Shown: positions 1-64,000 of the stretch, piece after piece | Layout: the number at the start of each line of letters is the position of its first letter | Numbering within the stretch: position 1 is the first letter of the stretch | Notes under the pieces: model-generated | Seen by the model: only the letters and a program-made list of their open reading frames with translations | What the model was told of the DNA's origin: nothing | Databases searched by the model: none | Position numbers and translations under genes: made by a program | NCBI RefSeq assembly: GCF_006716785.1 | Contig: NZ_VFPQ01000001.1 | Span: forward strand, 1,674,001 to 1,738,000 | Reading direction: 5' to 3' | Source of the DNA: Thermopolyspora flexuosa | GTDB lineage: Bacteria > Actinomycetota > Actinomycetes > Streptosporangiales > Streptosporangiaceae | Length of the DNA stretch: 64,000 nt

Positions 1-1
1 C

Positions 2-550
2 TACGTGGCCGGGCTCGCCGAGGTGATCAAGGGCGGGTTCATCGCCGACCCGGAGATCCTCGCCCTGGTGGAGAAGGACCCGGAGGGCGCGCGCACCCCC
101 GAGGGCCGGCACACCCGGGAGCTGATCGAGCGCAAGATCCGGGTGAAGGCCGAGGTGGTCGGGGCCGACCTGCGCGAGTCCGGGCTGCGGGAGATCCTCA
201 ACTACGGCCACACGCTCGGGCACGCGATCGAGCGGGTCGAGGACTACCGGATGCGGCACGGCGAGGCGGTCGCGATCGGCATGGTGTTCGCCGCGGCGCT
301 CTCCCACCTCGACGGCCGCGTCGGGCCGGAGCTGGTGGAGCGCACCCGGTCGATCCTCACCGCGGTCGGCCTGCCGGTGCGCTACCGGCGCGACGCGTGG
401 CCGCGGCTGCGCGAGCACATGCGCGTGGACAAGAAGAACCGCGGCGCCACCGCCCGCTTCGTGGTGCTCGACGACGTGGCGAAGCCCTCCCGGCTGGTGA
501 ACCCGTCCGAGGAGCTGCTCGAGGCGGCGTTCGAGGCGGTCGCGGGCTGA
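2..550 (+). CDS. aroB: 3-dehydroquinate synthase, C-terminal part (5' end outside window)
   Basis: This is the C-terminal half of 3-dehydroquinate synthase, the cytosolic NAD- and metal-dependent enzyme that cyclises DAHP to 3-dehydroquinate, step two of the shikimate pathway. About 182 residues are visible, about half the usual 350-370. Family hallmarks are present: [11 protein letters not shown], whose Glu is a metal ligand, GHTLGHA, and [11 protein letters not shown], where the two His ligands lie, followed by the basic VDKKNR segment. The reading frame is open to the first base, so the gene begins upstream. aroQ, the next enzyme of the pathway, starts 35 bp after the stop, so the two form an operon. 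Confidence 0.97.
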
Positions 551-585
551 CGGCGCATCCGGTACGACACGAGAGAGTCAACGGG

Positions 586-1038
586 GTGAACGTGAGGCAG
601 GTCCTGGTTCTCAACGGGCCCAACCTGGGCCGGCTGGGCAGCAGAGAGCCCGACGTGTACGGCTCGAGCACCTTCGAGGACCTCGTCGAGCTGTGCCGCA
701 GCGCGGGCCGCGAGGTCGGGCTCTCGGTGGAGGTGCGGCAGACCGACGACGAGGCCGAGCTGGTCAAGTGGGTGCACGAGGCGGCGGACGCCCGGATTCC
801 GGTGGTGCTCAACCCGGCCGCGTTCACCCACTACTCCTACGCGCTGCGGGACGCGCTCGCCCAGCGCACCGCCCCGCTGGTGGAGGTGCACATCAGCAAC
901 CCGGCGGCGCGCGAGGAGTTCCGGCACACCTCGGTGGTCGCGGGCGTGGCCACCGGCACGATCGCCGGGTTCGGCCTGTACTCCTACGTGCTCGCGTTGC
1001 ACGCGATCGCGCGGCTGCTCCGGGAGGAGGGGAACTGA
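586..1038 (+). CDS. aroQ: 3-dehydroquinate dehydratase, type II
   Basis: Type II dehydroquinase converts 3-dehydroquinate to 3-dehydroshikimate by anti elimination and forms cytosolic dodecamers. Counting from GTG 586 the protein has 150 residues, typical of the family. Visible motifs are [14 protein letters not shown], catalytic Arg20 and Tyr25 in REPDVYG, Asn76 in NPAA, and the catalytic His102 in VHISNP. A second in-frame GTG lies at 592. Neither start has a strong ribosome site; GAGAGAG about 10 nt upstream is the only purine run. The gene follows aroB closely and the SGNH hydrolase begins 3 nt after its stop, so co-transcription is likely. Confidence 0.96.
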
Positions 1039-1040
1039 CC

Positions 1041-1838
1041 ATGCCGGACATCGACCTCACCGGCTCGGCGCCCGCCCGCGGCTACCGCACCTTCGTCGCG
1101 ATTGGCGACAGCTTCACCGAGGGCCTCAACGACCCGGGCAAGGACGGCCGGTTCCGCGGCTGGGCGGACCGGGTGGCCGAGCGCCTCGCCACGCTCAACC
1201 CCGAGTTCCGGTACGCCAACCTCGCGATCCGCGGCAAGCTGCTCGACCAGATCGTCCGCGACCAGGTGCCCGCCGCGCTCGAGATGAAGCCCGACCTGAT
1301 CAGCTTCTGCGGCGGGGCGAACGACCTGCTCCGGCCGGGCTCCGACCCCGACCGGGTGGCCAAGACGCTCGCCCGCACCGTACGCGAGCTGCGCCGTACC
1401 GGGGCCGAGGTGCTGATGTTCACCGGGGTGGACCTGCGCGACACCCCGGTCATGCGGCGGCTGCGCGGCAAGTTCGCCGTCTTCTACATGCACGTCCGCT
1501 CGATCGCCGACCTGTACGGCTGCCGCCTGGTGGACCTGTGGCCGATGCAGAGCCTGCGGGACTGGCGGGCCTGGTCCGAGGACCGGCTGCACATGAACTC
1601 CGAGGGGCACCGGCGGGTCGCCGCCCGGGTGCTCGAGGTGCTCGGCGTGGAGAGCGAGGACGACTGGCGCACGCCGTGGCCGCCGCGCGAGCCGGTCGAC
1701 CCGTGGGTACGGCGGCGGGAGGACATCCGCTGGGTGCGCGAGCACCTCGTGCCGTGGATCGGCCGGCGGCTGCGCGGCACCTCGTCGGGCGACGGGCTGG
1801 ACCCGAAGCGCCCGGTGCCGCTGCCCTACGAGCCGTGA
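1041..1838 (+). CDS. SGNH/GDSL-family hydrolase (probable esterase/lipase)
   Basis: Protein of 265 residues with the SGNH-hydrolase blocks in order: GDSFTEG with nucleophile Ser24, an oxyanion-hole Gly, GGAND with the conserved Asn, and DRLHMNSEGH with the Asp-His pair. No signal peptide is seen, so it should be cytoplasmic. The family contains esterases, lipases and acyl-transferases, and the substrate cannot be told from sequence. The ATG is preceded by GGAGGAGGGGA, a strong ribosome site located inside the end of aroQ, and the gap is only 2 nt. It therefore rides on the shikimate operon, with no obvious pathway link. Residues 210-265 form a charged, Trp/Pro-rich tail. Confidence 0.9.
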   Translation: MPDIDLTGSAPARGYRTFVAIGDSFTEGLNDPGKDGRFRGWADRVAERLATLNPEFRYANLAIRGKLLDQIVRDQVPAALEMKPDLISFCGGANDLLRPGSDPDRVAKTLARTVRELRRTGAEVLMFTGVDLRDTPVMRRLRGKFAVFYMHVRSIADLYGCRLVDLWPMQSLRDWRAWSEDRLHMNSEGHRRVAARVLEVLGVESEDDWRTPWPPREPVDPWVRRREDIRWVREHLVPWIGRRLRGTSSGDGLDPKRPVPLPYEP

Positions 1839-1849
1839 GCGGGAAGGGG

Positions 1850-1868
1850 CCCGGCGGGGGCCGCCGGG
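1850..1868. terminator. Short GC hairpin between convergent genes
   Basis: CCCGGCG at 1850-1856 pairs with CGCCGGG at 1862-1868 across a 5-nt loop. It lies just after the SGNH hydrolase stop and before the stop of the convergent low-complexity gene, so it could end transcription both ways. There is no T-tract, as is common in actinobacteria. Confidence 0.4.
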
Positions 1869-1884
1869 GCGCGCCCGCCCGGGC

Positions 1885-3228
1885 TCACCACTCGCGGCGG
1901 CGGCCGTGCGGGTCGCGGTCGTCGGCCGGCGGCTGCTGCCGCTCGCCGGTGGCGTACGCGGGCTCGGCCGGGTAACCGCCGGGGGCCTGCCCGTAGCCCT
2001 GCTGCGGGTAGGGGCCGGTGGTCGGCTGCTGGTAGCCCTGCTGCCCGTAGTCCTGGTAGTCACCGGCCGGGCCGTAGTCGCCGGCGGAGTGGCGGCCGCC
2101 GCGGCCGCCCACCTGGCCGAGGCCGAGCGGGTCGTTCGGGTCGACCTCCGGCTGCTGGGGCTGGGCACCGTAGCCGCCCTGCGGGTCGAGGGACGGCGTG
2201 CCGTACGGGTCGGTGCCGCCCTCCCCGGGCCGCCCGGACCCCTGCGGCACCGGGCCGGGGTGGCCACCGTACTGCTGGGCGGGGTACTGCCCGTACTGGT
2301 CCGCGCCGCCGTACTGGTCACCGTACTGGTCGGCACTGTACTGGTCACCGTACTGGTCGGCACTGTACTGGTCGGCGCCGTACCGGTTCCCGCCGTACTG
2401 GTCGGGGTACTGGTCCGACCCGTACTGATCCGCGTACTGCTGGTCCGCGTACTGCTGGTCGGAGTACTGGTCACCGCCGGAGTAGCGGTCCCCGGCGTAC
2501 TGGTCGGCGTACTGGTCGTTCTGCCTGCCGTACTGCGCGGGCGGGCCGGAGGCGACGAGCTTGTCCGGGGCCGGGTTGCCCCGCGCCACGAGCACGTCGT
2601 TGGGGCCGACCGTCGGCAGCGAGGACAGCCGCGGGTCGCTGTCGGTGTACGACGAGCCGCCGCCCTGGTAGGACCCGGAGTCCTGGTAGCCGCCGTTGTC
2701 CTGGTAGTCGTCCTGGTACGCGCCGCCCTCCGGGTAGGACGCGTTGCCGTCCTGGTAGCCGCCCTCCTGGTAGCCCGCGCCGTCGGAGTAGTGCGCGGGG
2801 TCCTGGTAGCCGCCCTGGTCCTGGTACGGCCCGCCGGAGTAGGCGTCGGCGCCGGAGTAGGCGGGCTGGTCGGGGTAGCCGCCGGGCTGCTGGGCCGCGG
2901 GGTCACCCTCCTGCTCGGGACGGACGTACTGGCCGGTACCGGGGTAGTCGGGGTAGTCGCCCTGTGCCTGAGGCCGCTCCTCGGCGGGCTCCGCCTGGTC
3001 GGAGAGCTGCTTGCTCGCCTCGGCGAAGCCGACCTCCAGGGTCTGCAGCAGCCGCTCGACGTCCTGGAAAGGCATGCGGAAGCTGGCGGTGCACATCTCC
3101 CCCCGCCACAGGCTGAGGACGAGGGTGCCCTCGTGCCACGTCACCCGGAGCACGCGCTCCTGGCCACGGGCATCGAAGAAGACCTCGCCGAAGGAGGGTA
3201 GTGGGACAACTTCCGACATGGCAGACAT
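1885..3228 (-). CDS. Hypothetical protein with Tyr/Gln/Gly/Asp-rich low-complexity tail
   Basis: The 447-residue protein has two parts. Residues 1-76 look like a small folded domain with alternating hydrophobic strands (VLRVTWHEGTLVLSLWRG) and an amphipathic helix (FQDVERLLQTL). Residues 77-447 are almost pure low complexity: YQD/GGYQD units at 115-195, then an array of DQY, ADQYG and GDQY units at 235-320, then Gly/Pro/Gln/Tyr sequence. A short ordered-looking stretch, LSSLPTVGPNDVLVARGNPAP, interrupts it near 201-221. No signal peptide or membrane segment is seen. I do not recognise the family. The tail composition resembles prion-like, phase-separating segments; that is inference. Starts at 3228 or 3219 are both possible, and AAGG about 15 nt upstream favours 3228. 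Confidence 0.8.
   Translation of the reverse strand: MSAMSEVVPLPSFGEVFFDARGQERVLRVTWHEGTLVLSLWRGEMCTASFRMPFQDVERLLQTLEVGFAEASKQLSDQAEPAEERPQAQGDYPDYPGTGQYVRPEQEGDPAAQQPGGYPDQPAYSGADAYSGGPYQDQGGYQDPAHYSDGAGYQEGGYQDGNASYPEGGAYQDDYQDNGGYQDSGSYQGGGSSYTDSDPRLSSLPTVGPNDVLVARGNPAPDKLVASGPPAQYGRQNDQYADQYAGDRYSGGDQYSDQQYADQQYADQYGSDQYPDQYGGNRYGADQYSADQYGDQYSADQYGDQYGGADQYGQYPAQQYGGHPGPVPQGSGRPGEGGTDPYGTPSLDPQGGYGAQPQQPEVDPNDPLGLGQVGGRGGRHSAGDYGPAGDYQDYGQQGYQQPTTGPYPQQGYGQAPGGYPAEPAYATGERQQPPADDRDPHGRRREW
2271..2560. repeat. Imperfect short tandem repeats encoding the DQY array
   Basis: On the + strand the motif GTACTGGTC recurs many times here with 3-9 nt spacers; read on the minus strand it encodes Asp-Gln-Tyr. 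Some adjoining units are almost identical, for example the two copies around 2315-2370, which suggests recent slippage or recombination inside the coding repeat. The reading frame stays open throughout. Confidence 0.8.
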
Positions 3229-3340
3229 AGTGCTATTACCAGCCTTTATTCGTCCACTAGACGGTCAAACCTTACCGTGGGCGGCCCTCCATCCGCCCGG
3301 AGAAGTCGGAGAGCTTTGCACTCAGAAGAGAATAAGCGGC

Positions 3341-3367
3341 TTGACCCCTCTCGCGACGGGGTACCGT
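3341..3367 (+). promoter_or_regulatory. Putative promoter of dinG-like gene, leaderless
   Basis: TTGACC at 3341-3346 and TACCGT at 3362-3367 resemble -35 and -10 boxes, although the 15-nt spacer is short. The -10 ends 8 nt before GTG 3376, so transcription would begin at or next to the start codon. No Shine-Dalgarno sequence is present. Confidence 0.4.
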
Positions 3368-3375
3368 TGACGCTC

Positions 3376-5553
3376 GTGCCCGATTCTCTTCCGCCGACGC
3401 CCCCCATCGGGTCCGCCGACCACCCCGCGACCGGCGATGCGGCCGATCACGGGCCGTTCGGCACCGAGCCGATTTCGGACACCCGCCCCGAGACCGAAAT
3501 GTCGTCCGGCTCCGAGCTGGAAGTTTCAGCCGAGACTCCCGGGACGGACGAGGCCGCCGCCGGCGAGGCCGACGCCGCCACCGACGACCTGCCGCCCGTC
3601 GAGGAGCTGCTCAGCGTGGCGGTCGCGGCGCTCGGCGGCTCCGAGCGGCCCGGCCAGGTGAAGATGGCCCAGGCGGTACGGCACGCGATCGACGCCCGCG
3701 AGCACCTCGCGGTGCAGGCGGGCACCGGCACCGGCAAGTCGCTCGCCTACCTCGTCCCGGCGATCCGGCACGCGGTCGCCACCCGCACCCCCGTGGTCGT
3801 CTCCACCGCGACGATCGCCCTGCAGCGCCAGCTCGTCGACCGCGACCTGCCCCGCCTCGTCGAGGCGCTCGCCGGCCGCCTGCCGTACCGGCCGAGCTTC
3901 GCCATCCTCAAGGGGCGGCGCAACTACCTGTGCCGGTACAGGATGTCCGCCGAGATGCCCGAGGACGAGCAGCCGGACGAGCTGTTCGACCCGCGCGCGG
4001 TGAGCGCGACCGGCCGCATGGTGCAGCGCATCCTCGAGTGGGCGGAGGAGACCGAGACCGGCGACCGGGACGAGCTCGTGCCCGGCGTGAACGAGCAGGC
4101 CTGGCGGCAGTTCTCGGTGAGCGCCCGCGAGTGCCTCGGCGCGAACCGCTGCCCGTACGGCGAGGACTGCTTCGCCGAGCGCGCCCGGCAGCTCGCCGGG
4201 GAGGCGGACGTGATCGTCACCAATCACGCGCTGCTCGCCATCGACGCGATGGAGGAGGCGTCGGTGCTCCCCGAGCACGACGTCGTCGTGGTGGACGAGG
4301 CGCACGACCTGGTCGACCGGGTCACCTCGGTGACCACGGGCGAGCTGTCGGAGAGCACCGTGTTCACCGCGGTACGGCGGTGCGCCCGGCTCATCGAGCA
4401 GGGCGTGGCCGACCGGCTGCAGGCGGCGGGGGAGGACCTCAAGGCGCTGCTCGCCGCGGCGCCGCCCGGCCGGATCGACACCCTGCCCCCGGTGCTCGGC
4501 ACCGTGCTCGGCGTGGTCCGGGACGCCGCGGCCGCCTGCCTCACCGCGCTCGGCCCGCGCACCGAGCGGGCGGACGACGACCGGCCCGAGCTGGCCGGGC
4601 AGCGCAAGGCGGCGTTCACCGCGCTCGACGAGGTGCACGACACCGCCCAGCGCATGCTGGACGCGTTCGGCATCGAGAACGAGGTGGACCGCGCCGAGGT
4701 GGTGTGGCTCGCCGCGGGCGGGGAGCGCCGCCCGCCCACCCTGTACGTCGCGCCGCTCACCGTCGGCGGCATGCTGCGGGAGAACCTGTTCGGCCGGCGC
4801 ACCGTGATCCTCACCTCGGCCACGCTCGCGCTCGGCGGCACCTTCGACGGCATGGCCCGGCAGTGGGGCCTCGGCCAGGAAGGCTGGTCCGCGCTCGACG
4901 TCGGCTCGCCGTTCGACCACGCCCGGTCCGGCATCCTCTACGTGGCGAAGCACCTGCCGCAGCCGGGCCGGGAGGGCCTGCCCGACGCCTACCTCGACGA
5001 GATCGTCGCGCTGATCGAGGCGGCGGGCGGGCGCACCCTCGGCCTGTTCTCCTCGATGCGCGCCGCCCGGCAGGCCGCCGAGGCGCTGCGCGAGCGGCTC
5101 GACGTGCCGCTGCTGTGCCAGGGCGACGACGCCACCGGCCTGCTCGTCCGGCAGTTCGCCGAGGACCCGGCGACCTGCCTGTTCGGCACGCTGTCGCTGT
5201 GGCAGGGGGTGGACGTGCCGGGGCCGTCGCTCTCCCTGGTGGTGATCGACCGCATCCCGTTCCCGCGGCCCGACGACCCGCTCGCCTCGGCCCGGCAGCG
5301 GCACGTCGCGGCGAAGGGCGGCAACGGCTTCATGACCGTCGCCGCCACCCACGCCGCGCTGCTGCTCGCCCAGGGCGCGGGGCGGCTGCTGCGCGCGCAG
5401 ACCGACCGGGGCGTGGTCGCGGTGCTCGACCCGCGGCTGGCCACCGCCCGGTACGCCGGATTCCTCCGGGCCTCGCTGCCGCCGTTCTGGCCGACCACCG
5501 ACCGGGCCACCGTGCTCGCCGCGCTGCGCCGGCTCACCGGGAGCGGCGCCTGA
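3376..5553 (+). CDS. dinG: ATP-dependent DNA helicase, DinG/XPD-type (Fe-S)
   Basis: Superfamily-2 5'-3' DNA helicase of the DinG/YoaA/XPD group, expected to unwind R-loops, forks and damaged DNA. From GTG 3376 the protein has 725 residues. An acidic, probably disordered N-terminus of about 75 residues precedes the Q-motif-like RPGQVKMAQ, Walker A AGTGTGKS near 115-122, the DEAH box near 307-310, and C-terminal motifs including TSATLALGG and SLWQGVD. Four cysteines near 186, 253, 259 and 265 (NYLCRYR and CLGANRCPYGEDC) match the [4Fe-4S] cluster of XPD/DinG. In-frame GTG 3376, TTG 3367 and ATG 3499 are alternative starts. The 3' end overlaps the convergent permease gene by 20 bp. Confidence 0.93.
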   Translation: MPDSLPPTPPIGSADHPATGDAADHGPFGTEPISDTRPETEMSSGSELEVSAETPGTDEAAAGEADAATDDLPPVEELLSVAVAALGGSERPGQVKMAQAVRHAIDAREHLAVQAGTGTGKSLAYLVPAIRHAVATRTPVVVSTATIALQRQLVDRDLPRLVEALAGRLPYRPSFAILKGRRNYLCRYRMSAEMPEDEQPDELFDPRAVSATGRMVQRILEWAEETETGDRDELVPGVNEQAWRQFSVSARECLGANRCPYGEDCFAERARQLAGEADVIVTNHALLAIDAMEEASVLPEHDVVVVDEAHDLVDRVTSVTTGELSESTVFTAVRRCARLIEQGVADRLQAAGEDLKALLAAAPPGRIDTLPPVLGTVLGVVRDAAAACLTALGPRTERADDDRPELAGQRKAAFTALDEVHDTAQRMLDAFGIENEVDRAEVVWLAAGGERRPPTLYVAPLTVGGMLRENLFGRRTVILTSATLALGGTFDGMARQWGLGQEGWSALDVGSPFDHARSGILYVAKHLPQPGREGLPDAYLDEIVALIEAAGGRTLGLFSSMRAARQAAEALRERLDVPLLCQGDDATGLLVRQFAEDPATCLFGTLSLWQGVDVPGPSLSLVVIDRIPFPRPDDPLASARQRHVAAKGGNGFMTVAATHAALLLAQGAGRLLRAQTDRGVVAVLDPRLATARYAGFLRASLPPFWPTTDRATVLAALRRLTGSGA

Positions 5554-6349
5554 AGGCGAGCGTCGCCGTGCCGTACCCGGCGGCGAGCAGGCCGGCGCAC
5601 CAGGCGACCGCGAGCGCCGCGTCGCCGCCGGGGGAGCCGCCGAGGAACAGGGCGCGGAGCGTGTCGGTGATCGGGGTGATCGGCTGGTGCTCGGCGATCA
5701 CCCGCAGCACCGCGGGCATCGTCTCGGGCGGGACGAACCCGCTGCTCACATAGGGAAGGAAGAGGAAGACGAAGCCGAACCCGCTCGCCGCCTCCACCGA
5801 CCTGGCGAGCAGGCCGAGGCCGAGCGCGGTCCAGGACACCGCCGTGATGTAGAGGACGAGCAGGGCGAGCGCGGCGAGCCAGGCGCCGGGGCCCGCCGCG
5901 GGGCGGAACCCGGCGAGCAGCGCCACCGCGATCACCATCGCCGTGGACAGCAGGTTCCGGGCGACGCTCGCCGTGACGTGGCCGACGAGCACCGCGGACG
6001 GGAACACCGGCAGGGAACGGAACCGGTCGACGATGCCGTCGCGCACGTCGGCCGCGATCACGGGCGCGGTGAGCGCCGCGCCGTACCCCGCGCACAGCAG
6101 CATGATCCCGGGCACCACGTAGTCGACGTAGCGCCGCCCGACGTTCATCGCGCCGCCGAGGACGTACACCGACAGCAGCATGATCATGACCGGGAGCACG
6201 ACCGCGAGGATCAGGTTCTCCGGGTTGCGGGTGATGTGCCGGAGGCTGCGCCCGGCCATGACGAGGCACTCGGCGGCGGCGCGGGCCGGGGCCGGGCGGT
6301 ACGGCGTGGCGCGGTACTGCGGGCGCGCCGGGACGGTGGCGGTGGGCAT
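5534..6349 (-). CDS. ABC transporter permease, DrrB-like exporter
   Basis: This 271-residue ABC-2 type membrane protein has a cytoplasmic N-terminus, a first membrane helix around LILAVVLPVMIMLLSVYVL, then about five more hydrophobic helices and a basic C-terminal end (FRRRSR). It is the membrane half of a daunorubicin-resistance-type exporter; the ATPase is encoded just upstream. The ATPase stop and this ATG share one base (TGATG), implying translational coupling. The divergent TetR gene probably controls both. Substrate is unknown; the family exports drugs, lipids or antibiotics. Confidence 0.92.
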   Translation of the reverse strand: MPTATVPARPQYRATPYRPAPARAAAECLVMAGRSLRHITRNPENLILAVVLPVMIMLLSVYVLGGAMNVGRRYVDYVVPGIMLLCAGYGAALTAPVIAADVRDGIVDRFRSLPVFPSAVLVGHVTASVARNLLSTAMVIAVALLAGFRPAAGPGAWLAALALLVLYITAVSWTALGLGLLARSVEAASGFGFVFLFLPYVSSGFVPPETMPAVLRVIAEHQPITPITDTLRALFLGGSPGGDAALAVAWCAGLLAAGYGTATLAFRRRSR

Positions 6350-7296
6350 CAGGCGGCCTTTCCCTTCTTCCGGCCGGTGAGGGCGAGGAAGACGTCGTCG
6401 AGGGTGGGGCGGTGCAGGGCCACGCGCGCCACGGCGAGCCCGTGCGCGGCCATGTGGTCGAGGATGCGGCGGACCTCGTCGGCGGTGCCGTCGGTGGGGA
6501 GGGTGAGCGCCCGCCGGTGCTCGTCGCGGCGGACCACGCGCGCGCCGAGCGCGGCGGACGCGCGGGCGAAGTCCGCGGCGGCGGCGAAGAACAGCTCGAC
6601 GTGCTCCCGGCCGGCCTCGCGCTTGAGCCGCTCGGCGGTGCCCTCGGCGATCACCGTGCCCTCGTCGAGCAGGGCGATCCGGTCGGCGAGCCGGTCGGCC
6701 TCCTCCAGGTACTGGGTGGTGAGCAGGATCGTCACGCCGCCCGCGGCGAGCTCCGTGACGATCTCCCACAGGCTCTGCCGGCTGCGCGGGTCGAGGCCGG
6801 TGGTCGGCTCGTCGAGGAAGATCACCGGGGGTTCGGCGATCAGCGTGGCGGCGAGGTCGAGGCGGCGGCGCATGCCACCCGAGTAGGTCCGCACCCGGCG
6901 GTGCGCGGCCTCGGCGAGGCCGAAGCGCTCCAGCAGCTCGGCCGCGCGCCGCCGGGCGCCCGCCCGGCCGAGGTGGTGCAGCCGCCCGATCAGCGTCATG
7001 TTCTCCATGCCGGTCAGCAGCTCGTCCACGGCGGCGAACTGGCCGGTGAGGCCGATCGAGCGGCGCACCAGGTGGGGCGCGCGCAGCACGTCGTGCCCGG
7101 CCACGCGGGCGGTGCCGCCGTCCGGCCGCACCAGCGTGGCGAGGATGCGCACGGTGGTGGTCTTGCCCGCGCCGTTCGGCCCGAGCAGGGCCTGGATCGT
7201 GCCCCGCGGCACGGCGAGGTCCACGCCGGAGAGCACCCGGGTGGCCCCGAAGGATTTCGTGAGTCCGGTCGCCTCGACGACCGCTTCGGCTGTCAT
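6349..7296 (-). CDS. ABC transporter ATP-binding protein, DrrA-like
   Basis: This is a 315-residue nucleotide-binding subunit of an ABC exporter. Walker A is GPNGAGKTTT, the signature is YSGGMRRRLDLA, Walker B is VIFLDEPTTGLDPRSR, followed by an H-loop (TTQYLEEAD). The region after about residue 220 is the extra C-terminal domain of DrrA-type proteins and ends in HRPTLDDVFLALTG. The ATG is preceded by AAGGAC at 9 nt. Its promoter region is shared with the divergent TetR gene and holds three copies of a TACACAGT half-site. Confidence 0.94.
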   Translation of the reverse strand: MTAEAVVEATGLTKSFGATRVLSGVDLAVPRGTIQALLGPNGAGKTTTVRILATLVRPDGGTARVAGHDVLRAPHLVRRSIGLTGQFAAVDELLTGMENMTLIGRLHHLGRAGARRRAAELLERFGLAEAAHRRVRTYSGGMRRRLDLAATLIAEPPVIFLDEPTTGLDPRSRQSLWEIVTELAAGGVTILLTTQYLEEADRLADRIALLDEGTVIAEGTAERLKREAGREHVELFFAAAADFARASAALGARVVRRDEHRRALTLPTDGTADEVRRILDHMAAHGLAVARVALHRPTLDDVFLALTGRKKGKAA

Positions 7297-7311
7297 GCGT
7301 CGTCGGTCCTT

Positions 7312-7367
7312 ACTGTGTACGTTCTACTGTGTACCTCATACATTATTTGCTGTACGGTATACACAGT
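7312..7367. promoter_or_regulatory. Divergent promoter/operator with TACACAGT half-sites
   Basis: ACTGTGTA occurs at 7312-7319 and 7325-7332, and its reverse complement TACACAGT at 7360-7367. The two direct copies face the ABC genes and the inverted copy faces tetR. A TATACA -10 candidate at 7358-7363 overlaps the third site and lies 9 nt before GTG 7373. This arrangement is what an autoregulating TetR repressor controlling the exporter would need. Confidence 0.7.
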
Positions 7368-7372
7368 GGGAG

Positions 7373-8221
7373 GTGGACGTCAACGGGCATGGGGAGAGCG
7401 TGGGCCGCGGCAAGCAGGAGGCCGGTCCGGCGGCACAGGCCGGCCTGTCGCGCGGGCTGGAGCTGCTGTGGGGGCTGCGGGAGCGGCCGCGCAAGGGGCC
7501 CAAGCCGGGCCTGAGCCTGGCGCGGGTGGTGGCCGCTGCGGTCGAGGTGGCCGCGGCCGAAGGGCTCGCCGCGGTGACCATGAGCCGGGTGGCCGAGCAG
7601 CTCGGCTTCACCACGATGTCGCTCTACCGCTACGTGGAGAGCAAGGAGGAGCTCCTCGTCCTCATGATCGATCACGTGATCGGGCGGCCCTCGCCCGCCG
7701 TGACCGAGGCCGAGGGGTGGCGCACGCGGCTGGAGCGCTGGGCGTGGGAGATGCTCGCGGTCTACCGCCGCCATCCGTGGATCACCCGGATCCCGGTCGA
7801 CCACCTGCCGATCTCGCCGAACCAGCTCACCTGGATGGAGACCGGGCTGCAGAGCTTCACCGGCACCGGCCTCGCCCCGATCGAGCGGCTCGCCCTCGTC
7901 ATGCTCGTCAACGGCTTCGTCCGCAGCCAGGCCGAGCTCGTCGGCAACCTGCGCCGGGCCCGCCGCGAGGAGGGGGTCACCGAGGGCGAGATGCTCGCCC
8001 GGTACGGCCGCCTGCTCGCCCGCCTGCTCGACCCCGGGCGCTTCCCGGTGCTCCACGAGATGGCGGCCTCCGGGGTGTTCGAGGGGCCCGACTTCGCCAC
8101 CGACCCGGACCCGGAGCACGCCGAGGTCGGGCCGGAGACCGAGCCGGACTTCGACTTCGGGCTGCAGCGCGTGCTCGACGGCGTGGCGGCGTACCTGCGG
8201 GCGCGGGACGGCTCGGCCTGA
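7373..8221 (+). CDS. TetR/AcrR-family transcriptional regulator
   Basis: This 282-residue regulator has an unusual basic linker of about 45 residues before the helix-turn-helix. The DNA-binding domain runs from LSLARVVAAAVEVAAAEG through VTMSRVAEQLGFTTMSLYRYVESKEELL, the standard TetR pattern. The large C-terminal half is the ligand-binding domain. It is divergent from the DrrAB-like exporter and very likely represses it until a ligand binds. GTG 7373 and GTG 7400 are both in frame. The first has GGGAGG almost touching it and a -10 hexamer 9 nt upstream, so it may be translated from a leaderless message; the second has GGGGAG close by. Confidence 0.9.
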   Translation: MDVNGHGESVGRGKQEAGPAAQAGLSRGLELLWGLRERPRKGPKPGLSLARVVAAAVEVAAAEGLAAVTMSRVAEQLGFTTMSLYRYVESKEELLVLMIDHVIGRPSPAVTEAEGWRTRLERWAWEMLAVYRRHPWITRIPVDHLPISPNQLTWMETGLQSFTGTGLAPIERLALVMLVNGFVRSQAELVGNLRRARREEGVTEGEMLARYGRLLARLLDPGRFPVLHEMAASGVFEGPDFATDPDPEHAEVGPETEPDFDFGLQRVLDGVAAYLRARDGSA

Positions 8222-8228
8222 GGCCGTA

Positions 8229-8259
8229 CCCGGGCGCCATGCCGTACCGCGCGCCCGGG
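8229..8259 (+). terminator. Hairpin after tetR
   Basis: CCCGGGCGC at 8229-8237 pairs perfectly with GCGCCCGGG at 8251-8259 around a 13-nt loop, starting 8 nt after the tetR stop. A run of T is absent. Confidence 0.55.
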
Positions 8260-8271
8260 GCGGGCGCAATG

Positions 8272-8277
8272 TAGGTT
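8272..8277 (+). promoter_or_regulatory. -10 box TAGGTT for leaderless lipoprotein gene
   Basis: TAGGTT ends 6 nt before ATG 8284, where a transcript would start at or near the initiation codon. No purine-rich ribosome site is present upstream. Confidence 0.5.
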
Positions 8278-8283
8278 CGAGGC

Positions 8284-8658
8284 ATGCGCCGTCCGTCCAT
8301 CTGGCTCTCCCTCGCCACCGCGGTCGTCCTCACGCCGGCCGCCGCCGGGTGCAGCACCCTCGACAAGGCCCAGGCCTGCCTGGAGAGCAGCAAGGTGGTC
8401 ACCGAGACGATCAGCCGCGTCCGCCAGCTGGGCAACGACCCCGCGGAGATGGAGCGGGCCCTCAACGACGCCGCCGACCGGCTGAACGAGATCGCCGACA
8501 GGGTCGGCAACACCACGCTCAACGACGCGCTGTCCGACCTGGCGCGCTCCCTCGAGGGCATCAACGTCCGGAACGTCAACGACGCGGTCGACGCGGTGCA
8601 GCGGGTGGTCACCGACGGCACCGCCGCGGCCGAGCGCATCGCCCGCGAGTGCACCTGA
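8284..8658 (+). CDS. Small putative lipoprotein, helical
   Basis: Hypothetical 124-residue exported protein. The N-terminus has Arg-Arg, a hydrophobic core (SIWLSLATAVVLTPAA) and a lipobox-like AAGC, so Cys near residue 23 could be lipidated. The mature part is nearly all charged amphipathic helix (MERALNDAADRLNEIADRVG), with regular Leu/Ile/Val spacing suggesting coiled coil, and one further Cys near the C-terminus. I do not recognise the family. It stands alone between tetR and two DUF202 genes, all on the same strand but with their own promoter-like hexamers. Confidence 0.75.
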   Translation: MRRPSIWLSLATAVVLTPAAAGCSTLDKAQACLESSKVVTETISRVRQLGNDPAEMERALNDAADRLNEIADRVGNTTLNDALSDLARSLEGINVRNVNDAVDAVQRVVTDGTAAAERIARECT

Positions 8659-8706
8659 CCGGGCCGCACCGCCCCTCCCCGTCACCAAGCAGGGAAAATC
8701 GGTCAA

Positions 8707-8712
8707 TACGCT
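8707..8712 (+). promoter_or_regulatory. -10 box TACGCT for leaderless DUF202 gene
   Basis: TACGCT ends 6 nt before ATG 8719 with no Shine-Dalgarno between. The identical hexamer occurs 7 nt before the histidine kinase ATG at 58437 and upstream of the LCP gene on the minus strand (28696-28701). Confidence 0.55.
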
Positions 8713-8718
8713 GGTCGT

Positions 8719-9096
8719 ATGAGCTCTTCGCACGGCCCTCTCCCGACGGCGGCACGGGGCGGTGACGAGAGCGAGCCCGATCCGCGGTTCACCCTGGCGA
8801 ACGAGCGCACCTTCCTCACCTGGCTCAGCACCTCGCTCGCGCTGAGCGCCGCCGGGGTGGCGGTGGCCGCGATGCCGCAGCAGGTGTTCCTGCCGTGGAT
8901 GCGCACGCTTATCGCCGTCCTCCTCGTGCTGCTCGCCGCGCTCGCCGCCGGAATGGCCTACCCGCGGTGGCGCCGCGTGCAGCGGGCGCTGCGCCGCGGG
9001 GAGCCGCTGCCGGCGCCGTCGATCGCCCCGCTGCTCGGGTACGGCGTGGCCGCGGTCGCCGTGCTCGCGCTCGTGCTCATCCTGCTGGGGCAGTGA
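8719..9096 (+). CDS. DUF202/YidH-family membrane protein
   Basis: Protein of 125 residues with a hydrophilic N-terminus followed by the DUF202 signature (FTLANERTFLTWLSTSLALSAAGVAVA). Three membrane helices are expected near 36-56, 60-80 and 100-123, with a basic loop WRRVQRALRRGEPLP between the second and third. Function of the family is unknown. The stop shares one base with the next ATG (TGATG), so the two DUF202 proteins are translationally coupled and may form a complex. Confidence 0.9.
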   Translation: MSSSHGPLPTAARGGDESEPDPRFTLANERTFLTWLSTSLALSAAGVAVAAMPQQVFLPWMRTLIAVLLVLLAALAAGMAYPRWRRVQRALRRGEPLPAPSIAPLLGYGVAAVAVLALVLILLGQ

Positions 9097-9425
9097 TGCC
9101 CGAGCGGGTGTGGGACCGGGGACTGCAGAGCGAACGCACCCGCCTCGCCTGGGTGCGCACCGCGGCCGCGCTCGCGGCGGGCGGCCTCGGCGCGGCCTTC
9201 CTCTCGCTGCGCGGCGGCGCGGGCCCGCTCGCCGTACCGCCCTTCGCCGTGGCCGCGCTCTGCGGCGCGGTGCTGCTCGCCCGCACCGGGGTGCGGTTCC
9301 GCAGGGTGCAGCGCGCCCTGCACGCGGGCCGCCCGCTCGACAACCGGGCGGACGCGCTGCTGGCCTGGCTGGGCGTGCTCGCCGTGATCGGCGGCAGCCT
9401 CCTCACCGTCGCCTGCCTCGCCTGA
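9096..9425 (+). CDS. DUF202-family membrane protein, second copy
   Basis: Protein of 109 residues, a shorter paralogue of the gene before it. The conserved LQSERTRLAWVRTAAALAAGGLGAAFL block corresponds to LANERTFLTWLSTSLALSAAG in the first copy, and FRRVQRALHAGRPLD corresponds to its basic loop. Three membrane helices are predicted. The start overlaps the upstream stop. Pairs of DUF202 genes are common in actinobacteria; no biochemical role is known. Confidence 0.88.
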   Translation: MPERVWDRGLQSERTRLAWVRTAAALAAGGLGAAFLSLRGGAGPLAVPPFAVAALCGAVLLARTGVRFRRVQRALHAGRPLDNRADALLAWLGVLAVIGGSLLTVACLA

Positions 9426-9891
9426 TCCGCACCGGGCCGCCGCGGCCGAGCAGCCCGGGAGCGGACGCGGCCGAAGCCCGGCGATCCGTGCTCGCCGGGT
9501 TCGCGCGTGGCCCGGACGCATGCCGGCGACCACCCGGTCGGGACACCGAGGGCGGGGTGGGCGAACGCGCACCCCTCGGCTCCGCGCGGGGATCGCCCGT
9601 TCGGCTCGTGCTCGGGAGAGGCAGGCGGCCGCCGCGTGATCGGTGCCCGGGTGGCCCGCCGGTCACCTGTGCCCGCCCGGGAGGGAGGGCGGCGGGCCCG
9701 GGAAGCGGCGGAAGGCGCGGGCGCGTGCGCCCCGGCGGCCGGGTGTGATCGGGTGCGAGGCGGCGGGCAGTCGCCGTTCTCGTGCGTGCCGGCGGCCCGG
9801 GCCGACGACGGTGTCGGTCCCGGGCCGCCGCGTGTGGGCCGCGCGTGCCCGAGCGGTGCCCCTTCCCCCAGGCGCCCCTCGCCACGCGTCG
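9426..9891. other. Intergenic region, no gene recognised
   Basis: About 465 bp between the DUF202 pair and the convergent transglycosylase gene. Open frames here are only GC-driven and have no recognisable domain or ribosome site. The one structural element is the hairpin at its right edge. I see nothing else. Confidence 0.6.
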
Positions 9892-9913
9892 GCCCGGCGG
9901 CACCGAGCCGGGC
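9892..9913 (-). terminator. Hairpin directly after transglycosylase stop
   Basis: GCCCGGC at 9892-9898 pairs with GCCGGGC at 9907-9913. On the minus strand the stem begins right after the TGA of the transglycosylase gene. Confidence 0.55.
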
Positions 9914-10939
9914 TCAGTACCAGTTGCGCCGCTGGAAGTGGGCCCAGGCGGCGCAGGGCGTGCCGTACCGCGACTTGATGTACCGCAGCCCCCAGCGCAC
10001 CTGCGTGATCGGGTTGGAGCGCCAGTCGCGCCCGGACACCCTCATCTTGTGCGCGGGCAGCGCCTGCGGGATGCCGTAGGCGCCCGAACGGGGGTTGCGC
10101 GCGCGGTGGTTCCAGTTGCTCTCCCTGGTCCACAGCCGGTCGAGGCAGCGGAACTGCCCCGGCCCCCAGGAGCGGCGGACCAGGTGGAAGGCGAAGCTCT
10201 TCACCGAGTGGCGTCCGGCGTGCGCCCGGGCGTGCCGCGCGTGCCGGGCCTTGTGCACGGCCTTGTGCACGGCCTTGGCCCGCGTCCGCGCGAAGCCCGC
10301 GGCGAACCGCTGCTGCGCGTGCGCGGCCCGGTGCGTCCCCCGCGGGAGCGCCGCCCCCTGCTTCGAGGCGGCCTCCTGCCGCTGCGACGCCTCCTCAGGC
10401 CGCCCGGACGCCTCGGCGTGCCGAGTGCCCTCGACCTGTTGGGTTCCTTCGGTCTGCTGCGTGCCGTCGGGCCGCTGCGCCTGCCCGGCCTCCGCCGCAC
10501 GCGGCCGTACGGCCTCGGACGGACGCTCGGCCACCAGGCCCGGGCGGAGCCCTGCCGGGAACTCCGGTATGGCGACCCCCGGGCCGGACGGCGGCGTGAG
10601 CCGCTCCGGCAGCGCGTCCATCGCGTGCCACACCTCGGCCCACAGCTCGGCCGAGGGGCCGAACTCCGACGACCTCGCTTTCGGTCCGATCGGCGGCACC
10701 CGGGGCGGCACCTCGGGCGGCAGCGGACGTTGCCGCGCGTCCGGCCCGGACGGCGAACCGCTCCGAGCCCCGTCCCGGGCCTCGCTCTGCGGGGCGCGCG
10801 CGGCCTGCGCGTCCGGCTCGGCCGCGGGCGGGTTCCCCCGTTCGGCGGCAGCGGCGGAGGCCGCGCCGCCGGTGAGCAGGGCGGTGGTGGCGACGGTCAC
10901 GACGGTCTTGCGCAACGCGCGTTTGCTGTCCAAATCCAT
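9914..10939 (-). CDS. Secreted lytic transglycosylase-like protein, long form
   Basis: 341-residue exported protein. ATG 10939 is preceded by GAGGAAAGG. A signal peptide with KRALRK and a hydrophobic Ala/Thr/Val core ends near residue 32. Residues 33-260 are a Pro/Ala/Arg/Glu/Gln-rich linker containing His/Ala/Lys repeats (KAVHKAVHKARHARHARAHAG). Residues 265-341 are the transglycosylase-type domain: LWTRESNWNH with probable catalytic Glu273, ARNPRSGAYGIPQALP, TQVRWGLRYIKSRYGTPCAAW, and two Cys at the domain ends that could form a disulphide. It should cleave peptidoglycan outside the cell. A shorter paralogue is the next gene upstream on the same strand. Confidence 0.88.
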   Translation of the reverse strand: MDLDSKRALRKTVVTVATTALLTGGAASAAAAERGNPPAAEPDAQAARAPQSEARDGARSGSPSGPDARQRPLPPEVPPRVPPIGPKARSSEFGPSAELWAEVWHAMDALPERLTPPSGPGVAIPEFPAGLRPGLVAERPSEAVRPRAAEAGQAQRPDGTQQTEGTQQVEGTRHAEASGRPEEASQRQEAASKQGAALPRGTHRAAHAQQRFAAGFARTRAKAVHKAVHKARHARHARAHAGRHSVKSFAFHLVRRSWGPGQFRCLDRLWTRESNWNHRARNPRSGAYGIPQALPAHKMRVSGRDWRSNPITQVRWGLRYIKSRYGTPCAAWAHFQRRNWY

Positions 10940-11303
10940 CCTTTCCTCGGGCCGCGTGCGGATGACGGGCATCCGGGCACGCCCGCGGCGGCCCGTGGGC
11001 CTGCGGGTGCGCCCGCGTGCGCCCGTCGTGCGGCCGCTCGCCCATGGCGTGGGCGCCGGCCGTCCGCTCGGCCTCCCGGTCCTGAGCCATTCCGTGCGGG
11101 AATGGTCCGGAAGGCACCGCGACGGGTCCTGTGGCGGTTTCTAGTACGCGAATCGGTCGCGGCCGATTACCTGCGACACGCTGCGGAGAGGTGTTTGCCG
11201 AACCGGTGCGGACGGCCGCCCGTCTCGCGGGTGCGGGGTTAACCGGCTCGGCGCGCGGATGACCTTGGACGGCGGGAAAAATTGCCGTGCCATGGGGTTT
11301 GGA
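10940..11303. other. Intergenic region upstream of long transglycosylase gene
   Basis: About 360 bp with no recognisable gene. It contains a near-perfect 18-bp palindrome at 11151-11168 (AATCGG facing CCGATT, one mismatch in nine pairs) that may be a regulator site. The part next to the gene (10975-11060) is very GC-rich on the mRNA strand and could fold into a long leader. No known riboswitch consensus was recognised. Confidence 0.5.
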
Positions 11304-11810
11304 TCAGTACCAGCCGCGTGACCTGGCATGAATCCACGCGGCGCACGGCGTGCCGTACCGCGACTTGATGTAGTGAAGGCCCCATTTGATCTGAGTTTTC
11401 GGATTTGTCCGCCAGTCGTTTCCGGCGGACGCCATCTTCCCGGCCGGAAGGGCCTGCGGGATGCCGTACGCGCCCGAACGGGGGTTGCGCGCGAGGTGGT
11501 TCCAGCCGCTCTCGCGCTCCCACAGCCTGCTCAGACAGGCGAACTGGGCGGCGGCCCAGCCGCGGGCGCGCGCCAGGGGGCGGGCGATCGCCTTGTTCCG
11601 CGCCTTCCTGCTCGGCGCCTTTCGCGCCTTCGTCGTCGGCGCCTTTCGCGCGGCCGTGGAAACGGCGGCGGAGGACGTCGTCGCCGCGACGAGCGCCGGC
11701 CGGACGGCGGCCGTCGCGGGCGCGGCCGCGGCGGCCGTGGTCGCGGTTCCGCCCACGAGGGCGGTGGCGGCGAGCGTCGCGCCGATGGTGCGATGCGTCG
11801 GCATAGGCAT
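11304..11810 (-). CDS. Secreted lytic transglycosylase-like protein, short form
   Basis: 168-residue paralogue of the preceding gene. ATG 11810 follows GAAAGGGAC, a good ribosome site. The signal peptide (IGATLAATALVGGTATTAAAAA) is followed by a 45-residue Ala/Thr/Lys/Arg linker with repeated KAPT/RKAPSRKARNK. Residues 92-168 repeat the catalytic domain of the longer paralogue nearly word for word: LWERESGWNH with probable catalytic Glu100, ARNPRSGAYGIPQALPAGKM, and KSRYGTPCAAW. The two genes differ mainly in linker length, suggesting local duplication followed by linker divergence. It likely acts in the cell wall. Confidence 0.88.
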   Translation of the reverse strand: MPMPTHRTIGATLAATALVGGTATTAAAAAPATAAVRPALVAATTSSAAVSTAARKAPTTKARKAPSRKARNKAIARPLARARGWAAAQFACLSRLWERESGWNHLARNPRSGAYGIPQALPAGKMASAGNDWRTNPKTQIKWGLHYIKSRYGTPCAAWIHARSRGWY

Positions 11811-12028
11811 GTCCCTTTCAGGGGTGAAACATGGCAACGCCGACACATTGCCGCACTCGTCATTTATTCAGATTTTTTCTGCCCTTCTGGTGAAGATCAT
11901 CCGGTTGTTCGCGCCCTCCGCCGATGTCTGTCTACCAGGACCGTTCTCCGGTGCCAGTGAGGATCGCCACATTTCAGCATGAAAATGCCGATCTATACCT
12001 TTTGGTGATATCGCCGGCGGGGCAGGGT

Positions 12029-12034
12029 TATGCT
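12029..12034 (+). promoter_or_regulatory. -10 box TATGCT for leaderless peroxidase gene
   Basis: TATGCT ends 6 nt before GTG 12041. No ribosome site lies between, so a leaderless transcript is likely. Confidence 0.5.
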
Positions 12035-12040
12035 CGTCCC

Positions 12041-12529
12041 GTGACTCTGCTCAACGTGCCCGTGCGTACCCTCAGGCAGGAGGAGACGACGCTCGGGGAG
12101 ATCCTCGCGGGCCGCGCCGCCCTCGTCGTCAACGTCGCCTCACGCTGCGGCCTCACCCCCCAGTACGAGGGACTGGTACGGCTGCACCGCCGCTACGCCG
12201 AGCGCGGGTTCACCGTGGTCGGCGTGCCCTGCAACCAGTTCCTGGGGCAGGAGCCCGGCACCGCCGAGGAGATCCTGGAGTTCTGCTCCACCACCTACGG
12301 CGTGGACTTCCCGCTGCTGGAGAAGACCGACGTCAACGGCGAGAACCGGCACCCGCTCTACCGGGAGCTGACCGCCTTCCCCGACGCGGACGGCAATGCC
12401 GGCGACGTGCAGTGGAACTTCGAGAAGTTCCTGCTCGACGCCGAGGGCCGGGTGGTGGCGCGGTTCCGCCCCCGGGTCGAGCCGGAGGACCCCGCCGTCA
12501 TCGAGGCGATCGAGAAGGTCCTCGGCTGA
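12041..12529 (+). CDS. Glutathione peroxidase family (Cys-type thiol peroxidase)
   Basis: 162-residue cytosolic peroxidase reducing hydroperoxides, in bacteria usually with thioredoxin rather than glutathione. Hallmarks: NVASRCGLTPQY with peroxidatic Cys36, GVPCNQFLGQEPG with Gln70 of the catalytic tetrad, FCSTTYGV with the likely resolving Cys82, and WNFEKFLL with Trp125. The size fits the family. GTG 12041 is chosen because the conserved fold starts right after it and a TATGCT box lies 6 nt upstream. The gene stands alone between a divergent transglycosylase gene and a convergent lacI. Confidence 0.94.
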   Translation: MTLLNVPVRTLRQEETTLGEILAGRAALVVNVASRCGLTPQYEGLVRLHRRYAERGFTVVGVPCNQFLGQEPGTAEEILEFCSTTYGVDFPLLEKTDVNGENRHPLYRELTAFPDADGNAGDVQWNFEKFLLDAEGRVVARFRPRVEPEDPAVIEAIEKVLG

Positions 12530-12552
12530 TCCGGCATCCATGTCCGGTACGG

Positions 12553-12569
12553 CCGGTCCGCCGGACCGG
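12553..12569. terminator. Hairpin between convergent peroxidase and lacI genes
   Basis: CCGGTCC at 12553-12559 pairs with GGACCGG at 12563-12569 over a 3-nt loop. It is symmetric and could serve either strand. Confidence 0.5.
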
Positions 12570-12623
12570 GCGCACCGCGCACCGGCCCGGCGGCCGACCT
12601 CCGCGTCACGGCGCGGGCGCCGG

Positions 12624-13649
12624 TCACCCGCCCGGCCGGGTCCGCCGCCGGGGCGCGCAGCTCGCCCGCACGATGAGCTCGGTGGGCAGCGTCACCACCC
12701 GGGGCTCCCGCGCCCGCCGCCCCTCGCGCAGCACGAGCTCGGCCGCGCGGTAGCCCATGTCCCGCGCCGGCTCGGCGATCACCGTGAGCGGCGGGGAGCA
12801 CAGCTCGGCCCACGGCACGTCGTCGAACATGATCAGCGAGACGTCACGGGGGATGCGCAGGTCGAGCTCGCGCGCGGCGAGCACCGCCGCCTCGCCGAGC
12901 AGGTTGCCCCCGGCGAGCAGCGCGGTGAGGTCCGGGCGGTGCTGGAACAGGCCCGCCGCCGCCGCGTACGCCGAGTCGCGGCTCGCCCGGGCGTAGGCGA
13001 CGAGGTCCTCGTCGGCCGTGACGCCGAGCGCGGCCAGCGTGTCGAGGAACGTCCGCACCCGGCGGCGGTCGCCGTACCGGGCGAGGAACGCGATGCGCCG
13101 GTGCCCGAGCCCGGCCAGGTACTCCAGCGCGGTGCGCATGCCGGTGCGGTCGTCGGCGAGCACGGCCGGGACCGCGGGCTCGTCCGGCCCGCGCCGCCCG
13201 GCGAACACCACGGTGAGCCCCGCCCGGATCGCCGGGGCCCAGCTCTCCCCGTCGCCCGCGGGCACCGCGATCACCCGTTCCACGCTCTGCTCGACCAGCG
13301 CCCCGATCCGGTCGGCCTCGCGTTCGGGGTCGTCCCCGGTCACCCCGATGATCACCGGCTCGCCCGCCTCCCGGGCCCCCGCCATGACGCCGTCGGCGAG
13401 CCGTGCGTAGAACAGGTCGGTGATGTCCGGGACGAGCAGGCCGATGCCGCCCGAGCGCTGGCGACGCAGGTTCCGGCCGAGCGCGCTCGGCCGGTAGTCG
13501 AGCGCCGCCACCGCCGCCAGCACCCGTTCCCGGGTCTCCGGGCTCGCTGACCCGGTGCCCGACAACACCCGGGAGACCGTGGCCACCCCCACGCCCGCGG
13601 CCTCGGCGACATCCCTGATCGTCACCCTACGGGGACTGTTCGTGCTCAT
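12624..13649 (-). CDS. LacI-family transcriptional repressor
   Basis: 341-residue repressor. The N-terminal headpiece VTIRDVAEAAGVGVATVSRVLSGTGSASPETRERVLAAVAALDYRPS is a textbook LacI helix-turn-helix plus hinge region (RNLRRQRSGGIGLLVPDI). The rest is a periplasmic-binding-protein-like sugar domain. A perfect 20-bp palindrome overlaps its own start codon, showing autoregulation, and lies about 160 bp upstream of the divergent MsiK-type gene. The likely effector is a sugar or sugar phosphate; which one cannot be read from the sequence. Confidence 0.93.
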   Translation of the reverse strand: MSTNSPRRVTIRDVAEAAGVGVATVSRVLSGTGSASPETRERVLAAVAALDYRPSALGRNLRRQRSGGIGLLVPDITDLFYARLADGVMAGAREAGEPVIIGVTGDDPEREADRIGALVEQSVERVIAVPAGDGESWAPAIRAGLTVVFAGRRGPDEPAVPAVLADDRTGMRTALEYLAGLGHRRIAFLARYGDRRRVRTFLDTLAALGVTADEDLVAYARASRDSAYAAAAGLFQHRPDLTALLAGGNLLGEAAVLAARELDLRIPRDVSLIMFDDVPWAELCSPPLTVIAEPARDMGYRAAELVLREGRRAREPRVVTLPTELIVRASCAPRRRTRPGG

Positions 13650-13668
13650 GATGGAATCGATTCCATCA
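13649..13668. promoter_or_regulatory. LacI-type operator, perfect 20-bp palindrome
   Basis: TGATGGAATCGATTCCATCA is fully self-complementary with a central CG, as LacI-family operators require. Base 13649 is also the first base of the lacI start codon, so repressor binding would block its own transcription or initiation. Confidence 0.85.
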
Positions 13669-13727
13669 CAGTTCCACGGGCCTGACCAGGCCCGCCCCCG
13701 TGAAAGACCATGAAAATAAGGAACTTC

Positions 13728-13757
13728 TTGACACTGTCGGTGCGTGTCGTGTGTGAT
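13728..13757 (+). promoter_or_regulatory. Promoter candidate for the MsiK-type gene
   Basis: TTGACA at 13728-13733 and TGTGAT at 13752-13757 are separated by 18 nt, a good sigma-70-type spacing. The operator palindrome lies 60 bp upstream of the -35. Confidence 0.5.
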
Positions 13758-13829
13758 GATGAAAACGTATCCATATCCGTAACCAGGTGCGGCCGCCGTC
13801 CCGGCCAGACCTGAGCGCGAAGGACTGTC

Positions 13830-15047
<1,218 letters not shown>

Positions 15048-15062
15048 GCTCGCGGCCAACGC

Positions 15063-15815
15063 TCACAGGCCGACCTTCTCGGCGATCCGGCCGAGGAGAT
15101 TGGGCGGGGTCAGCCTGCCGACGGCGGCGATCAGCTTGTAACGCCGCGCCGGCACGCTGACCCGCAGCCCGCGGGCGAAGTCGCGCATCGCCTCGGCCAC
15201 CACCCGGTCGGCGTCCAGCCACAGGAAGCCGGGGATGCCGCCGGGGTCGATGCCGGCCCGCTGGTGCAGCTCGGTGCGGGTGAACCCGGGACACAGGGCC
15301 ATCACCCGCACCCCCTTGTCCGCCACCTCGCCCGCGGCCGACTGGCTGAACTGCACCAGCCACGCCTTGCTCGCGCCGTACGTGCTGCCGCTGGGGAAGT
15401 ACGCGGCGACCGAGGCGACGTTGATCACCCCGCCGCGCCCCTTGGCGACCATGCCGGGCAGCGCGGCGGAGGTGAGCCGGAGCACCGCCTCGCAGTGCAG
15501 CTTGAGCATGCGGAGCTCGTCCTCGATCGGCACCTTCAGGTACGACCGGCGGTGGGCGAAGCCCGCGTTGTTCACCAGCAGGTCCACCCCGGCCCGCAGC
15601 CGCTCGGCCACGGCCTCGATGCCGTCGTCGGTGGTGAGGTCGGCGGGGAGCGTCTCCACCTCGACCCCGTACCGCTTGCGGAGATGTTCGGCGGTCGCGC
15701 GCAGCCGCTCCTCGTCACGGCCGTTGAGGATGAGGGTGAGGCCGTCGCCGGCGAGCCTGCGCGCGAAGGCCGCGCCCAGTCCGGAAGTCGCTCCGGTGAT
15801 CAGTGCGGTAGGCAT
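15063..15815 (-). CDS. Short-chain dehydrogenase/reductase
   Basis: 250-residue Rossmann-fold oxidoreductase. TGATSGLGAAFARRL at 7-21 is the cofactor loop, LVNNAGFA the structural motif, and YGASKAWLV the catalytic Tyr-x-x-x-Lys. Arg after the second strand (NGRDEER) suggests NADP(H). A hydrophobic-basic C-terminal tail is present. The substrate is unknown; similar proteins act on ketones, acyl or steroid compounds. TAGGCT lies 6 nt before the ATG on the coding strand with no ribosome site, pointing to a leaderless transcript. It is convergent with the MsiK-type gene, 15 bp apart. Confidence 0.9.
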   Translation of the reverse strand: MPTALITGATSGLGAAFARRLAGDGLTLILNGRDEERLRATAEHLRKRYGVEVETLPADLTTDDGIEAVAERLRAGVDLLVNNAGFAHRRSYLKVPIEDELRMLKLHCEAVLRLTSAALPGMVAKGRGGVINVASVAAYFPSGSTYGASKAWLVQFSQSAAGEVADKGVRVMALCPGFTRTELHQRAGIDPGGIPGFLWLDADRVVAEAMRDFARGLRVSVPARRYKLIAAVGRLTPPNLLGRIAEKVGL

Positions 15816-16203
15816 GGATCAAGCCTAGGGCCGCCCCGGCCCCTCCCCGCAGGGGACACGTGGCGGCCGGCGGGGGAGGGGGACGGCCCGCGCGCCGCGC
15901 CCGTCCGCCGGTCGTTCATCCGCCCGCCCACGTGCCCCGATTCCGCCCGGCCGGCCTCGTAGAGGCACTCGAGCGCGCGCACCGCGCCGCCCCGCGGACG
16001 CGCCTCCGGGACGTTCGTTACATCCATATGAACGCCGCATTGCGCGCGCATTCACCGGCGCGCCGTCTCGTCAACGTTCGCGACCTCTTTGCCACGGAGC
16101 CTTTTCCTGGCGCGGGAAGTACCCAAAGATAGGTTTCGGGGGACCAGCCGGATATCCGGGCCCGCCCACCCTCACCGGTCGGCCCGACACAGTGGAGTGG
16201 CTC
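15816..16203. other. Intergenic region, divergent promoters
   Basis: About 390 bp between the SDR (minus) and the CMD-fold gene (plus). The minus-strand -10 TAGGCT is at 15822-15827. A less GC-rich stretch at 16010-16140 probably holds the promoter of the CMD gene. No gene is recognised. Confidence 0.5.
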
Positions 16204-16578
16204 ATGAGCGAGAGCCTGGACGAGCAACTCGCCCATCACGCCCGGGGTATGCGCACCGTCGGCCAGGCGCACGGCCGGGAGCGTCCCGCCGCCCGCGACT
16301 TCCTCGCCAGAACCGTGGAGGACCTGTTCGCCGAGGTGTGGTCCCGCGACGTGCTCAGCGACCGCGACCGCCGGCTGCTGCTGCTCGGCCTGCTGGTGGG
16401 GCAGGGGCTCGACGACCAGGTGGCCGTCCAGCTCGACGTGTCGATGCGGACCGGTGTGCTCACCCCCGAGGAACTGCGCGAGATCGTCGTGTTCCTCACC
16501 CACTACGCGGGCTGGGCCCGCGGGGCGCGGCTCAACGACCAGGTCGAGGACCTGATTGAACGTTTCATGGACGGCTGA
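16204..16578 (+). CDS. Carboxymuconolactone-decarboxylase-like (CMD-fold) protein
   Basis: 124-residue helical protein related to gamma-carboxymuconolactone decarboxylase. The core SDRDRRLLLLGLLVGQGLDDQVAVQLDVSM and LTPEELREIVVFLTHYAGWARG match the CMD repeat, in which Glu/His residues normally do catalysis. The Cys-x-x-Cys pair of the AhpD peroxidase branch is absent, so it is not an alkylhydroperoxidase. The ATG has GTGGAG 6 nt upstream; an in-frame GTG at 16192 is less likely. No aromatic catabolic neighbours are present, so the substrate is open. Confidence 0.85.
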   Translation: MSESLDEQLAHHARGMRTVGQAHGRERPAARDFLARTVEDLFAEVWSRDVLSDRDRRLLLLGLLVGQGLDDQVAVQLDVSMRTGVLTPEELREIVVFLTHYAGWARGARLNDQVEDLIERFMDG

Positions 16579-16755
16579 TCGGGGGCGCATTTGGCCGCGG
16601 ACGTCGCCGGGCGGGTCCGCCGCGGGGACCTCGGCCCGCACCGCCGGGAATCCGGCCGGGAACGGTCCCGGGCACACCGCCGCCGAATGCCGGTACGGCC
16701 TGCCCGTGCTTCCCCCTTCGGATCACAGGACGGTACAAGAAAACGCCAAGATTTG

Positions 16756-16766
16756 GGAAAATTTCC
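16756..16766. promoter_or_regulatory. Small palindrome GGAAAATTTCC upstream of lipoprotein-protease operon
   Basis: GGAAA and TTTCC flank a single A, in an AT-rich patch about 85 bp upstream of the lipoprotein ATG. It may be a regulator site or part of the promoter. Confidence 0.35.
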
Positions 16767-16850
16767 GTAGTGCGTTTCGGTACACCGGGGAGAGATACTC
16801 GAAAAACGGGCACAACCCCCCGACAACCGCAAAGCGGAGGTAAGGCCCCA

Positions 16851-17510
16851 ATGAAGAGAGCGCGGGCGAGACCCGGAGCGGTGGTCGCGCTTGCCGCCGC
16901 CGCGGGTGTGCTCGCCGGATGCGCGGGCCCCGAGTTCACCTACGTGCGGGACAGCAGCGGCAAGGCGTACTTCAAGGTGCCCGCCGAGTGGCAGAAGGTC
17001 GACCAGAAGGCCCTCGACCGGCTGCTGCTCGGGGATCCGGACTCCGAGCAGACGCAGGCGATCAAGGACCTCATCTGGACCGTCGCCTACGACGCCGGCC
17101 GGACCCCGTCGATCGACCACCTCACCGGCACCAACGGGCCTCCGGACGAGCCGTTCGCGCTCGCCATCGTCCAGACCCTCACCCCGGCGCAGCGCCAGCA
17201 GGCCTCGCTCAACTACCTGCGCAACGTGCTCATCCCGGTGGTCGGGGAGGACGGCCCCGCGAACGGCGTCGAGATCATCAAGGACGAGGAGCTGCCGCAG
17301 CCGGGCGGGGCGAAGGGCGTGCGAACCGTCTTCACGATGACCGTCGGCCCGGGGCAGAGCCAGACCCTCAACAAGACGGTGTACCTGTCCGGCGACGGCA
17401 ACACGATGTCGATGCTGCTGATCCAGTGCTCGACCGACTGTTACAAGGCCCGCTCCAAGCAGATCGACCTCGTCGCGCAATCCTTCCGAATCAAGCCGGA
17501 CGCCCCGTAA
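16851..17510 (+). CDS. Putative membrane lipoprotein, operon partner of FtsH-like protease
   Basis: Protein of 219 residues. The signal sequence KRARARPGAVVALAAAAGVLAGC ends in a clear lipobox (LAGC), so it should be anchored to the outer face of the membrane. The mature domain starts FTYVRDSSGKAYFKVPAEWQKVD, resembling the small alpha/beta LpqN/Mog1-like fold of other actinobacterial lipoproteins; this is a weak resemblance. Two Cys near the C-terminus (IQCSTDCYK) could pair. GCGGAGGTAAGG is the ribosome site. The stop is 9 nt before the protease start, so the two are an operon and may interact across the membrane. Confidence 0.82.
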   Translation: MKRARARPGAVVALAAAAGVLAGCAGPEFTYVRDSSGKAYFKVPAEWQKVDQKALDRLLLGDPDSEQTQAIKDLIWTVAYDAGRTPSIDHLTGTNGPPDEPFALAIVQTLTPAQRQQASLNYLRNVLIPVVGEDGPANGVEIIKDEELPQPGGAKGVRTVFTMTVGPGQSQTLNKTVYLSGDGNTMSMLLIQCSTDCYKARSKQIDLVAQSFRIKPDAP

Positions 17511-17519
17511 GGAGTTCCG

Positions 17520-20500
17520 TTGAGCAATCCACCACCCCAGCCGGAAGGGCTGCGGGCGCCCGGTACCGGCCCGGGCGACCCGGAGCGGGTGACGCGCAAG
17601 CGGCTGTCCCCGTGGGACCGGATCAAGTTCCTCCTCGGGCTCTCCGTCGCCTACCTGATCCTCGTCTGGAACCACCTGGTCACCTTCGAGGGCATCACCA
17701 CCTTCCCCGAGTCCCTGGTGGCGACGGCCGCCGACCGGTGGGGCATGGTGATCTTCACCCTGATCGGGCTGGAGGTCCTGCGCCAGATCCACTTCCTCAT
17801 CAGCGAGCGGTCGGCGGGCTACCACCTTTTCTGGACGAAGAAGGTCTTCGGCGGGTTCGAGCGCTGGTCCCACCGGCGGTTCAGCGACTGGACGCGGTTC
17901 CGCATCGCGCGGGTCATCAAGGTGTTCTTCTGGATCGCGGTCATCGCCATGGTGCTCGCGGCCGTGCTCGACACCAACCCGCTCACCGCGCTGTTCACCG
18001 CCCCGGCGCTGCTCTGGCAGGTGCTGCCGTACGGCCTGCAGCTCGCCTTCGCGTTCTTCTTCATCATCTTCCAGTTCGTCGGCCTGTTCTGGTTCCTGTC
18101 CCGGGGCGGGATCGACACCTACTACCCGGACGACATCAAGACCCGGTTCTCCGACGTGTGGGGCCAGGACCACGTCGTCGAGCGGGTGAAGGAGAACATC
18201 GTCTTCCTGGAGAAGCCGGACGAGATCGAGGAGAAGGGCGGCTACGTGCCGAGCGGCCTGCTGCTGTGGGGCCCGCCCGGCACCGGTAAGACGCTCATGG
18301 CCGAGGCGGTCGCCGGCGAGACCGGTAAGCCGTACGTGTTCGTCGACCCCGGCGCCTTCATCAACATGTTCATGGGCGTCGGCATCCTCAAGGTCAAGTC
18401 GCTCTTCCGCAAGCTGCGCAAGCTCGCCCTGCGGTACGGCGGCGTGATCGTCTTCTTCGACGAGGCCGACTCGCTCGGCAGCCGCGGGGCCCTCGCCCAG
18501 CAGGGCCCGCCGGGCATCGGGACCGGCATGATGCCGCAGGCGTTCGCCACCAGCGGCTGCAACGGCTTCGGCTACCTCTCCCCGCACGTGCAGTGGGAGC
18601 TCTCCCGGGCCGCGCTCTCCTCCCACGACGACGCCCCGCAGGTCCGGCGCAACCGGTTCTTCGTGGGCGGCATGGGCGGCGGCAACGCCGGCACCCTGCA
18701 GGCCCTGCTCACCGAGCTGTCCGGCCTGAAGAAGCCGCGCGGCTTCATCAACCGGTACGTGCGCCGCCTGCTCGGCATGCGGCCCAAGCCGCCGCCGAAG
18801 TACCGGATCCTCGTCATGATGGCGACGAACATGCCGAACGCCCTCGACGAGGCGCTGCTGCGGCCGGGCCGTATCGACCGCATCTACAAGGTCGGCTACC
18901 CGTCCAAGGAGGGCCGGGTCCGCACCTACCAGGGCTACTTCGCCAAGGTCAAGCACGAGCTCACCGACGAGCAGATCGACAAGCTCGCCACGATCACCCC
19001 GTACTACTCGGGCGCCAAGATCAAGGACCTGGTGAACGAGGCCCTGATCATGGCGATCCGGGACGGCCGCGAGGTGATCACGTGGCAGGACGTGATGAAG
19101 GCCAAGCACCTCAAGAGCCTCGGCCCGCCGGAGGGCGTCGAGTACGTCGAGCGGGAGCGGCACGCCACCGCGGTGCACGAGGCCTGCCACGCGGTCATGG
19201 CCTACCGGGTGCGGCACCACCTCGAGATCGACATCGCGACGATCGAGAAGGGCGCCGGCTACCTCGGCATGGTGTCGAGCATCCCGGTGGAGGACCAGTT
19301 CACCGAGTGGCGGTCGACGTACGAGGCCGACATCCTCGTCTCGCTCGCGTCGCTCGCCGGGGAGCGCATGTTCTTCGGCAACGACAACTCCTCGGGCGTC
19401 TCCGGTGACCTCGACTCGGCGACCACGGTCGCCGCGCTCATGGAGACCCACTGGGGCATGGGCTCGGGCATCTCCTCGCTGCCCGCGCTGCAGCGCCTGC
19501 AGATCATGCCCGGCAAGCCCGATCCGCGGCGGCGGCGGGACGCCCAGGACAAGGGCGGCAAGGAGGCGATCGCCGACGGCCTCGGCGAGCGCATCGAGCG
19601 CACGCTCTCCCGCCTGCTGGAGAAGGCCGAGCAGATCCTCCGGGAGAACCGAACCGAGGTGCTCGCGGTCGCGCACGCGCTGGAGCGGCACAAGACGCTC
19701 AGCGGCGACGACGTGGCCGCGGTGATCGAGGGCCGGCAGGGCACGATCCTCGACGGCTCGGTCTACAAGGACCCGGCGTTCATGGCCGAGATCGAGGAGT
19801 ACCACGAGGCGGCGCTGCGCGCCCACCAGCAGCCGGGCACGCCGATGCTGCCGCTGCCGGAGCCGCCGCTGCGGGCGCCCCGCATGGCGCCGCCGAAGAT
19901 CGTGGAGGGCGTGATCGCGGACGGCGCCTCCGCGGGCGGCACGTCCGCTTCCGGGCGCACCGCGGCGCCCGTGATCGCCCCGCCCCCGCCGCCGAGCACC
20001 GCCCCGGTACCGGTGGTGTTCAAGCCGCCGCCGCTGCCGGACCGGCCCGGCGACGGCCAGGCGCAGGCGAACGGGCGGCCGGACTTCGTGCCGTGGAGCG
20101 AGGACGGGCCGCCGCCTCCGCCCCCGCCGCCGTACCCCTCGGCGGAGGCCAAGCCGCGGCGCCGGTCGGGCCGGGGCGTGTGGGTGGTGCTCGCCGCGGT
20201 CGTCGCGCTCGTCGCGTTCACCCTGCTCGGCGCTGCGCTGATCAGCGGCGGGGCCGGGGCGATCGGGACCGGCGGGGCCACCGACGGCCCGGCGACGGCG
20301 GGACCGGACGGGTTCTCCACCGGCCTGCTGATCATCCTGCTCATCGGGGTGCTCGCGGTCATCGCCGGCGTCGTGCTCGCGTACCTGCTCATCCGCAACC
20401 AGCAGGCCGCGCGGGCGCGGGCCGAGGAGTCCCGGGACCGGGCCGCGGAGCGGGCCCAGCTGCTCGCCGCGGCGATGGACCCGGAGGTCGCGATGCGCCT

Positions 20501-20543
20501 GCTCGGGTACGACGGCCGGCGGCCGCCGGACGGCCGTACCTGA
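17520..20543 (+). CDS. FtsH-like membrane AAA+ metalloprotease with extra C-terminal membrane helices
   Basis: 1007-residue protein starting at TTG 17520, directly preceded by AAGGAG. Membrane segments lie near 34-54, 72-92, 131-151 and 163-193. The AAA domain has Walker A GPPGTGKT at 251-258, Walker B VFFDEADS at 311-318, sensor-1 region MATNMPNALDE and arginine-finger region LLRPGRIDRI at 447-455. The M41 peptidase site HEACH is at 553-557, with the third zinc ligand probably Asp630 in SGDLDSAT. Compared with FtsH there is about 70 residues of extra sequence between Walker B and sensor 1 (321-425), four N-terminal helices instead of two, and a Pro-rich tail with two more helices (887-910, 934-957). 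It should extract and degrade membrane proteins. Confidence 0.88.
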   Translation: MSNPPPQPEGLRAPGTGPGDPERVTRKRLSPWDRIKFLLGLSVAYLILVWNHLVTFEGITTFPESLVATAADRWGMVIFTLIGLEVLRQIHFLISERSAGYHLFWTKKVFGGFERWSHRRFSDWTRFRIARVIKVFFWIAVIAMVLAAVLDTNPLTALFTAPALLWQVLPYGLQLAFAFFFIIFQFVGLFWFLSRGGIDTYYPDDIKTRFSDVWGQDHVVERVKENIVFLEKPDEIEEKGGYVPSGLLLWGPPGTGKTLMAEAVAGETGKPYVFVDPGAFINMFMGVGILKVKSLFRKLRKLALRYGGVIVFFDEADSLGSRGALAQQGPPGIGTGMMPQAFATSGCNGFGYLSPHVQWELSRAALSSHDDAPQVRRNRFFVGGMGGGNAGTLQALLTELSGLKKPRGFINRYVRRLLGMRPKPPPKYRILVMMATNMPNALDEALLRPGRIDRIYKVGYPSKEGRVRTYQGYFAKVKHELTDEQIDKLATITPYYSGAKIKDLVNEALIMAIRDGREVITWQDVMKAKHLKSLGPPEGVEYVERERHATAVHEACHAVMAYRVRHHLEIDIATIEKGAGYLGMVSSIPVEDQFTEWRSTYEADILVSLASLAGERMFFGNDNSSGVSGDLDSATTVAALMETHWGMGSGISSLPALQRLQIMPGKPDPRRRRDAQDKGGKEAIADGLGERIERTLSRLLEKAEQILRENRTEVLAVAHALERHKTLSGDDVAAVIEGRQGTILDGSVYKDPAFMAEIEEYHEAALRAHQQPGTPMLPLPEPPLRAPRMAPPKIVEGVIADGASAGGTSASGRTAAPVIAPPPPPSTAPVPVVFKPPPLPDRPGDGQAQANGRPDFVPWSEDGPPPPPPPPYPSAEAKPRRRSGRGVWVVLAAVVALVAFTLLGAALISGGAGAIGTGGATDGPATAGPDGFSTGLLIILLIGVLAVIAGVVLAYLLIRNQQAARARAEESRDRAAERAQLLAAAMDPEVAMRLLGYDGRRPPDGRT

Positions 20544-20554
20544 CCTGACGGGAC

Positions 20555-20593
20555 GACGACGCCGGGCCCCCGGCGACGGGGCCCGGCGTCGTC
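20555..20593. terminator. Strong hairpin between convergent genes
   Basis: A perfect 16-bp stem (GACGACGCCGGGCCCC at 20555-20570 with its complement at 20578-20593) encloses a 7-nt loop. It lies between the protease stop and the convergent aldehyde dehydrogenase stop, so it is a likely bidirectional terminator despite the lack of T-tract. Confidence 0.85.
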
Positions 20594-20639
20594 CGTTCCG
20601 CGGCCGGTACGGCGAGCCGGAGAGACCGGCCGCGACGGG

Positions 20640-22181
20640 TCAGAGCCGGAAGCCGAGGTCGGGCACGATCTCGGCCACGTCCATCTGGGCCTTCTGCAGC
20701 CGCCCCGAGTAGTCCCAGTTCATCGCCTGCCAGCGGGTGAACTGGTCGAGCACCCACATGCCGGACTGGCGGCTGCCGTTGCCGGAGCGGCCGTTGCCGC
20801 CGAACGGCAGGTGCGCCTCGGCGCCGGAGGTGGAGTTGTTCACGCTCACCATGCCCGCGCCGACGCCCTCGCGGAACCGGAACGCGGCGCGCGGGTCGGT
20901 GGTGTAGATCGAGGAGGACAGCCCGTACCCGGGCAGGTTGGCCAGCTCGATCGCCTCCTCGAGGGTGCGGAACGTGGTCACCCCCACGATCGGGCCGAAG
21001 GTCTCCTCGGTGAACAGGCGGTCCACGGGCCGTACCCCGTCCACGATCACCGGGTGGTAGTAGAGGCCGTTCTCGCCGGTGAAGCCGCCGCGCGGGTTGT
21101 CGGCGGTGATCCGGCCGATCGGCGAGGTGACCACGGTGTGGTGCGGCTGGATCCAGGTGAGGTACTCCTCGAACCGCTCGGCGAACCGGCGGTCGAGCAG
21201 CGGGCCGTACAGCACCTTGTCCCGCGGGTCGCCGATCTTCGCCTCCGCCACCGCGGCGGCGAACCGGCGTACGAACTCGTCGTGCACGTCGGTGTGCACG
21301 ATCGCGGTGCCGAGCGAGGTGCAGCGCTGCCCGGCGGTGCCGAACCCGGAGAACAGCGCGCCCTCGACGGCGAGGTCGAGGTCGGCGTCCGGCATGATCA
21401 CCATCGGGTTCTTGCCGCCGAGCTCGAGGCACGGCGACTGCAGGTGCCGCCCGCACAGCTCGCCGATGCGCCGGCCGACCTCGCTGGAGCCGGTGAAGCC
21501 GACCTTGTGCACCGTGCCCTCGGCGAGCGCCCGGTCGAGGCCGGCGTAGGTCTGCTCGCCGTCGGCGAAGACGATGTTGAGCACGCCGTCGGGCAGCCCG
21601 GCCGCGGCGAACAGCCGGTAGAGGGCGTGCGCCGACGCGGCGGCGTACTCGGCGGGCTTCCACACCACGGCGTTGCCGCACAGCAGCGCGGGCACCAGGT
21701 ACCACGACGGCACCGCGACCGGGAAGTTGCCCGCGGTGATCACGGCGGCGACCCCGACCGGCACCCGGAACGTGAACAGCTGCTTGTCCGGCATCTCCGA
21801 GGGCACGGTCTGGCCGTACAGGCGGCGGCCCTCGCCGAGGAAGAAGTCGCAGGTGTCGATGATCTCGCGGACCTCGCCGAGCGCCTCGGCGTACGGCTTG
21901 CCGATCTCCCGGGTGACCAGCGCGGCGAGCGTGGCGGCGTTCTCCTCCACCAGCCGCCCGATGGAGGCGATCACCCGGCCGCGGACCGGCGCGGGCACCC
22001 GCGCCCACTCGCGCTGCGCCTCGGCCGCGCTGCGGCAGGCGGCGGCGAACGTGGCGGCGTCGGCGAGCCGTACCTCGGCCACCGCCTCGTCGAGGCGGGC
22101 CGGGTTCACCGACGTGTACGGCGTGCCGGCCGCCTCGGCGTCCTTGCCGCCGATGACGGAAACGATCTGACGGGACACCAT
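20640..22181 (-). CDS. Aldehyde dehydrogenase (semialdehyde dehydrogenase type)
   Basis: 513-residue NAD(P)-dependent aldehyde dehydrogenase. Conserved features: ITAGNFPVAVPSWYLVPAL, VVWKPAEY (cofactor Lys), GFTGSSEVGRRI, ELGGKNP with general base Glu253, FGTAGQRCTS with nucleophile Cys287, EETFGPIVGV, and LPFGGNGRSGNG. The GTAGQRCTS style is close to the ALDH7 piperideine-6-carboxylate/aminoadipate-semialdehyde group and to succinate-semialdehyde dehydrogenases, so the exact substrate is uncertain. ATG 22181 follows GGAGGttg. No lysine or GABA catabolic genes adjoin; an MFS exporter is divergent. Confidence 0.9.
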   Translation of the reverse strand: MVSRQIVSVIGGKDAEAAGTPYTSVNPARLDEAVAEVRLADAATFAAACRSAAEAQREWARVPAPVRGRVIASIGRLVEENAATLAALVTREIGKPYAEALGEVREIIDTCDFFLGEGRRLYGQTVPSEMPDKQLFTFRVPVGVAAVITAGNFPVAVPSWYLVPALLCGNAVVWKPAEYAAASAHALYRLFAAAGLPDGVLNIVFADGEQTYAGLDRALAEGTVHKVGFTGSSEVGRRIGELCGRHLQSPCLELGGKNPMVIMPDADLDLAVEGALFSGFGTAGQRCTSLGTAIVHTDVHDEFVRRFAAAVAEAKIGDPRDKVLYGPLLDRRFAERFEEYLTWIQPHHTVVTSPIGRITADNPRGGFTGENGLYYHPVIVDGVRPVDRLFTEETFGPIVGVTTFRTLEEAIELANLPGYGLSSSIYTTDPRAAFRFREGVGAGMVSVNNSTSGAEAHLPFGGNGRSGNGSRQSGMWVLDQFTRWQAMNWDYSGRLQKAQMDVAEIVPDLGFRL

Positions 22182-22357
22182 CAACCTCCGGGATTATTGG
22201 ACGACCGGCGCAATCTTTGCGATTCTCCGTACCCTGCGCCGGAAATTCTATTGGCGCCCACCCGGACGGTGAAGTGCCCGGATGAGGCGGCCGGACACCT
22301 CGGCGGGCTTGCCCGAGGCCGACCGAAACGGTGGATGCACGATCGACCCGATGACCG

Positions 22358-22363
22358 TAATGT
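22358..22363 (+). promoter_or_regulatory. -10 box TAATGT for leaderless MFS gene
   Basis: TAATGT ends 7 nt before GTG 22371, and there is no ribosome site upstream. This supports GTG 22371 over the in-frame ATG at 22335. Confidence 0.5.
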
Positions 22364-22370
22364 CCGTACT

Positions 22371-23807
22371 GTGGGTACAGCGCTGACCGGGCGGGCGAAG
22401 GGGGCGTTCGCGCCACGGTACCGGACCGTCTCCATCGGGATGGTCGTGCTCACCGTGCTCATGGCCTACGAGTACCTGGCGGTGGCGACCGCCATGCCGG
22501 TGGTGGCCCGGGCGTTACACGGCGAGGAGCTCTACGCGCTCGCGTTCAGCGGCTCGCTCGCCGCGGGCGTGGTCGCGATGGTCGGCGGGGGACGGTGGAA
22601 CGACGCCACCGGGCCGCAGGCGCCGATCTGGACCGGCGTGGTCTCGTTCATGATCGGCCTCGCCGTGTCCGGGATGGCGCCGAGCATGGAGGCGTTCATC
22701 GCCGGGCGGCTGCTGCAGGGGTTCGGCGGCGGCCTGTTCTCGGTCTCGCTGTACGTGCTCGTCGGCCGGGTGTACCCGAGCGCGCTGCACCCGAAGGTGT
22801 TCTCGCTGCTCGCCGCCGCCTGGGTGGTGCCCTCCATGGTCGGCCCCGCGATCACCGGCCTGCTCGTGGACGGGCCGGGATGGCGCTGGGTCTTCCTCGG
22901 CGTGCCCGCGGTGACCGCGCCCGCGGCCCTGCTGCTGTGGCGCGGCCTGCGCCGGGTGCGCGAGGCCGAGGAAGCCGCCGAAAACGCCGCCGAGGAGCCC
23001 GCTGACGCCGGGACGCGTCCCGGGGAGAGCGGGGTGGCCGCCGGGTCGGTGTGGGGCAAGCTCGGCTGGGCCGGGGCCGCGGCGGCCGGCGCCGCGCTGC
23101 TGCAGTACGGCGGCGGCCTGCTGCAGCAGGACGACGGGCGGCAGGCCGGGCTCGGCGCGCTGCTCGCCGCCGCCGGGCTCGCCGTGCTCGGGGTGGCCCT
23201 CCCGCCGCTGCTGCCCGCGGGCACCCTGCGGGCAGCCCGCGGCCTGCCCACGGTGATCGCGCTGCGCGGCCTCGCCGCCGGCGCCTTCTACGCGGCCGAG
23301 GTGCTCGTGCCGCTCATGCTCAACGTCCACCGCGGCCTGCCGGTCTGGCAGGCCGGGCTCGCGCTCACCGGCAGCGCCATGGCCTGGTCGTTCGGCTCCT
23401 GGCTGCAGGGGCGGCGGACGTGGAACCGGCGGGTCATCCTGCGCCTCGGCACCGCGCTCATCGGCGTCGGCACCGCCCTGGTGGCGCTCTCCCTGCTCCC
23501 GGCGGTGCCGGTGGTCGTCTGCTTCGCCGCCTGGGCGGTGAGCGGGTTCGGCATCGGCATGGTGTACCCCACGCTCTCGGTGCTCGTGCTCGAGCTGTCC
23601 CCGCCGCAGGAGCGGGGCGCGAACAGCTCCGCCCTCCAGGTCGGCGAGTCGGTGTTCTCGGTGGTCACGGTCGCGGTCACCGGCGCCCTGCTCACCGCCC
23701 TGGGCCGCGGCGAGGCCGCGTACGTGGCCTGTTTCGGGCTCGTGGTGCTGATCACGCTCGCCGGTACCGCGATCGCCGGCCGTTACGCGGTCCGCGGCCC
23801 GGAATGA
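22371..23807 (+). CDS. Major facilitator superfamily exporter
   Basis: 478-residue multi-helix transporter. The first helix (TVSIGMVVLTVLMAYEYLAVATAMPVVAR) follows a short basic N-terminus. GRLLQGFGGGLFSVSLYVLVGRVYP corresponds to the antiporter motif region of drug exporters, and WVVPSMVGPAITGLLVDGPGWRWVFL to motif C. An acidic loop rich in Glu/Ala (REAEEAAENAAEEPADAGTR) separates the two halves. About twelve to fourteen helices are expected. Likely a proton-driven efflux protein; substrate unknown. The start at GTG 22371 is backed by a -10 hexamer 7 nt upstream. Confidence 0.9.
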   Translation: MGTALTGRAKGAFAPRYRTVSIGMVVLTVLMAYEYLAVATAMPVVARALHGEELYALAFSGSLAAGVVAMVGGGRWNDATGPQAPIWTGVVSFMIGLAVSGMAPSMEAFIAGRLLQGFGGGLFSVSLYVLVGRVYPSALHPKVFSLLAAAWVVPSMVGPAITGLLVDGPGWRWVFLGVPAVTAPAALLLWRGLRRVREAEEAAENAAEEPADAGTRPGESGVAAGSVWGKLGWAGAAAAGAALLQYGGGLLQQDDGRQAGLGALLAAAGLAVLGVALPPLLPAGTLRAARGLPTVIALRGLAAGAFYAAEVLVPLMLNVHRGLPVWQAGLALTGSAMAWSFGSWLQGRRTWNRRVILRLGTALIGVGTALVALSLLPAVPVVVCFAAWAVSGFGIGMVYPTLSVLVLELSPPQERGANSSALQVGESVFSVVTVAVTGALLTALGRGEAAYVACFGLVVLITLAGTAIAGRYAVRGPE

Positions 23808-23871
23808 CCCGGGTGGTGAACCGTCACGCCCGCCTTGCCGTATTTCGGTTGTGCCGGGCGCGGGAGTGTTT

Positions 23872-23884
23872 CGAAAGTTTTCTG
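23872..23884. promoter_or_regulatory. CGAAAnTTTTC-type box, copy 1
   Basis: CGAAAGTTTTCTG is the first of three near-identical boxes upstream of the xylanase gene. The others are at 23935 and 24193. GAAA-n-TTTC palindromes have been described in Streptomyces xylanase promoters (from memory). Confidence 0.5.
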
Positions 23885-23924
23885 TCCCGTCACATAGCCG
23901 TAACCTGCCGCGACCTGCTGTTTT

Positions 23925-24171
23925 GATCTTGGTGCGAAAATTTTCTGCCAACGATTGACAAGTTTCGGGCACTCCTCGCGCTCGCTCTATGCATGGCCCG
24001 CCGATCGCGCGGCGGTATGCCGGCCGGCGGGCGTAATCCGATGCCATTCCGATGCCATTCCGATGCCATTCGGGGGTGTGCGCCTGCGGGCGCGGCGTCG
24101 ATCCCGCGGGGACTCCCGCGGTTTCCCCCTCCGTGTCCCCTAATGGGCGCTCAGGCATGGGCGTGAACGCC
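23925..24171 (+). repeat. Duplicate (relic) copy of xylanase promoter, leader and first codons
   Basis: This block aligns with 24182-24408. Shared elements in order: GATCTTG, CGAAAnTTTTC box (23935-23947), TTGACAAGTTTCG, an 8-bp hairpin (23996-24003 with 24025-24032), GCCATTCGGGGG and a long identical GC-rich stretch with hairpin CCGCGGG-GACT-CCCGCGG (24104-24121), and ATGGGCGTGAACGCC (24157-24171). The relic lost the GGAGG ribosome site and its frame ends after 19 codons. It carries three 11-bp CGATGCCATTC repeats where the functional copy has one. Confidence 0.9.
24039..24071 (+). repeat. Three tandem 11-bp units CGATGCCATTC
   Basis: Three exact copies at 24039-24049, 24050-24060 and 24061-24071. 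The second leader copy has a single related unit (CGACGCCATTC). The two extra units explain the length difference between the two leader copies. Confidence 0.9.
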
Positions 24172-24181
24172 CAACCGCTCC

Positions 24182-25872
<1,691 letters not shown>

Positions 25873-25899
25873 TCCCCGGCTGATCGACCCTAGTTGAGG

Positions 25900-25934
25900 C
25901 CGCCTCCGGTACGGCACCGCCGTACCGGAGGCGG
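25900..25934 (+). terminator. Strong hairpin after xylanase gene
   Basis: A perfect 16-bp stem (CCGCCTCCGGTACGGC at 25900-25915 and its complement at 25919-25934) has a 3-nt loop and is followed by TCCCTTGTTC. It should insulate the next gene. Confidence 0.85.
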
Positions 25935-26024
25935 TCCCTTGTTCGTCCAGGACGGAAGGACCGGTCTGAGCAGGCGCGGCGATCGGGCACCATGGTGGGA
26001 GGCACGAAAGCGGGAGGGGGTCGC

Positions 26025-27065
26025 ATGCCGCGAGTCCGGGAAGTGGAGGTGTTCCACCTGACGCTGCCCTACGGGCGGCGTCCGGAGAGCATCCTCGTCC
26101 GGCTCACCGACCACGGCGGCATGACCGGCTGGGGCGAGATGGTGCACCCCTCCCCGCGGCACGACGGCGCCGAGCACGGGCACGAGCTGCGCAAGACGTG
26201 GGCCGCACTGGAGGAGACGCTCGCGCCCACCCTGCTCGGCGTGGACTGGGAGCACCCGGACGAGCTCGGCGTGCTCCCCGGCGGCCCGGCGGTCGACATG
26301 GCCTGCTGGGATTTGTGGGGCCGGCTCAACGGCGTGCCGCTCGCGCACGCGCTCGGCGGCAGCCGTACCTCGCTGATCGCCACCGCCCGGCTCGCCGCCG
26401 ACCGGTCCACCGAGGCGGTGATCGCCCGGGTGAACCGGCAGGTGTGCGCCGGGTACGCCCACATCACCCTCGACATCCACCCCGGCTGGGACGTCGAGCC
26501 GGTGCGCGCGGTGCGCAAGGCCTACCCCGGGCTCGTGATCACCGTCGACGGCCGGGGCGCCTACCGGGACGTGGAGCAGCTCGTCGCGCTCGACGCCTAC
26601 GGCGTGGCCACGATCGAGCGGCCGTTCGCCGAGCTCGCCCCGCACGTCGAGCTGCAGGAGCGGGTGTCCGCGCTGGTCGCGTTCGAGGCGCACTCGGTGG
26701 ACGAGCTCGCCGCGGCGATCGAGGCGAAGGCCGGGCGGGCGCTGCTGCTGCGGCCGTCCCGGTTCGGCTCGCTCCGCGAGGTACGGCGGGCGCACGACCT
26801 GGCCGTCGAGGCGGGCTGGCAGATCGCGGCCGCGGGCGGCAGCGGCACCGGGCTCGCCCGCGCGGCGACCGTGGCCGTGGGCAGCCTCCCCGGCTGCACC
26901 CTCCCCGCCTACGTGGCCGAGCCGCCGCGCAGCGCCCAGATCGTCAAGCCGCCGGTCGGGCCGTCCGGCGGCGTGGTCGCGGTCCCGCTCACCCAGCCGG
27001 GGCTCGGCCACCTGGTGGACGAGGACCGGGTGCGCCGCCTCGCCACCGACTCGTTCAGGCTGTAG
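26025..27065 (+). CDS. Enolase-superfamily protein, OSBS/NSAR-like but lacking catalytic lysines
   Basis: 346-residue protein that reads like the muconate-cycloisomerase/o-succinylbenzoate-synthase group: an N-terminal capping domain (TDHGGMTGWGEMVHPSP), AVDMACWDLWGRLNGVPLAHALGG, then a barrel. Metal-ligand positions persist as Asp175 (ITVDGRG), Glu198 (ATIERP) and Glu221 (FEAHS). The family K-x-K on strand two is replaced by Thr148-Leu-Asp150 in HITLDIHPGWD, and the opposite lysine by Arg243 in LLRPSRFG. The normal proton-abstraction machinery is therefore missing. It may be a non-catalytic relative or have new chemistry. ATG 26025 is preceded by GGGAGGGGG. Confidence 0.85.
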   Translation: MPRVREVEVFHLTLPYGRRPESILVRLTDHGGMTGWGEMVHPSPRHDGAEHGHELRKTWAALEETLAPTLLGVDWEHPDELGVLPGGPAVDMACWDLWGRLNGVPLAHALGGSRTSLIATARLAADRSTEAVIARVNRQVCAGYAHITLDIHPGWDVEPVRAVRKAYPGLVITVDGRGAYRDVEQLVALDAYGVATIERPFAELAPHVELQERVSALVAFEAHSVDELAAAIEAKAGRALLLRPSRFGSLREVRRAHDLAVEAGWQIAAAGGSGTGLARAATVAVGSLPGCTLPAYVAEPPRSAQIVKPPVGPSGGVVAVPLTQPGLGHLVDEDRVRRLATDSFRL

Positions 27066-27070
27066 CCCGG

Positions 27071-28669
27071 TCAGCGCCGGTCCGCGCCGGCCGTACCGGG
27101 GGAGCCGCAGCCCGCGCCGAGCGCGGTCGGCCGCGCCCGGTCCGCGTCGTCCGGGGCCGTGTTCCGGTCCGTCTTCCCGCCGGAGTTCTTGCCGGAGGCC
27201 TGCGGGGGACGGCTCGCCGCGGGGGAGGCGTCCCGCACCGAGTCGGCGATCGCCTTCCGGGTGAGCCTGCGGATCTTGTCCCAGTCCGGGTAGCCGGTGT
27301 GGATCAGCGGCGGCACGAACTGCAGTCCGGTGACCCTGGCGTCCTTCACCTTCGCCGCGACCGGGACGAGGTGCTTCAGCATCGGCCGGGGGATGTCGGT
27401 GCGGAACATGCCCCTGGTCGCCTCGGCGAGCTGGGTGAACCGGGCGAGCACGGTCGCCGGGTCGGCCTGCTCCAGCAGGGCGTTGAGCACGCAGCGTTGC
27501 CGCCGCATCCGGGTGAAGTCGTCGCTGTTGGTCCGCGAGCGCGCGTACCACATCGCGTCGGCGCCCTTGAGCCGCCGGGTGCCCGCCTTGACCAGGCCCT
27601 CGTTGTACTTGCCGAAGACCACGTCCTGCTCGACGGTGAGGGTGAGCCCGCCGATCGCGTCGATGATCCGGGCGAACCCCCAGATGTTGACGAGCACGTA
27701 CCAGTCGACCTTGAGGCCGAGGGTGTGGCCGACCGCGTCCTTGAGCGCCTCCGGGCCCATGCCGGTGCGCCCGCCGAAGATCTCCGGGTGCCGGTCGGCG
27801 TACTCCCACACCGCGAACAGCAGGTCCTCGCGCGACCCGTCCGGGTTCGGCGGCAGCCGGAAGCCGTCGGGGAACCGCCGGTGCATCGGGCTGCCGGGCG
27901 GGAAGCGCACGTTCTCCAGGTTGCGCGGCAGGCCGAACACGACCGTGTTGCCGGTGCGCAGGTCGACGCTCGCCAGGTTGATGCTGTCGGTGCGCACGCC
28001 CTGGCGGTTCTCCTGCCAGTCGCCGCCGAGCAGCAGGATGTTGATGCGGTCACGGCCCGCCCACGGGTCCTCCGGCGCGGCCTGCGAGGCCGCCGTGGGG
28101 GTGTCGAACACGTCGGCGATCGCCCGGCGCGACACGTCCGCGTACCGGGCCGCCAGGGTGAACGGCACGGCCGTGGCGACCGACAGCGCGCCCGCCACCA
28201 CGCCGGTGACGATCTGGCCGCCCGCCCGCAGCTCGCCCGGGCGCAGCACCACGTACGAGTGCACGATCAGCGCGAACCACGCCAGCGCGATCACGATCGC
28301 GGCGATCGAGATCGTGCCCAGCCACTCCAGCGCCCGGCCCAGCAGATCGGCGTCCGCGGTCAGCGCCACCGCGACGGCGCCCGCGACGAGCACGGCGTAG
28401 ACGCCGAGCAGCGCGAACCCGGTCCGCCGCCATCCCGCGCGCAGGTGCGCGGCGCCCGGGAGCACGGCGGACAGCGCCGTCCACCCGATCACGGCGAGGG
28501 CCCGGCGCGCCGAGGCGCGCCCGCGCGGCGGCGGCGCGGCCCGGGACGGCGTGCCGGCGGATGCGGTTCGGTTGCGGGAGGTGTCCTCGGCCGGGGGCGA
28601 TCCGGCGCCCATGGCGGTGGGCTTCGTGGGATCCGCCCCGTTCCCCGGCGGTGTGCTGCGTGTCGACAC
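27071..28669 (-). CDS. LytR-CpsA-Psr (LCP) family cell-wall ligase
   Basis: 532-residue membrane protein, expected to transfer phosphate-linked glycopolymers to peptidoglycan. The cytoplasmic N-terminus is Ser/Pro/Arg-rich; four membrane helices lie near 56-75, 83-103, 117-140 and 152-172, more than the single anchor of most LCP proteins. The extracellular LCP domain follows: INILLLGGD, GVRTDSINLASVD at 224-236, GLPRNLENV, DAIGGLTLTVE, and MWYARSRTNSDDFTRMRRQRCVL. A disordered, charged C-terminal tail ends it. The start is GTG 28669 with AGAGGAGT just upstream; -10 TACGCT lies about 30 bp before it. Confidence 0.9.
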   Translation of the reverse strand: MSTRSTPPGNGADPTKPTAMGAGSPPAEDTSRNRTASAGTPSRAAPPPRGRASARRALAVIGWTALSAVLPGAAHLRAGWRRTGFALLGVYAVLVAGAVAVALTADADLLGRALEWLGTISIAAIVIALAWFALIVHSYVVLRPGELRAGGQIVTGVVAGALSVATAVPFTLAARYADVSRRAIADVFDTPTAASQAAPEDPWAGRDRINILLLGGDWQENRQGVRTDSINLASVDLRTGNTVVFGLPRNLENVRFPPGSPMHRRFPDGFRLPPNPDGSREDLLFAVWEYADRHPEIFGGRTGMGPEALKDAVGHTLGLKVDWYVLVNIWGFARIIDAIGGLTLTVEQDVVFGKYNEGLVKAGTRRLKGADAMWYARSRTNSDDFTRMRRQRCVLNALLEQADPATVLARFTQLAEATRGMFRTDIPRPMLKHLVPVAAKVKDARVTGLQFVPPLIHTGYPDWDKIRRLTRKAIADSVRDASPAASRPPQASGKNSGGKTDRNTAPDDADRARPTALGAGCGSPGTAGADRR

Positions 28670-28695
28670 TCCTCTTCCCCTCTGGTCGAAGGGGG

Positions 28696-28701
28696 AGCGT
28701 A
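28696..28701 (-). promoter_or_regulatory. -10 box TACGCT of the LCP gene
   Basis: Read on the minus strand this is TACGCT, giving a predicted leader of about 20 nt with a ribosome site. The same hexamer precedes the DUF202 and histidine kinase genes. Confidence 0.5.
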
Positions 28702-28727
28702 TTCAGTGTCCTCTCGTTGTTTAGGGG

Positions 28728-28739
28728 GTTCACGTGAAC
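28728..28739. promoter_or_regulatory. Perfect 12-bp palindrome upstream of LCP gene
   Basis: GTTCACGTGAAC is fully self-complementary and sits about 30 bp upstream of the TACGCT -10 box, where an activator or repressor could bind. Confidence 0.55.
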
Positions 28740-28818
28740 ACGCCGGGAAGGATCGGGACATCCGGCCAACGATGTGGCAAAGGGCCGGTAAACGGTGACT
28801 TCGGGCCTTGGCCGCCCG

Positions 28819-30306
28819 TTACCAGGGCAGGGAGAACAGCCCGTAGTAGGCCCCGGCGACGAGCAGCACGCCCGCCCCGCCGAGCACGCCGCCGAGCGCC
28901 AGCCACTGCCACCGGCTCGGCTGCCAGCCGTCCCGCAGCGCCGCGTGCACCGCGAGGCCCGCGAGCACCTCCTGCACCAGCAGCAGTACGGCGAGCACCC
29001 GGACCACGAGCCAGCCGGCGAGCACCGCGGGCCAGGCCCCGGCCTGGTTCACCGAGAACAACACGATCAGCGTGATGAACGCGACGATCGCGGCGAGCAG
29101 CCCGGCCGCGGTGTACGCGATGCGCCGCAGCCGCCCGCGGATCGGCGGCCACACCCGGGCGTTGGTCTGCTCGGCGGGCTCGCCGCCGCGCAGCCGTACC
29201 ACGAGCTCGGTCACCGGGGCGGCGATGAACCCCACGGCGACGAGCATCAACGTGAGCGAGAGGAACTCCATGTCCCCGTACCAGGGGGCGCGGGGCACGT
29301 CGGCCGCCTCGTACCGCTGCACCGGCCGGGCCCCGGCGATCGGGATCCCGGGCCGGGCGGTGTCCGGCAGGCCGAGGATCCAGCGGCCGAGCGTGGGCAG
29401 GTACTCGGGCGCGTACGGCCCGCCGTTGATCCGCATCGCGTGGTCGGCGCCCGCGAGGAAGCGGATCGTGTAGTTCCGGTTGCCGCCCTCCTCCAGCGCG
29501 GTGGTGAGGGTGCGGGTGCTCTCCACGAACGGGATCGACGGGTCGGCCGTGCCGTACAGCGCGAGCACCGGCTGGCTGATCCCGCGGATCGCCGGGGTGC
29601 CGTCGTAGCGCAGGAAGTCGAAGCCGACCCCGCCCATCGCCCGGGTGAGCAGGTCACGCACCCCGTACGGCGCGTGCAGCCGCAGCAGCTGCTCGTTGAG
29701 CGCCCAGGCGACCTGGCGCATGGGGGAGACGTTCGGGGAGGACACGAGCACCACGAACCGCACGTCCGTGCTGCGGGACGCGGCGATCGGCACCACCCAG
29801 CCGCCCTCGCTCACCCCCCAGATCCCGGTGCGCGACAGGTCGACGTCGGGCCGGCGGCGCAGCTGCTCGATCATGCGCAGCGCGTCGTCGGCGAGCAGCC
29901 CGAAGTCGCGGTGGCGAAACGAGTAGCCGACGGTGCGCTTCTCGTAGACGAGGGTCACGATCCCGGCCCGGGCGAGCCAGTCGGCCGCCTCGGCGAACTC
30001 CTCCCGGTCGCCGCGCCCCGACCCCTGGACGAACACCATCGCCGGATGCCGCCCGGGCTTCCTCGGCGCCCGGATCGTGGCCTTCAGCGCGGTGCCCCGC
30101 ACCGGGACGGTGATCTCCTCCTCGGAGATCGGCGCGGTGGCGGGGACCGGCGCGTACTCGGCGGCGGGCTGCGCGGGGATGGCGCCGAGTTCCTCGTTGA
30201 GGCGCGGGGGATCGAACGACGGCGGGGAGAGCAGCGCCCCGACCGTCGCCAAGACCGCCAGCACGACGCCGATGGCAACGCCCAGTGTGCCCCGGCCCAC
30301 AGCCAT
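28819..30306 (-). CDS. Alpha/beta hydrolase with C-terminal membrane helices
   Basis: 495-residue protein anchored at both ends. An N-terminal helix (TLGVAIGVVLAVLATVGALL) is followed by a linker and a hydrolase domain of about 300 residues: VFVQGSGRGDREEF, nucleophile Ser166 in GIWGVSEGGW, acid Asp in YGTADPSIPF, and His in GADHAM. After about residue 360 come four membrane helices (for example SLTLMLVAVGFIAAPVTELV and ALGGVLGGAGVLLVAGAYYGLF). The catalytic domain is probably outside the membrane. It resembles dienelactone-hydrolase/BAAT-type esterases; substrate unknown. ATG 30306 precedes the first helix; its ribosome site is weak. The LCP gene follows 149 bp downstream on the same strand. 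Confidence 0.85.
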   Translation of the reverse strand: MAVGRGTLGVAIGVVLAVLATVGALLSPPSFDPPRLNEELGAIPAQPAAEYAPVPATAPISEEEITVPVRGTALKATIRAPRKPGRHPAMVFVQGSGRGDREEFAEAADWLARAGIVTLVYEKRTVGYSFRHRDFGLLADDALRMIEQLRRRPDVDLSRTGIWGVSEGGWVVPIAASRSTDVRFVVLVSSPNVSPMRQVAWALNEQLLRLHAPYGVRDLLTRAMGGVGFDFLRYDGTPAIRGISQPVLALYGTADPSIPFVESTRTLTTALEEGGNRNYTIRFLAGADHAMRINGGPYAPEYLPTLGRWILGLPDTARPGIPIAGARPVQRYEAADVPRAPWYGDMEFLSLTLMLVAVGFIAAPVTELVVRLRGGEPAEQTNARVWPPIRGRLRRIAYTAAGLLAAIVAFITLIVLFSVNQAGAWPAVLAGWLVVRVLAVLLLVQEVLAGLAVHAALRDGWQPSRWQWLALGGVLGGAGVLLVAGAYYGLFSLPW

Positions 30307-30414
30307 CGCTTGACGACCCCGCAGCACGTGTCGAGTTGTCCTCTGTCGAACACTGTACGGCACGGTAATGAGACCTGTGAGGCACAAGCGACGGCGATTG
30401 TTGCCGGGACCTGT

Positions 30415-30420
30415 TAGCTT
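30415..30420 (+). promoter_or_regulatory. -10 box TAGCTT for sbcD, leaderless
   Basis: TAGCTT ends 8 nt before ATG 30429, and no purine-rich ribosome site is present, so the sbcDC message probably starts at or next to the sbcD ATG. Confidence 0.45.
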
Positions 30421-30428
30421 CGTGCGAC

Positions 30429-31556
30429 ATGCGGGTGCTCCACACCTCCGACTGGCACCTGGGACGGACGTTCCATCGGGAGAGCCTGCTCGGCGCGCAG
30501 GCGGCGTTCATCGACCACGTGCTGGAGACGGTCCGGGCCGAGCGCGTCGACGTGGTCGTCGTCAGCGGTGACCTGTACGACCGGGCGCTGCCGCCGGTCG
30601 ACGCGGTGGCGCTGTGCGACGAGGCGCTGCGCCGGCTCGTCGCCGCGGGCATCCAGGTGATGATCATCAGCGGGAACCACGACTCGGCCACCCGGCTCGG
30701 GTTCGGCACCGACCTGCTGGGCGCCGCGGGGGTGCACCTGCGCACCGCCCCGGACCGCGCCTGGCGGCCGGTGACCATCGACGGGGTGAGCTTCTACGGC
30801 ATCCCCTACCTGGAGCCGGAGCTGGTGCGCGGCCCGTGGGAGCTGCCCGAGCGCAGCCACACCGCCGCGCTCGGGCACGCCATGGCGCGCATCCGCGAGG
30901 ACGCCGCGGGCCGCGGCACCCGCACCGTGGTGCTCGCCCACGCGTTCGTCACCGGCGGTCAGGCGAGCGACAGCGAGCGCGACATCAGCGTCGGCGGGGT
31001 GGCGCACGTGCCGGTGAGCGTGTTCGACGGGATCGACTACGTCGCGCTCGGCCACCTGCACGGCGCCCAGCGCATGACCGAGACCGTGCGGTACAGCGGC
31101 TCGCCGATCGCCTACTCCTTCTCCGAGGCGGGCCAGGTGAAGGGGTCCTGGCTGGTGGACATCGGCCCGGACGGGTTCGCGGGCGCCGAGTTCGTGCCCG
31201 CGCCGGTGCCGCGGCCGATCGCGCGGCTGCGCGGCACGCTCGACCACCTGCTCACCGACCCCGACTACGCCCGCTTCGAGGACCACTGGCTGCACATCAC
31301 CCTCACCGACCCGCTGCGGCCGAAGGCCGCGATGGAGCGGCTGCGGCAGCGCTTCCCGCACACGCTCGCGCTCGCCTTCGAGCCCGAGGGCGCCGAGGCG
31401 CCGGCCCGCCGTACCCGGACCACGGCCGGGCGGCCCGACATCGAGGTGGCGCTCGACTTCGTGCGCGACGTGCGCGGCGAGCCCGCCGACGAGGACGAAC
31501 GACGGCTGCTCGAGCAGGCGCTCGCCGCCTGCCGCATCAAGGAGGCGACCACGTAG
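30429..31556 (+). CDS. sbcD: Exonuclease SbcCD, nuclease subunit D
   Basis: 375-residue Mre11-type metallophosphoesterase. The phosphoesterase motifs are all visible: TSDWHLGRTF, GDLYDRALPP, ISGNHDSATR, VLAHAFVTGG and ALGHLHGAQ. It provides double-strand exonuclease and single-strand endonuclease activity and removes hairpins and protein-blocked ends together with SbcC. The sbcC ATG follows the TAG stop with no gap, so the two subunits are coupled. Confidence 0.97.
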   Translation: MRVLHTSDWHLGRTFHRESLLGAQAAFIDHVLETVRAERVDVVVVSGDLYDRALPPVDAVALCDEALRRLVAAGIQVMIISGNHDSATRLGFGTDLLGAAGVHLRTAPDRAWRPVTIDGVSFYGIPYLEPELVRGPWELPERSHTAALGHAMARIREDAAGRGTRTVVLAHAFVTGGQASDSERDISVGGVAHVPVSVFDGIDYVALGHLHGAQRMTETVRYSGSPIAYSFSEAGQVKGSWLVDIGPDGFAGAEFVPAPVPRPIARLRGTLDHLLTDPDYARFEDHWLHITLTDPLRPKAAMERLRQRFPHTLALAFEPEGAEAPARRTRTTAGRPDIEVALDFVRDVRGEPADEDERRLLEQALAACRIKEATT

Positions 31557-34500
31557 ATGCGCCTGCACCGCCTGCGGCTCACCGCGTTCGGCTCCTTCCC
31601 GGGCGAGGAGGAGGTCGACTTCGACGCGCTCGGCGCGTCCGGGCTCTTCCTCGTGCACGGCCCCACCGGCGCGGGCAAGACCACCGTGCTCGACGCGATC
31701 TGCTTCGCGCTGTACGGCAGGGTGCCCGGGCACCGGGACAACGCGCGCAGCCTGCGCTGTGACCACGCCCCGCCGGAGCGGGGGCCGAGCGTGGAGCTGG
31801 AGTTCACGCTGCGCGGCAGGCGGCTGCGGGTCACCCGGTCGCCCGCGTGGCAGCGCCCCAAGCTGCGCGGCGAGGGGTTCGTCGAGGAGAAGCCCAAGGT
31901 CATCGTGTCCGAGCTGGTCAACGGCGAGTGGGTGGGGCGCACCCGCCGCCTCGACGAGGCCGGGCACCTGCTGGGCGACCTGCTCGGCATGTCCGCCGAG
32001 CAGTTCTGGCAGGTCGTGATGCTGCCGCAGGGCGACTTCGCGCGGTTCCTGCGCGCCACCGGCGACGAGCGCGGGCGGCTGCTGCGGCACCTGTTCTCGG
32101 TGCAGGTGTTCACCGACGCCGAGAACTGGCTCGCCGAGCACCGCACCCGGATGGGCCGGGAGCGGCAGGAGCTCGCCCACGCCGTGGAGGTGATCGTCCG
32201 GCGCATGGAGGAGGCGGCCGGCGAGCACCTGCTCGCGCACCCGGGGGAGGCCGCGGCCGAGCCCGGCACCGTGTCCGACGCGGCGCCCGCCGGCATGTCC
32301 GCGGACGCGGCCTCCGGCACCCTGTTCGACATCGCGCCCGGCACGCCGGTCGGCGCGGTGCCCGCGGCGGCGGCCGGTCCGGTGCGGAAGGAGGCGCACG
32401 TCCTCGCGGACCCGGCCGAGGACCCGCTCGGCTGGGCCGACGGGCTGATCGCGCGGGCGGCGGCGCTCGCCGCCGAGGCGGGGGAGGTCTGCGCGGCGCG
32501 GGAGACGTCGGCGCAGGAGGCGTGGCGGCGGCTCGACGCGGCGCGGGCGCTCGCCGACCGGCAGCGCCGGTACGCGGACGCGCTCGCCCGGCGGGCCGCG
32601 CTGGAGGAGGCCGCCGCGGAGCGCGCCGAGCTGGAGGCGGTGCTCGACGCGGCGGCGCGGGCCGACCGGGTACGGCCGCTCGCGGACGCGGTGACCGTAC
32701 GGGCCGAGGCCGCCACGAAGGCCGCCCGGGTCGCCGCCGACGCCCTCGCCCGCATCCCGGTGCCCGACCCGGACGCGCCGGGCGGCGGGGACGGCGCGGG
32801 GGCCGAGCGGCCCGCCCCCGACCCGGAGTGGCTGGCGACGCTGGAGCGCAGGAGGCGCGACGAGATCGCCCGGCTCGACGGGCTGCGCGCCGAGGAGGAG
32901 CGGCTCCGCACGCTCCGGGCCGAGCACGAGGCCCTGGAGAAGGACCTCGCCGGCTGGACCGGGCGGGAACGCGAGATCACCGATCGGCTCGCCGTGCTGC
33001 CCGAGCGGCGCCGCCGCGCCGAGGAGGAGCTGAACGCGGCCCGGATCGCCGCCGCCCGCCTGCCCGGCGCCGAGGCGGCCTGCGCGCGGGCGGCCGAGCT
33101 CGCCGCGGCGGTCACCGCGCTCGGCCGGGCCCGCGCCGCCCTGCCGTACGGCGTCGGCGAGGGAGCCGATGCGCTCACCCGGGCCGAGCGCGAGCGGCGG
33201 GACGAGATCGCCCGCCTCGCCGCGCTCGGCGAGGACGAGGAACGGCTCGCCGAGGTGGAGCGGCGCCTCGCCGAGCTCGCGGCCGAGGCGGAGGGGCTCG
33301 CGGTACGGCGTGACGCCGCCCGGGCCGCGCTGGAGGGGCTGCCGGAACGGCTCGCGGAGGCGACCGCCGCGCTCGACGCGGCGCGGGGCGAGGCCGCGCG
33401 GGTGCCCGCCGGGCAGGCCGCGGTGGACGCCGCCCGGGCCCGGCTGGAGGCGGTGCTGCGCCGGGACGCGCTGGCCCGGGAGCTGGCGGACGCCGAGCGG
33501 GAGCGGCGGGCCGCCACCGACCGGGCGCAGGAGCTCCGGGAGCGGCTGCTGGAGATCCGGCAGGCGCGCATCGAGGGCATGGCCGCCGAGCTCGCCCGGC
33601 ACCTGGTGCCGGGCGAGCCGTGCGCGGTGTGCGGGTCCACCGAGCATCCCGCCCCGGCGGCGGCAGCGGCGGCGGGGCCGAGCGCCGATGACGAGGCGGC
33701 GGCCCAGGAACGGTACGAGGTCGCCGACCGGGCGCGGGGGGAGGCCGAGCGCCGCTGTGCCGTACTCGCCGGTGACCTGGAGACCGCCCGCGCGGCGGCC
33801 GGGGAGGCGTCCGAGGCCGAGGCGCGCGACGCGCTCGAGCGGGCCGAGGCCGAGGTCGCCCGGCTGCGCGACGCCGCCGAGCGGGAGCCCGGCCTGGCGG
33901 CGCGGGCCGACGAGCTGCGGCGCGAGCTGGAGGCCATCGAGCACGCCCTGCGCGAGGCCGATCGGGAGCTCGCCGAGCACGAGACGCGGCGCGCCGCGCT
34001 CGCCGGGGAGCGCGACCGGCTCGCCGCCCGGCTGGAGGCGGCGCGCGGCGAGGACGACTCGGTTCGCGCCCGGCGGGACCGGCTCGCCGCCGAGGCCGAG
34101 CTGATCCGCGCGGCGATCGACGCGGCCGACCGGGCCGGGCAGGCGCGGGCCGCGTACCGGGCCGCCCGCGCCGGGATCGACGACGAGCTCGCCGCCGCGC
34201 TCGACCACGGCCTCGCCGAGGTGGAGGCGGCGACCGGCGACGGCGAGGCCGCGCCGCGCGACGCGACGGCGAGGGCCGGGAACCTCGCCGCGCAGGACGC
34301 GGACGGCGCCGCGACCGCCTGGGCAGGCACGGCCGCGGATGGCGTCGCGGATGGTGCGCCGGGCGACGACCTGTCCGGCGGCGTCGGGGCGGGTGCGGGT
34401 ACGGCCGCGCTCGGTGCCGTGCCGGAGCCCGCCGGGCTCGACGCCGACCCGGTCGACCGGGCCCTGGGCGCGCTGCCCGGAACCGGCATGGCCGCGGCGC

Positions 34501-35735
34501 GGGCGATCCTGGCCCGGCTGCGCGCGTCCGCGGCCCGCGAGCCGGAGCTGGCCGCGGAGGCCGAGCGGCTCGCGGCCGAGGCGGAGCGGCTCGCCGCCGA
34601 GATGACCGAGCTGACCCAGCGGATCGCCGCCGGGCGGGCGCGCCGGGACGAGCTCGCCGCGGACATCGACCGCATCGGCGCGCTGGTGGCCGAGGCGCGC
34701 GGCGCCGACGCCACGCTCGCCGCCCGGCTCGACCGGCTCGCCGAGGAGGCCGACCTGCTGCGCGAGGCCGCGGAGGCCGCCACGCTCGCGGTCACCGCCG
34801 ACGCCGAGCTCGCCGCCGCCCGCCTGCAGGCCGAGCAGGCCGCGCGCGAGGCCGGGTTCGCGAGCCTCGCCGAGGCCGAGGCCGCGGCGCGCCCACCGCA
34901 GGAGCGGGAGGCGATGGCCGAGCGGCTGCGCGAGCTCGACGGCGAGCGGATCGCGGTCACCCGGCTGCTTCAGGACCCCGAGCTCGTCGCCGCGGCGGCC
35001 GAGCCCGAGCCGGACCTCGCCGCGCTCGAGGCCGCCTGGCAGGCCGCCGCCGACGACCACCAGGCCGCGGTCAGCGCCCGGGACGAGGCGGCCCGCCGCC
35101 ACGAGCGGCTCGTCGCGCTGCGCGGCGAGCTCGACGAGGCCTGGGGCAGGCTGCGGCCCGCGCAGGAACGGTACGAGCTCGCCAAGCGCATGGCCGAGCT
35201 GGTCGGCGGCACCTCACCCGACAACCCGCACCACATCCGGCTGTCGTCGTATGTGCTCGGCGAGCGGCTGCGGCAGGTGGTGGACGCCGCCAACGAGCGC
35301 CTGGAGCACATGTCCGCGGGCCGCTACCTGCTCCTGCACGACCTGCGGCGCGCCGCGGGCGACCGCCGCAGGACCGGCGGCGGGCTCGGCCTGCGCGTAC
35401 TCGACGGCTGGACCGGCGTCGACCGCGACCCGGCCACCCTGTCCGGCGGGGAGAGCTTCATCTGCGCGCTCGCGCTCGCCCTCGGCCTCGCCGACGTGGT
35501 CGCCGCCGAGGCGGGCGGGGTCGAGATCGGCACGCTCTTCGTCGACGAGGGCTTCGGCACGCTCGACGAGGACACCCTCGACGGCGTGCTCGACATCCTC
35601 GACGAGCTGCGCTCCGGCGGCCGCACCGTCGGCATCGTCAGCCACGTCGCCGAGCTGCGCACCCGGATCAAGGCCCGGCTCCAGGTTGACAAGGGCCGCA
35701 CCGGCTCCACGCTGCGGGTGATCGCCGCGGCCTGA
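31557..35735 (+). CDS. sbcC: Exonuclease SbcCD, ATPase subunit C
   Basis: 1392-residue SMC/Rad50-type ATPase. Walker A GPTGAGKTT lies at 35-43; long Glu/Ala/Arg-rich coiled-coil arms flank the zinc hook CAVC (Cys689 and Cys692). The C-terminal half has the signature LSGGESF near 1295 and Walker B FVDEGFGTLDEDTLD. It is longer than the usual 1000-1050 residues; Ala/Gly/Pro-rich insertions around 230-280 and 890-970 (for example AAPAGMSADAASGTLFDIA) interrupt the coils. GGAGG lies 13 nt before the ATG, inside the end of sbcD. With SbcD it forms a clamp that opens DNA ends. Confidence 0.96.
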   Translation: MRLHRLRLTAFGSFPGEEEVDFDALGASGLFLVHGPTGAGKTTVLDAICFALYGRVPGHRDNARSLRCDHAPPERGPSVELEFTLRGRRLRVTRSPAWQRPKLRGEGFVEEKPKVIVSELVNGEWVGRTRRLDEAGHLLGDLLGMSAEQFWQVVMLPQGDFARFLRATGDERGRLLRHLFSVQVFTDAENWLAEHRTRMGRERQELAHAVEVIVRRMEEAAGEHLLAHPGEAAAEPGTVSDAAPAGMSADAASGTLFDIAPGTPVGAVPAAAAGPVRKEAHVLADPAEDPLGWADGLIARAAALAAEAGEVCAARETSAQEAWRRLDAARALADRQRRYADALARRAALEEAAAERAELEAVLDAAARADRVRPLADAVTVRAEAATKAARVAADALARIPVPDPDAPGGGDGAGAERPAPDPEWLATLERRRRDEIARLDGLRAEEERLRTLRAEHEALEKDLAGWTGREREITDRLAVLPERRRRAEEELNAARIAAARLPGAEAACARAAELAAAVTALGRARAALPYGVGEGADALTRAERERRDEIARLAALGEDEERLAEVERRLAELAAEAEGLAVRRDAARAALEGLPERLAEATAALDAARGEAARVPAGQAAVDAARARLEAVLRRDALARELADAERERRAATDRAQELRERLLEIRQARIEGMAAELARHLVPGEPCAVCGSTEHPAPAAAAAAGPSADDEAAAQERYEVADRARGEAERRCAVLAGDLETARAAAGEASEAEARDALERAEAEVARLRDAAEREPGLAARADELRRELEAIEHALREADRELAEHETRRAALAGERDRLAARLEAARGEDDSVRARRDRLAAEAELIRAAIDAADRAGQARAAYRAARAGIDDELAAALDHGLAEVEAATGDGEAAPRDATARAGNLAAQDADGAATAWAGTAADGVADGAPGDDLSGGVGAGAGTAALGAVPEPAGLDADPVDRALGALPGTGMAAARAILARLRASAAREPELAAEAERLAAEAERLAAEMTELTQRIAAGRARRDELAADIDRIGALVAEARGADATLAARLDRLAEEADLLREAAEAATLAVTADAELAAARLQAEQAAREAGFASLAEAEAAARPPQEREAMAERLRELDGERIAVTRLLQDPELVAAAAEPEPDLAALEAAWQAAADDHQAAVSARDEAARRHERLVALRGELDEAWGRLRPAQERYELAKRMAELVGGTSPDNPHHIRLSSYVLGERLRQVVDAANERLEHMSAGRYLLLHDLRRAAGDRRRTGGGLGLRVLDGWTGVDRDPATLSGGESFICALALALGLADVVAAEAGGVEIGTLFVDEGFGTLDEDTLDGVLDILDELRSGGRTVGIVSHVAELRTRIKARLQVDKGRTGSTLRVIAAA

Positions 35736-35770
35736 GCGAGCGGCGCCCGGCCGTACGGCACGCCCGCCGG

Positions 35771-36511
35771 TCAGGGGACGAGCGCCGAGACCAGGCCGCG
35801 GGGGAGGAGGTCGGCCGGCAGCAGGAGGTAGCCGCCGTAGACCAGCGAGGCGGCCGCGACGACGAAGAAGAAGCCGACCCACACCGTGCCCGGGATGCGG
35901 GTGAGCCGGGCGAGCTGGTCGGCGTCGGAGTTGCCCGCCGTACCGCGGCGGCGCTTGCCCTGCAGCTCGAAGATCGGCCGCACCCCGCCGACGAGCAGGA
36001 ACCACACGCCGAGGTAGGCCACCACGCCCTGCACCTCGTCGGGGGTGAACCAGGACAGCGCGAACAGCGCGCCGCCGACCACGAGCAGGGAGACCGCGCC
36101 GAACACGTTCCGGATCAGCAGCAGCATGCCCGCGAGCAGCACGAGCGCGCCCCACAGCAGCACCCGGACGTAGCCCGCGGAGGCGAGCACCGCGCCGCCG
36201 AGGCCGAGCAGCGACGGGGCGACGTACCCCGCCGCGGCGGTGGCGATCATGCCGAGGCCGGTGGGCTTGCCCTTGGTGAGCGTCACGCCGCTGGTGTCCG
36301 AGTGCAGCCGGATGCCCGCGAGCTTGCGCCGGCTGAGCAGCGCGGCGAGCGCGTGCCCGCCCTCGTGCGCGATCGTGATCAGGCCGCGGGTGATCTGCCA
36401 GGAGGTCGGGTGGAGCACCACGGCGAGCACACCGAGCCCGCAGGCCACGATCACCAGGTCCGGGGGCGGCGCTTGCGGCGTGGCCAGCTCTTTCCACAGG
36501 GCGTCGAGCAT
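35771..36511 (-). CDS. M50-type membrane metallopeptidase
   Basis: 246-residue integral membrane protein. HEGGH at 49-53, inside LITIAHEGGHALAALLSRRKL, is the zinc-binding HExxH of M50 (site-2-protease-like) peptidases. Six or more hydrophobic helices follow, and a basic loop (FELQGKRRRG) lies in the C-terminal part. The usual third ligand motif (NPxPxxDGG) is not obvious, so it belongs to an atypical M50 branch common in actinobacteria. Its start lies 40 bp after the stop of the dehydrogenase E1 gene on the same strand, but no functional link is apparent. Confidence 0.82.
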   Translation of the reverse strand: MLDALWKELATPQAPPPDLVIVACGLGVLAVVLHPTSWQITRGLITIAHEGGHALAALLSRRKLAGIRLHSDTSGVTLTKGKPTGLGMIATAAAGYVAPSLLGLGGAVLASAGYVRVLLWGALVLLAGMLLLIRNVFGAVSLLVVGGALFALSWFTPDEVQGVVAYLGVWFLLVGGVRPIFELQGKRRRGTAGNSDADQLARLTRIPGTVWVGFFFVVAAASLVYGGYLLLPADLLPRGLVSALVP

Positions 36512-36551
36512 CTGCGGCAGGTCACCTCTGCTTCGGATCGGGGGCGGGGGA

Positions 36552-38765
36552 TCAGCCGAGGAGCTTGCGCGCGGCCTCCTCGATCTCGGCCTCGGACAGC
36601 AGCACGAGGTCGGCGGCCGCGCCGAGCGGGACGAAGCTGTCGCTGGAGGTCACCCGGGCGATGCGGCCGGTGAACCCGGCGTCGATCAGCGCCATCGCCA
36701 CGCTCTCCGACACCCCGCCGCTGCGCCGGGTCTCGTCGGCGATCAGCACCCGGCCGGTGAGCTCGGCGGCGTGCACCAGGTCGGCCACCGGCAGCGGGGA
36801 GAGCCAGCGCAGGTCGAGCACGCGGCAGCCGTACCCCTCGGCGGTGAGCCGCACCGCGACGCGCAGGCTCATCCGCAGCCCGTTGCCGAACGTCACGATG
36901 GTCAGCTCGCGGCCGTCGCCGTAGGTGCGGGCGCGGCCGATCGGCACGTGCGTCTCCGCCCAGCGGCTCGGCGGCTGGTACGGCGCCAGCCACCCGTTGT
37001 CGCCGTCCTCGAACAGGTCGCGGGTGTGGTAGAGCGCGATCGGCTCGAGGAAGATGCACACCTCGCCGTCGACGCGCGCGGCGGCAAGGCAGGTGCGCAG
37101 CATCGCGGCGGCGTCGTCCGGCCGGGCCGGGGAGGCGACCACCACGCCCGGGATGTCGCGCAGCGCGGCGACCGAGTCGTCGTTGTGGAAGTGCCCGCCG
37201 AACCCCTTCTGGTAGGCGTAGCCGGGCACCCGCACCACCATCGGGTTGCGGTACGCGCCCTGCGAGAAGAACCGCAGCGTGGACGCCTCGCCGCGGATCT
37301 GGTCGAGCGCGTTGTGGATGTAGGCGAGGTACTGGATCTCCGGCACCGGCAGCAGGCCGGACAGCCCCGAGCCGAGCGCGAGGCCGAGGATCGCCTGCTC
37401 GTCGAGCAGGGTGTCGAACACCCGGCCCGCGCCGAACCGGCGCAGCAGCCCGCGGGTCACGCCGTACACGCCGCCCTTGCGGGCCACGTCCTCGCCGAAG
37501 GCCACGATCGACGGGTCGGCGGCCATCGCGTCGGCGAGCGTGCGGTTGATCGACTGGGCGAGGGTGAGCGGCCCCTCCTCCTCGGGGAGGCGGGCGAAGA
37601 CCTCCCGGCGCCGCTCCTCGGGGGCGGCGCGGGCCACCTCGGCGGCGACCGCGTCCGGGCGGCGCGGCGCGAGCGGCGCCATCACCTGGATCGCGCTGGT
37701 GAGCTTGGGCCGCCCGGCGGCCTCGTCGGCGAGCTCGAGCACCCTGGCGCGCAGCGCCTCGTACCGGGCGAGCACCTCCTCGGGGGTGAGCAGCCCGGCC
37801 TCGACGAGCAGGCGGGCGGTGCCGATGAGCGGGTCGCGGGCGAGCCCGGCCGCGATCTCGCGCGGCGAGCGGTACGCGCTCTCCACGTCCGACCCGGCGT
37901 GCCCCATGAGCCGCACCGTGCGCAGGTGGAGCAGCGCCGGGCGGCGGCGGGTGCGCACCAGCTCGGCGGCCTGACACGCCACGTCGTAGGCCTCGGCGAG
38001 GTCGTGGCCGTCCGCGGTGAAGTACGCGATCTGCGGGTGGCGGGCCGCCTCGATCCAGCCGGACGGGGTGCGCACGCTGATCCCGATGCCGTTGTCCTCG
38101 CACACGAACAGCACCGGCGCGGGCAGCCCTTGGTAGGCCGCGTACGCCGCGGAGTTGACGCCGGTGAGCGCGCTGGCGTGGTTCGCCGAGGCGTCGCCGT
38201 AGCTGCACACCACGATCGCGTCGGCCGGCCACGGCGAGGGCAGGCCGAGCTTGCGGGCGCGCTCGATGGCGAACGCGACCCCGGTCGCCCGCGGCAGGTG
38301 GCTCGCGATCGTGGAGGTCATCGGGACGATCGCGAGGTCCGGATGCCCGAACACCTTGTGCCGCCCGCCCGCGATCGGCTCCTCGGCCGAGGCGGTGATC
38401 CCGAGCAGCACGTCGCGCAGGCCCGCCTCCGGCGGGCGCCCCGCCTGGGCGGACCGGGTCAGGTAGAACGCGCCCGACCGGTAGTGGAGCAGAGCGGGGT
38501 CGGTGGGACGCAGCGCGGCGGCCACGGCTGCGTTGCTCTCGTGGCCCGCCGAGCCGATCGTGTAGAACGCCTGACCCCGTTCCTTCAGCACCCGGGCCGC
38601 GATGTCGAGCAGGCGGCTGCCGAGCTGGAAGTCGAAAAGTTCCAGGCAGCGGGCCCCGGTGAGCGCGCTTCCCTCGCGCACCGGCAGGGCCGGATCGCGC
38701 GGGGCGCCGGGGCGCAGCGCCGCGACGGTCTCGGTGAAGTTCGTCTCAACGATGTCGCGGGCCAC
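36552..38765 (-). CDS. Fused 2-oxoacid dehydrogenase E1 (alpha-beta), branched-chain type
   Basis: 737-residue thiamine-diphosphate enzyme in which the alpha and beta chains of E1 are one polypeptide. The alpha part (to about 370) has FYTIGSAGHESNAAVA, YGDASANHASALTG with the ThDP/Mg site, and VFVCEDNGIGIS. The beta part starts near 395 (LTLAQSINRTLADAMAADPSIVAFGEDV) and ends in RRSGGVSESVAMAL. It should decarboxylate 2-oxoisovalerate or related 2-oxoacids and pass the acyl group to a lipoyl E2, but no E2 or E3 gene is nearby. GTG 38765 is chosen because a CATAAT box ends 7 nt upstream and no ribosome site exists; TTG 38804 is in frame too. Confidence 0.9.
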   Translation of the reverse strand: MARDIVETNFTETVAALRPGAPRDPALPVREGSALTGARCLELFDFQLGSRLLDIAARVLKERGQAFYTIGSAGHESNAAVAAALRPTDPALLHYRSGAFYLTRSAQAGRPPEAGLRDVLLGITASAEEPIAGGRHKVFGHPDLAIVPMTSTIASHLPRATGVAFAIERARKLGLPSPWPADAIVVCSYGDASANHASALTGVNSAAYAAYQGLPAPVLFVCEDNGIGISVRTPSGWIEAARHPQIAYFTADGHDLAEAYDVACQAAELVRTRRRPALLHLRTVRLMGHAGSDVESAYRSPREIAAGLARDPLIGTARLLVEAGLLTPEEVLARYEALRARVLELADEAAGRPKLTSAIQVMAPLAPRRPDAVAAEVARAAPEERRREVFARLPEEEGPLTLAQSINRTLADAMAADPSIVAFGEDVARKGGVYGVTRGLLRRFGAGRVFDTLLDEQAILGLALGSGLSGLLPVPEIQYLAYIHNALDQIRGEASTLRFFSQGAYRNPMVVRVPGYAYQKGFGGHFHNDDSVAALRDIPGVVVASPARPDDAAAMLRTCLAAARVDGEVCIFLEPIALYHTRDLFEDGDNGWLAPYQPPSRWAETHVPIGRARTYGDGRELTIVTFGNGLRMSLRVAVRLTAEGYGCRVLDLRWLSPLPVADLVHAAELTGRVLIADETRRSGGVSESVAMALIDAGFTGRIARVTSSDSFVPLGAAADLVLLSEAEIEEAARKLLG

Positions 38766-38772
38766 AGCCCGA

Positions 38773-38778
38773 TTATGT
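38773..38778 (-). promoter_or_regulatory. -10 box CATAAT for leaderless E1 gene
   Basis: On the minus strand CATAAT ends 7 nt before GTG 38765. The purine-rich run upstream lies before the box, not after it. Confidence 0.5.
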
Positions 38779-38839
38779 CCCTTCACCCCGCGTCGTGTCC
38801 CCAATCGATTGTGGACCGCTCCAATTCAACTGTTTTTCA

Positions 38840-38852
38840 TGACAAATTGTCA
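38840..38852. promoter_or_regulatory. Palindrome TGACAAATTGTCA between divergent genes
   Basis: TGACAA and TTGTCA flank one A, forming a perfect inverted repeat in the AT-rich spacer between the fused E1 gene (minus) and the secreted repeat protein (plus). It is a candidate operator for either or both. Confidence 0.6.
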
Positions 38853-38943
38853 AATCGCACAACCGAGAGTCAGAAATGACCGTCTACTGGCTGAAGACCA
38901 GACGTGGCACCCTCAACGCCGCGTCCAACAGAGACGGGGAAGG

Positions 38944-40332
38944 ATGGCTACCCGAATGTTGCGACGCATCACTACCGTCGTGGCCACGGTGGCGGTCGGG
39001 TCGGTGACCCTGGTGACCGCACCGGCGGCCGCCGCGACGGTAGGGGCCCCCAAGGCCCCGACCATCACCAGCGTGGTGGTGCAGCCGAACCCGGTCGTGG
39101 TTCCGAGCGAGAAGCGGGTGACGGTCACGTTCAGCTTCGTGACCGGCAACGACGCCACGGAGGCCGAGGCCTACCTCAAGCCCCCGGCCCCGAGCGTGGA
39201 GACCAAGATCACGCTGACCAAGCGGAACCTCGGGTTCGGCAAGGCCCAGTGGACCGCGACCCACAGCTTCGACCGGAGCGCGAAGCCGGGCTCGTGGAAC
39301 CTGCGCGTGTACGCCAAGAACAGCGGCGGCGACGCCTCCGGCAACAAGAGCTTCGAGGTCCGGCAGGTCTGGAAGACCGCATTCACGAACTTCGACGCCC
39401 GCCCGCGCCTGGTGCGCGAGGGCGACCGGATCCGGCTCGACGGCAGGCTGCAGGTCGAGACCGCGGGCGGCGGCAGGAAGGCGCTCGCCGGGGAGCGCGT
39501 GCACATCGCCTTCCGGCCGCTCGGCGGCCGGTCCTGGGTGCGCGTCGACTCCACCCGTACCCGCCGTGACGGCGGCTTCGGCGAGTTCGTCCGGGCCACC
39601 CGGTCCGGCTGGTACCGGGCCGAGTACGACGGCTCCAAGACCACCCACCCCGCCAAGAGCGAGGCCGACCGCGTGACGGTCAAGCCGCGCGAGCTCGCCA
39701 CCCGGATCAGCGACTTCGACGTCGCGCCGCGCAGCGTGGCGGCGGGCGGGAAGGTCACGGTCACCGGCCGCCTCCAGGCCGCCGACGGGCGCGGCTGGGA
39801 CGGCGTGCGCGGCCGCCGGGTCGACATCTTCTTCCAGGAGAAGGGCTCCGGTGAGTGGGTGCGGGTCGGCTCCGACCGCACCGACCGCTTCGGCCGGTTC
39901 CGCGAGCGGATCACCGCGAAGGCGCCCGGCTGGTGGCGCGCCGTCTTCGACGGCGGGCGCGGCCTGAAGGGCAGCGAGAGCCGGGTCGTCTGGGTGGCCG
40001 CCGAGAGCAAGGCCGACACCCGCATCGTCCGGTTCGACGCGTTCCCCGAGCCGGTGCGGTTCGGCCGGTTCCTCAACTTCCGCGGCAAGCTGCAGGTGCT
40101 CGACGGCAAGCGGTGGGTTCCGTTCGACCGGCAGAAGGTGCGGCTCTACTTCAAGGCCGACGGCAGGCGGAAGTGGGAGCTCGTGAAGGACGCCCGGACC
40201 GGCCGCGACGGCGGGTTCGCGCTGCGTGAGCGGGCCTTCCGGTCCGGCTGGTGGCGGGTCGTCTTCGCGGGCGACGCCAGGACCGAGGAGGCGGTGGCGC
40301 GTCCCGACCACGTGCGGGTCGTGCGCCGCTGA
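38944..40332 (+). CDS. Secreted protein with three beta-sandwich-like repeats
   Basis: 462-residue exported protein of unknown function. The signal peptide (MLRRITTVVATVAVGSVTLVTAPAAAA) ends near residue 31. An N-terminal Ig-like domain occupies 38-142. Three homologous units follow at about 147-249, 255-353 and 360-460; each begins with FDxxPxxVxxG and ends with RDGGF..RERAxxSGWWRAVFDG. They resemble the Ig/CARDB-like repeats found in actinobacterial surface proteins, but I cannot assign a family. No catalytic motif is visible, suggesting adhesion or scaffolding. GACGGGGAAGG directly precedes the ATG. Confidence 0.85.
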   Translation: MATRMLRRITTVVATVAVGSVTLVTAPAAAATVGAPKAPTITSVVVQPNPVVVPSEKRVTVTFSFVTGNDATEAEAYLKPPAPSVETKITLTKRNLGFGKAQWTATHSFDRSAKPGSWNLRVYAKNSGGDASGNKSFEVRQVWKTAFTNFDARPRLVREGDRIRLDGRLQVETAGGGRKALAGERVHIAFRPLGGRSWVRVDSTRTRRDGGFGEFVRATRSGWYRAEYDGSKTTHPAKSEADRVTVKPRELATRISDFDVAPRSVAAGGKVTVTGRLQAADGRGWDGVRGRRVDIFFQEKGSGEWVRVGSDRTDRFGRFRERITAKAPGWWRAVFDGGRGLKGSESRVVWVAAESKADTRIVRFDAFPEPVRFGRFLNFRGKLQVLDGKRWVPFDRQKVRLYFKADGRRKWELVKDARTGRDGGFALRERAFRSGWWRVVFAGDARTEEAVARPDHVRVVRR

Positions 40333-40343
40333 CGCGCCGTGCC

Positions 40344-40391
40344 GTACGGCGGTGCCGCGCGCGGGCCTCGGCCCGGACGGCGCCGCCGTAC
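40344..40391. terminator. Large hairpin region between convergent genes
   Basis: GTACGGCGG at 40344-40352 pairs with CCGCCGTAC at 40383-40391, with an inner GGGCC/GGCCC stem. It lies between the secreted protein gene and the convergent ABC permease gene. Confidence 0.45.
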
Positions 40392-40463
40392 CGGCGGACG
40401 GCACAGCGTGAGGCGGCCCGGGGCCGGGTGCCCAGGGCCGCCTTTCGCCGCCTTCGGCCGGGG

Positions 40464-41318
40464 TCAGTCGGTACGCCGGAACTGGGCGATGGCGACGCCG
40501 AGGAACGCGGCGCCGACCAGCGCGACCATGCCGAGCTCCAGCGCGACGGGAACCTGCCAGCCGAACCAGTGCACGCCCGGGTTGAGCATCGCGTTCACCT
40601 CGGGGGTGACGTCGAGGTGGCCGAAGACCGCCTGCCGCATCGGGTCCACCGCGTACGTCAGCGGGTTGATCGTGGTGAGCACGTGCAGCCACGAGGGCAG
40701 GCCGGCGAGCGGGAACATCGCCCCCGACAGGAACATCATCGGCATGATCGCCATCTGCATCATGCCGAAGAAGCTCTGCATGTTCTTCATGCGCGCGGCG
40801 AAGGTGGTGCCGAACGCGGTGATGGTGAACGCCGCCAGGAACATCTCGCCGAGCAGCGTCAGCATCAGCACCGGGTCGTACGGCACGCCGACCAGGCCGG
40901 CGAGCGCGAGGATGATCACGCCCTGGCCGGTGGCGACGACCGCGCCGCCCAGGCACTTGCCGATGACGATCGCGCCGCGGCCGACCGGGGCGACGAGCAT
41001 CTCGCGCAGGAAGCCGAACTCCCGGTCCCACACGATCGACCCGGCCGAGAACATCGCCGTCATGATCACGGTCATCGAGATCATGCCGGGGTACATGAAG
41101 GTGCGGAAGTCGACGCCGGGGATCGACCCCTGCACCAGGGTGCCGAGGCCGGTGCCCATGATGAACAGCCACAGCACCGGCTGGACCAGCATCGACGCCA
41201 TGCGCGTGCGGTCGTTGAGGAACCGCAGCATCTCGCGGTGCAGCACGACCTTGATCGCGCGCAGGTTGTGGCCGGTGCCGCGCAGCGGCACGCGGACCGA
41301 CACGACTTCGGTTGCCAT
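40464..41318 (-). CDS. ABC transporter permease, DrrB-like (PadR-controlled operon)
   Basis: 284-residue ABC-2 type permease. A cytoplasmic N-terminus (LRAIKVVLHREMLRFLNDRTR) precedes a first helix (SMLVQPVLWLFIMGTGLGTL); about six helices in all. SAGSIVWDREFGFLREMLVAPVGR is the conserved cytoplasmic loop of drug-exporter permeases, and INPLTYAVDPMRQ the late conserved motif. It ends in RRTD. Third gene of a padR-ATPase-permease operon; the ATPase stop lies 44 bp upstream and AGGGAAG precedes the ATG. Confidence 0.92.
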   Translation of the reverse strand: MATEVVSVRVPLRGTGHNLRAIKVVLHREMLRFLNDRTRMASMLVQPVLWLFIMGTGLGTLVQGSIPGVDFRTFMYPGMISMTVIMTAMFSAGSIVWDREFGFLREMLVAPVGRGAIVIGKCLGGAVVATGQGVIILALAGLVGVPYDPVLMLTLLGEMFLAAFTITAFGTTFAARMKNMQSFFGMMQMAIMPMMFLSGAMFPLAGLPSWLHVLTTINPLTYAVDPMRQAVFGHLDVTPEVNAMLNPGVHWFGWQVPVALELGMVALVGAAFLGVAIAQFRRTD

Positions 41319-41362
41319 ATGCCGTCTTCCCTGGGTGTCGGTGTCTTCGTCCGTGCCCTCCG

Positions 41363-42343
41363 CTAGCGGCGGGCCATCATGCGCCAGGCCGACGCGGGGT
41401 CGGCCTCGGCGTCGCGGATCGTGGTGCCGGTGTACTTCATGAACACGTCGTCGAGGGACGGCCGGGAGACGCTCACCGAGCGGATCGGCATGCCGAGCTC
41501 GGCGAACAGCCGGGGCACGAACTCCTCACCGGACGGCACCGCGAAGGTGACCGCGCCGTCGTGCACCGCGGCGTCGATGCCGAACCGCTCCTTGAGCGCG
41601 GCGATCGCGGCCTCGTCGTCCCCGGTGTGGATCTGCACCCGGTCCCGGCCGACGCTCGCCTTGAGCGCCTCGGGGGAGTCGATGACCACGATCCGGCCGT
41701 GATCCATGATCGCGATGCGGTCGCAGTACTCGGCCTCGTCCATGTAGTGCGTGGTCATGAAGATCGTGATGTCCTCGAGGTGCCGCAGCTTGTTGATGTA
41801 GCCCCAGATCGCGGCACGGGTCTGCGGGTCGAGGCCGACCGTGGGCTCGTCGAGGAAGAGCACCCGGGGCGAGTGGAGCAGGCCGCGGGCGATCTCCAGG
41901 CGGCGCCGCATGCCGCCGGAGTAGGTCTCCACCTTGGCGTCCTTGCGCTCCCACAGCCCCACCATCTCCAGCACCTGGCGGATGCGGCCGTCGAGCAGGC
42001 TCTTCGGCACGCCGTACAGCTCGGCGTGGAAGCGCAGGTTCTGCTCGGCGGTGAGGTAGGTGTCGAGGGTCGGGTCCTGGAACACCAGGCCGATGTTGCG
42101 CCGCACCTCGTCGCGCTCGGTGACGATGTCGTACCCGGCGACCCGGGCGGTGCCGGAGGTGGGGGTGGCGAGGGTGCACAGCATGCTGATCGTGGTGGTC
42201 TTGCCCGCGCCGTTCGGCCCGAGGAAACCGAACACCTCGCCGGGGGCGACCTCGAAGCTCACCCCCTTCACCGCCTCGAAGTCCCCGAAACGCTTGCGCA
42301 GCTCGTGGACCGACACCGCGGGAACCTTGATGTCAGTTGTCAT
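41363..42343 (-). CDS. ABC transporter ATP-binding protein, DrrA-like (PadR-controlled operon)
   Basis: 326-residue exporter ATPase. Walker A GPNGAGKTTT, signature YSGGMRRRLEIARGL, Walker B VLFLDEPTVGLDPQTR, H-loop TTHYMDEAEY, and a C-terminal regulatory domain ending in SRPSLDDVFMKYTG. Its start overlaps the end of padR by 11 bp, so expression follows the regulator. Daunorubicin-type exporters move hydrophobic drugs; the real substrate is unknown. It is a paralogue of the 6349-7296 ATPase. Confidence 0.94.
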   Translation of the reverse strand: MTTDIKVPAVSVHELRKRFGDFEAVKGVSFEVAPGEVFGFLGPNGAGKTTTISMLCTLATPTSGTARVAGYDIVTERDEVRRNIGLVFQDPTLDTYLTAEQNLRFHAELYGVPKSLLDGRIRQVLEMVGLWERKDAKVETYSGGMRRRLEIARGLLHSPRVLFLDEPTVGLDPQTRAAIWGYINKLRHLEDITIFMTTHYMDEAEYCDRIAIMDHGRIVVIDSPEALKASVGRDRVQIHTGDDEAAIAALKERFGIDAAVHDGAVTFAVPSGEEFVPRLFAELGMPIRSVSVSRPSLDDVFMKYTGTTIRDAEADPASAWRMMARR

Positions 42344-43022
42344 CCGTCGTCTCCAGATCGTCCTCGGCGAGGATCCGGAAGATCGCCCGCCTGGTGTCGC
42401 GAAGCAACCGTCGTGCCGCCGCCGCCTGCCGGGGATTCGCGATCTGCACCAGTTGCCCGAACGCCTCGTGGAGCTGCGCCCACAGCATGCGCAGCTCGGC
42501 CAGATCCTCCGGCAGGGTGCCCGCCACCTGTGCCCACGGGGGCGGCTGCCCGGCGCGCTCGGCCGCGTGGGCGCGGCCCGCGTCGGTGAGCCGGTAGACC
42601 CGGCTGCCCGCCGACTCCTCCGAGGTCACCAGCCCCTCGTCCTCCAGCTGCTGCAGGGCCGGGTAGACCGAGCCGGGGCTCGGCCGCCAGATGCCGCAGC
42701 TGCGCGCGGCGATCTCCTGGATGAGCTGGTAGCCGTTCCGCGGGCCTTCGGCGAGCAGGGAGAGCACCGCGGCGCGCACGTCGCCCCGCCGTACCCGCGG
42801 CGCGATGGCCTGGCACGCCCCCGGCGGATGGGGCGGCGTCGGTGGCAGGGGCGGCACCGGCGCATCCGGCGGTGGGGGCGGCGGATGCGGGGGCGGATCG
42901 TGCGGCGGACGAGGCGGCGGGTGGGACGGGGCGCCCGGGGCGCCGAGGAACAGGTCGGCGACCAGGTCGGTCTCGGGGCCGCGCGGCGGGCCGGGCGGGC
43001 CCGGGCGTCTCCGATGGGGCAT
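42333..43022 (-). CDS. PadR-family transcriptional regulator with Pro-rich N-terminal arm
   Basis: 229-residue regulator. The winged helix starts near residue 79 (RRGDVRAAVLSLLAEGPRNGYQLIQEIAARSCGIWRPSPGSVYPALQQLEDEGLV), matching PadR. The C-terminal helices (TLPEDLAELRMLWAQLHEAFGQL) form the dimer interface. Residues 28-68 are a long Pro/His run (PHPPPRPPHDPPPHPPPPPP) not usual for the family. The ATG has GGAGGAG 6 nt upstream. The interrupted palindrome at 43036-43072, in its own promoter, implies autorepression together with the exporter genes it overlaps. Confidence 0.9.
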   Translation of the reverse strand: MPHRRRPGPPGPPRGPETDLVADLFLGAPGAPSHPPPRPPHDPPPHPPPPPPDAPVPPLPPTPPHPPGACQAIAPRVRRGDVRAAVLSLLAEGPRNGYQLIQEIAARSCGIWRPSPGSVYPALQQLEDEGLVTSEESAGSRVYRLTDAGRAHAAERAGQPPPWAQVAGTLPEDLAELRMLWAQLHEAFGQLVQIANPRQAAAARRLLRDTRRAIFRILAEDDLETTDDN

Positions 43023-43035
43023 GACGGACTCCTCC

Positions 43036-43072
43036 AACTATCGAGATACCTAAACGATATATCTAGATAGTT
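43036..43072. promoter_or_regulatory. PadR operator, 13-bp inverted repeat
   Basis: AACTATCGAGATA at 43036-43048 faces TATCTAGATAGTT at 43060-43072, with 12 of 13 positions complementary. The right arm contains the perfect palindrome TATCTAGATA. It lies just upstream of the padR ribosome site. Confidence 0.8.
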
Positions 43073-43119
43073 GGGACAAACAAGGCATCGGTTGGGCCGC
43101 CGAGAGAAGTTAGTCGGCG

Positions 43120-43713
43120 TTAACTTTCCGCGAGCGCGGCGAAGGCGGCCTTGGCCATCCGGCGCAGCAGCTCGGCCATGGCCGCCCGGTCGAGCTCCCC
43201 GGCGCTGTGCGGGGTGGAGTTGAGCAGGCCGAACACCGCGTGCGCCGCGGCGCGCAGCCGCGGCGGCGGGCAGTGCGGGTGCAGCTCGGCGAGCACGGTC
43301 ACCCACTCCTCGGCGTACAGCCGCTGCAGCCGCCGGATCCGGCGCCGCTCCGGCTCGGGCACGTTGCCGAGCTCCTGGTCGTGCACCCGGATCAGCGCGG
43401 GCTGGTCGAGCGCGAACGAGATCTGCACCTCCAGCAGCCCGTCCAGGGCCTCCTCGGGGCCGCTCGCGGCGGTCACCACCTCCGCCCCGGCGGCGCGCAG
43501 CCGCTCGCTGATGTCGAGCAGCATCTCGGCGAGGATCGCCTCCTTGCCGGGGAAGTGCCGGTACAGCGCCGGCCCCGACACCCCGACGGCCGCGCCGATG
43601 TCCTCGATCGACACCCCGTGGAAGCCGCGCGCCGCGAACAGCTCCGCGGCGGCCCGCAGGATCTCGGCGCGGCGCGAGCCGCGCGTCCGGGTGGTGGGGG
43701 TGGCAGCGGTCAT
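43120..43713 (-). CDS. TetR-family regulator of the leucine/isovalerate operon
   Basis: 197-residue regulator. The DNA-binding domain reads [47 protein letters not shown], followed by a ligand domain typical of acyl-CoA-responsive TetR proteins. It is divergent from the acyl-CoA carboxylase operon, as in Streptomyces gene clusters of the same content, and probably represses it. ATG 43713 lies 7 nt after TAGGAT on the coding strand, supporting a leaderless start; ATG 43722 is in frame. A TGTTAATTAACA palindrome lies just upstream. Confidence 0.9.
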
Positions 43714-43732
43714 GCTCGACATCCTAAGTTAG

Positions 43733-43744
43733 TGTTAATTAACA
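43733..43744. promoter_or_regulatory. Operator palindrome TGTTAATTAACA of the leucine operon
   Basis: Perfect 12-bp palindrome in the 50-bp gap between the TetR gene and the carboxylase operon, flanked by further TTAGT-like sequence. It covers the likely core promoter in both directions. Confidence 0.75.
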
Positions 43745-43765
43745 TCAGGCGAGAGGGGGTGCCGG

Positions 43766-45469
43766 ATGGGAGTGGACCCCGAATCGTACGCGGCGGAGAT
43801 CACGAACTCGGCCACGGCGCCGGACACCGTGCCGGACACTGTGGCGGGCACTGCGGCGGGCACTGTGGCGGGCACTGTGGCGGTGCCGGACGGCGTCGTG
43901 GACGCCGAGGCGTTCAAGCGGAACGCGGAGACCAACGAGCGGCTCGTCGCCGAGCTGCGCGAGCGGCTCGCCGCCGCGGCGCGCGGCGGCCCCGAGCGGG
44001 CCCGGCAGCGGCACGTGGCGCGGGGCAAGATGCTGCCCCGAGACCGGGTGGACGCCCTGCTCGACCCCGGGTCCCGGTTCCTCGAGCTGTCGCCGCTCGC
44101 CGCCTACGGCATGTACGGCGACGAGGCGCCGGCGGCGGGCATCATCACCGGGATCGGCCGGGTGTGCGGGCGGCTCTGCGTGATCGTGGCGAACGACGCC
44201 ACGGTCAAGGGCGGCACCTACTACCCGATGACGGTGAAGAAGCACCTGCGCGCCCAGGAGGTGGCGCTGCAGAACCACCTGCCGTGCATCTACCTCGTCG
44301 ACTCCGGCGGCGCGTTCCTCCCGATGCAGGACGAGGTGTTCCCGGACCGCGACCACTTCGGCCGCATCTTCTACAACCAGGCCACCATGTCCGCCCGCGG
44401 CATCCCGCAGATCGCCGCGGTGCTCGGCTCGTGCACCGCGGGCGGCGCGTACGTGCCCGCGATGAGCGACGAGGCGGTGATCGTCCGAAACCAGGGCACG
44501 ATCTTCCTCGGCGGCCCGCCGCTGGTGAAGGCCGCCACCGGCGAGGTGGTGAGCGCCGAGGAGCTCGGCGGCGGCGAGGTGCACTCCCGCATCTCCGGCG
44601 TCACCGACCACCTCGCCGAGGACGACGCGCACGCGCTGCGCATCGTCCGCGACATCGTCGCCACCCTGCCCCCGCCACCCGCCCCGCAGTGGGCGGTCGA
44701 GGCGCCCGAGGAGCCGCCGTACGACCCGCGCGAGCTGTACGGCATCGTGCCGCCCGACCCGCGCACGCCGTACGACGTCCGCGAGGTGATCAGGCGCATC
44801 GTCGACGGCGGCCGGTTCGTCGAGTTCAAGGCCGAGTACGGCCCGACCCTGGTGACCGCCTTCGCCCGCATCCACGGCCACCCCGTGGGGATCGTCGCGA
44901 ACAACGGCATCCTGTTCAGCGAGTCCGCGCTCAAGGGCGCCCACTTCATCGAGCTGTGCGACCGGCGGGTGATCCCGCTGGTGTTCCTGCAGAACATCAG
45001 CGGCTTCATGGTGGGCAAGGCGTACGAGCACGGCGGCATCGCCAAGCACGGCGCGAAGATGGTCACCGCGGTCTCCTGCGCCCGGGTGCCGAAGTTCACC
45101 GTGATCATCGGCGGCTCGTTCGGCGCGGGCAACTACGCGATGGCCGGGCGGGCGTACGCGCCGCGCTTCCTGTGGATGTGGCCGAACGCCCGGATCTCGG
45201 TGATGGGCGGGGAGCAGGCGGCGAACGTGCTCGCCACCGTGCGCCGCGACCAGCTCGGCGACGCCTGGACCGCCGAGGAGGAAGAGGAGTTCAAACGGCC
45301 CATCCGCGAGCAGTACGAGCGGCAGGGCAACCCGTACTACTCCACGGCCCGGCTGTGGGACGACGGCGTGATCGACCCGGCGGACACCCGCACGGTGCTC
45401 GGCCTCGCCCTGTCGGCCGCGGCGGGCGCCCCGCTCGAGTCCGTCGGCTACGGCGTGTTCCGGATGTGA
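43766..45469 (+). CDS. accD1: Acyl-CoA carboxylase, carboxyltransferase (beta) subunit
   Basis: 567-residue biotin-dependent carboxyltransferase, most likely of methylcrotonyl-CoA carboxylase in leucine breakdown. Conserved blocks: [89 protein letters not shown], and [18 protein letters not shown]. An Ala/Thr/Val/Gly-rich stretch near residues 20-40 comes from five 12-bp DNA repeats and is not part of the fold. ATG 43766 is preceded by GAGAGGGGG. The biotin carboxylase subunit gene begins 8 nt after its stop. Confidence 0.95.
43824..43883 (+). repeat. Five 12-bp tandem repeats inside accD1
   Basis: Units at 43824, 43836, 43848, 43860 and 43872; the last two are GCACTGTGGCGG. They encode a Thr-Val-Ala-Gly-like tetrapeptide repeat. 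In-frame 12-mers can expand or contract without breaking the gene. Confidence 0.9.
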
Positions 45470-45477
45470 GGGGAGCG

Positions 45478-47436
45478 ATGTTCGCAACCGTGCTGGTCGC
45501 CAACCGGGGGGAGATCGCCGTCCGGATCATCCGCACGCTGCGCCGGCTCGGCGTGCGCTCGGTCGCCGTCTACACGGAGGACGAGCTCGCGGGCGGCGCG
45601 CCGCCCCGGCACGTGCGCGACGCCGACGCCGCGGTACGGCTGCCGCGCGGCGGCTACCTCGACGCCGAGGCGATCGTCGAGGCCGCGCTGCGCACCGGGG
45701 CCGAGGCGGTCCACCCCGGCTACGGCTTCCTCGCCGAGAACGCCGCGTTCGCCCGGCGGTGCGCGCGGGCCGGGCTCGTGTTCGTCGGCCCGCCGCCGGG
45801 GGCGATCGAGGCGATGGGCGACAAGATCCGCGCCAAGGCGACGGTCGCCGCCGCCGGGGTGCCGGTGCTGCCCGGCGGGGCCGAGCCGGACGACGACCTC
45901 GCCGAGGCCGCCCGGCGCATCGGCTTCCCGGTGCTGGTCAAGCCGTCCGCGGGCGGCGGCGGCAAGGGCATGCTGCTGGTGCGCTCGGCCGAGGAGCTGC
46001 CCGCGGCGCTCGAGTCGGCCCGCCGTACCGCGCGGGCCGCGTTCGGCGACGGGACCCTGCTCGTCGAGCGATACGTGGACCGGCCCCGGCACATCGAGAT
46101 CCAGGTGCTCGCCGACGCGTACGGATCCGTGGTGCACCTGGGGGAGCGCGAGTGCAGCCTGCAGCGGCGGCACCAGAAGATCGTCGAGGAGGCGCCGTCG
46201 CCGCTGCTCGACCCCGAGACCCGGGCCCGGATGGGCGCCGCCGCGGTGGAGGCCGCCCGTGCCGCGGGCTACGTGGGCGCGGGCACGGTCGAGTTCATCG
46301 CCCACGAGACCGGCGGCCGCGTGGAGTTCTTCTTCCTGGAGATGAACACCCGCCTCCAGGTGGAGCACCCGGTCACCGAGGCGGTCACCGGCATCGACCT
46401 GGTGGAGGCGCAGCTGCGCGTCGCCGCGGGCGAGCCGCTGTGGTTCACCCAGGACGAGGTACGGCTCGCCGGCCACGCGATCGAGGCCCGCGTGTACGCC
46501 GAGGACCCGGCGCGCGGCTTCCTGCCCACCGGCGGCACCGTGCTCGTGCTGCGCGAACCCGAGGCCGCGGGTGTGCGGGTCGACTCCGGCCTGCTGCCCG
46601 GCACCGTGGTCGGCACGGGCTTCGACCCCATGCTCGCCAAGGTGATCGCGCACGGCCCGGACCGCGCCGAGGCGCTGCGGCGGCTCGACGCCGCCCTCGC
46701 CGCCACGACCGTGCTCGGCGTGCCGACGAACGTCGCGTACCTGCGCTCGCTGCTCGCCGACCCCGCCGTGGTCTCCGGCGCGCTCGACACCGGGCTCGCC
46801 GAGCGGCACACCCCCGCCCCGGGTCCGCGCGACGACGCGCTCGCCGCCGCGGCGCTGCTGCTGCACGACCGCCCCGTCGGCACCGACCCGTGGGACATCC
46901 CGGACGGGTGGCGGATCGGCGAGCGGGCGTGGACCCGCTACCGGCTGCGCGACGGCGAGGCCGCCGTCGAGGTCCGGGTGCGCGGCCTGGCCGGCGCGGC
47001 CGAGGTGGCCGTCGGCGACGGCGCCGCCGTACCGGCGCGGCTGCTCGGCCGCCGCGGCGACGAGGTCACGGCCGAGCTCGGCGGGGTCGCCCGCCGGTAC
47101 GCCTGGGCGCGGGACGGCGACGTGCTGTGGCTCGGGGCCGGCGGGGCGGCCTGGCGGTTCGAGCTCGCCGGCGAGCGGCGCGAGCGGGCCGCGGGCCGGG
47201 CCGGCGGCGGCGCGGTGCGCAGCCCGATGCCCGGAACCGTGCTGCTGGTGAAGGTGGCCGAGGGGGAGCGGGTGACCCGCGGCCAGCCCCTGGTGATCGT
47301 CGAGGCGATGAAGATGGAACACGTGGTCACCGCCCCGATCGACGGGGTGGTCACCGAGCTGCCCGCCCGCGCGGGACGCCCCGTGGAGCTGGACGCGCTG
47401 CTCGCGGTCGTCGAGCCGGAGGAGGAGCGGCCATGA
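45478..47436 (+). CDS. accA1: Acyl-CoA carboxylase alpha subunit (biotin carboxylase + BCCP)
   Basis: 652-residue subunit with biotin carboxylase domain ([53 protein letters not shown]-grasp loop, [14 protein letters not shown]) and a C-terminal carrier domain with biotinyl-lysine motif EAMKMEH. It charges biotin with CO2 and presents it to the beta subunit. With HMG-CoA lyase and acyl-CoA dehydrogenase downstream, methylcrotonyl-CoA is the likely substrate. The stop overlaps the next ATG (ATGA). Confidence 0.95.
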
Positions 47437-48413
47437 CCGCGACCACACCGGCCGGGAACGGCCTGCCGTACCGGGTGCCGCTGGACGGGCTGCCCGATTC
47501 CGTGCGGATCTACGAGGTCGGCCCGCGGGACGGGCTGCAGAACGAGTCCGCGGTGATCCCGGTCGAGGTGAAGGCCGAGTTCATCCGGCGGCTCGCCGCC
47601 GCCGGGCTCACCGTGATCGAGGCGACGAGCTTCGTGCACCCCAAGTGGGTGCCGCAGCTCGCCGACGCCGACGAGCTGCTCGACCGGCTCGGCCCCATGC
47701 CCGGGGTGCGGCTGCCGGTGCTCGTGCCGAACGAGCGCGGCCTGGAGCGGGCGCTGCGCCGCGGCGTGACGGAGATCGCGATCTTCGGCAGCGCCACCGA
47801 GACGTTCGCCCGGCGCAACCTCAACCGCGACATCGCCGGGTCGCTGGAGATGTTCGCGCCGGTGGTGGCGCGGGCGCGGGAGGCCGGGCTGCGGGTGCGC
47901 GGCTACCTGTCGATGTGCTTCGGCGACCCGTGGGAGGGCCAGGTGCCGATCGGCCGGGTGGTGGAGGTCGGCGCCCGGCTGCTCGAGCTCGGCTGCGACG
48001 AGCTGTCCCTCGGCGACACGATCGGCGTCGGCACCCCCGGGCACGTGACCGCGCTGATCGCGGCGTTCGGCGCGGCCGGGATCGGCCCCGAGCGGCTCGC
48101 GGTGCACTTCCACGACACCTACGGCCAGGCGCTGGCGAACACGCTCGCCGCGCTGCGCGCCGGGGTGCGCACGGTGGACGCCTCGGCGGGCGGCATCGGC
48201 GGCTGCCCGTACGCGAAAAGCGCCACCGGCAACCTCGCCACCGAGGACCTGGTGTGGATGCTGCACGGCCTCGGCATCGAGACCGGCGTGTCCCTGGAGT
48301 CCCTGGTGGCGACGAGCGTCTGGCTCGCGGAGCGGCTCGGCCGCCCCAGCCCGTCCCGGGTCGTCCAGGCGCTGGCGAGGCGGCTCAACGAACAGGAGGG
48401 GAGCCAGGGATGA
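47433..48413 (+). CDS. mvaB: Hydroxymethylglutaryl-CoA lyase
   Basis: 326-residue cytosolic lyase splitting HMG-CoA into acetyl-CoA and acetoacetate, last step of leucine degradation. Motifs: [12 protein letters not shown] (metal and substrate), [51 protein letters not shown] (metal His pair), and [12 protein letters not shown] with the catalytic Cys. The start overlaps the carboxylase stop by 4 nt and the end overlaps the next ATG by 4 nt, so the genes are tightly coupled. Confidence 0.95.
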
Positions 48414-49609
48414 CCACGGCCACCACGCACCACCTGCCCATGCACATGCTCAGCGAGGAACACGAGACGCTGCGCCGTACCGTCGAGGAGTTCGCCCGCC
48501 GCGAGGTCGCCCCGGTGATCGGCGACTACTACGAGCGCTGCGAGTTCCCCTACGAGATCGTCCGCAAGATGGGGGAGCTGGGCCTGTTCGGCCTGCCGTT
48601 CCCCGAGGAGTACGGCGGCATGGGCGGCGACTACTTCGCCCTCTGCCTCGCCCTGGAGGAGCTGGCCCGGGTCGACAACTCGGTGGCGATCACCCTCGAG
48701 GCGGCGGTGAGCCTCGGCGCGATGCCGATCTACCGGTTCGGCACGCCCGAGCAGAAGGCGACCTGGCTGCCGAAGCTCACCAGCGGCGAGATGCTCGGCG
48801 CGTTCGGCCTCACCGAGGCGGGCGGCGGCTCCGACGTGCCCGGCGGCATGCGCACCACGGCCGTGCTCGACGGCGACGAGTGGGTGATCAACGGCACCAA
48901 GGCGTTCATCACCAACTCCGGCACCGCGATCACCGGGGTGATCGCCGTCGCCGCGATCACCGGCACCCGGCCGGGCCCGGACGGCCCGCGGCCGGAGATC
49001 AGCACGATCCTCGTGCCGAGCGGCACCCCCGGCCTCACCGTGTCCCGCAAGTACTCCAAGGTCGGCTGGAACGCCTCCGACACCCGGGAGCTGTCGTTCA
49101 CCGACTGCCGGGTGCCCGCGGCGAACCTGCTCGGCGAGCGCGGCCGCGGCTACGCGCAGTTCCTGCAGATCCTCGACGAGGGCCGGATCGCGATCGCCGC
49201 GGTCGCGGTCGGCCTCGCCCAGGGCTGCGTGGACGAGTCCCTCGCCTACGCCAAGCAGCGCCGCGCGTTCGGCCACGCCATCGGCGAGTACCAGGCGATC
49301 CAGTTCAAGATCGCCGACATGGCGGCCCGGGCGCACACCGCGCGCCTCGCCTACTACCACGCGGCCGCGAAGATGCTCGCCGGCGAGCCGTTCAAGAAGG
49401 AGGCCGCGATGGCGAAGCTCGTCGCGTCCAACGCCGCGATGGACAACGCCCGCGACGCCACCCAGATCTTCGGCGGCTACGGCTTCATGAACGAGTACCC
49501 GGTCGGCCGGTTCTACCGCGACGCCAAGATCCTCGAGATCGGCGAGGGCACGAGCGAGGTCCAGCGCATGCTCATCGCCCGCGAGCTCGGCCTGCCCGCG
49601 CTCTGCTAG
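48410..49609 (+). CDS. acdH: Acyl-CoA dehydrogenase (likely isovaleryl/branched-chain)
   Basis: 399-residue FAD enzyme oxidising short or branched acyl-CoA. FGLTEAGGGSDVPGGMRTTA and WVINGTKAFITNSG are flavin/substrate motifs; FGGYGFMNEYPVGRFYRDAKILEIGEGTSEVQR holds the Glu catalytic in the short-chain group. Position at the end of the carboxylase-lyase operon, the same order as in Streptomyces clusters recalled from memory, implies a role in isovaleryl-CoA or related oxidation. The exact chain-length preference cannot be read off. A strong hairpin follows the stop. Confidence 0.92.
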   Translation: MTTATTHHLPMHMLSEEHETLRRTVEEFARREVAPVIGDYYERCEFPYEIVRKMGELGLFGLPFPEEYGGMGGDYFALCLALEELARVDNSVAITLEAAVSLGAMPIYRFGTPEQKATWLPKLTSGEMLGAFGLTEAGGGSDVPGGMRTTAVLDGDEWVINGTKAFITNSGTAITGVIAVAAITGTRPGPDGPRPEISTILVPSGTPGLTVSRKYSKVGWNASDTRELSFTDCRVPAANLLGERGRGYAQFLQILDEGRIAIAAVAVGLAQGCVDESLAYAKQRRAFGHAIGEYQAIQFKIADMAARAHTARLAYYHAAAKMLAGEPFKKEAAMAKLVASNAAMDNARDATQIFGGYGFMNEYPVGRFYRDAKILEIGEGTSEVQRMLIARELGLPALC

Positions 49610-49611
49610 CC

Positions 49612-49641
49612 GTACGGCCGGCCGGGCGGGCCCGGCCGTAC
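49612..49641. terminator. Strong hairpin ending the leucine operon
   Basis: GTACGGCCGG at 49612-49621 pairs with CCGGCCGTAC at 49632-49641; the loop can pair further. It serves the acdH end and the convergent hypothetical gene, whose stop is at 49646. Confidence 0.8.
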
Positions 49642-49645
49642 CGGG

Positions 49646-51319
49646 TCAGCCGCCGACCGCGGAGGCGAGCTGGGCGTCGAGGCGGTAGCCGTTGATCGTG
49701 ATGTAGACCGCGTCGCCGGGCCGCGCGCCGATGCGCATGAGCACCGGCTGGAGCGAGTCGAACACCGGCTGGTCCCGCCAGACGAGCACGACCGCGTTGT
49801 CGCCGGGGCCGGTCACCGACAGCAGCGTGCCCGGGCGCATGCCGAGCTGGGCGGCGTACGCCTCCGGCACCGGCACCGGGGCGCCGCGCAGGTGCTCGGC
49901 GGTGATCTCGATGCGCTGCCAGCGGCGCGGGTCCGAGGCCGGGCTCGGCACCGGCGGCGGGGGCGGCGGCGTGTGCGGCCCCCGCGGGTACGGCTGGCCG
50001 GAGAGCGCCTGCAGCGCGGCGAGCGCGGTCTGCGGGTCGACCTGGTTGCCGACTTGCGGCACCGGGTGGCCACCGCGGGCGGCGCGGCCGTTCGCCCCCG
50101 GGGTACGGCGCGGCAGCGCGGGCAGGCTGCCGGTGGAGGTGGTGGAGTGCTTCGCCTCGTGCGCGCCCGCCCCGGGCCGCGTGCCGGGCTCCTTGGGCAG
50201 CGCCTCCAGCCACGCCTTCGCCGAGTGCGAGCGGATGCCGATCTTGCCGAGCAGCTCGACCACGTCGGTCTCGTCCGGGTGGGCGGCGAGGAGCTGCCGG
50301 GTCTTCTCCTGCAGGCTGCCGAGGTCGCCCACGACGAGCCAGCCGTCCTGCAGCCGGCGGTCCGGCATGAGCGCGACGAGCACCCGCCACAGCGGCGTGT
50401 TGAGCGAGGGCACGAGCACCGGGTGCGAGGGGTCCATGCTGATGAGCTGCTCCTGGGTGGCCGCCGCGCCGAGCCACTCGGACAGGCCGAACAGGTGGCC
50501 GGTGAGCGGGGCCGAGTCGGGGGAGCGCATCCACATGAGCACCCGCTCCTCGGCGCTGCGCTGCGCGTGGGAGAGCACCTCGCGGTCCACGCCCAGCCGG
50601 TAGGCGAGCGCGCGCAGGCTGATCGGCTCGGCGGCGAACAGGCGCTCGGCCGCGATCGCCTTCTCCAGCGGCGACCAGTCCCGCAGCAGCGTCTCGACGA
50701 GCGCGACCATGGGGTACTCGGAGGTGATCTTCGCCGGGTCCGGCGTGATCACCGGCGGCTCCTCGGGCGCCTTGGCGGGCTGGGTCTCCGGCAGCGTGTC
50801 GGCGGGGACCGGGGCGGCGAGCGCGGGCACCGGCGGGGCGCTCGGCTGCGCGGCGGGCGCGGGCGGCGCGAGCGTCGCGGTCCCGCCGCCCTCCACGGGC
50901 AGCCGCTTGAAGAACTCGCGGAACGCCGCCGCCATCACGACCTCGGGCGCCGCCGGTCCGCTCGGCGCCTGCAGGTCGGCGGGGGTGAGCCGGCGCAGCC
51001 GGGACCAGCCGCCGAAGCCCCCGGCCGCGCTGCGGGCCGGCTCGGGCCAGTCGGGCAGGTTCGGGTCCGGGCTGTGCGTCTGCAGCGCCGGAAGCAGCTC
51101 GACGATCGGCATGTGGCCCCACAGGGCGACGGCGAGCCGGGCGAGCCGGTCGCAGATCCAGTCCGCGCCGGTGACGGAGAGCGCGCGGCCGATCGCGACG
51201 GAGCCCCACCAGCCCCCCGGCAGCCGGGGATCGGCCAGCACCTCGGCGACCTGCTGCGGCCGGGTCCAGCGCAGCGCCGGAACCAGATCACTTAAACAGG
51301 TCGATGACTGGGCATCCAT
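49646..51319 (-). CDS. Conserved actinobacterial hypothetical with sigma-like helix-turn-helix
   Basis: 557-residue cytoplasmic protein, family not recognised. An N-terminal Trp-rich domain (WTRPQQVAEVLADPRLPGGWWG) occupies about 1-140; a Pro/Ala linker runs to 195. Residues 233-262, ISLRALAYRLGVDREVLSHAQRSAEERV, look like a sigma-70 region-4 or RNA-polymerase-alpha-like helix-turn-helix. A second middle domain covers 265-385, a disordered Gly/Pro part 390-470, and a C-terminal domain 470-557 with two similar LGMRPGTLLSV/IGARPGDAVYI strands. ATG 51319 has GGGGAGG 12 nt upstream. It stands alone between convergent acdH and the psuK gene upstream on the same strand. Confidence 0.75.
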   Translation of the reverse strand: MDAQSSTCLSDLVPALRWTRPQQVAEVLADPRLPGGWWGSVAIGRALSVTGADWICDRLARLAVALWGHMPIVELLPALQTHSPDPNLPDWPEPARSAAGGFGGWSRLRRLTPADLQAPSGPAAPEVVMAAAFREFFKRLPVEGGGTATLAPPAPAAQPSAPPVPALAAPVPADTLPETQPAKAPEEPPVITPDPAKITSEYPMVALVETLLRDWSPLEKAIAAERLFAAEPISLRALAYRLGVDREVLSHAQRSAEERVLMWMRSPDSAPLTGHLFGLSEWLGAAATQEQLISMDPSHPVLVPSLNTPLWRVLVALMPDRRLQDGWLVVGDLGSLQEKTRQLLAAHPDETDVVELLGKIGIRSHSAKAWLEALPKEPGTRPGAGAHEAKHSTTSTGSLPALPRRTPGANGRAARGGHPVPQVGNQVDPQTALAALQALSGQPYPRGPHTPPPPPPVPSPASDPRRWQRIEITAEHLRGAPVPVPEAYAAQLGMRPGTLLSVTGPGDNAVVLVWRDQPVFDSLQPVLMRIGARPGDAVYITINGYRLDAQLASAVGG

Positions 51320-51439
51320 CGGCTGACCGCAACCTCCCCGGTTTCCACGATGAAACGTGGAGTTATTCGTGGTGCTCGTGGTGCGTGCTAATGGTGCAGC
51401 TTACGCCGGAACGGACTTAGGTGTGTCAAGTGGGAGAAA

Positions 51440-52390
51440 TTACTGCGTTCCACTGGCGGTTCCATTTCCGCTCCGATCCCGGACACCAGGGCGTCCGCCC
51501 ACCTGCCGTACGGCCTGCGCGCCCGCCCGGCACCCGGACGCGACCGCCTCCACCGTGCCGCTCCCGGCGAGCAGGGCGGTGAGGAAGCCCGCCGCGAACG
51601 CGTCACCGGCGCCGGTCGAGTCGACCACCTCCGTCGGTACGGCGGGCACGTGGGCCACCACCCGCCCGCCCTCGGCGAGCAGCGCGCCCCGCGCCCCCAG
51701 CTTCACCACCGCAGTACGGTACCGCCCGCTCAGCCGCGCGGCGGCCGATTCCGGATTCCCGTCCGGCCCGAGCCCGCCGAGCAGCAGCGCCTCGTCGAGG
51801 TTGGGGATCACCACGTCCACCCCGGCGGTCTCGGCGAGGAACCGCTCCGGCCCGAAGTCGCGGAGGAAGTGGGCCGAGGCCGGGTCCACGCTCACCGTCA
51901 CGCCGCGCCGGGCCGCCGCGGCGAGCGCGAGCCGTACCAGCTCCAGCCCGGGCGGCGCGAACAGCGTGTAGCCGGACACGTGCAGGTGCCGCACCCCGTC
52001 GAGCAGCCCGTCCTCCCAGTCGGCGGCGCACAGCCGCCCGCTCGCGCCCCGGTTGGTGAGCATGGAACGTTCCCCGGTGGCGTCCACCATCGCGATCACC
52101 ACCGCGGTGGGGTGCTCGGGGTCGACGCGCACGTGCGGGCGCACCCCGGCGCGGCGCAGCTCGGCGGTGTGCCAGTCGCCGGTGTCGCGGCCCACCCGGG
52201 TGAGCAGCCGGACGTCGGCGCCGAGGTACGCGGCCCACGCGGCGGTGTTCGCGCCGGAGCCGCCGGGGCGCAGCGCGATGTCCGCGGGGGTGTCCGTGCC
52301 GGTCCCCGGCCCGCCGCCCGCGGCGCACGGCCGGGGCACCCGCAGCGTGACGACGTCGGTGACCACGTCGCCGATGACGAGCAGGCTCAC
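51440..52390 (-). CDS. psuK: PfkB-family sugar kinase, probable pseudouridine kinase
   Basis: 316-residue ribokinase-like kinase starting at GTG 52390, whose last bases overlap the psuG stop (GTGA). The N-terminal LLVIGDVVTDVV, RPGGSGANTAAWAAYLG and C-terminal DSTGAGDAFAAGFLTALL (catalytic Asp, anion hole) are PfkB signatures. Paired with psuG, it probably phosphorylates pseudouridine to the 5'-phosphate; ribokinase or another nucleoside kinase is possible if judged by sequence alone. It is second in the two-gene operon. Confidence 0.87.
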   Translation of the reverse strand: MSLLVIGDVVTDVVTLRVPRPCAAGGGPGTGTDTPADIALRPGGSGANTAAWAAYLGADVRLLTRVGRDTGDWHTAELRRAGVRPHVRVDPEHPTAVVIAMVDATGERSMLTNRGASGRLCAADWEDGLLDGVRHLHVSGYTLFAPPGLELVRLALAAAARRGVTVSVDPASAHFLRDFGPERFLAETAGVDVVIPNLDEALLLGGLGPDGNPESAAARLSGRYRTAVVKLGARGALLAEGGRVVAHVPAVPTEVVDSTGAGDAFAAGFLTALLAGSGTVEAVASGCRAGAQAVRQVGGRPGVRDRSGNGTASGTQ

Positions 52391-53319
52391 CCGCCGCTCC
52401 AGCACGCGGCGATCTCCGCGGCGAGCCGGACATTGCCGCGGACCGCGGCGAGGTTCGCCTCCAGGGACCGCCCCTCGGTGCCGCGCACCAGGTAGTCGAG
52501 GAGGAACGGGGTGATCGCCTGGCCGGTGACGCCGGCGTCGCGGGCCGCGGCGAGCGCCTCGGCGAGCACGCGGTCGTGCAGGGCGGGGTCGAGCTGCTCG
52601 TGCTCCGGTACCGGGTTCGCCACCACCACCGCGCCGCCGGGCACGCCGAGCCGCTCCCGCTCGCGCAGGATGCGCGCGGCCTCGGCCGGGGTCTCGATGC
52701 GCCAGTCCACCCGCTCGCCCGAGGAGTGCAGGTAGAAGCCGGGGAACTCGTCGGTGCGGTAGCCGACCACGGTGATGCCCCGGGTCTCCATGCGCTGCAG
52801 CGTCGCGGGCACGTCGAGGATCGACTTCACCCCCGCGCACACCACGATGATCGAGGTACGGCTCAGCGCGTCGAGGTCGGCCGACTCGTCCTGGGTCTCC
52901 AGCCACTCGCGGTGCACGCCGCCGAGCCCGCCGGTGGCGAACACCCGCACCCCGGCCCGCGCGGCGAGGAACGCGGTCGCCGACACCGTGGTGGCGCCGC
53001 TCGCCCCGAGCGCCGCGGCCGGGGCGAGGTCGCGCAGCCCGAGCTTGCGCAGGCCCGGCTCGGACGCGACGCGCTCCAGGTCCCGCTTGTCCAGGCCGAC
53101 CCGGGCGACGCCGTCGAGCACCGCGATCGTCGCGGGCACCGCGCCGCCCTGCCGTACCAGGTCCTCCAGCTCCTGGGCCACCTCGAGGTTGCGCGGCCGC
53201 GGCAGGCCGTGCGAGATGATCGTCGACTCCAGCGCGACCACCGGGCGGCCGTTCGCCAGCGCCTCGGCGACCTCCTCAGACAGGCGGATGGCCTCCCGGC
53301 CGTCCTCACGCTCACGCAT
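52387..53319 (-). CDS. psuG: Pseudouridine-5'-phosphate glycosidase
   Basis: 310-residue enzyme that reversibly splits pseudouridine 5'-phosphate into uracil and ribose 5-phosphate. VVALESTIISHGLPRPRN holds the conserved Glu; GATTVSATAFLA, FATGGLGGVHR and CAGVKSILDVPATL, with the Schiff-base-type Lys, are family blocks. Length is normal. Together with psuK it forms a two-step salvage route for pseudouridine from RNA turnover. AGGGGGAC and GAGGG lie upstream of the ATG. Confidence 0.95.
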   Translation of the reverse strand: MREREDGREAIRLSEEVAEALANGRPVVALESTIISHGLPRPRNLEVAQELEDLVRQGGAVPATIAVLDGVARVGLDKRDLERVASEPGLRKLGLRDLAPAAALGASGATTVSATAFLAARAGVRVFATGGLGGVHREWLETQDESADLDALSRTSIIVVCAGVKSILDVPATLQRMETRGITVVGYRTDEFPGFYLHSSGERVDWRIETPAEAARILRERERLGVPGGAVVVANPVPEHEQLDPALHDRVLAEALAAARDAGVTGQAITPFLLDYLVRGTEGRSLEANLAAVRGNVRLAAEIAACWSGG

Positions 53320-53440
53320 GCCCTCGCTCGTCCCCCTGCCACGGTCCGGGAATGGATGTCCGATGTGTACCGATAATGCCGCAACGCCGCGTGTCGCAGT
53401 GTCGCGTCACCGATGGGCACTCTATGCGCCATTGCGGCGT

Positions 53441-53457
53441 GATGTCCTCGTGACATC
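53441..53457. promoter_or_regulatory. Inverted repeat GATGTC/GACATC between psuG and oxidoreductase genes
   Basis: GATGTC at 53441-53446 and GACATC at 53452-53457 are separated by 5 nt in the roughly 210-bp divergent spacer. It may be a regulator site. Confidence 0.4.
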
Positions 53458-53529
53458 TCGCCAACAAAATCGCGCGCACAGGACCATTTTCGCACTGGTT
53501 ATCTGATTCATCCCTGTTCTGGAGAGAAC

Positions 53530-55077
53530 ATGCGCTATGACGTGGTCGTGGCCGGGGGCGGCCACAACGGGCTCACCGCCGCGGCGTACCTCGCCCAGGC
53601 CGGGCGCAGCGTGCTCGTGCTCGAGCGGCAGGACCACGTGGGCGGCCTCGCGGTCTCGGCGCGGCCGTTCCCGGGCGTGGACGCGCGGCTGTCGCGGTAC
53701 GCCTACCTGGTGAGCCTGCTGCCCGCGCGGATCGTGCGGGAGCTGGGGCTGCCGCTGGAGCTGCGCCGCCGCCGCTTCGCCTCCTACACGCCCTCCGGCG
53801 CGACCGGGCTGCTCGTCGACAACGACGACGAGGAGCGCACCGCCGAGTCGTTCGCCGCGGTGACCGGCGGGCGGGCCGACTACGACGCCTGGCGGCGGTT
53901 CTATGGCATGATCGGCGAGGTGGCCCGGCGGCTCGCCCCGACGCTGCTGGAGCCGCTGCCCACCCGCGAGGAGGCGCGGCGCATCGTCGGCGACGAGACC
54001 GCGTGGCGGGCGCTGTTCGAGCGGCCGATCGGCGAGACCGTGGCCGAGACGTTCGGCTCCGACCTGGTGCGCGGCGTGGTGCTCACCGACGCGCTCATCG
54101 GCACCTTCGCCGACCCGGACCGCGACCTGCTCGCCAACCGCTGCTTCCTCTACCACGTGATCGGCGACGGCACCGGGCTGTGGAACGTCCCGGTGGGCGG
54201 CATGGGCGCGGTGTCGCAGGCGCTCGCCGACGCCGCGGTACGGCACGGCGCCGAGATCCGGACCGGGGCCGAGGTGCTCGCCGTCGACCCCGCCACCGGG
54301 GAGGTGACCTTCCGCGACGCCGCCGGGGAGCACACGGTCACCGGCGGGCACGTGCTCGCCGCGCTGCCGCCCGCGGTGCTCGCCCGGCTCACCGGCGCCG
54401 ACCCCGGGCCGGCCCCGGAGGGCGCCCAGCTCAAGATCAACATCCTGCTCGCCCGCCTGCCCCGGCTGAAGGACCCCAAGGTGAGCCCGGCCGAGGCGTT
54501 CAGCGGCACCTTCCACATCAACGAGGGCCGCGATCAGCTCGCCGCCGCGTACGCGCAGGCCGCCGCCGGGCGCATCCCCGAGCTGCCGCCCGCGGAGGTG
54601 TACTGCCACACGCTCACCGACCCGTCGATCCTCGGGCCGGAGCTGCGCGAGCGGGGCGCGCACACGATGACGCTGTTCGGGCTGCACATGCCCGCCCGGC
54701 TGTTCCGCGACGACCCGGAGGGCGCGCGCGAGGCGGCGCTGCGGGCCACGCTCGCCTCGATCGACTCGGTGCTCGCCGAGCCCATCGAGGACTGCCTGCT
54801 GCGCGGCCCGGACGGCGAGCCGTGCCTGGAGGTGAAGACACCGGTCGACCTGGAGAACGAGGCGGGCCTGCCCGGCGGGCACATCTTCCACCGGCACCTC
54901 GCCTGGCCGTACGCGGAGCCGGACGACGCGGCCGACGGGGCGGACCCGGCCGCGGTGCGGTGGGGCGTGGCGACCGCGTGGCCGCGGATCCTGCTGTGCG
55001 GCGCGGGCGCGCGGCGCGGCGGCGGGGTGAGCGGCATCCCGGGCCGGAACGCGGCGATGGCCCTGCTCAACGGCTGA
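53530..55077 (+). CDS. FAD-dependent oxidoreductase, phytoene-desaturase-like
   Basis: 515-residue flavoprotein. The Rossmann FAD motif VVAGGGHNGLTAAAYLAQAGRSVLVLERQDHVGG lies at the extreme N-terminus; the C-terminal GAGARRGGGVSGIPGRNAAMALL is the second dinucleotide motif of the amine-oxidase/carotenoid-desaturase superfamily, and IGDGTGLWNVPVGGMGAVSQALADAA is also conserved. The pattern is close to PYROXD2-type proteins rather than true CrtI. No carotenoid genes are near. Substrate unknown. GGAGAGAAC is the ribosome site. Confidence 0.87.
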   Translation: MRYDVVVAGGGHNGLTAAAYLAQAGRSVLVLERQDHVGGLAVSARPFPGVDARLSRYAYLVSLLPARIVRELGLPLELRRRRFASYTPSGATGLLVDNDDEERTAESFAAVTGGRADYDAWRRFYGMIGEVARRLAPTLLEPLPTREEARRIVGDETAWRALFERPIGETVAETFGSDLVRGVVLTDALIGTFADPDRDLLANRCFLYHVIGDGTGLWNVPVGGMGAVSQALADAAVRHGAEIRTGAEVLAVDPATGEVTFRDAAGEHTVTGGHVLAALPPAVLARLTGADPGPAPEGAQLKINILLARLPRLKDPKVSPAEAFSGTFHINEGRDQLAAAYAQAAAGRIPELPPAEVYCHTLTDPSILGPELRERGAHTMTLFGLHMPARLFRDDPEGAREAALRATLASIDSVLAEPIEDCLLRGPDGEPCLEVKTPVDLENEAGLPGGHIFHRHLAWPYAEPDDAADGADPAAVRWGVATAWPRILLCGAGARRGGGVSGIPGRNAAMALLNG

Positions 55078-55239
55078 CCGGAACCACCGGGGAGGGGCCC
55101 GGGAGACGCCGGAGAATCGTGCACGAGGTGTTCACCGGCGGTTAAGAGAATGATCAAGAACAACTGGTGACATTCAGGCACTTTTCTCCGATGATTCCAG
55201 TACTATTGCGCGCAATTGCAACGGACGAGAGGGGTCGTC

Positions 55240-55446
55240 ATGCGGTTGCGTTTCCTGGGCTCCACCTCCGAGGCCGGCGCCTGCCCCTCGCTCTACGAGA
55301 CCGATCGGGGAACGATCGTCGTCCAGGGCATGCAGGTGGTGGACCCCGACGCGCTCGCCGACCTGCGGGACGTGCTCGACGGCGAGACCGCCGTCGAGGT
55401 GCCGCGGGAGCTGCTGGTGGACATCGCACGCAAGGTCCTCGGCTGA
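55240..55446 (+). CDS. Small acidic protein, first gene of XRE trio
   Basis: 68-residue protein (MRLRFLGSTSEAGACPSLYETDRGTIVVQGMQV...). GAGAGGGG precedes the ATG. I know this size class as common companions of XRE/DUF5753 regulators in actinobacteria, but no function is established. Two short strands and a C-terminal helix (PRELLVDIARKVLG) can be guessed. The XRE gene starts 77 bp downstream and a second small gene follows it. Confidence 0.8.
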   Translation: MRLRFLGSTSEAGACPSLYETDRGTIVVQGMQVVDPDALADLRDVLDGETAVEVPRELLVDIARKVLG

Positions 55447-55523
55447 TCACCTTTTGGGGAGTTCCCTATGGTGAGTACCGCAGGCAGGCGATTACGCTGC
55501 CAAGCGGTTCCGGGGAGGTGGGC

Positions 55524-56375
55524 GTGAGCGGCTTTCAGCAGGCCCGCATCGAGCTGGGTGCGCGGTTGCGCCAGCTGCGGGAGGACGCGCAGCTGTCCGG
55601 CAAACAGCTCGCCGCGCGGCTGGGCTGGCAGCCCTCCAAGGTGTCCCGCATCGAGAACGCCCGGCAGACCGCGAGCGAGAGCGATGTGCTGGCGTGGGGG
55701 CGGGCGGTCGGCGCCGCCCCCGACGTCATGGAGGAGCTCCTGGCGGTCATGACCGCCATGGACGAGCAGTACAACTCGTGGCGGCAGCGGCACCGGGGCG
55801 GCCTCACCGCGAGCCAGGAGAACTTCCGCGACCTGGAGCTCAACACCCGGCTGTTCCGCGTCTTCGAGCCGGGCATCGTCATCGGCCTGCTGCAGACCTC
55901 CGAGTACGCCCGGCACATCTTCACCAAGGTGCGCCGCATGTACGGCGGGGCCGACGAGATCGACTCGGCGATCCGGGTGCGCATGCAGCGCCAGGAGGTG
56001 CTCTACGACCGCAACCGGACATTCCACTTCATCATGCCGGAGGCGGTGCTGCACTACCGGCTCGCCCCGCCCGAGGTGATGCGCGGCCAGCTCGACCGGC
56101 TGCTCGCGGTCACCTCGCTGCCGAACGTCGAGTTCGGCGTGCTGCCGTTCGAGGCGCTGCTGCCCTCCGCGCCGCTCAACGGGTACTGGATCTACGACTC
56201 GCGCATGGTCGTCGCGGCGACGCGGACCAAGGAGCTGATCCTCAAGAGCCCCGACGACGTCGACTTCTACGTCAAGAACTTCGAGGAGTACCGCGAGGTC
56301 GCGGCGTACGGCGACGACGCGCGTGCGATCATCATCCGCGCCATCGACCAGTACGCCAAACAATCCACCGCATAA
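55524..56375 (+). CDS. XRE-family regulator with DUF5753 domain
   Basis: 283-residue protein. The N-terminal helix-turn-helix is LGARLRQLREDAQLSGKQLAARLGWQPSKVSRIENARQTASESDVLAWG. The C-terminal DUF5753 part (FRVFEPGIVIGLLQTSEYARHIF, FIMPEAVLHYRLAPPEVMRGQLDRLL, NVEFGVLPF) is typical of Scr1-like regulators. Such regulators often act with a small DUF397 or similar partner; here the flanking 68- and 88-residue genes take that place. GTG 55524 has GGGGAGG 6 nt upstream. Confidence 0.92.
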   Translation: MSGFQQARIELGARLRQLREDAQLSGKQLAARLGWQPSKVSRIENARQTASESDVLAWGRAVGAAPDVMEELLAVMTAMDEQYNSWRQRHRGGLTASQENFRDLELNTRLFRVFEPGIVIGLLQTSEYARHIFTKVRRMYGGADEIDSAIRVRMQRQEVLYDRNRTFHFIMPEAVLHYRLAPPEVMRGQLDRLLAVTSLPNVEFGVLPFEALLPSAPLNGYWIYDSRMVVAATRTKELILKSPDDVDFYVKNFEEYREVAAYGDDARAIIIRAIDQYAKQSTA

Positions 56376-56447
56376 ATCGGGCAATTGCTTGCCGAAAACC
56401 TTTGCCCCGTGCAATCCTTTGCCCCGGAGCGGCTAGCGGAGGTCAGC

Positions 56448-56714
56448 ATGACGCTGGACATCATGTCCTGCCTTGAGCGCTTCGCCCAGGCCACGCGGAA
56501 CCACATTGACCTGTCCGTCCGGGTGAAGTACGCGACGCCCGCCTACGTGCACGTCCGCAACCGGTTCAGCGAGCGGCTCACCGAGGACGTGACGTGCAAC
56601 GGCAACGGCGAGTTCGTCACCTCGTGGGGGTACCGGCTGGGCTCGGTGGACGACATCGAGGGGGCGGCCGCCCGGCTCGCCTACCTGCTCGCCGCCCTGC
56701 CCGCCACCCGGTAG
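56448..56714 (+). CDS. Small protein, third gene of XRE trio
   Basis: 88-residue protein (MTLDIMSCLERFAQATRNHIDLSVRVKYATPAYVHVRN...). GGAGG at about 6 nt before the ATG. It contains an N-terminal helix, a beta-rich middle and a C-terminal helix (IEGAAARLAYLLAALP). Not a DUF397 protein by eye. Position right after the XRE/DUF5753 gene implies a functional link, possibly as a modulator or target, but this is inference. Confidence 0.78.
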   Translation: MTLDIMSCLERFAQATRNHIDLSVRVKYATPAYVHVRNRFSERLTEDVTCNGNGEFVTSWGYRLGSVDDIEGAAARLAYLLAALPATR

Positions 56715-56748
56715 CGCCGCCCGGGGCTCGCGCGTCAGGCTCCGCTCG

Positions 56749-57507
56749 TCAGATGTCGTCCCGCCGCAGCACCAGGTAGCCGCCCGCGAGCGCGGCCGCC
56801 GTCCACAGCACGAGCAGGCCGACGCCCTCCCAGGCGCCGTAGGCGCGGGCGAACCGCGGATCGTCCGGCGGCGTCAGGTGCATGATCACCCAGGCGACCT
56901 GGTCCGGCAGGTACTGCAGCACCGGCTTGAGCGCCGGCACGTTGGCGATCCCCTGCGAGCCGAGGAAGAACATCGGCAGCATGATCCCGAGCGACCGCAC
57001 CGTGCTGCGCAGCATCGTGGCCACGCCGAGCGCGAACGGGCACATCAGCGTCAGGAACAGGAACGCACCGGCCATCGCCTCCGGCACCCCCTCCGCTCCC
57101 ACGCCCACCCCGGCCGGGCCGAGCGCGCGCTGGGCGGCGAAGAACGCGGCCGGCACGGTGACCAGGGCGACCGCCGCCGCGGTGAGCGTGGCGGCGAGCG
57201 CCTTGCCCGCGTAGAACACGCCGCGCCGGGGCGTCGCGAGCAGCGAGGGCGCGATCGTGCCCGTGCCGTACTCGCCGCCGATGGTGAGCACCGCGAACAC
57301 CACCACGCCGAGCTGGGCGAGGGTGAGGCCGTAGAACGCGGGGAACAGCGGATCGAACGCCGGATCGTCCGCCGCGTCGCGCATCGTGTTGCCCGCCAGG
57401 CAGGCGAGCCCGACGCCGGCCACGACGACCGGCAGCAGCGCCCCCGCCGTCGACCGCAGGCTGCGGATCTTGACCCACTCCGCCCGCGCGGCCGCGACCA
57501 CGCTCAT
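56749..57507 (-). CDS. ABC transporter permease (ABC-2 type)
   Basis: 252-residue membrane protein with about six helices (GALLPVVVAGVGLACLAGN, LAQLGVVVFAVLTIGGEYGTGTI, LGIMLPMFFLGSQGIANV and so on). EYGTGTIAPSLLATPRRGVFYAGK is the cytoplasmic loop typical of bacitracin/lantibiotic-type ABC-2 permeases. The gene overlaps the ATPase stop by 4 nt (ATGA). The pair is divergent from a two-component system, which is the usual regulatory partner. Confidence 0.9.
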   Translation of the reverse strand: MSVVAAARAEWVKIRSLRSTAGALLPVVVAGVGLACLAGNTMRDAADDPAFDPLFPAFYGLTLAQLGVVVFAVLTIGGEYGTGTIAPSLLATPRRGVFYAGKALAATLTAAAVALVTVPAAFFAAQRALGPAGVGVGAEGVPEAMAGAFLFLTLMCPFALGVATMLRSTVRSLGIMLPMFFLGSQGIANVPALKPVLQYLPDQVAWVIMHLTPPDDPRFARAYGAWEGVGLLVLWTAAALAGGYLVLRRDDI

Positions 57508-58208
57508 CCGCGCCTCCCCTCGGTGAGCCGGAAGAACGCGTCCTCCAGCGAGCCGGCGGTGGCGGTGAGCTCGGCCACCGTGGTGTCGGCGAGCAGCCGC
57601 CCGCCCTCGATCACGATGACGCGGTCGGCGGTCTGCGCCACCTCGCCCATCAGATGGCTGGACACGAACACGGTGCGGCCCTGCGCCGCGTGGTCCCGCA
57701 GCAGGCCGCGCAACCACCGGATGCCGTCCGGGTCGAGGCCGTTCATCGGCTCGTCGAGCACGAGCACCTCCGGGTCGCCGAGCAGCGCCGCGGCGAGGCC
57801 GAGCCGCTGCGCCATGCCGAGCGAGAACCCGCCGGCGCGGCGTCCGGCCACGTGCTCCAGCCCGGTCATGCCGAGCACCTCGTGCACCCGCGCCTTGGGG
57901 ATGCGGTTGCTCCGCGCCAGCCACAGCAGGTGGTGGTAGGCGGTGCGGTCCGGGTGTGCCGCCCGCGCCTCGAGCAGCGCGCCGACCCGCCGCAGCGGGT
58001 CCGTGAGCTCCCGGTACGGCCGGCCGCCGACGAGCGCCGTCCCCCGGGTCGGCCGGGTGAGCCCGAGGATCATGCGCATCGTGGTGCTCTTGCCGGCGCC
58101 GTTCCGGCCCAGGAAGCCGGTGACCGTGCCGGGCCGTACCGTGAACGAGATCCCGTCGACGGCGACGGTGCTCCCGTAGCGTTTCGCAAGGTCACGTACC
58201 TCGATCAT
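57504..58208 (-). CDS. ABC transporter ATP-binding protein (regulated by adjacent two-component system)
   Basis: 234-residue ATPase, short form without the DrrA extra domain. Walker A GRNGAGKST (Arg in place of Pro), signature FSLGMAQRLGLAAALL (degenerate: SLGM), Walker B VLVLDEPMNGLD, H-loop SSHLMGEV. These variants are normal for the bacitracin-type family. Transcribed away from the histidine kinase gene and coupled to the permease. Confidence 0.92.
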   Translation of the reverse strand: MIEVRDLAKRYGSTVAVDGISFTVRPGTVTGFLGRNGAGKSTTMRMILGLTRPTRGTALVGGRPYRELTDPLRRVGALLEARAAHPDRTAYHHLLWLARSNRIPKARVHEVLGMTGLEHVAGRRAGGFSLGMAQRLGLAAALLGDPEVLVLDEPMNGLDPDGIRWLRGLLRDHAAQGRTVFVSSHLMGEVAQTADRVIVIEGGRLLADTTVAELTATAGSLEDAFFRLTEGRRG

Positions 58209-58423
58209 GCGGAGCAGCGTAGGAACCGCGATCGTCCGGTGCAGTCCGCTTTCGTCGCCGTCGGCCGCGACGAAAGTGGACGACCGTCCCGTCCGGCGTG
58301 CGCCGTGCCGGGCCGGCCGTACGGCGGGGCGGCGGCCGCCGAGGGCGCGGCCCTGGGCGGCGGGGGAGCGGTCCGAGATCGCCCGGTTCGGCCGGATGCG
58401 CGTTCGGCCCGGGCCCGGCCACG

Positions 58424-58429
58424 TACGCT
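58424..58429 (+). promoter_or_regulatory. -10 box TACGCT for leaderless histidine kinase gene
   Basis: TACGCT ends 7 nt before ATG 58437; no ribosome site. Same hexamer and spacing style as the DUF202 gene. Confidence 0.55.
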
Positions 58430-58436
58430 GCTGAGC

Positions 58437-59738
58437 ATGGGCCGACATCTCCTCGCCGGTCTCGTGGTGGTGGCCGAGCTCGGGCTGCTGCTCGTGGTGA
58501 ACCGGGGCGATTCGCCCCTGTGGGTGGCCGCGGCCTATCCGGTGGCGGTGATCGCCCTCATGGTGTGGCAGCGGCGCGCGCCGATCGGCGCGTACGCGGC
58601 CGCGCAAGGGCTCGGCGTGCTCACCGGCGTGGGCCTCGTCCTGCTCCTGTGGGTCTCCTACCGGGCCGGCCGCGCCCTCGGCTCCCCGCGTCAGGCCGTG
58701 GCCGTCGCCGCCGCCACGGTCGCCGCGTTCGCGGTACGGCTGCCCGGCGGGCATCCGGTCAGCCTGGCCGCGGTCCACCTCGTGTTCGTGGTGCTGCCGC
58801 TGCTCGTCGGCCGGTACGTCGCCCAGCACGAGCGGCTGGTGGCGGCCCTGGAGGCGAGCAACCGGCGGCTGCGCCGCGAGCGGGAGCTGCTCGCCGAGCG
58901 GGCACGGCTGCGGGAACGGCTGCGCATCGCCCGGGACATGCACGACTCCCTCGGCCACCGGCTCGGCCTCGTCGCGATCCAGGCCGCCGCCCTGGAGGTG
59001 GCGCCGCTGCCGCCGGAGCAGGCGACCGCGGTACGGCGGCTCGCCGCCGCGGCCCGGGACGCCGTGGACGAGCTGCACGAGGTGGTCGGCGCGCTGCGCG
59101 CCGCGGACGAGGAGCCGGTCGGCCGGGGCGTCGCGGACATCCCCGGGCTGGTCGGCGAGTTCCGCGCGGCGGGCGTGCCGGTCACCCTGCGCCGCGCGGG
59201 CGCGGAACGGCCGCTGCCCCCGGCGGCGGACGCGGCCGCCTACCGGGTGGTGGAGGAGGGGCTGACCAACGCGGCGCGGCACGCGCCCGGGCGGCCGGTC
59301 ACCGTCACCCTCGAGTGGGAGGCGGACGCCCTGCTCGTCGGCGTCGTCAACCCGCTGGCCGCCGCGCCCGCCGAGGCGGGCGGGCCGCGGCACGGGTACG
59401 GCCTGCGCGGGCTGCGCGAGCGGGTCGGTGCGCTCGGCGGCCTGCTCGACCACCGCCGGTCCGGCGAGGAGTTCCGGCTGTTCGCCATGCTGCCGCTCGC
59501 GGCCGCCGCCGAGGCGCCGGTCCCGCCGCCGGTGCGGTCCGACGGCCTGCCCGAGGCCGCGGCGGACGGCTCCGCCGGATTCGGCCACGTCCCCGCGTCG
59601 GCAGGCGCCGAGGCGGCCGTGCCGTACCGGACCGGCGGGGTGCGGCACCAGGTCCCGGCGCGGCTGGTCGGCGCGGCGATCGCCACGCTGCTGTTCGTGG
59701 TGCTGCCCGGCGCCATGGTGCTGGGGGTCCCCGGATGA
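58437..59738 (+). CDS. Two-component sensor histidine kinase with extra C-terminal membrane helix
   Basis: 433-residue NarL/DesK-type kinase. Four or more N-terminal helices to about residue 127, then a coiled-coil H-box LRERLRIARDMHDSLGHRLGLV with phospho-acceptor His169, N-box VEEGLTNAARHA, and a G-box GPRHGYGLRGLRERV. After the ATPase domain comes a Pro/Ala linker and a further hydrophobic segment (LVGAAIATLLFVVLPGAMVLGV) at 411-431, not normal for this family. It should phosphorylate the adjacent response regulator, whose ATG overlaps its stop (ATGA). Confidence 0.92.
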   Translation: MGRHLLAGLVVVAELGLLLVVNRGDSPLWVAAAYPVAVIALMVWQRRAPIGAYAAAQGLGVLTGVGLVLLLWVSYRAGRALGSPRQAVAVAAATVAAFAVRLPGGHPVSLAAVHLVFVVLPLLVGRYVAQHERLVAALEASNRRLRRERELLAERARLRERLRIARDMHDSLGHRLGLVAIQAAALEVAPLPPEQATAVRRLAAAARDAVDELHEVVGALRAADEEPVGRGVADIPGLVGEFRAAGVPVTLRRAGAERPLPPAADAAAYRVVEEGLTNAARHAPGRPVTVTLEWEADALLVGVVNPLAAAPAEAGGPRHGYGLRGLRERVGALGGLLDHRRSGEEFRLFAMLPLAAAAEAPVPPPVRSDGLPEAAADGSAGFGHVPASAGAEAAVPYRTGGVRHQVPARLVGAAIATLLFVVLPGAMVLGVPG

Positions 59739-60427
59739 TCCGGGTGCTGGTCGCCGAGGACGAGCCGCTGATGACGGCGGGAATCCGCGCCGTGCTCGAG
59801 TCCGCCCCCGGCATCGAGGTCGTGGCGGAGGCCGCCGACGGGCGGGCCGCGGTGGACGCGGCGCTCCGCCACCGGGTGGACGTCGCGCTCCTCGACATCC
59901 GGATGCCGGGCATGGACGGCCTCGCCGCGCTCGCCGAGCTGCGCCGCCGCGTCCCCGCGGTGCGGGTGGTCATCCTCACCTCGTTCGGCGACGAGCCGAA
60001 CGTGCACCGCGCGCTCGCCGCGGGCGCGTCCGGCTTCGTGCTGAAGAACTGCGCCCCCGACGAGCTGGTCCGCGCGGTCCGCGCGGCGCACGACGGCGAC
60101 GCCTACCTGTCGCCGCCGGTGACCCGCACCGTGCTCGGCATGATCGCCCCGGCGGAGAGCGCGCGCCGCCGCGACGCGGCCGGACGGCTCGCCGCGCTCG
60201 CCCCCGCCGAGCACCGGGTGGCCGTGCTCCTCGCCGAGGGGCTCTCCAACGCCGCGATCGCCCGGCGGCTGGGGATGAGCGAGGCGAGCGTCAAGACGTA
60301 CGTCAGCCGGGTGCTCGCCAAGCTCGGCTGCGACAACCGGGTGCAGGCGGCGCTGCTGGTCCGCGACGCCGCCGGGACGCCGCCGGTGGCCGCGGACGAC
60401 GGCCGCGCCGCGGGCGGCGGGCGGTGA
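59735..60427 (+). CDS. Response regulator, NarL/LuxR type
   Basis: 230-residue regulator. The receiver has acidic pocket residues at EDEP, phospho-acceptor Asp54 in LLDIRMPG, and conserved Lys in FVLKNCAPDEL. The C-terminal LuxR helix-turn-helix is LAPAEHRVAVLLAEGLSNAAIARRLGMSEASVKTYVSRVLAKLGCDNRVQAAL. Translationally coupled to the kinase. It probably drives the divergent ABC exporter. Confidence 0.95.
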   Translation: MIRVLVAEDEPLMTAGIRAVLESAPGIEVVAEAADGRAAVDAALRHRVDVALLDIRMPGMDGLAALAELRRRVPAVRVVILTSFGDEPNVHRALAAGASGFVLKNCAPDELVRAVRAAHDGDAYLSPPVTRTVLGMIAPAESARRRDAAGRLAALAPAEHRVAVLLAEGLSNAAIARRLGMSEASVKTYVSRVLAKLGCDNRVQAALLVRDAAGTPPVAADDGRAAGGGR

Positions 60428-60433
60428 CCGGCG

Positions 60434-61189
60434 TCAGTACCAGGCCGGGTCGCGCTTCTCACGGAACGCGCGGATGCCCTCCTGGCCCTCGGGCGAGGTG
60501 AACCGCTCGGCGGACAGCCTGCTCATCTCGCGCAGGCCCTCGGCGAAGGAGAGCGTGGGCACGGTCCGCACCAGGCGCTTGGTGATCGCGAGCGCCTCGG
60601 GGCCGCCGCGGCGCAGCATGTCGGCGTAGTGCGCCACGGTGGCGTCGAGCTCGCCGGCGGGCACCGCCCGGGTGAGCAGGCCGATCTCGACGGCGCGGCG
60701 GGCGTCGAACACCTCGCCGGTGAGGAAGTACTCGGCCGCGGCCCGCGGGTCGAGGCGGCGCAGCGCGGTCACCGCGATCATGGCCGGGACCACGCCGAGC
60801 CGTACCTCGCTGAACGCGAACGTGGTGGTGTCGGGGGCGATCGCGAAGTCGCACGCGGTCACCAGGCCGAGCCCGCCCGCGCGGGCCGTGCCGTTCAACC
60901 GGCAGATCACCGGCTTGGGGCTCTCCCAGATCGTGGTGATCACGCGGGGCAGCGCCTCGGTGACGGGGGCGCCGTCCGCCGTCTGCTCCTTCAGGTCGGC
61001 GCCGGAGCAGAAGACCGGCCCGGCGCCGGTCAGCACGATCACGCGGACCCCGGGCGCGGCGACGGCCCGGTCGAGGGCGGCGGACAGCTCGGCGAGCAGC
61101 GCCCTGGAGAGGGCGTTGCGGTTGTGCGGCGAGTCGAGGGTGATCGTCGCGACCGCGTCCCGCTCCGACACGTGCACCAGTGGGCTCAT
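60434..61189 (-). CDS. Enoyl-CoA hydratase/isomerase family
   Basis: 251-residue crotonase-fold enzyme. ITLDSPHNRNALSRALL, VIVLTGAGPVFCSGADLKEQ (oxyanion hole), and ITTIWESPKPVICRLNGTARAGGLGLVTACDFAIA contain the usual oxyanion blocks. The second catalytic Glu expected near GVVPAMIAV is replaced; only the RLGVVPAMIAV loop is recognisable, so it may be a hydratase, isomerase or related lyase. The C-terminus has REKRDPAWY. GGGAGGCGAG is the ribosome site. Stop is 6 bp from the response regulator stop (convergent). Confidence 0.88.
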   Translation of the reverse strand: MSPLVHVSERDAVATITLDSPHNRNALSRALLAELSAALDRAVAAPGVRVIVLTGAGPVFCSGADLKEQTADGAPVTEALPRVITTIWESPKPVICRLNGTARAGGLGLVTACDFAIAPDTTTFAFSEVRLGVVPAMIAVTALRRLDPRAAAEYFLTGEVFDARRAVEIGLLTRAVPAGELDATVAHYADMLRRGGPEALAITKRLVRTVPTLSFAEGLREMSRLSAERFTSPEGQEGIRAFREKRDPAWY

Positions 61190-61332
61190 CGAACGCTCGC
61201 CTCCCTCTCCGCGGATCGTCGGCCCCGGCCGGCACGGCGCGAGGGCCGCGGGCGGGCCGCCGCCCGCGCCGCCCGCCGGGCGCGGGGCCGTGCGCCCGGC
61301 GCCGTCACCGTACCCCGGCGCGGGGAGCCGAT

Positions 61333-61359
61333 CACGCGGCCGCGTGCGCCGGGCCCGGC
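61333..61359 (-). terminator. Double palindrome after kinase gene
   Basis: CACGCGGCCGCGTG at 61333-61346 and GCCGGGCCCGGC at 61348-61359 are perfect palindromes placed next to each other just beyond the kinase stop at 61361. Confidence 0.5.
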
Positions 61360-61360
61360 G

Positions 61361-62989
61361 TCAGTCGCAGGCGCCCCAGCTGCTCTGCCAGCTCTTGGTG
61401 CCGTAGGTGCCGCCCCACATGACGCACTTCTGCTTCGCCGGCAGGCGCACCGGCCCGGCGTAGGCGGTGTACGTGCCGCTGTCGACGCCGTACGCCCCGC
61501 CCTTGACGGTGAGCTCGGCCTTCATGAACACCTTGGCGGGGATCACGAGCTCGCCCATCGTCACCACGCACTTCGTGCCCTGCGCGGGGTTGTGGAGCAG
61601 GTACGTGGTGCCGCCGTTGCCGTACGCGTGCTGGGCTACCAGCCGGAACCCGCTGCCGCACACGCCCACCGGGTTGTACGGGTTCGGCGTCGAGCCCGGC
61701 GGATAGCTCTTGGTCGGCGTCGGGCTCGGCTTCGGCTTCGGCGAGCTCGGCTTCGGCGTGGGCGTGGGCGTGGGGCGCTTGCGCCGCCGCGTCGGCGACT
61801 CGGAGGGCTCGACGGCCCGGCTCCGCCGCGGGCTGGGCCGCACCGTCAGGGTGACCGTGGGCACGGGCTGCGTCGGCAGCGCCTGCGGGGCGGGCGTACG
61901 GCGGCGCCTGCGCGGCGTCGGCGACACCTCCTCCCGCGCCGGTACCGCGGTCGCCGGCTCGGCCGACGGCGTCGGCGACTGCTGCTGCGTCGCCTGGGCG
62001 GCGGCGGGCGTGTGCGCGGGCGAGAACGGCTCCTGGTTGCGGGTCTGCACCACCGCCACGGTCCCGGCGGCGAGCACGACGGCGCCGACGCCCACCGCGA
62101 TGCCCACGGTCATGCCGCCGCGCCGCGGCGCGGGCACCTGCGGCTGCTTGGGCGGCGGCGGGGCGACCGGGGGCGGCGGCGCGGGCTGCCCGGTGAGCGC
62201 GGTGACGAGCTGCTCGGCCGTGGGCCGCTGCGCCGGGTCCTTCGCCAGGCAGGCGGCGACCAGGTCGCGCAGCGGCGGCTCCATGAGCGTGAGGTCCGGC
62301 TCCTCGTAGAGGATCCGGTGCATCACGGTGGGGATGGAGTCGTCGCCGAAGGCGGGCCGCGCGGTCGCGGCGTACACCATCGTGACGCCCCAGGAGAACA
62401 CGTCCGACGCGGGCGTGGCCGGCTGCCCGGCGAGGATCTCCGGCGCGAGGTACGACGGGGTCCCCATCGCCGTGCCCGTGCGCGTGGCCCCCGGAACGTC
62501 GAGCGCACGGGCGATGCCGAAGTCGATCACGACCGGGCCCTCGGGCCCGATGAGCACGTTCGCCGGCTTGAAGTCGCGGTGCAGCACGCCCGCCCGGTGG
62601 ATCGCGGCGAGCGCGGTGGCCGTGCTGATCGCCAGACGGTCGAGCGCCGCCCCGCGCCGCGGCCCCTCGCGCTCGACGAGCGTGCGCAGCGACGGCCCCG
62701 CGATGTACTCGCTCACCACGTACGGCCGGCTGCCCTCCACGTCGGCGTGGAGCACTGCGGCGGTGCAGAACCGGGCCACGCGCTGGGCGACCGCAACCTC
62801 GCGCAGGAACCGCTCCCGTGCCTGCGGATCCGCGGCGAGGCCGGGATGGAGCAATTTGATGGCGACCTGTTCCCCGGCCGGGCTGCGGCCCAAATAGACG
62901 ATGCCCTGCGCGCCCTCGCCCAGGCGCCCGAGCAGCTCATACACCCCCAGGCTGCGCGGGTCGTCCGCCGTGAGCGGCTGCGTCACCAC
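61361..62989 (-). CDS. Membrane Ser/Thr protein kinase with SapA-like extracellular domain
   Basis: 542-residue PknB-like kinase. The kinase domain (12-266) has LGEGAQGIVYLG, Lys45 in VAIKLL, HRDFKPANVL at 137-146, DFG at 156-158, and GTPSYLAPEI. A Pro-rich juxtamembrane segment precedes a single helix near 292-314. The extracellular part is a Pro/Thr/Ser/Arg linker rich in PTPTP and KPSPTP, then about 100 residues with CGSGFRLVAQHAY, KCVVTMGE, DSGTYTAYAGPV, and KCVMWGG. Those blocks match, from memory, the actinobacterial spore-associated protein A family; PASTA repeats are absent. GTG 62989 or 62986 starts it, with AGGGGGAAC upstream. Confidence 0.9.
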   Translation of the reverse strand: MVTQPLTADDPRSLGVYELLGRLGEGAQGIVYLGRSPAGEQVAIKLLHPGLAADPQARERFLREVAVAQRVARFCTAAVLHADVEGSRPYVVSEYIAGPSLRTLVEREGPRRGAALDRLAISTATALAAIHRAGVLHRDFKPANVLIGPEGPVVIDFGIARALDVPGATRTGTAMGTPSYLAPEILAGQPATPASDVFSWGVTMVYAATARPAFGDDSIPTVMHRILYEEPDLTLMEPPLRDLVAACLAKDPAQRPTAEQLVTALTGQPAPPPPVAPPPPKQPQVPAPRRGGMTVGIAVGVGAVVLAAGTVAVVQTRNQEPFSPAHTPAAAQATQQQSPTPSAEPATAVPAREEVSPTPRRRRRTPAPQALPTQPVPTVTLTVRPSPRRSRAVEPSESPTRRRKRPTPTPTPKPSSPKPKPSPTPTKSYPPGSTPNPYNPVGVCGSGFRLVAQHAYGNGGTTYLLHNPAQGTKCVVTMGELVIPAKVFMKAELTVKGGAYGVDSGTYTAYAGPVRLPAKQKCVMWGGTYGTKSWQSSWGACD

Positions 62990-63243
62990 GTTCCCCCTGA
63001 AATCACCGGCAAAATTCCTACTTGCGGCAGAACGCTACCAGTGGGATGGCCGGTGTCTGTGGGACGTTCTTAACTTGAGACCTGCCATTCGGTCGAATGA
63101 CACCGTTTGACCGCAGGTTTCGCCGCATATCAGTCCGAATCCGGACATATCGCGCAACACCGCATCTGAACGGTTCGCGCCATGGCCCGGGCCGTGGCGC
63201 GCCGCGTACCCCGGACCGCCGCGCCGCGCGGGCCGTTCCCCCG

Positions 63244-63693
63244 CTAGATCGCGACCCAGTCGGTGACCACGGTCTGCTCCGCCGTGCTGCAGCGCAGCCC
63301 GAGCGGCCCGGCGGGCAGACCCTCGCAGCTGAACCGGCCGAGCTCGTCGGCCTGGACGTGGAGGCGCCGGTCCGGGCGACGCACCTCGATCCCGGCGGGG
63401 CGGGGAGGCGTGATCCGCCCGGTGAGCCGCCGCGCGTCCCCGCACTCGGTGATCTCGACCTCGACGGTGACGGTCGCCGACTCGAAGGTGAGCAGCCGGG
63501 GTGCGCCCGGGCCGCGCACCAGGGCGGCCTGCTCGGGGGCGTGGGAGTCGAAGGTCAGCTCGGCGGGCTCCGCGTCGACGGTGTGCCAGGCGTAGGCGGA
63601 CACCGCCTGGCGGAGCAGGTGCTCGGGGACCGGATCGAGCATGCCCGCGGCGCGGCGCAGCTCCTCCTCCAGCCCGGACCTGTCATCCGGCAT
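63244..63693 (-). CDS. Small beta-rich protein, partner gene of sigma factor
   Basis: 149-residue protein from ATG 63693 (GGGGGAGGG just upstream). N-terminal helix (LEEELRRAAGMLDPVPEHLLRQAVSAYAWHTVDAEPAEL), then strands ending in GRFSCEGLPAGPLGLRCSTAEQTVVTDWVAI, similar to a carboxypeptidase-regulatory-like beta sandwich. I know proteins like this from actinobacterial clusters that combine a sigma factor with a CHAT-domain protein, but that partner is not in the window. The sigma factor gene stops 35 bp upstream. Confidence 0.8.
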   Translation of the reverse strand: MPDDRSGLEEELRRAAGMLDPVPEHLLRQAVSAYAWHTVDAEPAELTFDSHAPEQAALVRGPGAPRLLTFESATVTVEVEITECGDARRLTGRITPPRPAGIEVRRPDRRLHVQADELGRFSCEGLPAGPLGLRCSTAEQTVVTDWVAI

Positions 63694-63728
63694 TCGGACC
63701 CTCCCCCCGTGTGCTCTCGTTCGCACTC

Positions 63729-64000
63729 CTAGCGTGCCCGGCGTCGCCGGTGCCTCGGCGGCTCGCCGGCCATCGCCCGGCGCAGGCAGTCGAGACAGCG
63801 GGCGCGTGTCGGCCCGATGCTGCCCACCGGCATGCCGAGCGCCTCGGAGATCTCCTGGTAGCTCGGCGGCGGCGTCGCCATGAGCAGGCGGAGCAGCCGC
63901 CGGCACCGGTCGGACAGCGTCTCGAACGCCTCCCCGAGCCGGCGGAGCCGGTCGGCCTCGGCGGCGGCCCGCTCCGACTCCAGCATCGCCTGCTCGGGGG
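63729..64000 (-). CDS. RNA polymerase sigma factor, C-terminal part (5' end outside window)
   Basis: The open frame runs off the right edge; about 90 C-terminal residues are visible. LGEAFETLSDRCRRLLRLLMATPPPSYQEISEALGMPVGSIGPTRARCLDCLRRAM is region 4 of an ECF-type sigma factor, with the helix-turn-helix YQEISEALGMPVGSIGPTRAR. A basic tail RHRRRRAR follows. Regions 2 and 3 lie outside. It is first of an operon-like pair with the small beta-rich protein. Confidence 0.9.
   Translation of the reverse strand, partial: PEQAMLESERAAAEADRLRRLGEAFETLSDRCRRLLRLLMATPPPSYQEISEALGMPVGSIGPTRARCLDCLRRAMAGEPPRHRRRRAR

Follow-up and report, generated by a model that had tools for sequence, protein, structure and literature searches.

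A predicted pseudoenzyme of the enolase superfamily in a conserved actinomycete clade without the catalytic lysines of N-acylamino acid racemases

The defining trait of the enolase superfamily is its conserved metal and acid/base chemistry. What, then, is the function of a member that has lost its acid/base residues? The question is raised by a gene of Thermopolyspora flexuosa that lies in the 64,000-nucleotide stretch of DNA analyzed here (the window). A first-pass annotation, made from the letters alone, had described its product as an end-to-end relative of OSBS/N-acylamino acid racemase (NSAR) proteins in which all catalytic lysines are replaced. Here, we ask how far the replacement extends among relatives, whether the gene is maintained, and which role its conservation and its gene neighbors suggest.

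An NSAR/OSBS-like fold without catalytic lysines

The open reading frame is intact, running from an ATG at 26025 to a stop codon at 27063-27065. The start is conserved, with an M-P N terminus common to relatives in the alignments, and a purine run 5' of the ATG could act as a ribosome-binding site. The product has the capping domain and modified TIM barrel of the enolase superfamily, as detected by Pfam (MR_MLE_N, 28.2 bits against a cut-off of 22; MR_MLE_C, 79.8 bits against a cut-off of 29.4) and in an AF2 model (mean pLDDT 72.6; residues 121-270 in blocks at 78-96; residues 299-330 below 50). N-acylamino acid racemases are its best solved relatives (E 1e-35 by phmmer, 1e-50 by profile), and the best structural matches of the model are likewise NSAR chains, with 2zc8 first (Foldseek TM 0.72 by query; VIA Z 28.9, rmsd 4.2, and 327 aligned residues, with rows within 1 Z being tied). 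The window protein thus resembles members of the MLE subgroup (e.g., 2ZC8, 1R0M, and 1SJB) in fold, in the places of the three metal acids, and at 25-30% identity, bearing out the end-to-end likeness first described. Searches with the window protein and with its subclade profile found no solved structure of any clade member.

According to the available text of one study, NSAR/OSBS proteins use a lysine pair as bases (PMC8142540). At the place of this K-x-K pair, the window protein has T-L-D, and the third lysine of the family, on the facing strand, is R243 (Table 1). HMMER and MAFFT agree on both assignments, as the first-pass annotation had read them. The predicted metal site is occupied by acids (D175/E198/E221), the third being Glu rather than the Asp of canonical members and lying beside a two-residue alignment gap. 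In the AF2 model, barrel strands end at residues 150, 175, 198, 221, and 242; the three acids thus sit where successive strands finish, as the mechanism of the superfamily demands. The acid/base groups are indeed gone: the only four lysines are K57, K165, K235, and K308, none of which aligns with a catalytic place, and no invariant lysine was found in the group in either the subclade or the wider alignments. Despite the end-to-end similarity to NSAR, it is therefore extremely improbable that the protein is an ordinary OSBS/NSAR with its catalytic lysines elsewhere in the sequence. Its score against the NCBIfam menC/OSBS model TIGR01928 is also far below the family cut-off (107.3 versus 200.65 bits), and lysines at alternative positions were rejected as candidates because none is conserved.

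Table 1. Features of the locus, with positions counted from the first letter of the window; residue counts refer to aligned sequences of subclade A
Feature	Position	Strand	Basis
MFS transporter	22371..23807	+	Neighborhood comparison; Pfam of a homologue (L056)
GH10 xylanase with ricin-type lectin domain	24394..25872	+	Pfam, neighborhood comparison
Terminator-like hairpin, 18 pairs, between the xylanase gene and the target	25898..25936	+	1 found versus 0.1 expected in shuffles
Lysine-less enolase-superfamily protein, NSAR/OSBS-like, 346 aa	26025..27065	+	ORF, Pfam, HMMER, AF2 model
T148-L149-D150 codons, at the catalytic K-x-K place	26466..26474	+	HMMER and MAFFT; T148 in 81/81, D150 in 79/81
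D175 codon, first metal-ligand position	26547..26549	+	HMMER and MAFFT; D in 81/81
E198 codon, second metal-ligand position	26616..26618	+	HMMER and MAFFT; E in 78/81, Q in 3
E221 codon, third metal-ligand position	26685..26687	+	HMMER and MAFFT; E in 77, D in 4 of 81
R243 codon, at the third catalytic lysine place	26751..26753	+	HMMER and MAFFT; R in 79/81
LytR-CpsA-Psr (LCP) family protein, convergent neighbor	27071..28669	-	Pfam, neighborhood comparison

A single-origin clade under purifying selection

Relatives of the gene are widespread in the GTDB family of the window. Among 150 genomes drawn from this family, 129 had a match at E 1e-10, 8 of the 129 having weaker matches only (best E 4.6e-32 or worse). 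In 121 of the 150, a match was found at E 2.6e-59 or better; these were not all typed by residue, and the best match of one of them (G026) is a canonical K-x-K/K protein. A class-level draw of 394 genomes gave 142 with a match at E 1e-20, and all eight sequences read from outside the family (L155 to L162) were K-L-K/K. The resulting alignment held 175 distinct proteins, of which 17 are K-L-K/K, whereas two or all three of the lysines are absent from the other 158; exceptions among the latter are Lys243 in L032 and Lys150 in L118.

The lysine-less sequences comprise three subclades. Subclade A (T-x-D/R; 85 sequences) includes the window protein, and its genera include Sphaerisporangium, Microtetraspora, Microbispora, Streptosporangium, and Nonomuraea; the annotation had asked whether the T-L-D form marks a conserved clade, and the residue counts for orthologues in Table 1 indicate that it does. 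Subclade B (T-x-variable) has 50 sequences and subclade C (R-x-variable, mostly R-L-E) has 23. One sequence counted in B, L136 (T-L-T, D-R-D, and R), branches near the base in the FastTree tree. Six further lysine-less copies fit the pattern, three being T-x-D/R and the others R-L-Q/R, R-L-E/R, and R-L-G/R. In FastTree with all 175 sequences, the 17 K-x-K/K proteins were paraphyletic around the 158. Maximum likelihood analysis of 67 sequences with IQ-TREE placed all 50 lysine-less ones in one clade (SH-aLRT 99.8/UFBoot 100), within which the R clade (23 sequences) and the T clade without L136 (26 sequences) each received 100/100; the basal branching with L136 is unsettled (39.8/80). We conclude that the lysine-less clade is nested among canonical, lysine-bearing relatives and has a single origin in the sampled tree. 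The acid/base lysines would accordingly have been lost once, from an NSAR relative, in an ancestor within the GTDB family of the window, with mostly vertical descent since.

The clade is under purifying selection. With each sequence used once and no selected pair dropped, NG86 dN/dS had a median of 0.18 and a maximum of 0.49 over 60 lysine-less pairs, compared to 0.21-0.24 over five canonical pairs. Catalytic residues have thus been lost in a conserved clade that selection maintains, the pattern by which a pseudoenzyme is recognized. Loss of these residues might also be expected of a decaying pseudogene, a reading whose probability is close to nil given the low dN/dS, the many invariant positions, the absence of internal stop codons among the matches listed in the family-genome search, and the occurrence of matches in 121 of the 150 genomes drawn from the family (not every one of which was typed as lysine-less). 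Since the loss is common to relatives in many actinomycetes, the protein is most likely retained for a role different from the former reaction.

One member of the clade has very likely been flagged in print already. L142, in subclade C, reads R148-L-H150 and has the only His150 among the 158. The protein AAZ54998 (gi 71915096), which we take to be from Thermobifida fusca, is annotated as OSBS. The available text of PMC2781113 reports that AAZ54998 carries His at the position of Lys166, along with other changes in its motifs, and considers its function likely new and unknown; it cites a 2006 J Mol Biol paper that argued for unknown function of the His166 protein partly from genome context. Given the R-L-H of L142 at that place, AAZ54998 is probably a subclade C member, the same as or near-identical to L142. 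It differs from the window's subclade, in which the motif is T-x-D and the metal acids are retained, and the text of PMC2781113 seen here treats this one protein, whereas a clade is described here. In a literature search lying outside most subscription journals, we found no published account of the clade, its single origin, or the graded loss of its metal site. The names OSBS and N-acylamino acid racemase may be wrong for some of the records that bear them.

Residue drift and the remaining pocket

Conservation of the pocket differs between subclades. The complete acidic metal triad is present in 82/85 sequences of subclade A, 21/50 of B, and 4/23 of C; the first-pass statement that the acidic metal positions are kept therefore stands for the window protein (Asp being replaced by Glu at the third) and its subclade, but not for the sister subclades. 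Outside subclade A, positions 150 and 243 vary as well. Over the 158 sequences, position 150 is D in 114, E in 23, R in 5, A in 5, T in 4, N in 2, G in 2, and K, H, or P in 1 each, while position 243 is R in 143, D in 9, S in 3, and K, H, or N in 1 each. With the triad eroded in B and C and these two positions drifting, the clade as a whole cannot need the triad or one fixed dyad. Canonical invariants elsewhere, including S122, N177, M272, and P45/Y47/E53, have been substituted or deleted in most lysine-less forms, and N137 has been gained (158/158 lysine-less versus 1/17 canonical).

In subclade A, D150 and R243 would face each other at the old lysine places and probably pair across the pocket. 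A charge-swapped lineage (K/D and R/D, with relatives T/D, T/N, and R/S) fits a 150-243 salt bridge. We rejected covariation as proof of such a bridge, as six subclade C sequences with E150 and D243 do not fit it.

These residue patterns, together with homology and fold, suggest that the window protein is probably a pseudoenzyme, without racemase/OSBS-type catalysis and retained for binding or scaffolding; its barrel and cap may still bind a ligand or a protein partner. Homology and fold, the absence of the three lysines, the single origin, purifying selection, and the loss of the triad in much of the clade all support this reading, as do the loss of other canonical invariants and the persistence of the gene in genomes in which no canonical NSAR was found (see below). 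The annotation's suggestion of a binding or regulatory protein gains support, the T-x-D form being a conserved clade under purifying selection. Against the pseudoenzyme reading, D150, R243, and the three acids are retained almost throughout subclade A, which is what an active metal-dependent site would show.

In the main rival reading, subclade A proteins are active enzymes of new chemistry, in which D175/E198/E221 would hold the metal, D150 would act as the base, and R243 would act as an electrophile or acid. Near-invariance of these positions in 81 sequences, together with the 82/85 retention of the triad, speaks for metal-dependent chemistry in this subclade; new chemistry with Asp150 or Arg243 was one of the outcomes raised by the annotation. 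The proposal is weakened, however, by the sister subclades, which descend from the same lysine-less ancestor and often lose the third ligand, and in which 150/243 vary to the point of K150/D243 and R150/D243; further canonical invariants have changed too. Conservation within subclade A singles out the pocket neither way, because D150 comes only 113th and R243 only 125th when the 346 positions are ordered by conservation. On balance, we consider new chemistry unlikely. If the pseudoenzyme reading holds, a single-origin clade without lysines, partly without a metal site, and with dN/dS close to that of its canonical relatives would offer a natural series on what a TIM-barrel enzyme fold serves after catalysis.

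Canonical paralogues and gene neighborhoods

NSARs of the D-to-L amino acid pathway have a GNAT N-acyltransferase and an M20 hydrolase as gene neighbors. Eight canonical loci were retrieved together with their flanks; a GNAT-like gene lay near all 8 and an M20-like gene near 7. As far as neighbor clustering sees, neither kind lies near the lysine-less loci, including that of the window. The lysine-less forms thus depart from NSAR/OSBS in their neighbors as well as in their changed invariants and in scoring below the menC cut-off (an exception is given below).

The genome of the window does encode a separate, intact canonical K-L-K/K NSAR whose neighbor is a GNAT-like gene (19.9 bits, slightly below the Pfam cut-off of 20.7). 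Such a copy would be expected if the lysine-less protein were an inactive partner subunit associating with the canonical NSAR of the same cell to regulate it. A catalytically dead paralogue of trypanosomatid deoxyhypusine synthase, likewise a conserved relative without catalytic residues, activates its live paralogue, according to the available text of PMC3663545. Among 24 chosen genomes, however, a second protein over the TIGR01928 cut-off was found in only 6, all of subclade A and all six K-x-K/K. A seventh genome (G054) had a row over the cut-off that proved to be its own lysine-less protein. In 18 of the 24, including all 5 of subclade B and all 12 of subclade C, no canonical NSAR scored over this cut-off, unlike the trypanosomatid case with its live paralogue. 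The lysine-less protein is hence not an obligate NSAR subunit. Outside the 24, K-L-K/K copies occur in four subclade B genomes (those of L139, L140, L141, and L144) and in 8/60 genomes of the subclade B genus g38; in this genus, at E 1e-50, a threshold that would miss more distant NSARs, 50/60 genomes gave one match only and 2 gave none. Taken together, these distributions make a partner-subunit role highly unlikely.

We found no conserved operon partner for the whole clade by neighborhood clustering; none unites the three subclades, which counts against the pseudoenzyme reading. An MFS homologue is the immediate upstream same-strand neighbor in 64/80 subclade A loci but not in the window, where the GH10 xylanase gene separates the two. 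The xylanase takes that place in 2/80 subclade A loci, those of the window and L035. The hairpin that follows the xylanase gene makes read-through from upstream into the target unlikely. Downstream, a convergent LCP-family gene comes next in 45/80 subclade A loci, and an LCP homologue lies at most six genes away in 16/20 subclade B loci.

Further neighbors are specific to single subclades. Upstream of the MFS gene in A loci (L036 to L114), four gene clusters occur within six genes of the target, and we take these to be VWA (69/80), DUF5682-like (66/80), MoxR-type ATPase (57/80), and DUF5691-like (39/80) genes; in the window, none of the four was seen at this distance. A small AAA_33 P-loop kinase-like gene lies 3' of the target in 10/20 subclade B loci (L118-L121, L123-L125, L130, L131, and L133). 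Its spacing ranges from an overlap of 4 nt to a gap of 102 nt with a median overlap of 4 nt, so that the two genes are probably translated together in these loci.

Subclade C has neighbors of another kind, namely, genes of a cluster that is presumably AlaDH-like and homologues of allantoinase. An allantoinase homologue lies ∼0.3-3.8 kb from the gene in 10/12 flanked loci of subclade C plus L136 (cluster-22 genes in L136-L138, L142, L143, and L145-L149; absent in L150 and L151); the allantoinase homologues L216-L226 likewise lack H-x-H and further metal ligands. The H-x-H motif, which we take to be the metal motif, is missing in 10/10 of these homologues, and two further aligned Lys and Asp places, presumably the metal-bridging Lys and Asp, are changed too. 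The NCBIfam model AllB gives 292 bits, below its cut-off of 358. Among 28 genomes chosen for a search, the dead form was present in 11/12 subclade C genomes, G063 being the exception. The other 16 of the 28 yielded no dead copy, and four of these were without any match. The other 19 allantoinase copies read, among the 30 of 33 matches listed, all keep H-V-H, and an H-V-H copy also occurs elsewhere in 6 of the 11 genomes that have the dead form.

A racemase and a neighboring allantoinase might have lost their catalytic residues in the same lineage and come to form a paired noncatalytic module that senses ureides or N-acyl/N-carbamoyl amino acids, for instance, or acts as a scaffold for them, and of which the window's subclade would keep the racemase-derived half only, possibly serving the MFS transporter or the LCP protein. 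We regard this reading as quite unlikely.

Among the records consulted, the 11.85-Mb, chromosome-sized NZ_LT559118.1 of Nonomuraea gerenzanensis (L215) is filed as a plasmid and carries 10 annotated features.
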